This document shows positions 1 to 25,412 of a DNA stretch of 25,412 nt, piece after piece; position 1 is the stretch's first letter, and the number at the start of each line of letters is the position of its first letter. The notes below the pieces were generated by a model that saw only the letters and a program-made list of their open reading frames with translations, ran no database searches and was not told the origin of the DNA. The translations under genes and the position numbers were made by a program. This DNA comes from a virus. The stretch is from IMG/VR virus record IMGVR_UViG_3300022752_000358, positions 1 to 25,412 of that record. One strand, written 5' to 3'.

Positions 1-1
1 A

Positions 2-856
2 TGTTCTTGCGAAGCATATCTAAAAACAGAATTTGTCGGTGGTATCAATCGTTTCAAAGTAATTGGAGCTTATTTAACAGGTCAATTGACTTCAAGCAAT
101 TGCACTTATGTAGAAGCTCCTTCATTGGCATCTGGTACTCTTAGTGTATCCTCTGGCGAAACAACGGATGCATCAAAATGTCTTGCATCCATACAGTTCA
201 ATCTTGCCCCGATATCTTCGGGTGGGTCATATCTAAAAATATATGATCTATTAAGAACTACACAAGTTTCAGTATCTGTTGAGTTTTCGGAGGCAGAAGT
301 AAATACTGTTTTCAATAATCCTGCAATTTATTCTTTTGAAACTGCTTTCTTAGTAACTGGTGTTAAAAATTCTAGCGGATATAGAATTCAATCTGATGGG
401 GCTAGAAGTTATACAAAAACGCCAATAAAGACCAGCGCATCTGCAATAATTACTTCAATTAATGGTGATATAGACGGCATTCAGCCAGGTGATTTTGTTG
501 CAGATTTCAGCGATCCAATCGATGCAAATTATCTAACAAATAAAACATCAACAACAAAAACTATAGGAAGTGGTTCACGAATCTATGTTCCAGGAAAACC
601 AACATCAAGCTTTAACTTGTCTTTTGGGGATTTTGCGACTGGAATATCCGGTTCTGTGGAAATATCATCATATGATGCATATTCTTTAGGTACAGGTGGT
701 TCATATACTGTTCAATATTCCGGTGGCGGTACTGCTAGCTTTACCATAACTGCTATTACTGGGCCAAGTATAAATATGAGTGATTGTACCGTATTGTTCA
801 CTACAGACACACTCATACAGGCAGAAAACACTTTTAACCTAATATTCAATATCTAA
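2..856 (+). CDS. Beta-rich virion structural protein, 5' partial
   Basis: The frame is open from the first complete codon of the window with no stop before 854-856, so this is the C-terminal 284 residues of a longer protein whose start lies upstream. A TTG at 86 is the first possible internal start, but the open frame before it reads naturally and I treat it as internal. The visible part is rich in Ser, Thr, Gly and Ile/Val in short alternating strands, with no catalytic motif, transmembrane segment or coiled coil. That composition is typical of baseplate-peripheral or fibre proteins. It lies just upstream of another structural gene and the neck genes, where T4 relatives keep their baseplate wedge and fibre genes (gp9-gp12 block). 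I do not recognise the family, and the role is inferred from composition and position. Confidence 0.6.
   Translation, partial: CSCEAYLKTEFVGGINRFKVIGAYLTGQLTSSNCTYVEAPSLASGTLSVSSGETTDASKCLASIQFNLAPISSGGSYLKIYDLLRTTQVSVSVEFSEAEVNTVFNNPAIYSFETAFLVTGVKNSSGYRIQSDGARSYTKTPIKTSASAIITSINGDIDGIQPGDFVADFSDPIDANYLTNKTSTTKTIGSGSRIYVPGKPTSSFNLSFGDFATGISGSVEISSYDAYSLGTGGSYTVQYSGGGTASFTITAITGPSINMSDCTVLFTTDTLIQAENTFNLIFNI
769..776 (+). promoter_or_regulatory. Possible T4-type late promoter box inside upstream gene
   Basis: A perfect TATAAATA octamer lies inside the end of the partial first gene, about 80 nt before the ATG of the next gene. It could drive that gene late in infection. In a window this AT-rich one or two perfect octamers are expected by chance, so this stays a weak call. 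Confidence 0.25.
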
Positions 857-857
857 C

Positions 858-1565
858 ATGGCTGCATACCCTTTTGACGATCAATTTCCATTAACAAATT
901 ACCCTTATTCAAGCAGAACATGGGGCGGAAGTGTTGATAGCACCACCAAAAAGAACCATTCTATGGTTGCGTTTAAGGCGGGTAGCAAACTACAAGCTTC
1001 TGAATTGAATGAAATACAGGAAATATTGTTCCTTCAAAATACTTTAAACATGAACATGATTCATGAGTGGACCAGTCATTTGGCAGGAACTACCGCAAAA
1101 GGCCCAGCATGGGACGGTTCTACTCCATTGTTTCCCAAAACAAGTCCGCAGGGCGGAACTGCTCTACCTTTGGTTGGGTACACTTTTAATAGCTCAAGCG
1201 GAATAACGATCTCTTTTAGAGAGGGTTGGTATTTAGCAACTCTACCTTCAGGAGTTAAAAATTGGGTATATAACAGTACCGATAAAACTGTAAGAGTTAG
1301 CCCAACATCAAGTACAGAATATTATGCTGGACTTTCTTTTGGAATAGATTATATTACATGCACTGATGATTCTTCGTTAAGTGATAATTCAAGCGGTGCT
1401 CCTAATACTAGCATTTGCGGCGCAGATAGATTCCAGATTGATTTTTTAAGCGGTCAAATAACAGGTTCATCAGGATTTAATGATAATAGTTTCAATAAAA
1501 TTTTGAAATTTACTGCGGTTGGTTCGACTTTAACTATTCAATACATTAATGGTACTACTATTTAA
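858..1565 (+). CDS. Probable baseplate or tail-fibre structural protein
   Basis: This encodes 235 residues and starts one base after the previous stop. No Shine-Dalgarno sequence precedes the ATG, so translation is probably coupled to the upstream gene. Residues about 36-55 carry the motif AGSKLQASELNEIQEI, a pattern I associate with the start of many T4-type baseplate or fibre proteins (a Lys/Pro region followed by LQASELNEIQ). The rest is beta-rich and Ser/Thr/Gly-rich with three Cys. The order structural gene, cysteine-rich gene, gp13 fits the end of the baseplate block. I cannot assign a T4 gene number. The structural role is likely from motif and position, but unproven. Confidence 0.6.
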   Translation: MAAYPFDDQFPLTNYPYSSRTWGGSVDSTTKKNHSMVAFKAGSKLQASELNEIQEILFLQNTLNMNMIHEWTSHLAGTTAKGPAWDGSTPLFPKTSPQGGTALPLVGYTFNSSSGITISFREGWYLATLPSGVKNWVYNSTDKTVRVSPTSSTEYYAGLSFGIDYITCTDDSSLSDNSSGAPNTSICGADRFQIDFLSGQITGSSGFNDNSFNKILKFTAVGSTLTIQYINGTTI

Positions 1566-1573
1566 GGATTAAT

Positions 1574-2134
1574 ATGAGTGAGAAAAAACCTTGTAATTGT
1601 GCAAATAAGAAAAAATTTTCAGACTCTCCGCTAGAACAATCAAAAATTAAAAAGTCCGTCAGTATGATTCAGGGGTATGCTATGGCTATGGCATCCCGAG
1701 GATTCAAGGACAAGAAGGTAGATAAAACCGTAAAGCAACTTAGAGTTTTGAGTTGCTTCGGTAACGAGGGGCAGGGCGGTGAATTGCCTCCTTGCAGCCA
1801 TCTAAAGACATCTGAGACTGATGGTAAGTTCTTCTGTGGGGCCTGTGGGTGTGGTGATAGAAAGGCCACTTGGCTCAATGGCAGCGATCAAGAATATAGC
1901 AAACTTGATTATCCAAAGGTAAATTGTCCCATTGGAATGCCTGGATTCTCAAATTATACTCCAAGCCAACCACACGAAGGAAATGAACCGCAAAGCAGAA
2001 AACATTATATTGAAAACATGAACTTTATGGAAGTTCAAAAGGTAGAAGTAACTTCTCCAGAAACACCAAAAGAAGTTGCAGATGTGATTGATGCTCTTCA
2101 GACCGTAGAGAAGAATAAGGAGACTCCGAAGTAA
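1574..2134 (+). CDS. Cysteine-rich putative metal-binding protein, unknown role
   Basis: This encodes 186 residues. Eight cysteines are concentrated in the first two thirds: C7 and C9 (CNC), C61, C74, C88, C91 and C93 (CGACGCG), and C118. The core C74-x13-C88-x2-C91-x1-C93, with C118 in a Cys-Pro context, looks like a zinc or iron-sulfur site. Residues about 20-57 are Lys-rich and probably helical, and the last 35 residues are charged and low in complexity. ATTAATATG at the start gives only a weak ribosome site. The stop TAA overlaps an ATG at 2134. Similar Cys-rich proteins sit near the neck genes in other marine T4-type phages, as I recall, without known function. A structural or assembly role is suggested only by the neighbours. 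Confidence 0.6.
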   Translation: MSEKKPCNCANKKKFSDSPLEQSKIKKSVSMIQGYAMAMASRGFKDKKVDKTVKQLRVLSCFGNEGQGGELPPCSHLKTSETDGKFFCGACGCGDRKATWLNGSDQEYSKLDYPKVNCPIGMPGFSNYTPSQPHEGNEPQSRKHYIENMNFMEVQKVEVTSPETPKEVADVIDALQTVEKNKETPK

Positions 2135-2187
2135 TGGCTGTGCATAAATACTCTAAATGGCACAACCAAACTCCAGAGAATCGATAA
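2134..2187 (+). CDS. Candidate 17-codon leader ORF overlapping gp13 start
   Basis: An ATG shares a base with the preceding stop (TAATG) and lies 11 nt after an AAGGAG ribosome site at about 2117-2122. It reads 17 codons (MAVHKYSKWHNQTPENR) to TAA at 2185-2187, in a different frame from gp13 and running across the gp13 ATG. It has the better ribosome site of the two starts. It could be a translated leader that controls gp13, or chance. Nothing else supports a functional peptide. Confidence 0.2.
   Translation: MAVHKYSKWHNQTPENR
2143..2150 (+). promoter_or_regulatory. Putative late promoter box upstream of gp13
   Basis: CATAAATA matches the T4 late consensus TATAAATA at seven of eight positions. 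It ends six bases before the gp13 ATG. With T4 spacing the transcript would begin at or next to the ATG. Confidence 0.4.
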
Positions 2188-2960
2188 TTCAATACGCTTT
2201 CCGGCAGCTAGGTGCTCCGGTTGTAGAAATAAATGTAGATTATCAACAAGCCCAGGATAGGCTTGATGATGCTCTACAATTCTTCTCAGAACGCCATTTT
2301 GATGGAGTTGAGAGGGCATTTTTTACTTACGAAATAACCGAACAAGATATTACAAATAAGTATATCAACACCAATAATCTAGGTCCTATTGTTGGTTCTA
2401 GTTCAGGTAGCCCTACTGGATATGATATCTTATCAGTGATAAAAATTCTTCCTTTTGGGACATTAACAAGCAATTATTTGTTTGATGTTCGCTATCAACT
2501 TGCTCTAAATGATGTTTATGGTATCAATACCAATTTGGGGTTTGTTAATTCTTCCCCAATAGCGAATTATGATATAACAAAAAGATACATTCGTTTGATT
2601 GAAATGATGTTTGACCCAGAAAGAACTGTTCGTTTTAATAAAGTTACGAATAAACTTTATATTGAAATGGATTGGACAGCAATTTCAGCAGGAACATATA
2701 TTACCATTGAAGCTTATGTTAATCTAAACCCTGAAGTTTATACAGAAATTTTTAACGATAGAATGTTAAAGAAATATTTTACTGCTCTTGTAAAGAAGCA
2801 ATGGGGACAAAATTTATCAAAATTTGATGGTATTGCTTTACCGGGTGGTGTTGCTCTAAGAGGAGGTACTATTTTAGCAGAAGCTGAAAGAGAAGTAGCC
2901 ATCCTTGAAGATCAAATTATCTCTGCTTATGAACTTCCTCCAGATATGATGACGGGATAA
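2157..2960 (+). CDS. 13: Neck protein gp13
   Basis: This is the head-completion or neck protein that, with gp14, closes the packaged head below the portal and receives the tail. The N-terminus MAQPNSRESIIQYAFRQLGA, followed by VVEINVDYQQAQDRLDDALQ and FFSERHFDGVE, is the hallmark of the gp13 family in T4-type phages. Length is 267 residues against about 309 in T4. The start is firm, because the codon just before it is an in-frame TAA and the family usually begins MA-PNSR. There is no Shine-Dalgarno sequence in the 20 bases before the ATG, only a late-box-like element. The gene is followed after one base by gp14, the usual partner. Confidence is high from family sequence and order. Confidence 0.93.
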   Translation: MAQPNSRESIIQYAFRQLGAPVVEINVDYQQAQDRLDDALQFFSERHFDGVERAFFTYEITEQDITNKYINTNNLGPIVGSSSGSPTGYDILSVIKILPFGTLTSNYLFDVRYQLALNDVYGINTNLGFVNSSPIANYDITKRYIRLIEMMFDPERTVRFNKVTNKLYIEMDWTAISAGTYITIEAYVNLNPEVYTEIFNDRMLKKYFTALVKKQWGQNLSKFDGIALPGGVALRGGTILAEAEREVAILEDQIISAYELPPDMMTG

Positions 2961-2961
2961 A

Positions 2962-3900
2962 ATGGCTCGTAATCCTTATTTTAAATTTCAATCAAGCGAA
3001 CAGAATGTTTCTGAAGATATCATTATTGAAATTATCAAAATGATGGGCCAGAATGTTTGGTACATTCCAAGAGAATTTGTAAATCTTGATAGACTTTTTG
3101 GGGAAGATCAGCTCAATAAATTTACAAAGGCATATCCAATTGAAATGTACCTTGCTTCTGTTACAGGTTATGATGGTACAGATGTAATTACAAAATTTGG
3201 TCTTGAAGTAAAAGATAGAGTCAATTTGGTAGTAAGTAAAAAAAGATTTACGAACGAAGTAACAACGCATAATTCCACTATCGTTCGTCCAAGAGAGGGT
3301 GATATAATTTATTTTCCCCTCTCAAAAACCATGTTTGAAGTTAACTTTGTAGAACATGAAACACCTTTTTATCAATTGGACAAACTATATGTTTATAGTT
3401 TGTTCTGCGAAACTTTCAACTATTCTGCCGAGGAATTCAATACTGGCAACAGCGAAATGGATACCGTGGAAGATGTCAAACAAAGTACATATGTGTTCTT
3501 GGCAAATCTTAATGCAGCCGGATTCCAAAATGCATATAAGAGTCTTACTTTGGGAGAAAAACTATATGTTACTGGCAGCGTAGCTGGAACAACGGCATAT
3601 TTCAGATTGCTAGATTCTACGCTCAATCAAGATAATCTTGAATTGGAGATAATGGCATTAGACGGAGTGACATTCGGCTATCCGACTGTAATAACTAGAG
3701 TAAATACTGGAGCAACATTCGGACTACTATCTACAGACAACACAGGAAATTATGGATTAATAAATCCGATTTTGGGAGATGCAGACGGAGAAAATCCTCC
3801 TCTTGATTATCAAAGAGGATTTACTGGTTCTGGAAGTAAATATGATATTCCCATAATTAATTTTAATGAAACTGATCCATTCTCAGAGGGTAATTACTGA
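2962..3900 (+). CDS. 14: Neck protein gp14
   Basis: This is the partner of gp13 in the neck that seals the DNA-filled head and joins it to the tail. The N-terminal half (residues 1-150) carries family features: MARNPYF, then NVWYIPREFVNLDRLFGED and the later FEVNFVEHETPFYQLDKLYVYSL. Length is 312 residues, about 55 longer than T4 gp14. The surplus is a beta-rich segment at about residues 175-265 containing TLGEKLYVTG, placed before a conserved-looking acidic end (NFNETDPFSEGNY). Cyanophage gp14 proteins carry a similar middle domain, as I recall. The start follows the gp13 stop by one base, and the TGA overlaps the gp15 ATG (TGATG), so translation of 13, 14 and 15 is likely coupled. Confidence 0.9.
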   Translation: MARNPYFKFQSSEQNVSEDIIIEIIKMMGQNVWYIPREFVNLDRLFGEDQLNKFTKAYPIEMYLASVTGYDGTDVITKFGLEVKDRVNLVVSKKRFTNEVTTHNSTIVRPREGDIIYFPLSKTMFEVNFVEHETPFYQLDKLYVYSLFCETFNYSAEEFNTGNSEMDTVEDVKQSTYVFLANLNAAGFQNAYKSLTLGEKLYVTGSVAGTTAYFRLLDSTLNQDNLELEIMALDGVTFGYPTVITRVNTGATFGLLSTDNTGNYGLINPILGDADGENPPLDYQRGFTGSGSKYDIPIINFNETDPFSEGNY

Positions 3901-5648
3901 TGTTTAATACATTCAACAACCAATCGATCAGAAAACTGGTAGTTGCCTTTGGTTCTTTATTTGATCAAATTTATGTAACAAGAAAAAATGATACTACTGG
4001 TGTTGAAGAAAATATAAAAGTACCAATTACTTTTGCATCAAAAGAAAAATTTCTAAGAAGATTAGAATCAAATTCTTCGATTACAGATAAAGTAAAAACT
4101 CAAATCAATTTACCTTATTTAAGTTTTGAAATGAACACGGTCGCATATGATCGTAATAGAAAAAGAAATAAATTAAGAGTAGCTACTGGAATTGATGAAT
4201 CTGGGCTTTCTTATAAATCATTTGCCGAAACACCAGTAGATATTGAATTTCGTGTTTACTTTTATTCAAGAAGTATGGAAGAAATTCTTCAAATGGCAGA
4301 ACAAATTTTGCCATATTTTAATCCAGAATTTAATATAAGAATTAATTTCAACGAATTATATAAAGATATAAATGTTCCGATTAATTATAGAGATTTTAGA
4401 ATTCTTGATGATTATGAAGGAGCTTTAACTAACAATAGAAGAATATTGATTGGTACTATGGTTTTTATTGCCAATAGTTATATCTTTGGAGAAATAAAAT
4501 CTGGAAATCCTCCAACATCAACTACTCTAAGAATTGCAGATCTTTTAACAGAAGATTATATTCCTCCGGTAACTTCATTGACCATAAGCTCAAGTCTGCC
4601 AGCTATGCAATATGATCATCCGTCTGATATAGTATTTTTGTTTCAAAATTTATCATGGACAGAAGAAAATGTACCAAATCAAACAACATCAATATTGGTA
4701 TTAAATCCAGATAAAGAAGTTATATATTCCGATTTCACAGAAGCTGGAAGACAGTCCCTAACAACATCTATGTACGATTTGCTATTAGAAGCAATCGCAG
4801 ATGATTTGAATGCTTGTGGCACAACTGTTAATGGTTCCTTTACCTATACTTTTTTGGTGCAAAATGGCCAATTGAGTGATTCAAAAACATTTACTTTCAG
4901 TAGTTTTGATGGTAGTGGTATTTGTGATCCTGTGAGAAGTATTTACATAAGTGAAGGATTACCTTTATTGAATTATGCATTACCAACCAATAATGCTCCT
5001 CTTAGAAATAATTTAACATGGATGGAAACAAATGTTCTTGGGGCAACAACTGCTGCTAAAATATTTGATTCAGATGATAATTTAATTTATTCTAAAGTCG
5101 TAAATGCTGGTATTAATGGATTGCTTATAAGTGATATAGAAGATATTGGTTCAGCAATAGCAAATGATCTAAGTACATGTGGTGCAGTTTATAACGATTT
5201 AAGTGCTTGGACATTCAAGGTCGAAAATGGAGCATTGACTGATAGTGTTTCTTTTATTGTAACTTATGTCGATGGCGTTGCAATTTGTCCAATAACATTA
5301 ACAGTCAATCCTGCATTGACTGGTAGTTACAAAATACCTGGATCTAATGCCTTGCTTCAATCCAGAATGACATGGAGCGCACCATCATACGCAAATCCAA
5401 ATACAACTATAGAAGTTTTGGATTCTGATTCAAATGTAATATACACAACAACGGTTGCAAACAGCGTAACTTCAGTTTCTAGTGGCCAATATATCGCAAT
5501 AGTCAGTGCAATTGTAACAGATTTAAATGCCTGCGGTATTACTGTTTCTGGAACATTCGTTTATACTTTAAGAATTACAAATGGTGCAAGTATCGGATCT
5601 AGAACATTTACAATAACACAAGTAGCAAATCAATTGTGTTTAGGTTAA
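3900..5648 (+). CDS. 15: Tail sheath stabiliser gp15 with three added repeat domains
   Basis: gp15 caps the head-proximal end of the contractile tail and joins it to the neck. Residues 1-215 match the family: MFNTFNNQSIRKLVVAFGSL, then VPITFASKEKFLRRLES and YLSFEMNTVAYDRNRKRN. T4 gp15 is about 272 residues; this protein has 582. The excess is three tandem repeats, at about 225-343, 345-463 and 465-580. Each has a W-containing strand (LSWTEEN, LTWMETN, MTWSAPS), a VIYS/LIYS/VIYT strand, a DLxxCG motif (C306, C427, C545), a T-x-x-V/I-x-NG strand and a closing Cys (C342, C463, C580) 35-36 residues later. They look like Ig-like or fibronectin-like beta domains with one possible disulfide each. 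The fusion is in frame with no stop, and the ATG overlaps the gp14 stop. Confidence 0.9.
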   Translation: MFNTFNNQSIRKLVVAFGSLFDQIYVTRKNDTTGVEENIKVPITFASKEKFLRRLESNSSITDKVKTQINLPYLSFEMNTVAYDRNRKRNKLRVATGIDESGLSYKSFAETPVDIEFRVYFYSRSMEEILQMAEQILPYFNPEFNIRINFNELYKDINVPINYRDFRILDDYEGALTNNRRILIGTMVFIANSYIFGEIKSGNPPTSTTLRIADLLTEDYIPPVTSLTISSSLPAMQYDHPSDIVFLFQNLSWTEENVPNQTTSILVLNPDKEVIYSDFTEAGRQSLTTSMYDLLLEAIADDLNACGTTVNGSFTYTFLVQNGQLSDSKTFTFSSFDGSGICDPVRSIYISEGLPLLNYALPTNNAPLRNNLTWMETNVLGATTAAKIFDSDDNLIYSKVVNAGINGLLISDIEDIGSAIANDLSTCGAVYNDLSAWTFKVENGALTDSVSFIVTYVDGVAICPITLTVNPALTGSYKIPGSNALLQSRMTWSAPSYANPNTTIEVLDSDSNVIYTTTVANSVTSVSSGQYIAIVSAIVTDLNACGITVSGTFVYTLRITNGASIGSRTFTITQVANQLCLG

Positions 5649-5651
5649 TTT

Positions 5652-6071
5652 ATGGAAAATCTTGATAAATTTTTTGATATTGAAGAAACAAAAAAATCTA
5701 AAGAAATTGTACTTGAGCAAACTCCAGACAAGGACTTTGAATTTGCCAAGCGCAATATGTACGATATTATTGAGAAATCAAAAATTGCTCTTGAGGGAAT
5801 CATGAAAGTTGCGACTGAAGGTGATTCACCAAGAGCATACGAAGTGGTAACTCAAATGCTGAAAACAATGTCTGAGATTAATAAAGATCTAATAGATCTT
5901 GAAAAGATAAAGAACGAAGCAAATAAGACCACTATAAAAACAACAAACAATAATTCATTCTTCATAGGCTCTACTAGTGATTTACAGGATCTAATCAACC
6001 CTGAAAGAAGCAAGAATAAAGCTATAGAAATGATTGATGCGAAGGTGGTAGAGGATGTCAAGGAAGTTTAA
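5652..6071 (+). CDS. 16: Terminase small subunit gp16
   Basis: gp16 forms the ring that recognises concatemeric phage DNA and regulates gp17 during headful packaging. The 139 residues (T4 has 164) follow the family plan: a short acidic N-terminus, a central helical pair with FAKRNMYDIIEKSKIALEGI and DSPRAYEVVTQMLKTMSEIN (T4 has a comparable DSPRHMEVFATLM stretch), and a C-terminal part with FFIGSTSDLQDLI that parallels T4 VFMGSPTELMDEI. The gene starts three bases after gp15 and overlaps gp17 by 17 bases, the usual tight pairing of terminase genes. A good ribosome site for gp17 (AAGGTGG, 6042-6048) lies inside its 3' end. Confidence 0.92.
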   Translation: MENLDKFFDIEETKKSKEIVLEQTPDKDFEFAKRNMYDIIEKSKIALEGIMKVATEGDSPRAYEVVTQMLKTMSEINKDLIDLEKIKNEANKTTIKTTNNNSFFIGSTSDLQDLINPERSKNKAIEMIDAKVVEDVKEV

Positions 6072-7695
6072 AGGTTACTTAGGTAATCCAAATCTAAAAG
6101 AAGCTGGAGTAAAGATTGACTTCACCGAAGAACAAATTCGGGAATATGTTCGTTGCTCCCAAGATCCCATTTATTTTATTAAGAAATATGTCAAGGTAGT
6201 CTCTCTTGATAAGGGCCTTGTTCCTTTTGATTTATACGATTATCAAGAGGATATGATCAAAAAGATGCATGACAATCGTTACATCATTGCCAAACTGCCT
6301 CGTCAGTCTGGTAAGAGCACAACGATTGTTGCATTCATTCTTCACTACATTCTTTTCAATCAGAGCATGAGCGTTGGTATTCTGGCCAACAAGATGAATA
6401 CGGCTAGAGAAATTCTTGGCCGTCTTCGTCTGGCCTATGAGTATCTTCCCAAGTGGCTTCAGCAAGGTATCATTGAATGGAACAAGACATCCATTCAGCT
6501 AGAGAATGGCTCAAAGGTCATGGCATCGGCCACATCCTCATCGGCAGTTCGTGGTGGATCATTCAACCTTATCTTCTTGGACGAATTTGCCCATGTCTCT
6601 CAAAACATAGCAGAAGAGTTCTTCAGTTCAGTTTACCCTACAATTACCTCCGGTCAAACCACGAAGGTATTCATGGTATCAACCCCAAACGGACTGAATA
6701 TGTTCTATTCCTTCTGGAAGGGGGCTACAAGGAAGCAGGGAGAGGAGGGCAAGAACGAGTACATACCCATAGAGGTGTCTTGGAGACAGGTTCCTAAGTA
6801 CGCTGGTGGGCCTCTGCGCGACGAGCAATGGAAGCAGCAGATGATTGCCCAGACCAGCGAACAGCAGTTTGAGCAGGAGTTTGAATGTTCATTCCTTGGT
6901 TCTTCAAATACCCTCATCAGTGCTAGCAAGCTAAATTTGCTTCAGTTCGATAAACCAATAGCAAAGGAGCCAGGAGGTCTTTACATCTACGACGAACCAG
7001 TTGAAGGCCATGCCTACTTCATCATGGTCGATGTCGCCAGAGGTCAGGGAAGAGACTATACGGCTATGGTTGTGGTTGATTCTACTGAAAAGCCTCATAA
7101 GGTCGTGGCAAGATATAGAAATAATCTTATATCTCCCTTTGATGTTCCGCCGGAACTTTACAATCTGGCAATAAAATATAATAATGCACACTTACTGATT
7201 GAAGTCAACGACATCGGCGGTCAGATTGCCGATGCCATGCATGAAGATTATGAGTATGAAAATATTATTCAGACTCAGATGATGGGTCGTGCAGGACAAA
7301 AAGTAACCTTGGGTTTCGGTCGCGGAACAAAACAAAGAGGCGTAAGAACCAGCTCTGCGGTCAAAAAACTGGGTTGTGCAGTTCTAAAAAATTTAATTGA
7401 GCAAGATAGGCTCTTGGTCAGAGATTTTGATATTATTCAAGAATTGATGACTTTTGTTTCAAAACATCAGACACATTGTGCAGATGATGGTTATACAGAC
7501 GATTTGGTTATGTGTCTTGTTCTTTTTGGATGGCTAACCCGCCAAGGCTACTTTGAGGAGATCATTGACCTACAACGGAAAAAAATCATACATAAAGCTG
7601 AAGAAGACGAGGAGAATACGACATTTTTTATGGGTCCAGAAATGCCAGAAAATGCCATTCGTGAGGATAATGCGCTTTGGTTCACCGAGGAATAA
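6055..7695 (+). CDS. 17: Terminase large subunit gp17 (ATPase and nuclease)
   Basis: This is the packaging motor and headful nuclease that docks on the portal and pumps DNA into the prohead. ATPase domain: Walker A LPRQSGKST at 81-89 with K87, Walker B LIFLDEFAHV at 172-181 with D176 and E177, and coupling motif VSTPNG at 208-213. Nuclease domain: the RNase H-like acidic triad fits D326 (MVDVARGQGRDY), E383 (LLIEVND) and D482 or D483 (DDGYTDDLVM), matching T4 D401, E458 and D542. Length is 546 against 610 in T4, with a shorter N-terminus. All key residues are present. It overlaps gp16 and is followed after three bases by the sheath gene. Confidence 0.97.
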   Translation: MSRKFKGYLGNPNLKEAGVKIDFTEEQIREYVRCSQDPIYFIKKYVKVVSLDKGLVPFDLYDYQEDMIKKMHDNRYIIAKLPRQSGKSTTIVAFILHYILFNQSMSVGILANKMNTAREILGRLRLAYEYLPKWLQQGIIEWNKTSIQLENGSKVMASATSSSAVRGGSFNLIFLDEFAHVSQNIAEEFFSSVYPTITSGQTTKVFMVSTPNGLNMFYSFWKGATRKQGEEGKNEYIPIEVSWRQVPKYAGGPLRDEQWKQQMIAQTSEQQFEQEFECSFLGSSNTLISASKLNLLQFDKPIAKEPGGLYIYDEPVEGHAYFIMVDVARGQGRDYTAMVVVDSTEKPHKVVARYRNNLISPFDVPPELYNLAIKYNNAHLLIEVNDIGGQIADAMHEDYEYENIIQTQMMGRAGQKVTLGFGRGTKQRGVRTSSAVKKLGCAVLKNLIEQDRLLVRDFDIIQELMTFVSKHQTHCADDGYTDDLVMCLVLFGWLTRQGYFEEIIDLQRKKIIHKAEEDEENTTFFMGPEMPENAIREDNALWFTEE

Positions 7696-7698
7696 TAC

Positions 7699-8868
7699 AT
7701 GCCACAGATTAATATAAACGAAAACGCAACAAATATCACAATTGCCGCAGCCGAACAAGCTTCTGCTCACATTTCTGCCTTTATGTGTGGTGCTTCATTC
7801 TACAATAAATTAGTAGAAGGAGATAATCCAGTCCCATCATATAAAATTTATAACAATTCTCAAGAATTACTTGCAGAATTTGATTCATCTGTTTTGGCCG
7901 GAACTTCTTCTGGCTTTGCCGGATCTGGAAGAGGATTTACTGGTGGAGTAACTACTGATAGAGAATTACATGCAGCATTAAATTATCTTGAATACGGTGG
8001 AATCCTTATAGCCGCAACTGGGGCAACGCAGCTCAATAGAAACGATTTAAATATTGATTCTGTTTTCTGTGAAAACAATACAAAATTCGGGGATGTAATT
8101 AATTTAATAACCCTAAGACAAGATTGTGTTGGTATTATAGGTTCTTCTTATGAGTATTATTCTGGATCTGCTGGATCTTATCCATCTGATTTCTCAGCAT
8201 TGGCCTTCAATACACTTCCGGGAATCAATGGTGTGACTCTTTATGAAGATCTTTTCTATTCAGTAGTTGGTAGAAAATCTAGAAATAGAATTTATGGCGG
8301 CGAAACTGCCCCCATAAACATTCTAATGACATCTGATGCTGCTGGTTGTTTTGCCAGAACTGATTCGGTTTCTTATCCTTGGTTTGCTCCAGCAGGAATC
8401 AATAGAGGAAAAGTAAATAGTATTATTGCTCTCACCCCAACACTAAATGATACCGATGTTACGAATTTAATAGACAACCAAAATATAAATTCATTCAATA
8501 GTCTTTTCGGTTCTGAGGGGATCTATCTCTTGGGCGATAAAACAGCAGAAACCACAGATGTCAATAAGAAACAAGTTGGCATCTCTCGCTTGATTACCTA
8601 CATTAAGAGATCATTTAGACCATTACTTGATTCCGTATTGTTTGAAATCAATGATTCTGAAACTAGAGCAAGATTTGTTACTGGAGCAACTGCGATAATG
8701 GAATTCATTAAATCCGGTAGAGGAATTTCTTCATATTCCGTAGTTTGCGACGAATCAAACAATAATGCTGCTGTGGTTGGAGCAAGACAATTCGTAGTAG
8801 ATTTGTCTTTCAAGCCCAACTTCTCAGTAAATAGCATCACATTCAGATTTACAGTTAATCAATCGTAA
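7699..8868 (+). CDS. 18: Tail sheath protein gp18 (copy A)
   Basis: This is a subunit of the contractile sheath around the tail tube. At 389 residues it is much shorter than T4 gp18 (659), but has the conserved C-terminal sheath core: SYPWFAPAG at 225-233, INRGKV, ISRLITYIKRSFRPLLDSVL, then VCDESNN at 349-355 and the closing beta strands FVVDLSFKP and ITFRFT that in the sheath family swap between subunits. The N-terminal 110 residues hold the extended arm and a Gly-rich loop (SGFAGSGRGFTGG). A GAGGA ribosome site lies nine bases before the ATG inside gp17. The stop overlaps the ATG of a second sheath-like gene (TAATG). By codon use and ribosome site it is probably the more strongly expressed copy. 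Confidence 0.9.
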   Translation: MPQININENATNITIAAAEQASAHISAFMCGASFYNKLVEGDNPVPSYKIYNNSQELLAEFDSSVLAGTSSGFAGSGRGFTGGVTTDRELHAALNYLEYGGILIAATGATQLNRNDLNIDSVFCENNTKFGDVINLITLRQDCVGIIGSSYEYYSGSAGSYPSDFSALAFNTLPGINGVTLYEDLFYSVVGRKSRNRIYGGETAPINILMTSDAAGCFARTDSVSYPWFAPAGINRGKVNSIIALTPTLNDTDVTNLIDNQNINSFNSLFGSEGIYLLGDKTAETTDVNKKQVGISRLITYIKRSFRPLLDSVLFEINDSETRARFVTGATAIMEFIKSGRGISSYSVVCDESNNNAAVVGARQFVVDLSFKPNFSVNSITFRFTVNQS

Positions 8869-10178
8869 TGTCAGTAGTTTTTCAGCTTAAAACTATAGAA
8901 GCAAAAAAGGACATAGATGTTGCTTTGCTCATCTATGAATATAATGACTTTTTTTCTTTTTTAAGAATAACTGAAAAATATAAAAAAATAACTGATATAA
9001 ATGCATTTACAGATTTAGTAAAAAATGGAGATTTTTCTGCTTTTGGATTTGCCAATTTTGAAGATTTAATTCTTAAATTAAATATAACTGGTGGAGAAGG
9101 TCTTGCTTCTAGAAAATTTGATATTTATATTAATTTTATTATAGATGCTCTTCATTACAATTATAATCTTATTCTTGTGAATATGAGCGGACCACCAAGT
9201 ACCAAATTAATAAATTTAAAGGCATCTCTTAATGAGAATTCTGTAAAATTTATAATTTACGATCCCTTACTTGAAAGTACAACACCATCTCATATTAATG
9301 TTTTTATAGAAACAAAAATTCCTGTAATTTTTAATTCTACAGTAAATTATCCAAATTCTACATCTACTCCAGTTTTTTTGGAAAGAGAATATATCTCTAA
9401 TAAAAATATAAGATTTACTTTTCTATTTAATGATTGTAATAGAATTTCTGGGTTGCAAACAGTAAGTGAAGATTTTAAACCATTTGTATTTTGTTCTACT
9501 GGAGTAAAATTAATTCAAAGATATTATAGCCGCGATGATGTAGATGGCGAATTTGGAGCTTTATATTATGTTCCCATTTCTTTAGTTTCAGATGCCGCAG
9601 GAGCAATGTCTAGATCCTTTACTCAATATCCCTGGTATTCCCCAGCTGGTTTTGAAAGAGGAAAAATACTAAATCAAAATTTTATTACTGCTGAGAATGC
9701 GTCATCTCCAGAGGGAATTGTTCCGCTAACGCCTTCTGATTTGTCTGGCTCCTCTACCAGTGCATTGGGTATTGCGTATTCAAGAGGACTAAATACATTT
9801 CTCAATGTACCAAATCAAGCAAATGTTAATGAATATTTCTTATTAAGCGATTTTTGCGGCATAACTCAAAGCGCAACGCCAATAAAAACATCTATATCTT
9901 ATGGCAATTTAATTTCATATATTAGCTTTGGCGTAAAAACTATTCTAAATTTAGCTTTATTTGAAATAAACGACGAGGGACTTAGAAATAGTACAAAATT
10001 TAGGATTGAAAGTTTCTTGCAGCCAATAGTAGCAAATCAAGGCATTGACGAGTATAGAATAGTTTGCGACGGATCTAATAATAGCCAAACTGATGTTTTA
10101 AATAGAAAACTGAATGTGGATGTGTATATTAAGCCCTCACAAAGTATAAATTTTGTCGAATTGAGCTTTACTACATAA
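8868..10178 (+). CDS. Second tail sheath-like protein (copy B)
   Basis: This is a 436-residue paralogue of the gene just upstream. The C-terminal half aligns with sheath landmarks: QYPWYSPAG at 253-261, FERGKIL, GNLISYISFGVKTI, LFEINDEGLR (copy A has LFEINDSETR), VCDGSNN at 399-405, and VDVYIKPSQSINFVELSF, which matches the family C-terminus better than copy A does. The first 230 residues share little with copy A. Base composition is extreme: positions 8941-9000 contain 8 G/C in 60. It overlaps copy A by one base and has no ribosome site, so it is probably translated by coupling at a lower level. It could be a minor sheath subunit at a tail end, a decorated ring, or a diverging duplicate. No frameshift or stop suggests decay. 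Confidence 0.82.
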   Translation: MSVVFQLKTIEAKKDIDVALLIYEYNDFFSFLRITEKYKKITDINAFTDLVKNGDFSAFGFANFEDLILKLNITGGEGLASRKFDIYINFIIDALHYNYNLILVNMSGPPSTKLINLKASLNENSVKFIIYDPLLESTTPSHINVFIETKIPVIFNSTVNYPNSTSTPVFLEREYISNKNIRFTFLFNDCNRISGLQTVSEDFKPFVFCSTGVKLIQRYYSRDDVDGEFGALYYVPISLVSDAAGAMSRSFTQYPWYSPAGFERGKILNQNFITAENASSPEGIVPLTPSDLSGSSTSALGIAYSRGLNTFLNVPNQANVNEYFLLSDFCGITQSATPIKTSISYGNLISYISFGVKTILNLALFEINDEGLRNSTKFRIESFLQPIVANQGIDEYRIVCDGSNNSQTDVLNRKLNVDVYIKPSQSINFVELSFTT

Positions 10179-10181
10179 TAT

Positions 10182-10700
10182 ATGGCAACAACTTTATCGC
10201 AGTTTATCTCAAATTTTAAAGGCGGAACTAGACGCAATCGCTTTTTGATTACTGGGACATGGCCAGCAGGATCAGTAAACGCGACAACGACTTTTCATAT
10301 CTTAACCGCAAATTTACCCGCATCAAACCTTGGAATGGTAACAATTCCTTGGAGAGGGAGAGAAATTAATTTTGCTGGTGATAGGCAATATGATCCTTGG
10401 GAAATAATCGTATTGGATGATACTGGAGCAAATGTAAATTTGTGGAAGTCTTTTCATCAATGGCAAAAATCGATAAACGATCATAAAAATAATACTCATA
10501 CTGCTTCAAACGACTCTTTCAATACTTTGAAAAAGGATTGGAGAGTGCAGCATTTAAATTTAAATGGTAGTGTAATTAAAACTATGTTACTAAAGGGGTG
10601 TTGGCCTGCTCTAGTTGCTCCAGTTCAATTCAATATGAAAGAAAACACATTTAACACCTTTGCTGTTAGAATGAATTACGATTTCTATACTGGAGTCTAA
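10182..10700 (+). CDS. 19: Tail tube protein gp19 (copy A)
   Basis: This is a subunit of the inner tail tube through which DNA passes. At 172 residues it is close to T4 gp19 (163). Family features are FKGGTRRNRFLITG at about 12-25, PWRGREINFAGDRQYDPWEI in the middle, NLWKSFHQWQKSINDHKNN, and the C-terminal LKGCWPALVAPVQFNM followed by paired beta strands (FNTFAVRMNYDFY). It sits directly after the sheath genes as in T4. The start is preceded by CTACATAATATATG with no Shine-Dalgarno sequence. Another tube gene follows after one base and shares the GGTR(R/K)NRF and GCWP-x4-P-x3-NM signatures. Confidence 0.93.
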   Translation: MATTLSQFISNFKGGTRRNRFLITGTWPAGSVNATTTFHILTANLPASNLGMVTIPWRGREINFAGDRQYDPWEIIVLDDTGANVNLWKSFHQWQKSINDHKNNTHTASNDSFNTLKKDWRVQHLNLNGSVIKTMLLKGCWPALVAPVQFNMKENTFNTFAVRMNYDFYTGV

Positions 10701-10701
10701 A

Positions 10702-11241
10702 ATGGCACAATCAATAAATGATTTTAAAAATAGTTTCTTTGGTGGCACTAGAAAAAATCGATTTAGGCTTTCCGGTAGATTTCCAAACGGAGAATGGAAT
10801 GATTTTTTGGTCAGTGCTGCCAGCTTGCCTCAAGCAGCCACATTAACAAATGTTTTTGATCATAGAGGTAGAAAACTTTTAGTTCCTGGAGATCGTATCT
10901 ACGGTTCTCAACCCGGCGGAACAAACTGGAATGTTGTTGTTTTGGATGATAATGAGCAAAATTCAAATCCTCTTTGGTCCAAGCTACATGCTTGGAGCAG
11001 TTCTATAAACAATCACGAATTAAACACAGGAACCCAAATAAATCCTGTAAGTTATAAACGAGATGGTTGGATAGTAGAACAATTAGATCTGGATTGCTCT
11101 ACTGTATTAAAAAGTATTACATTATCTGGTTGCTGGCCATTTATGATTGGACCAATCGACCTAAATATGTCGTTGAACGATGAGTATGTGACTTTTAATG
11201 CTACATTTGCGTTTGATTATTATGAAGTGAATGGTATTTAA
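10702..11241 (+). CDS. Second tail tube protein (copy B)
   Basis: This is a 179-residue paralogue of the preceding tube gene. Shared elements in the same order are FKNSFFGGTRKNRF at the N-terminus, ASLPQAATL, HRGRKLLVPGDRIYG, WNVVVLDDNEQN, LWSKLHAWSSSINNHELN, and SGCWPFMIGPIDLNM near the end, closing with FNATFAFDYYEV. All core tube positions are kept, so it should fold and could form tube rings alone or mixed with copy A. A GGAG ribosome site lies seven bases before the ATG in the end of copy A. Which copy is the main tube protein cannot be told from sequence. Alternatives are a tube initiator or terminator ring, or a special ring matched to the second sheath copy. Confidence 0.88.
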   Translation: MAQSINDFKNSFFGGTRKNRFRLSGRFPNGEWNDFLVSAASLPQAATLTNVFDHRGRKLLVPGDRIYGSQPGGTNWNVVVLDDNEQNSNPLWSKLHAWSSSINNHELNTGTQINPVSYKRDGWIVEQLDLDCSTVLKSITLSGCWPFMIGPIDLNMSLNDEYVTFNATFAFDYYEVNGI

Positions 11242-11255
11242 AATTGGAGAAATAA

Positions 11256-12800
11256 ATGGCCTTTAATCTATTTGGTTTTCAGATAAGTAAAAAAAATAAG
11301 GAAGACATTCTTCCATTACAAAACTTTACTACACCTGAAGAATTTGATGGTGCTTATGTAACTGAAGGAGCAGGAGTCTACGGAACATTCGTTGACTTCA
11401 TGGGTTCTCAGAAGAACGACAATGCTTTAATTGCTCAGTATAGAGCAATGGCACTTTTTCCAGAGTGTGATACTGCGATTGACGAAATTACTAATGAATC
11501 AATAGTAATGGGATTTGATAGAAAGCCAATAAAGCTTGATTTATCAAAGATTGATTTTTCTGATAATATCAAAAGTAAAATATATTACGAATTTGATAAT
11601 ATTTTAAAATTATTAGATTTTCATGATAAAGGGTATGAAATTTTTAGAAGATGGTATATCGATTCTAAATTATTTTATTATATTACCATCAATACAAATA
11701 GCCCCGGTGAAGGAATTAAACAATTAATTCCTCTTGATGCTACCAAGATAAAGAAAGTTAGAAAACTAAAGACAAAGAACGCAAAACAAGATGGGGCTAG
11801 TCTATCCCTAATTCAAGATATTGAGGAATATTATCTTTATACAAACACAGATAAAAACTCAGTTATTGCTACGCCAACATCTGGCCTGAAGATATCACCA
11901 GATTCAATTTGCTTCGTGCATTCTGGAATGGTGGATATGAACACCAAGAGAGTCATTGGTTACCTCCACAAGGCCATTAGACCTCTAAACATGCTTAGAC
12001 AGATCGAAGATGCCATTGTCGTATATCGCATCTCTCGCGCCCCAGAGCGTCGTATCTTCTATATCGATGTCGGCAATCTACCAAAGCAAAAGGCCGAACA
12101 ATATGTCCGTGAGCTTATGAACAAGTATCGTAATAAGCTCATTTACAACCAGACTACGGGTGAAATAAAGGACGATAGAAATCAGATGGCCATGATTGAA
12201 GATTACTGGCTACCTCGCCGCGAAGGTGGTAGAGGAACTGAAATTTCTACCCTAGACGGGGGACAGAATCTCGGTGAATTGACCGATGTTGAATATTTCA
12301 AGAAAAAGCTCTACTACGCTTTGAATATTCCTCCATCAAGACTTGTAGGGGAAAACGGATTCAATCTTGGAAGATCGGCTGATATCACGCGAGATGAGGT
12401 CAAGTTCTATAAATTTATTGAAAGATTGCGTTATAAGTTCTCAACTATGTTCCTTCAGCTTATAAGAATTCAATTGATTTTGAAGGGCATAATAACAGAA
12501 GAGGACTGGGATGTTATTAGTCCTCATATAAACTTCTCTTTCACCCGTGATTCATATTTTAACGATATGAAAGATGCTGAAATTCTATCTGCAAGAATGG
12601 AATTAGCTGCTGCTATGGAACCCATGATCGGTAAATATTATTCTTCTGCCTATATCAGAAAGAATATTTTGAAGCAAACTGAAGAAGAAATCAATCAAAT
12701 TGACGCAGAAATGCAGATTGATATTGCAAAACAAAGACAGGCCGAAATGGAACAAATGCAAATGCAACAGGCTATGGGCGAACAACCAGAACAAGCATAA
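11256..12800 (+). CDS. 20: Portal vertex protein gp20
   Basis: This is the dodecameric portal at one head vertex: it nucleates prohead assembly, is the docking site of gp17 and is the DNA channel. The 514 residues (T4 has 524) show family features: LFPECDTAIDEITNESIV near 70-90, a wing region with REGGRGTEISTLDGGQNLGE, then FKKKLYYALNIPPSRLVG and the SFTRDSYFNDMKDAEIL segment. The C-terminal 45 residues are helical and rich in Gln, Met and Glu. A GGAG ribosome site (11246-11249) precedes the ATG at good spacing. It opens the head-gene block right after the tail tube genes, the standard T4 order. Confidence 0.96.
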   Translation: MAFNLFGFQISKKNKEDILPLQNFTTPEEFDGAYVTEGAGVYGTFVDFMGSQKNDNALIAQYRAMALFPECDTAIDEITNESIVMGFDRKPIKLDLSKIDFSDNIKSKIYYEFDNILKLLDFHDKGYEIFRRWYIDSKLFYYITINTNSPGEGIKQLIPLDATKIKKVRKLKTKNAKQDGASLSLIQDIEEYYLYTNTDKNSVIATPTSGLKISPDSICFVHSGMVDMNTKRVIGYLHKAIRPLNMLRQIEDAIVVYRISRAPERRIFYIDVGNLPKQKAEQYVRELMNKYRNKLIYNQTTGEIKDDRNQMAMIEDYWLPRREGGRGTEISTLDGGQNLGELTDVEYFKKKLYYALNIPPSRLVGENGFNLGRSADITRDEVKFYKFIERLRYKFSTMFLQLIRIQLILKGIITEEDWDVISPHINFSFTRDSYFNDMKDAEILSARMELAAAMEPMIGKYYSSAYIRKNILKQTEEEINQIDAEMQIDIAKQRQAEMEQMQMQQAMGEQPEQA

Positions 12801-12811
12801 TATTAAAAAAT

Positions 12812-12819
12812 TCTAAATA
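12812..12819 (+). promoter_or_regulatory. Putative late promoter box before gp67-like gene
   Basis: TCTAAATA differs at one position from the T4 late box TATAAATA. It lies in the 34-base gap after the portal gene, with an AAAGGGA ribosome site and the ATG at 12835 downstream at normal distances. Confidence 0.45.
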
Positions 12820-12834
12820 GAAAGGGAAAACACT

Positions 12835-13161
12835 ATGAAAGCAAAAAAGATCATTCTATCAATCCTTGATGAAAATGCAGTAGCTGCAAAAAATTTAATT
12901 TCAGAAGATTTGACCATAAAACTCGGTCAAAGACTTGCTGAAGAATATGTTCGCGTTGCTAAAACAACCTTCAATGAAGCAGACAATAATTTAGCAAATA
13001 ATTATCCTCCCTTCGATAAGGTGACTAGAGGAGACATTATTGCTGCCGGAAGAGATGAAGAACAAGACGGAGAAGCCGAAGAGGGCGAAGAAGAAGGCGA
13101 AGATGAAACTGTAGATATGCCAACAAATGCATTTGATGTTCGTCTATCATACAACGGATAA
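12835..13161 (+). CDS. 67: Acidic prohead core protein, gp67-like
   Basis: This encodes a 108-residue protein between portal and protease genes, where T4 has gp67 (80 residues) and gp68. The N-terminal 50 residues are helical and mixed-charge (AVAAKNLISEDLTIKLGQRL). A Glu/Asp-rich tract at about 74-91 (EEQDGEAEEGEEEGEDE) resembles the acidic tail of T4 gp67. Such proteins fill the prohead core and are destroyed by gp21. Candidate cleavage points are ISE/D at 22-25 and FNE/A at 46-49, neither canonical. Only one gene is present here, so gp68 is either missing or merged. The assignment rests on position and acidity more than on sequence identity. Confidence 0.65.
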   Translation: MKAKKIILSILDENAVAAKNLISEDLTIKLGQRLAEEYVRVAKTTFNEADNNLANNYPPFDKVTRGDIIAAGRDEEQDGEAEEGEEEGEDETVDMPTNAFDVRLSYNG

Positions 13162-13164
13162 TAA

Positions 13165-13809
13165 ATGAAACTAATCACCGAAACAATTGAAGAAGTAGCA
13201 TACCTGACAGAAAATACCAACGGTGAAAAACAACATTTCATCGAAGGTGTTTTCATGCAGGCTGAAACCAAGAACAAGAATGGAAGAGTTTATCCAAAGC
13301 CAATTCTTGTAAAAGAAGCAATGCGTTATGTCACAGAATATGTGAACAAGAACCGTGCTCTCGGTGAACTGAACCACCCAACTGGACCATCAGTTAATCT
13401 AGATCGCGTATCTCACAAGGTAACTTGGCTATACGAGAATAACAATGATTTCTACGGAAAGGCTAAGATTCTTGACACTCCATGCGGACAGATTGTAAAA
13501 AATCTAATGAATGAGGGCGTTAAACTTGGTGTATCAACCCGTGGAATGGGGTCTTTAGAAAAGAGAGGCGGGGTCAATGTTGTCAAAGAAGACTTCATGC
13601 TTGCCGCTATCGATATCGTCGCTGATCCTTCAGCCCCAAATGCTTTCGTAAACGGAATCATGGAAGGTAGAGAATGGGTCTGGGACAACGGTATTCTCAA
13701 GGAACAACAGATTGCTGAATATCACAATTCATTAAAGAAGACTCCTTCAAGAAAACTACAGGCAGAATCTATGAAACTTTTTGCAGATTTCTTAAGAAAA
13801 ATTAAATGA
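13165..13809 (+). CDS. 21: Prohead maturation protease gp21
   Basis: This serine protease is built into the prohead core and trims capsid and scaffold proteins before DNA packaging. The 214 residues (T4 has 212) hold the herpes-like or T4 prohead protease signatures: the catalytic His in GELNHPTGPSVNLDRVSHKV (H71), the catalytic Ser in LGVSTRGMGS (S124), and the conserved IDIVADPSAPNAFV segment near 150-163. The C-terminal tail is basic and helical, as in the T4 enzyme, where it is removed on self-cleavage. It starts three bases after the core protein gene and overlaps the next ATG by four bases (AAATGA). Confidence 0.95.
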   Translation: MKLITETIEEVAYLTENTNGEKQHFIEGVFMQAETKNKNGRVYPKPILVKEAMRYVTEYVNKNRALGELNHPTGPSVNLDRVSHKVTWLYENNNDFYGKAKILDTPCGQIVKNLMNEGVKLGVSTRGMGSLEKRGGVNVVKEDFMLAAIDIVADPSAPNAFVNGIMEGREWVWDNGILKEQQIAEYHNSLKKTPSRKLQAESMKLFADFLRKIK

Positions 13810-14468
13810 AAAAATTATCGGCAAAACAAGAAAGACAATTAAACCTAGTATCAAGCCAAGTCTTGAATGAGGGGCTTTTTGGATTTCAAATGCCAACACA
13901 ATTAAATAATCCAGAAAGTAATCCTATTCTTGGTCTTGCTAATATGGCTCTTAGACGAGGATCTGCTTATAAAAATCAACAAGCACAGATAGAAGCAGGC
14001 AGACAAGAACAAGCAAGAGTTTCAGGAGTAAAGAGAAGTCAGCACGATGCTACTATTAAAGCATTAAGTGATAAAGTTCTCAATCCACAACATCCAGAAT
14101 ATCATTCTGGAAATAATCCAATCATTAGAGCACATTTAGAAAATGCGATAAATGATCCTGATAATGCTGATATGCATCATGCACAAGCCATAAAAGCAGC
14201 AGGACTTCCAAATCCTCTACATGAGAATGCTGGTGCAGCAGCTGTAACTGGTGCTTTGGCTGGTGCTGCTACAGGAGGAGAAAAAAAAGAAAGACCTAAA
14301 GGAATTTTAGGTAGTATCGGGTCTGAGATTAAAAAAGCATCTTTAAGTGCTTTATTAAAACCAATAATGGTTCCAACTTTAGGAACAATTGCCTCTATCG
14401 GAAATGCTCAATTAAGAAGAGCAAACATCTCCAATTACTTAAAAGGTATTGGAGCTGCTGAACAATAA
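13806..14468 (+). CDS. Unknown protein, candidate gp21-processed internal head protein
   Basis: This is a 220-residue protein with no family I recognise, inserted between protease and scaffold genes, which are adjacent in T4. The first 22 residues form a basic amphipathic helix ending in VLNEG. LNE/G at 20-23 fits the gp21 consensus (Leu or Ile, any residue, Glu, cut before Ala or Gly). T4 internal proteins carry a comparable short N-terminal targeting peptide removed the same way. After it come a polar helical region with two His-rich spots, a Gly/Ala-rich stretch at about 142-158, and a basic, partly hydrophobic C-terminus. It overlaps gp21 by four bases and has only a weak ribosome site (AAGAAA). 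A packaged, DNA-associated head protein is an inference. Confidence 0.6.
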   Translation: MKKLSAKQERQLNLVSSQVLNEGLFGFQMPTQLNNPESNPILGLANMALRRGSAYKNQQAQIEAGRQEQARVSGVKRSQHDATIKALSDKVLNPQHPEYHSGNNPIIRAHLENAINDPDNADMHHAQAIKAAGLPNPLHENAGAAAVTGALAGAATGGEKKERPKGILGSIGSEIKKASLSALLKPIMVPTLGTIASIGNAQLRRANISNYLKGIGAAEQ

Positions 14469-14470
14469 TT

Positions 14471-14478
14471 TATAAATA
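14471..14478 (+). promoter_or_regulatory. T4-type late promoter for gp22
   Basis: A perfect TATAAATA lies in the 27-base gap before gp22, followed by a GGAG ribosome site and the ATG at 14496. In T4 this box alone is what gp55-bound RNA polymerase recognises. Confidence 0.75.
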
Positions 14479-14495
14479 CAAACGGAGAAAACTAT

Positions 14496-15470
14496 ATGCC
14501 ACAAGGTACAGAAATTGAACATGATATCGAAGGAAAAGGAGCCTTTGACGCAGAAGGAAAAGGCTTCATTCTAGGAACTGCTTATCCTCCAGCTGAAGGA
14601 TTAGCCCAAATGAATATGAGCACAATCGCAACACCAAAGATTCCAGCTTTTGGAATGCCTGGTGGAATGCCAGTTGCTCAACAAGGAGAAGAAGAGGAGG
14701 AGGGTGAAGGTGAAGAAGAAGAAGCACTAAAAGAACATTTAGCAGCTCTTTTTGCTAATCTAAATCTCTCTGAAGATTTCGTAGAAAAAGCAAAGACAAT
14801 TTTTGTCGCTGCTGTCAATGAAAAAGCACGCGAAATCGGTGCTCAACTCTCTGAGCACTATCAGGTCGAATACAGCAATGCTCTTCAGACAACTGTTTCA
14901 GAACTAACTGAAAAGGTTGATGATTACCTAACTTATGTTGTAGAAGAATGGGTTGATCAGAACAAGCTTCAGGTTGAGCGCGGTATCAAGATCGAACTTG
15001 CTGAAAACTTCATCTTTGGTCTAAAGAAACTCTTTGAAAGCAATTTCATCGATGTTCCTGATGAGAAGTATGATGTTCTAGATGAACTATACACTAAGAT
15101 TGAAGAAAGCAACAATGAGCTTAACAAGGCTATTAATGAAAATGTTAAGCTTCGTAAGAACTTGCTTGAATCACACGCAATTAATATCTTTGCTCAGGAA
15201 ACACACGGTTTAGCCGCAACTCAGGTTGAGAAGCTTGCTTCACTTGCTGAAGGTCTTGATTACGAAAATCCAGAGCAATTCCGTAACAAATTACAAATTC
15301 TAAAGGAAAGCTATTTTGCAGCTCCTCAGCAGCCAGTAATTCAAGCACCTTCCTTCAGACAACAACCCCGCGTTTTAGATATTCTTGACACCTCAAGTGA
15401 GCCTGAAACACTTACAGAAGGCGTTATGGATGTCTATAGCAGAGCCTTGAGTAGACACTTAAAGAAATAA
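14496..15470 (+). CDS. 22: Prohead scaffold core protein gp22
   Basis: This is the main internal scaffold around which gp23 assembles; gp21 later cuts it to small peptides. The 324 residues (T4 has 269) have an N-terminal Gly/Pro/Met-rich segment, a poly-Glu tract at 65-76, and then a long mainly helical region from about 77 to 270 with heptad-like charge patterns, as expected of the scaffold. Two perfect gp21 sites are present: LAE/G at 250-253 and LTE/G at 306-309, near the C-terminus where T4 gp22 also has sites. A late box and a GGAG ribosome site precede it. Identity is supported by position between protease and capsid genes, helix content and the cut sites. Confidence 0.88.
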   Translation: MPQGTEIEHDIEGKGAFDAEGKGFILGTAYPPAEGLAQMNMSTIATPKIPAFGMPGGMPVAQQGEEEEEGEGEEEEALKEHLAALFANLNLSEDFVEKAKTIFVAAVNEKAREIGAQLSEHYQVEYSNALQTTVSELTEKVDDYLTYVVEEWVDQNKLQVERGIKIELAENFIFGLKKLFESNFIDVPDEKYDVLDELYTKIEESNNELNKAINENVKLRKNLLESHAINIFAQETHGLAATQVEKLASLAEGLDYENPEQFRNKLQILKESYFAAPQQPVIQAPSFRQQPRVLDILDTSSEPETLTEGVMDVYSRALSRHLKK

Positions 15471-15474
15471 GGAT

Positions 15475-15482
15475 TATAAATA
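15475..15482 (+). promoter_or_regulatory. T4-type late promoter for gp23
   Basis: A perfect TATAAATA lies in the 31-base gap between the gp22 stop and the gp23 ATG, followed by an AGGAG ribosome site at normal spacing. This is the same layout as upstream of gp22. Confidence 0.78.
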
Positions 15483-15501
15483 AAATTACTAGGAGATACA
15501 A

Positions 15502-16911
15502 ATGAATTTTGACGATACAACCCCATACGATATTTTAACTGAGAAGTGGGAACCAGTCCTCGGACACAATGCTCTTCCCTCTATCGAAGATACTTACAAG
15601 AAGAAGGTAACTGCTGTTCTACTTGAGAACCAAGAGCAAGCTCTTCGTTCACAGAGACTAACCGAAGACAACACCCTCGGTGGAGTCATCAGCAATGTTT
15701 CTAGCCCAGCTTCAACCTCAATCGCTGGTTACGATCCAATCCTAATCAGCCTCGTTCGTCGCGCAATGCCAAACCTCATTGCTTACGACATCTGCGGCGT
15801 TCAGCCCATGACCGCTCCAACCGGACTCATCTTCGCAATGCGTCCCAAGTACGATCCAGCCCAAGCAGTACACCGTAAGGAAGCAATGTTCCAGGAACCA
15901 TTCGTACCCTTCGGTGGCTCTGGTGGCTTTACTGGTTCTTACGGCATCAGCGGCAATTATCCTGCCTACGATGAGACTTATGGTCTAACCCTATTCGCTG
16001 GTACTACTGGTGCAACTAGAATCGCTGCTAATCTTGCTGGAGATAACTTCAAGGGCATGTTAGTAGGTGAAGCCGAAAATCTCGGTGGTAGCGGAAAGTC
16101 TTTCGCTGAAATGGCCTTCACTATCGATAAGGTTGCTGTTCAGGCTAAGACTCGCGCTCTAAAGGCCGATTACACCACTGAACTTGCTCAGGACCTCAAG
16201 GCTGTTCACGGACTTGATGCTGAAACCGAACTCGCCAACATTCTCAGCACTGAAATTCTTGCTGAAATCAACCGCGAAGTCGTTCGTTCAATCTACAATG
16301 TCGCCAAACTAGGCTGCAAGCAAACTGACCTAAGCTCAAACGGATTTGGTGGTGGTGTTTATGACCTCCTAACCGACTCAGACGGTCGTTGGTCAGCTGA
16401 ACGCTTCCGTGGCCTCATGTTCCAGATCGAACGCGAAGCAAACCAGATCGCCAAGGAAACTCGTCGCGGTAAGGGTAACTTCATCGTCTGCTCGTCAGAT
16501 GTTGCTTCAGCCCTCGCAATGGGTGGTTGGCTAAACATCAGCCCAGCTCTAAACAACCAGCTTGAAATTGATGACACTGGCAATACCTTTGCTGGCGTAC
16601 TCAACGGCAAGATGCGCGTTTATATCGATCCTTATGTCCAGTCTGGTGTAGATTTCGTTTGCGTCGGCTATCGTGGTGCAAGCCCATACGACGCTGGCCT
16701 CTTCTACTGCCCCTATGTCCCGCTCCAGATGGTCCGTGCAGTCGATCCTGACACCTTCCAGCCCAAGATCGGCTTCAAGACCCGCTACGGCATGGTTGCT
16801 AATCCGTTCGTTCTCAACAACGGAACTCCAGACGGCGAAACTTTAACCGCCAATATCAACCAGTACTACCGCATCTTCCGTGTTACCAACCTCCACGGCA
16901 ACACCAACTGA
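15502..16911 (+). CDS. 23: Major capsid protein gp23
   Basis: This is the hexamer-forming shell protein of the head (HK97 fold). It has 469 residues against 521 in T4. The family core is clear: RRAMPNLIAYDICGVQPM followed by APTGLIFAMRPKY near 85-115, then AEMAFTIDKVAVQAKTRALK, YTTELAQDLKAVHGLDAETE, and the closing GFKTRYGMVANPF. The N-terminal propeptide probably ends at LTE/D (53-56), where the usual Ala or Gly after the cut is Asp. Codon use differs from most neighbours: positions 16741-16800 contain 35 G/C in 60 and C-ending codons dominate, as expected for the most abundant protein. It has a strong ribosome site (AGGAG), a perfect late box, and a strong terminator right after it. No gp24 vertex paralogue is seen in the window. 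Confidence 0.98.
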   Translation: MNFDDTTPYDILTEKWEPVLGHNALPSIEDTYKKKVTAVLLENQEQALRSQRLTEDNTLGGVISNVSSPASTSIAGYDPILISLVRRAMPNLIAYDICGVQPMTAPTGLIFAMRPKYDPAQAVHRKEAMFQEPFVPFGGSGGFTGSYGISGNYPAYDETYGLTLFAGTTGATRIAANLAGDNFKGMLVGEAENLGGSGKSFAEMAFTIDKVAVQAKTRALKADYTTELAQDLKAVHGLDAETELANILSTEILAEINREVVRSIYNVAKLGCKQTDLSSNGFGGGVYDLLTDSDGRWSAERFRGLMFQIEREANQIAKETRRGKGNFIVCSSDVASALAMGGWLNISPALNNQLEIDDTGNTFAGVLNGKMRVYIDPYVQSGVDFVCVGYRGASPYDAGLFYCPYVPLQMVRAVDPDTFQPKIGFKTRYGMVANPFVLNNGTPDGETLTANINQYYRIFRVTNLHGNTN

Positions 16912-16938
16912 TAAGTAGTAGTATCTAAGACTTCGGGG

Positions 16939-16970
16939 ACGGGAGCCAGAAATGGCTCCCGTTTTCTTTT
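16939..16970 (+). terminator. Strong intrinsic terminator after gp23
   Basis: A perfect 10-bp stem (arms ACGGGAGCCA and TGGCTCCCGT, 16939-16948 and 16953-16962) closes a GAAA tetraloop at 16949-16952 and runs into TTTTCTTTT at 16962-16970. It ends the head-gene transcript 28 bases after the capsid stop codon. The next gene starts 12 bases after it. Confidence 0.93.
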
Positions 16971-16981
16971 CTACATAGTAT

Positions 16982-17491
16982 ATGCCTGGTAATAATATTT
17001 CCAATCTTGGTCAGAATTTCTTTCATTTTGAATTGGCAAGAATTCCAAATATTATTTACAATGTTCAAGAAGTGGCTTTACCAAATCTTACTATGGCCGA
17101 TCAAGATCAGCCAACAACTCTTGGTATCCCCATAAAAAGACCAATAGGCGCATATAAATTCGACAATCTTCAAATTTCTTTTTTGGTTGATGAGAATATG
17201 AATAATTGGTTAGAAATTTATAAATGGATGCGTCATTTGGGAAATATTGATAGTGATTGTACAAATAACTCATTACCATTTTCTAGATGGATGACAACTG
17301 CTACTCTTCACATCACAAAAGGAACATATAAAGATAACTTGAAGGTTATATTTCAAGAAATTTTTCCTATAGCTCTTTCTGGCCTTAGATTTACATCTAC
17401 AGCTGCTTCTTATCAGCCGCAAATAGCGACTGCAACTTTTTCCTATACTTATTACAGATTTGAACCAGATCCAGGCAATATAACTAGTTGA
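16982..17491 (+). CDS. Tail-tube-like virion protein
   Basis: This is a 169-residue beta-rich protein with the layout of the phage tail-tube fold. It has FFHFELARIPNIIYNVQEVA near the N-terminus, ALPNLTMADQDQPT, KFDNLQISFLVDENMNNWLE then IYKWMRHLG in the middle, and a C-terminal FPIALSGLRFTST with paired strands (ATATFSYTYYRF). The VDEN-x2-NWLEIYKW segment is typical of tube-like structural proteins in T4-type phages. It is more distant from the two tube genes at 10182-11241 than they are from each other. In cyanophages the gene between gp23 and uvsY is usually called tail completion gp3, so gp3 is an alternative. It has no ribosome site and lies just past a strong terminator, preceded by CTACATAGTATATG. 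Confidence 0.65.
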   Translation: MPGNNISNLGQNFFHFELARIPNIIYNVQEVALPNLTMADQDQPTTLGIPIKRPIGAYKFDNLQISFLVDENMNNWLEIYKWMRHLGNIDSDCTNNSLPFSRWMTTATLHITKGTYKDNLKVIFQEIFPIALSGLRFTSTAASYQPQIATATFSYTYYRFEPDPGNITS

Positions 17492-17514
17492 TTTTATTTA
17501 CTATTGTGTATACT
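17488..17514 (+). promoter_or_regulatory. Possible promoter for uvsY
   Basis: TTGATT (17488-17493) and TATACT (17509-17514) are spaced by 15 bases, shorter than the optimum, so the -35 part is weak. The -10 element ends six bases before the uvsY ATG, putting the expected start of the RNA on the ATG itself. Confidence 0.4.
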
Positions 17515-17520
17515 TAAATT

Positions 17521-17955
17521 ATGAATTTTGATGAATTAAAACAACAAGTACAAGAAGATCTCAAGATAGATTCCACAGAACTTGCCATTGAATCTGTAAA
17601 CACTCCACAGATCCATAACAAGTATCTACTCTTCCTTAAGAAGCACAAGGAAGCCCTTGCAGAGGATGAGAGAACCCTTCGCGTGATGAAGAAGTACAAG
17701 TGGCTCTATTATACAGGAAAGCTCTCTAAAGAGGAGCTAGACCAATTTAAGTGGGAGCCATTTGACCTAAATATTCTGAAAACAGATGTTGATAAGTTTA
17801 TTGACGCAGATGATGATGTTATCAAACTTGAGCGTCAGATCACAGAAAAGAAAGAATTAGTCAGTTACTTGGACGGAGTAGTAAAGATAGTCGCAAATAG
17901 ACAATGGAACATTCGTTCAGCGATTGAGTGGATCAAGTTCAGTCATGGCCAATGA
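17521..17955 (+). CDS. uvsY: UvsY recombination mediator
   Basis: UvsY loads the UvsX recombinase onto single-stranded DNA coated with gp32, and so starts recombination-dependent replication and repair. The 144 residues (T4 has 137) align along the family: FDELKQQVQEDLKIDSTEL at the start (T4 has LQEELKKDVFIDSTKL), a central Lys-rich helix with KKYKWLYYTGKLS, a DKFIDADDDVIKLERQI stretch (T4 has LSADKDVLKVDTSL), and the C-terminal RQWNIRSAIEWIKF. The ATG is fixed by an in-frame TAA two codons before it and has no Shine-Dalgarno sequence. It overlaps uvsW. UvsX and gp32 are not in the window. Confidence 0.93.
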   Translation: MNFDELKQQVQEDLKIDSTELAIESVNTPQIHNKYLLFLKKHKEALAEDERTLRVMKKYKWLYYTGKLSKEELDQFKWEPFDLNILKTDVDKFIDADDDVIKLERQITEKKELVSYLDGVVKIVANRQWNIRSAIEWIKFSHGQ

Positions 17956-19417
17956 AGAAGTAAAAATAGAAAAAATAGATGGTACATTCATCAAAATTCA
18001 TTGCGAAAATTCAGTAGCAAAAGAGCTATCCGATTACTTCACATTCAAAGTTCCTAATTCGCAATATTCCCCAGCATTCAAGCGTAGAATATGGGATGGT
18101 CAAATTCGCCTATTCAATTACTTCACTCGCAAGATCTATACTGGTCTAAGAAATAAAATTGTTCAGTTTTGTCTTGACAGACATTATGATTGCAAGTTTG
18201 AAAACTTTAAGGAAGAATTTTTTGAAGATTATAAGTCTTTTATTGATGCTCTACCTCTATACTCAGATTCTGGCCAAATCAAGCTCAGAGACTATCAGCA
18301 GAGGGCGGTGGAGATGGCTCTTGATCATAAGCGTAGCCTACTAATATCTCCGACTGGTAGCGGCAAGTCTCTTATCATCTATACGATACTGAGATATCTT
18401 CTAAGTAAGAATAAGAAGATCCTTGTCCTTGTTCCTACCACAAGTCTAGTTCACCAGATGCGTTCAGACTTTATTGAATACTCTGGCAAAGACTGGAATG
18501 CAGATAAGAATATTCATATCATCTATGCTGGTAAAGACAAGGAAACTACAAAGCCCATAGCAATATCAACATGGCAAAGTGTTTATGATCTTCCAGAAAA
18601 ATTCTTTGCCGAATATGATGCTGTTATTGGCGATGAATGCCATCTATTCAAGGCTAAGTCACTTGTTCGCCTAATGAATAAGCTCAGAAACTGTCATGTT
18701 CGCATTGGGACTACAGGAACGCTTGATAATATCCAGGTACATAAACTAGTTCTTGAAGGTCTATTTGGTCCACCGATTCGTGTTACAAGCACAAAAGATC
18801 TAATCGATAATAAAGTGCTTTCTAATCTTGATATCAATTGCATTCAATTGAAGTACGCAAAAGAAGAATGCGATAGCATGAAGAAGAAAACATATCAAGA
18901 AGAAATAGATTACATTATATCACATGAGAGAAGAAATAAAGTTGCAGAAAAACTTTGCGCTTCTCTCAAAGGAAATACTTTAGTTCTATTCTCGCAAGTT
19001 CAGAAGCATGGTCTTCCATTCTTCGAATCGATACAAAAAACTTGCAATGATAAGAAGTGTTATTTTATTTCTGGAATGACTGATGCTGAAGATAGAGAAC
19101 AGATTCGTAAAATTGTGGATAAGTCAGAAAATTCTATTCTTGTTGCTTCTTATGGAACTTGCAGCACTGGCATAAATATCAAGAACATTCACAACATTGT
19201 ATTTCTTCATCCGTCAAAATCAGTTGTGCGTGTTCTTCAGTCTATCGGTCGTGGTTTAAGAATGTCGGAAACAAAAGATCGTGTAATGGTCTTTGATTTG
19301 GTTGATGATTTAAGACACAAGAAATATCGAAATCATGCATTCAATCATTTTCTTGAGCGAATAAAAATTTACGAGAGCGAATCTTTTTCTTTTAATTTGG
19401 TTCCTATAGATCTTTGA
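17945..19417 (+). CDS. uvsW: UvsW RNA-DNA and branch-specific helicase
   Basis: This is a superfamily 2 helicase that unwinds origin R-loops and branched DNA, switching T4-type phages from origin-driven to recombination-driven replication. I start it at ATG 17945, eleven bases inside the end of uvsY, giving 490 residues; an in-frame TTG at 17924 would add seven. The N-terminal DNA-binding domain holds SPAFKRRIWDGQIRLF near 42-57. Helicase motifs are the Q-like LRDYQQRAVEMAL (114-126), Walker A SPTGSGKS (135-142), DECH (230-233), TGTL (257-260), and motif VI in SIGRGLRMS near the end. All are intact. T4 UvsW is of similar length. Confidence 0.95.
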   Translation: MANEEVKIEKIDGTFIKIHCENSVAKELSDYFTFKVPNSQYSPAFKRRIWDGQIRLFNYFTRKIYTGLRNKIVQFCLDRHYDCKFENFKEEFFEDYKSFIDALPLYSDSGQIKLRDYQQRAVEMALDHKRSLLISPTGSGKSLIIYTILRYLLSKNKKILVLVPTTSLVHQMRSDFIEYSGKDWNADKNIHIIYAGKDKETTKPIAISTWQSVYDLPEKFFAEYDAVIGDECHLFKAKSLVRLMNKLRNCHVRIGTTGTLDNIQVHKLVLEGLFGPPIRVTSTKDLIDNKVLSNLDINCIQLKYAKEECDSMKKKTYQEEIDYIISHERRNKVAEKLCASLKGNTLVLFSQVQKHGLPFFESIQKTCNDKKCYFISGMTDAEDREQIRKIVDKSENSILVASYGTCSTGINIKNIHNIVFLHPSKSVVRVLQSIGRGLRMSETKDRVMVFDLVDDLRHKKYRNHAFNHFLERIKIYESESFSFNLVPIDL

Positions 19418-19420
19418 GGA

Positions 19421-19428
19421 GATAAATA
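19421..19428 (+). promoter_or_regulatory. Putative late promoter box before Sm-like gene
   Basis: GATAAATA has one mismatch to the T4 late box and ends five bases before the next ATG (19434). A GAGGAG ribosome site at 19416-19421 lies upstream of it, so a transcript starting from this box would lack that site. The two signals therefore probably serve different transcripts, or the box is chance. Confidence 0.25.
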
Positions 19429-19433
19429 GTCAT

Positions 19434-20150
19434 ATGGAAACTACTTGCAGATTACTCAAGCTGAGAAGTGGGGAAGAAGTGTTATGTCTGCTAGCTGGAG
19501 AGAATGAATCTATGATTCATGTTCTTCGCCCAATGGTTATTAAGTCTCATATGACTTATGATACATTTGGAGTTACAAGAGAAATTACAGTTTTAAGAAA
19601 TTGGTTAGAATTTACTGAAGCAGAAGAAGTAGATATTCCAAAAGATCATATTGCTACTATTCTAAAACCAAGCGATAGCACGGTTACACTATATCAAAAT
19701 AGTATCCGTAAAGAAGATAAAACAAAAAAAGCAGTAGAAGAAGCTCAAAAGCAAATTGATGCGATTCTTTCTGATGAAGATAGTTTAAATCAAATGCTTA
19801 AGGATTTGATGGGTGGAGAACCTGGGCAAGACATAGAAAAATCAAAAGATACTCCGTCTAAACTACCAACAATGCCATTTCCTTTTGGAAATTCTGCAAA
19901 TACTGTTGGAATGTTCTTCTCTATACCACCAAATCTCTTTGAAGAACTTTTAGAAAATGGTCTTTTAGATTTTGATGCGTTTATGGGTCTTCCAGAAGAA
20001 GATGATGAAATGGAAGAACTTATTCCCGAGATGGAATTTATATCAGAAAAAGAAAAAGAAAAGATGAAGAGAAAGGGAATTAATTTAGAAGACTTCCCTG
20101 ATGATCCTCGTAAGTATATCGATGATATATCTGATGATACTAAAGAGTAA
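19434..20150 (+). CDS. Hypothetical protein with Sm/SH3-like N-terminal barrel
   Basis: This encodes 238 residues with no family I can name. Residues 1-85 form a string of short beta strands with the pattern CRLLKLRSGEEVLCLLAGEN, IHVLRPMVI, ITVLRNWLEF and DHIATILKPSDSTVTLY. That is how Sm/Lsm or SH3-type small barrels read (a K-x-x-x-G-x-x-V start, and a 'P-x-x-I' strand). Residues 95-120 are a charged helix. The C-terminal half is strongly acidic, with a Pro/Phe/Gly-rich middle (LPTMPFPFGNSANT) and a DEMEELIPEMEF tract. It lies between uvsW and gp55, where cyanophages also carry a hypothetical gene. A nucleic-acid- or protein-binding role is possible but unproven. A GAGGAG ribosome site overlaps the uvsW stop. 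Confidence 0.55.
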   Translation: METTCRLLKLRSGEEVLCLLAGENESMIHVLRPMVIKSHMTYDTFGVTREITVLRNWLEFTEAEEVDIPKDHIATILKPSDSTVTLYQNSIRKEDKTKKAVEEAQKQIDAILSDEDSLNQMLKDLMGGEPGQDIEKSKDTPSKLPTMPFPFGNSANTVGMFFSIPPNLFEELLENGLLDFDAFMGLPEEDDEMEELIPEMEFISEKEKEKMKRKGINLEDFPDDPRKYIDDISDDTKE

Positions 20151-20176
20151 CTAATTAGTTATAGATTCCCTTGTTG

Positions 20177-20203
20177 ATCGCCTACACAGCGAAGTGTATC
20201 GAT
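20177..20203 (+). other. Intergenic RNA hairpin upstream of gp55
   Basis: In the 105-base gap before gp55, ATCG (20177-20180) pairs with CGAT (20200-20203) and TACAC (20183-20187) with GTGTA (20194-20198). The stem has a small CC/T internal loop and a six-base loop AGCGAA. A TTTT run follows only after about ten bases, so it is a poor terminator. It may separate the uvsW operon from gp55 or shield RNA ends. Confidence 0.4.
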
Positions 20204-20214
20204 AAACCCCAATT

Positions 20215-20244
20215 TTGTCAATTGATTTTTTCTGGAATTATGAT
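20215..20244 (+). promoter_or_regulatory. Sigma70-like promoter for gp55
   Basis: TTGTCA (20215-20220) and TATGAT (20239-20244) each match the bacterial consensus at five of six positions and are 18 bases apart. The RNA would start near 20251, about five bases before the ATG. It would let host RNA polymerase transcribe the late sigma gene and the replication genes behind it before late genes are on. Confidence 0.6.
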
Positions 20245-20255
20245 ATTATTTGGCA

Positions 20256-20849
20256 ATGAGAAAAAAGAAAAAAATAGAAGAATCTGATGACATAATAGAG
20301 CCAGATTTAATACCCATAGTAGAGGAAGAGGAAGAAACATCCCACTATGTCGATAATAAAGAATTTTTGGCTGAGATGATAAAATGGAAAAAGAAATATA
20401 ATACAGCCGAAGAATCTGGAAGAAAAAAGCCTCCAGTTTCAAATTACATAGCAGAATCATTTTTAAAGATAGCAGAGCATCTTTCTTATAGACCAAATTT
20501 CATGAATTACCCCTATAGAGAAGAGATGGTGGGTGATGGGGTAGAAAATTGTTTGATGTATGCTCACAATTTTGATCCAGATAAATCAAAAAATCCCTTT
20601 TCTTATTTTACGCAGATTATATACTTTGCATTTCTAAGACGCATAGAAAAAGAAAAGAAGCAGTCTTACATCAAGTATAAGATAATGGAAGACAATGCCG
20701 ATGAAAGATTTCATCGATGGTTTAAAGAAAATTATTTTGCAAAAGATAGTTCAGCCAGTTTTAGAGAAATTTTTAATCTTACGGAAAACGATGTAAATCG
20801 TTTTACTGACGATAAAAAGAAGAAAAAGAAACTAAAAAATCGCAAATGA
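20256..20849 (+). CDS. 55: Late-transcription sigma factor gp55
   Basis: gp55 replaces host sigma70 on RNA polymerase and directs it to TATAAATA late promoters. It has 197 residues against 185 in T4. The diagnostic block is YVDNKEFLAEMIKWKKKY (T4 has YVNNKELLQAIIDWKTEL), then FLKIAEHLSYRPNFMNYPYR, EEMVGDGVENCLMYAHNFDP and NPFSYFTQIIYFAFLRRIEKEK, the sigma region 2-like helices. Both ends are Lys-rich: MRKKKKIEE and a final KKKKKKLKNRK. I choose ATG 20256 over the in-frame TTG at 20250. Neither has a Shine-Dalgarno sequence. The stop overlaps the gp47 ATG (ATGA). Confidence 0.95.
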   Translation: MRKKKKIEESDDIIEPDLIPIVEEEEETSHYVDNKEFLAEMIKWKKKYNTAEESGRKKPPVSNYIAESFLKIAEHLSYRPNFMNYPYREEMVGDGVENCLMYAHNFDPDKSKNPFSYFTQIIYFAFLRRIEKEKKQSYIKYKIMEDNADERFHRWFKENYFAKDSSASFREIFNLTENDVNRFTDDKKKKKKLKNRK

Positions 20850-21898
20850 AAATTGCAATAATTAACGATACTCATTTCGGCGCAAAGAACGATTCTCCAG
20901 TTCTATTGGAACATTTTATTCAGTTCTTTGAGAAGCAATTTTTTCCATATTGCCAAAAGAACAATATAGAAGAGATCATCCATCTTGGAGATTTTTTTGA
21001 CCGTCGTAAGTATGTTAATTTTAATACGCTGAACCAAGTTCGTACTAGAGTTATTGAGCCTATGGAAAAGATGGGTATGTCAATGAAGATTATCATTGGC
21101 AATCATGATACCTACTTCAGGAATACGAATAAGACAAATTCTCCACAGGAACTTCTAGAAAAGTATTTTCATATTGAAGTGGTAAATGAACCAAAGGAAC
21201 TTATCTATCCAGATGTTTCTATCGGTGCTGTTCCTTGGATGTGTGAAGATAATATGGATACCTGTGTTGAGTTTATAAAGAACACAAAGGCCCATATCTT
21301 ATTAGGTCACTTTGAGATTATCGGGTTTGAAGTTCTTCGTGGAGTTTATCATGATACTGGACTTCAGAGAGAAATGTTCGATAAGTTTGAAACTGTTATG
21401 TCGGGACATTTCCACCTAAAATCAAGACATAAGAATATCGAATATCTTGGCACTCAATATCAGATGGGTTTCACGGATGTTAATGAACGAAAAGGATTTC
21501 ATGTCTTCGATACCAAGACTAGAGATCTAGAATTTATCCAGAACACAGAAGAACTGTTTCATAGAATCGTTTATGACGATTCTCTATCTGATGAACTTGA
21601 GAAACTGGATTTTCCTAGTTTCAAGGATAAGTATGTACGGCTGATTGTCCAGAGAAGAAACAAGCCAGTCTTTTACGAAAAGTTCATGACAAAGCTGAAT
21701 GAAGCCAAACCGTATGATGTGACGGTCGTAGATGAAGAAATTGAAATAAATTATTCGTCTATTGATATTGATATGAATATGGATACAATAACGATGATCT
21801 GCAAAGAGATAGATGATCTATCCGAGATCACGAACAAAGACGATATCAAGAGTATCATTAAAGATCTTTATCAAGAATCCCTTACTATAGATGATTAA
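20846..21898 (+). CDS. 47: Recombination endonuclease subunit gp47 (Mre11/SbcD-like)
   Basis: This is the nuclease half of the gp46-gp47 complex, which resects double-strand breaks and origin-degraded host DNA to make 3' ends for UvsX. The 350 residues (T4 has 339) carry the calcineurin-like metallophosphatase motifs: D8 and H10 in INDTHFG, D49 in HLGDFFDRR, N86 and H87 in IGNHD, H155 in LLGHFE, and H188 and H190 in SGHFHLKS. All expected metal ligands are present. The C-terminal part is mixed-charge and probably contacts gp46. It overlaps gp55 by four bases and gp46 by eight. Confidence 0.96.
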   Translation: MKIAIINDTHFGAKNDSPVLLEHFIQFFEKQFFPYCQKNNIEEIIHLGDFFDRRKYVNFNTLNQVRTRVIEPMEKMGMSMKIIIGNHDTYFRNTNKTNSPQELLEKYFHIEVVNEPKELIYPDVSIGAVPWMCEDNMDTCVEFIKNTKAHILLGHFEIIGFEVLRGVYHDTGLQREMFDKFETVMSGHFHLKSRHKNIEYLGTQYQMGFTDVNERKGFHVFDTKTRDLEFIQNTEELFHRIVYDDSLSDELEKLDFPSFKDKYVRLIVQRRNKPVFYEKFMTKLNEAKPYDVTVVDEEIEINYSSIDIDMNMDTITMICKEIDDLSEITNKDDIKSIIKDLYQESLTIDD

Positions 21899-23606
21899 CT
21901 TTAAAAAGATTAGATTCAAGAACTTCGGCTCATTTGGAAACACCTTTTCTGAGATTGATTTCCAGAAGAGCCAAACAACTCTCGTCAGCGGATCAAACGG
22001 AAACGGTAAGTCGTTTGCGTTTCTTGATGCAATTACATTTGCCCTCTTTGGCAATCCTTTTAGAAACATCAATATACCGCAACTTGTAAATAGCGTAAAT
22101 AAAGGTAAGTGCCTAGTTGAACTAGAGTTTGAGATCAACAAGACTGAATATATGATTCGTCGTGGCCTTGCCCCAAAGGTCTTTGAGATCTATAAGAATG
22201 GGGAGATGATAGAACAAGCAGCTAAGACTAAAGATTACCAAGACATGCTTGAGAATCAGATCCTCAAGATGAATAGAAAGACTTTCATGCAAGTCATTAT
22301 TCTTGGTAAGTCTTCGTTCGTTCCTTTTATGGAATTACCCCCGGCTGATCGCCGCCAGGTCATTGAAACAATCCTAGATATTGATGTCTTCTCGTCAATG
22401 AACTTGATACTAAAAGGCAAGCTTTCACAGATAAGGGAGAGCATTAAGATTAATAAGCTTGACCAAAGAGTTATAGACGAAAAGATAAAACTTTATGAAA
22501 CTAATCTCAAAAATTTACAATCCAACATGGAGAAGAGCCTTGAAATGTTGGAAAATAAAATTAAAGAGGCGACTGAAGAGATTGATGGATCTAAACGAAA
22601 AATTAAGATTTTAAACAAAGAAATCCTTCAGGAAGGTAAGAAGCTAGAACAATATAAGATTACAGACGAAGATTTGGCTCTTTTGAGAGAGAAGAAGGCC
22701 GATCTTACGGTTAATATCAATACCATAAATGAAGAACTGGAATTCTTTAATAATAATGAGACTTGCCCAACTTGTAAGCAAGCCATTGAAGAATCCCATA
22801 AATGTTCTATTGTTTCAACCAAGAAGAATAGACTAGCCAAACTAGGAACCAATGCAGAAGAGATTATTAATTCAATAGCTTGGCATAACGATATTCTAAC
22901 CAAGAGCAAAGAAGTCCAAGAACGAATCAAAGAGCTTGTTAGAGAGGTCAAGTCACTTGAACGAGAAGTAGCTAGTCTAGAAAAGGTAAAGGCAGGCTAT
23001 GAATCTGATAAGTGTTCTGTAAACGAAGAGCAGATAGCTTCTACAAAAGAACAGTTAGAATCTGTTAAAATTGAGAAGAAAGTAAAAGAAACTGCTTTGA
23101 TCTCTCTTGAAAAGCAACAAAATGATCACGAACTTGTAGTGGATCTCTTGAAAGATAGTGGAATCAAGGGAAAGATTATAAATCACTATCTTCCGATTAT
23201 AAATAAGTTAGTGAATAAGAATCTCAGTAACATGGGATTCTTCGTGAAGTTCAATCTTGACGGTGAATTTAATGAAAAGATTGAAAGCAGGCATCGTGAC
23301 GAATTTTCATATTTGAGTTTCAGTGAAGGAGAAAAGATGAGAATCGACATTTCTCTGCTCCTAGCATGGCGAGAAGTTGCAAGAATGAAGAACAGTCTTC
23401 ACTGCAACCTACTCATCCTTGACGAAGTATTTGATTCTTCGCTGGATTCTATCGGAACCGATGAACTTATGAAGTTGCTCAACGGCCTGAAGAAGGGTTG
23501 TAATGTCTTTGTAATCAGCCACAAGACAGATCAACTACATGATAAGTTCAAGAATACGGTTACTCTAGAAAAGAAAAACAATTTTAGCAAACTGGTACAA
23601 AACTAA
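21891..23606 (+). CDS. 46: Recombination endonuclease subunit gp46 (Rad50/SbcC-like)
   Basis: This is the ATPase half of the complex with gp47. It has 571 residues against 560 in T4. The N-terminal ATPase lobe has Walker A GSNGNGKS (34-41) with K40 and a Q-loop near 134. The coiled-coil arms span about 180-420 and are rich in Glu, Lys and Leu. The zinc hook CPTCKQ has C292 and C295 at the apex. The C-terminal lobe has signature LSFSEGEK (475-482), Walker B LLILDEVFD (507-515) with D511 and E512, and the switch His in ISHKTD. The ATG lies inside gp47 with no Shine-Dalgarno sequence, which points to coupled translation. Its stop overlaps the next ATG (TAATG). Confidence 0.97.
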   Translation: MINFKKIRFKNFGSFGNTFSEIDFQKSQTTLVSGSNGNGKSFAFLDAITFALFGNPFRNINIPQLVNSVNKGKCLVELEFEINKTEYMIRRGLAPKVFEIYKNGEMIEQAAKTKDYQDMLENQILKMNRKTFMQVIILGKSSFVPFMELPPADRRQVIETILDIDVFSSMNLILKGKLSQIRESIKINKLDQRVIDEKIKLYETNLKNLQSNMEKSLEMLENKIKEATEEIDGSKRKIKILNKEILQEGKKLEQYKITDEDLALLREKKADLTVNINTINEELEFFNNNETCPTCKQAIEESHKCSIVSTKKNRLAKLGTNAEEIINSIAWHNDILTKSKEVQERIKELVREVKSLEREVASLEKVKAGYESDKCSVNEEQIASTKEQLESVKIEKKVKETALISLEKQQNDHELVVDLLKDSGIKGKIINHYLPIINKLVNKNLSNMGFFVKFNLDGEFNEKIESRHRDEFSYLSFSEGEKMRIDISLLLAWREVARMKNSLHCNLLILDEVFDSSLDSIGTDELMKLLNGLKKGCNVFVISHKTDQLHDKFKNTVTLEKKNNFSKLVQN

Positions 23607-23911
23607 TGAGTTTGAATTTTATTGGAAAATTTAAAATTTCAAACCCAGACGGTACACTCAAGGTATACGGCGAAGGGGATATTGTCGAGCGAGAAGGTAA
23701 GTATTATTACGCTTCTGCTGAAATAAGCGGCTTCTCCCCGGAGCATGGCGAAACAAGGGGTTGGAAACTCTTGAACTCTGCTGGAGTTTATACAGGAGAA
23801 TCTGCCCCTTACGAACCAGTTGTTGGTCAAAGATGGCTCAATACAACGAATGGTATGTTGTATGAGTATATCTACGACGGCAACTCGTATTCTTGGGTAG
23901 GTATCTTATGA
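23606..23911 (+). CDS. Small protein with virion-appendage-like C-terminus
   Basis: This encodes 101 residues of unknown function. Residues 1-50 are beta-rich (FIGKFKISNPDG, VYGEGDIVEREGKYYYAS). The C-terminal third, SAPYEPVVGQRWLNTTNGML followed by YEYIYDGNSYSWVGIL, resembles the short repeat-like module found in phage fibres and other appendages, where a G-x-R/L-W-x-x-T-x-x-G-x-x-Y pattern is followed by an aromatic strand. It is unusual to find this between gp46 and gp45. It starts in overlap with gp46 and ends in overlap with the next ORF (ATGA), so it belongs to the same transcript. It could be an unrelated small beta protein. Confidence 0.55.
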   Translation: MSLNFIGKFKISNPDGTLKVYGEGDIVEREGKYYYASAEISGFSPEHGETRGWKLLNSAGVYTGESAPYEPVVGQRWLNTTNGMLYEYIYDGNSYSWVGIL

Positions 23912-24069
23912 AAAAACATCCACTTTGGAAAATCATTCGGGCCAGAAAACTCGCAAGATTCTTTAGAAAGAAAAAACTTCGTGATTTGCGTCACACCACG
24001 AAGAAATTAATGCATGATTTGCGTGACGGGAGCCTTGACTTTTACGACTATTTGCAGGACAATACCTGA
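23908..24069 (+). CDS. Small basic protein, 53 residues, unknown
   Basis: The ATG overlaps the previous stop (ATGA) and reads 53 codons to TGA at 24067-24069. The protein is very basic in its first 35 residues (WKIIRARKLARFFRKKKLRD) and ends acidic (DGSLDFYDYLQD). It is predicted to be helical, with two similar short segments, LRDLRH and MHDLRD. T4 has short genes (45.2, rpbA) in the same interval between gp46 and gp45, but I see no clear match. Tight coupling to both neighbours supports a real gene. Nucleic-acid or polymerase binding is a guess from charge and position. Confidence 0.55.
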   Translation: MKKHPLWKIIRARKLARFFRKKKLRDLRHTTKKLMHDLRDGSLDFYDYLQDNT

Positions 24070-24090
24070 TCGAAAGGCGAATTTTATATT

Positions 24091-24801
24091 ATGAAAACTA
24101 CATCCAAACTAACTCTCAGCAAGCCCACTCTTCAGATCCTGAAGAACTTCTCAACGATCAATAGCAATCTGTTGATCCGTCCCGGAAATAAGCTTGCTAC
24201 AATGTCTTCTTATAAGAATATCGTGGCCGAAGCCACGGTAGAGGAGACATTTGATCAGGAATTCGGTATCTGGGATCTATCCCAGTTCCTAGGTATTCTA
24301 TCGCTATTTGAAAACCCGGAACTGGAGTTCCACGATAAGTACCTTGAAATTTCGAACGATACCGGATCTTCGGTCAAGTACTTCTACTGTGAGCCAAAGC
24401 TGATCACCAGCAACCCACCAAAGGCCCTTACGATGCCTTCCGTAGTCCTGGAGTTCAGTCTCTCGGACAAGAAGCTGAACGAGCTTCAGAAGGCTTCTGG
24501 AGTCCTTCAGGTCGCTGATATGTCGATCTATGCTGAGGACGGGGAAGTGTTTGCCAAGGTCTGTGATGTCAAGGACAGTACCACAAATACCTACTCAATC
24601 AGCCTTGGAAGCACCGAAGACTGCCTAGACTCGGACTTTGATGATAATTTTGAGTTCCGTCTAAAGATGGAAAACCTTAAGATGATCCCCGGCTCTTACG
24701 ATGTCCAAATCGGAAGCAAGGTCATCAGCAAGTTTACTTCAAAGAATCTAAATCTTACTTATTGGATCGCTCTGGAATCTAGCAGCAATAGCGGGAGCTA
24801 A
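24091..24801 (+). CDS. 45: Sliding clamp gp45
   Basis: gp45 is the trimeric DNA polymerase processivity ring, and in T4 also the tracking coactivator that switches on late promoters together with gp55 and gp33. It has 236 residues against 228 in T4. Aligned segments are LQILKNFSTINSNLLIRPGN (T4 has LLKNFATINSGIMLKSG), FGIWDLSQFLGILSLFENPE (T4 has VAIYDLNGFLGILSL), YSISLG, LKMENLKMIPGSYDVQI, and LTYWIALESSS at the end. Possible ribosome site AAAGGCG lies about 12 bases before the ATG. Base composition is richer in G/C than the upstream late genes, like gp44. Confidence 0.95.
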   Translation: MKTTSKLTLSKPTLQILKNFSTINSNLLIRPGNKLATMSSYKNIVAEATVEETFDQEFGIWDLSQFLGILSLFENPELEFHDKYLEISNDTGSSVKYFYCEPKLITSNPPKALTMPSVVLEFSLSDKKLNELQKASGVLQVADMSIYAEDGEVFAKVCDVKDSTTNTYSISLGSTEDCLDSDFDDNFEFRLKMENLKMIPGSYDVQIGSKVISKFTSKNLNLTYWIALESSSNSGS

Positions 24802-24803
24802 TC

Positions 24804-25412
24804 ATGACAACTGACCAGTACCTGTGGGTCGAGAAGTATCGACCCCAGACGCTATCCGATTGTGTTCTTCCAAAGGAACTAAAAGCTACCTTTAGCGAAA
24901 TGATTAAGGGTGGTGAGTTGCAGAACATGATGTTTGTTGGTAAGCCTGGGTGCGGTAAGACTACCGTTGCCAAGGCTCTCTGCAATGATCTAGGCTGCGA
25001 TTATATTCTTATCAACTGCTCAGAAGATGGAAATATCGATACTCTGCGAACAAAGATTCGTGGCTTTGCTAGCACTGTATCGTTAACCAATGCCAAGAAG
25101 GTAGTGATTCTGGACGAGTTCGATTACTCCAATGCCCAGAGCATTCAGCCTGCTTTGCGCGGGGCCATTGAGGAATTTGCAGCCAACTGTCGATTCATCA
25201 TGACCTGTAACTGGAAGTATAGAATCATTGAACCTCTTCACTCTCGCTGCACAGAGATCAACTTCAATATTCAATCGGGAGAAACCTCCACGCTTGGTCT
25301 TGAAATGTATAAGCGAGCTTGCAAAATTCTAACTGCTGAAAATATTGAATACAATAACGATGCAGTTAGACAACTTGTAATCAAGCATTTCCCGGACTTC
25401 AGGCGAATCATC
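24804..25412 (+). CDS. 44: Clamp loader large subunit gp44, 3' partial
   Basis: This is an AAA+ ATPase that, with gp62, opens gp45 and loads it on primed DNA. The window ends after 203 codons of a protein that is about 319 residues in T4. Visible motifs are YLWVEKYRPQTLSDCVLP (box II), Walker A GKPGCGKTT (46-54) with K52, Walker B VVILDEFD (100-107) with D104 and E105, sensor 1 in FIMTCNWKYRI with N126, and the SRC motif HSRC (136-139) that supplies the arginine finger. The ATG follows the gp45 stop by two bases, with GGGAG (24793-24797) as ribosome site. No stop or frameshift occurs before the edge. Confidence 0.96.
   Translation, partial: MTTDQYLWVEKYRPQTLSDCVLPKELKATFSEMIKGGELQNMMFVGKPGCGKTTVAKALCNDLGCDYILINCSEDGNIDTLRTKIRGFASTVSLTNAKKVVILDEFDYSNAQSIQPALRGAIEEFAANCRFIMTCNWKYRIIEPLHSRCTEINFNIQSGETSTLGLEMYKRACKILTAENIEYNNDAVRQLVIKHFPDFRRII

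Follow-up and report, generated by a model that had tools for sequence, protein, structure and literature searches.

The tail sheath and the tail tube are usually treated as homopolymers that are locked to one another. The T4 module 13-14-15-16-17-18-19-20 carries a single gp18 gene (659 amino acids) and a single gp19 gene for the two layers.

Doubled sheath genes are already known in phages, with two-copy cases that include Myohalovirus (PMC9230969) and Pseudomonas phage PaBG. The virion proteome of PaBG contains two sheath proteins that arose by gene duplication and are 38% identical (PMC7412058). We met no description of a doubled tube in PaBG, which is a jumbo phage and does not belong to the T4 type. 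Two sheath and two tube proteins are also encoded in one cluster by architecture 1 of the Bacteroidales injection systems, or BIS (PMC7394362). In Afp, a tube of Afp1/5/7 and a sheath of Afp2/3/4 occur in one particle (PMC12961389). Finally, the tube of SPP1, whose tail is non-contractile, contains two kinds of subunit, gp17.1 and gp17.1*; a frameshift yields both isoforms from a single gene, and the longer one is dispensable (PMC7666168).

The sheath and tube cassette

The window (the whole 25.4-kb viral record analysed) comes from an uncultured T4-like virus of bacteria and has the late-gene order 13-14-15-16-17-[18A-18B-19A-19B]-20-21-22-23-3-uvsY-uvsW. Order and gene families match those of the T4 module, whereas gp18 and gp19 are each doubled and the sheaths are only 389 and 436 amino acids long. 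The features of the cassette and its surroundings are as follows.

3900-5648, + strand: gp15, sheath terminator/stabiliser (PF16724, 2.4e-47, residues 5-201 of 582)
6055-7695, + strand: gp17, terminase large subunit, bordering the tail cassette upstream (PF03237, 1.7e-29)
7682-7698, + strand: Shine-Dalgarno-like GAGGAA upstream of sheath A (SD-like motif in 22/22 clade members)
7699-8868, + strand: sheath A, gp18 paralogue, 389 amino acids (phrog_23, 3.9e-36; PF17482, 3.7e-9)
8866-8870, + strand: TAATG, stop/start overlap between the two sheath genes (present in 11/11 genomes listed)
8868-10178, + strand: sheath B, gp18 paralogue, 436 amino acids (phrog_23, 1.3e-17)
10182-10700, + strand: tube A, gp19 paralogue, 172 amino acids (phrog_45, 6.3e-30; solved T4 gp19 in the PDB, 3.6e-10)
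10702-11241, + strand: tube B, gp19 paralogue, 179 amino acids (phrog_45, 1.2e-26; BLASTP against tube A, 4.6e-35)
11256-12800, + strand: gp20, portal, bordering the tail cassette downstream (PF07230, 1.6e-173)
16982-17491, + strand: gp3, tail-tube terminator, a tube-fold gene outside the duplication (phrog_45, 8.1e-29; best matches annotated as gp3 or tail tube terminator)

An earlier sequence-only reading had described two adjacent sheath genes and two adjacent tube genes, all apparently intact, where T4 has one of each. This description is borne out by the open reading frames, by two phrog_23 and two phrog_45 matches, and by T4, which has one gp18 and one gp19 between terminase and portal. 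The signatures that it listed are likewise present in both copies: YPWFAPAG/YPWYSPAG, LFEIND and VCDESNN/VCDGSNN in the sheaths, and GGTRRNRF/GGTRKNRF and GCWP-x4-P-x3-NM in the tubes. Both tubes align over their full length with T4 gp19. The gp15 protein has a long additional C-terminal part, and gp3 lies between gp23 and uvsY, as it does in P-SSM4.

The two copies of each layer are recognizably related by BLASTP. Sheath A and sheath B are 30% identical over 216 amino acids (E=2.5e-21), and tube A and tube B are 37% identical over 179 amino acids (E=4.6e-35), so the likeness is not due to chance. For the sheaths, homology detectable by BLASTP is limited to the C-terminal halves, and sheath B has diverged strongly in its N-terminal third.

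The window shares with PaBG the presence of two paralogous sheath genes per genome. Fold and profile searches that began with the window sheaths recovered Pvc2/3/4 and Afp2/3/4. However, the window encodes terminase, portal, protease, scaffold and major capsid proteins, and thus does not describe a headless particle of the eCIS kind. Afp and PVC are headless and carry their extra tubes and sheaths in a different gene order, whereas BIS is a headless bacterial injection system whose sequence family is unlike that of the window.

Sheath and tube genes in related viruses

Portal relatives in IMG/VR yielded 47 distinct complete terminase-to-portal intervals. The window clade (portal 77-100% identical, n=22) has two short sheaths of ~390 and ~430 amino acids in every member, together with two tubes in 14/22, three in 7/22 and a broken tube A in 1/22 (L014). 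The L014 gene carries an out-of-frame deletion that may be an assembly error. All 15 members of a sister clade (portal 54-57%) have two tubes, and 14 of these have one sheath. The remaining member, L035, carries a second sheath-like gene of 662 amino acids that was detected by profile, giving two of each. An outgroup (n=10) has one sheath and one tube throughout. A sheath profile, which is more sensitive, detected exactly one sheath in each of nine sister-clade contigs of 18.7-91 kb and two in the L035 contig; these contigs are fragments, and a second sheath may lie elsewhere in their genomes.

An unrelated lineage (L101 and others), whose sheath is 30-35% identical to sheath A, has two full sheaths in 13/13 contigs. 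One phrog_4542 tube accompanies them in 12 contigs, and in the thirteenth the two sheaths alone were detected. The nearest isolate to this lineage, Flavobacterium phage immuto, carries a single sheath and a single tube.

The sequence-only reading had also proposed that the two layers were duplicated as a pair, and had named second copies without their partner in relatives as evidence to the contrary. Such copies are what we found, in the 14 distinct sister-clade loci with two tubes and one sheath and in the 12/13 contigs of the unrelated lineage where two sheaths accompany a single detected tube; in addition, seven window-clade loci combine two sheaths with three tubes. The sheath and tube duplications are therefore uncoupled. 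The relationship between the window and its sister clade is mirrored in BIS, which has a sister architecture with a single sheath (PMC7394362).

We found no doubled gp19 in T4-like phages, with or without a doubled gp18, in the open-access literature or in 50,697 phage records searched by tblastn. None of these 50,697 records has two places matching either window tube (matching records and matching places were equal in number), and doubled gp19 thus looks confined to uncultured phages. The sister-clade sheath gave no tblastn match in cultured phages. One genome scan for clues to a host turned up just a sheath relative at 26%, in a Flavobacteriales MAG.

History of the duplications

In the tube tree, the first tubes of both clades group together (96/91*), as do the later tubes (91/73), with single tubes falling outside. 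Trees that force the tubes of each clade together are worse, with AU p values of 0.08 and 0.04 that amount to marginal rejection. A single old tube duplication is therefore favoured by the trees, and it appears to be older than the clade with the double short sheath. By the same evidence, both tubes have probably been retained since before the window and sister clades split. The third tubes arose by further duplication of tube B and share 63-74% identity with one another.

The sheath tree contains an A clade, a B clade and the sister-clade sheath, and does not settle the branching order among the three. Orthology of the single sister-clade sheath to A or to B gives AU p values of 0.22 and 0.40. 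Because these values choose neither orthology, the sheath may have been doubled in the common ancestor and then lost in the sister clade. The two L035 sheaths are each other's nearest kin, which indicates an independent doubling. It appears that the sheath has been duplicated separately at least three times, in the window clade, in L035 and in the unrelated L101 lineage, and that the tube gene doubled first and the sheath gene separately.

Differences between sheath A and sheath B

Both sheaths possess the C-terminal subtilisin-like and handshake domains, as judged by phrog_23 matches, by profile alignment with T4 gp18 and by Foldseek matches to 9mkb. Profiles were built from mixed alignments, each led by the named copy. 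The sheath A family profile aligns with T4 gp18 residues 5-656 (E 2.5e-75), whereas that of sheath B aligns with residues 338-656 only (E 9.5e-72). The AF2 model of sheath A (pLDDT 83) has T4 gp18 as its best Foldseek match (2.8e-17) and is disordered over residues 1-21. Thus sheath A appears to retain the whole gp18 architecture apart from the large protruding inserts, and to keep the N-terminal linker; disorder in the model is expected for a linker that becomes ordered only in the lattice.

The sheath B model is ordered from its start (pLDDT 88.4, pTM 0.89), and its top Foldseek matches are sheaths. Only ~16-17 residues precede its first core strand (11/11 proteins listed), compared with ~25 in sheath A, such that the sheath B linker is ~10 residues shorter and predicted to be ordered. 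The N-terminal linker of other sheaths belongs to the mesh and serves as a hinge when the sheath contracts (PMC11948020). The shorter predicted linker suggests that sheath B has a different role than sheath A.

The two genes also differ in their translation signals. The SD-like motif that precedes sheath A throughout the clade is found upstream of sheath B in 0/25 members, and the sheath B start codon falls inside the stop codon of sheath A. This arrangement argues that translation of sheath B is coupled to that of sheath A and uses no ribosome-binding site of its own.

All four genes appear to be distant paralogues under purifying selection. Comparison of the window with one relative (L001) gives dN/dS values of 0.055 for sheath A, 0.163 for sheath B, 0.067 for tube A and 0.239 for tube B, which are rough since dS is near saturation. 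The N-terminal domain of sheath B has diverged about twice as fast as that of sheath A (mean distance 1.08 vs 0.53), with C-terminal mean distances of 0.72 for B and 0.56 for A. This domain is also a local peak of divergence between the window and G001 (IMGVR 3300032322_001069, 78 kb), a contig that is near-identical across this region. Tubes A and B evolve at equal rates and give no hint that one is the major copy and the other the minor one. Distance correlation gave no evidence that A coevolves with A and B with B, as the residual correlations were uniformly high (0.74-0.88) and did not pair the copies. The use of NNC codons is higher in sheath A than in sheath B in 12/13 genomes. However, the sheath genes do not rise above terminase by this measure and the capsid protein alone stands out. 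Codon usage is therefore a weak proxy for abundance here, and the A-over-B difference is consistent but weak.

Models for the tail

Each layer has two real, intact and long-kept paralogues, and so the tail probably contains more than one kind of subunit. To this extent the earlier proposal of a tail built from two sheath/tube pairs survives, but its matched pairs do not. We propose a two-component tail with a bulk sheath A, a specialised sheath B and two tubes without fixed pairing, a model to which we give roughly an even chance. An ancestor would have doubled gp19, probably once, and both tubes would have become non-redundant. Later, in the window clade, the shortened gp18 would have been doubled too. 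Sheath A would serve as the ordinary contractile subunit and form the bulk of the meshwork, whereas sheath B would be made by translational coupling to A, presumably in a smaller or fixed amount. Sheath B might be confined to certain rings, such as those at the neck end or the baseplate end, like the extra sheath and tube proteins of Afp and PVC, whose paralogues sit at particular positions. Alternatively, it might be mixed into the lattice with its variable N-terminal domain exposed. Both tubes would share one channel beneath either sheath, with no fixed pairing of one sheath with one tube. We infer the presence of both copies in the virion, as well as the location of each. Against a specialised role, sheath B has a complete C-terminal assembly domain and so may polymerise along the whole tail.

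A distinct but only tentative proposal concerns the tube. Tubes A and B might alternate within hexameric rings or form distinct rings, an arrangement that would have been kept since before the clade split and would work inside a single sheath in one of the clades and inside a two-component sheath in the other.

It is similarly doubtful that the tail is a uniform copolymer, in which each ring along the whole length would combine A and B sheaths, or A and B tubes, for instance as three of each in a hexamer. Translational coupling is a usual means of holding a stoichiometry, and the coupling of sheath B to sheath A is tight. Precedents are the PaBG sheath, described as having two components, both of which occur in the virion (PMC7412058), and the SPP1 tube, in which two isoforms are mixed 3:1 (PMC7666168). 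However, the number of tubes is two or three among close relatives (L004 and L012 are separated by a portal tree distance of only ~0.03-0.05), which is hard to reconcile with a fixed heterohexamer. In addition, sheath B appears to lack part of the mesh-forming N-terminal linker, and the rates of sheaths A and B are unequal.

The second copies are unlikely to be redundant leftovers in decay. The shorter linker and fast evolution of sheath B would fit such a fate, as would the deletion in L014 tube A if it is not an assembly error. Yet all 22 distinct window-clade loci keep sheath B intact, its dN/dS is far below 1, and both tubes have probably been maintained since before the two clades split.

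Still less probable is that the extra tube is a gp3 terminator, or a gp54 or gp48 baseplate initiator, relocated beside gp19. The idea draws on the fact that gp3 and gp54 belong to the same PHROG and share the tube fold. Across their whole genomes, T4 and P-SSM4 have three phrog_45 matches apiece, located where gp19, gp3 and gp54 lie; the last is taken to be gp54 from its position and from knowledge of T4. The window has its own gp3. G001 has four matches, namely both tubes, gp3 and a 182-amino-acid gp54-like gene placed between the gp4-like and baseplate hub genes. G001 also carries the gp48 tube cap (phrog_230, 3.2e-14). With gp3, the gp54-like gene and gp48 all separately present, and with both window tubes clustering with gp19 and apart from gp3, we rejected a disguised terminator or initiator; it is gp19 itself that is doubled.

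The sequence-only reading also allowed for two tail variants, and two copies of each layer do lie side by side. Separate A-type and B-type virions, each assembled from a sheath and a tube of its own to suit different hosts or conditions, are nevertheless highly improbable: the genes lie in one cluster and overlap, no switch was seen, the contigs at hand have single gp15, gp3, gp54-like and gp48 genes, and relatives keep two tubes with one sheath.

Implications for tail evolution

Sheath and tube genes occur among the relatives in ratios of 1:1, 1:2, 2:2 and 2:3, and in the other lineage in a ratio of 2:1, which indicates that each layer can gain components independently. These viruses provide a defined genome set for asking why a tail needs two tubes. 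If the tube is indeed heteromeric, the lineage would be a natural test of how the symmetries of tube and sheath separate.

Doubled sheath genes in relatives

Tandem duplication of the sheath gene is also found in an unrelated phage lineage (L101, L104, L111, L133, L152 and others among loci L098-L174), where two full-length sheaths of about 570-730 amino acids each accompany one tube gene. The sister-clade locus L035 carries a further tandem pair, which is an independent doubling. Its two genes matched the sheath profile only, with no PHROG match for either. The tube A gene of L014, a locus of the window's own clade, carries an internal deletion, which may be either a true loss or an error of assembly.

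Features in the relatives:
L035, 4778-8833: tandem pair of sheath-like genes, 662 and 660 amino acids
L014, 3834-4252: tube A gene lacking about 130 internal bases, a deletion that is out of frame

A sheath relative (L201, 2736-3242; 26%) comes from a contig that belongs, by its assignment, to a Flavobacteriales MAG, which is only a weak hint of the host.

Other late genes

The large terminase subunit is split into two pieces in loci L066 (1435-4094) and L075. The roughly 590 bases separating the L066 pieces are perhaps an intron or intein. The major capsid gene (window 15502-16911) is much richer in C-ending codons than the other late genes measured (share 0.68 versus 0.09-0.37), a preference also present in the relatives checked.

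Fast-changing regions

Against G001, a closely similar 78-kb contig, divergence peaks locally in the N-terminal domain of sheath B (window 8907-9400), where DNA identity is 76-86% compared with 98-100% in the flanks.

The sheath terminator gp15 (window 3900-5648) has 582 amino acids, of which about 380 C-terminal residues extend past the gp15 domain. Among the tabulated loci with complete gp15, this length occurs only in the window and the L001/L002 and L028 contigs; most others encode about 225-360 amino acids. Because identity to G001 drops locally to 66-77% at 4407-5150 versus 88-97% in the flanks, the extension is probably an exposed, fast-changing neck decoration.
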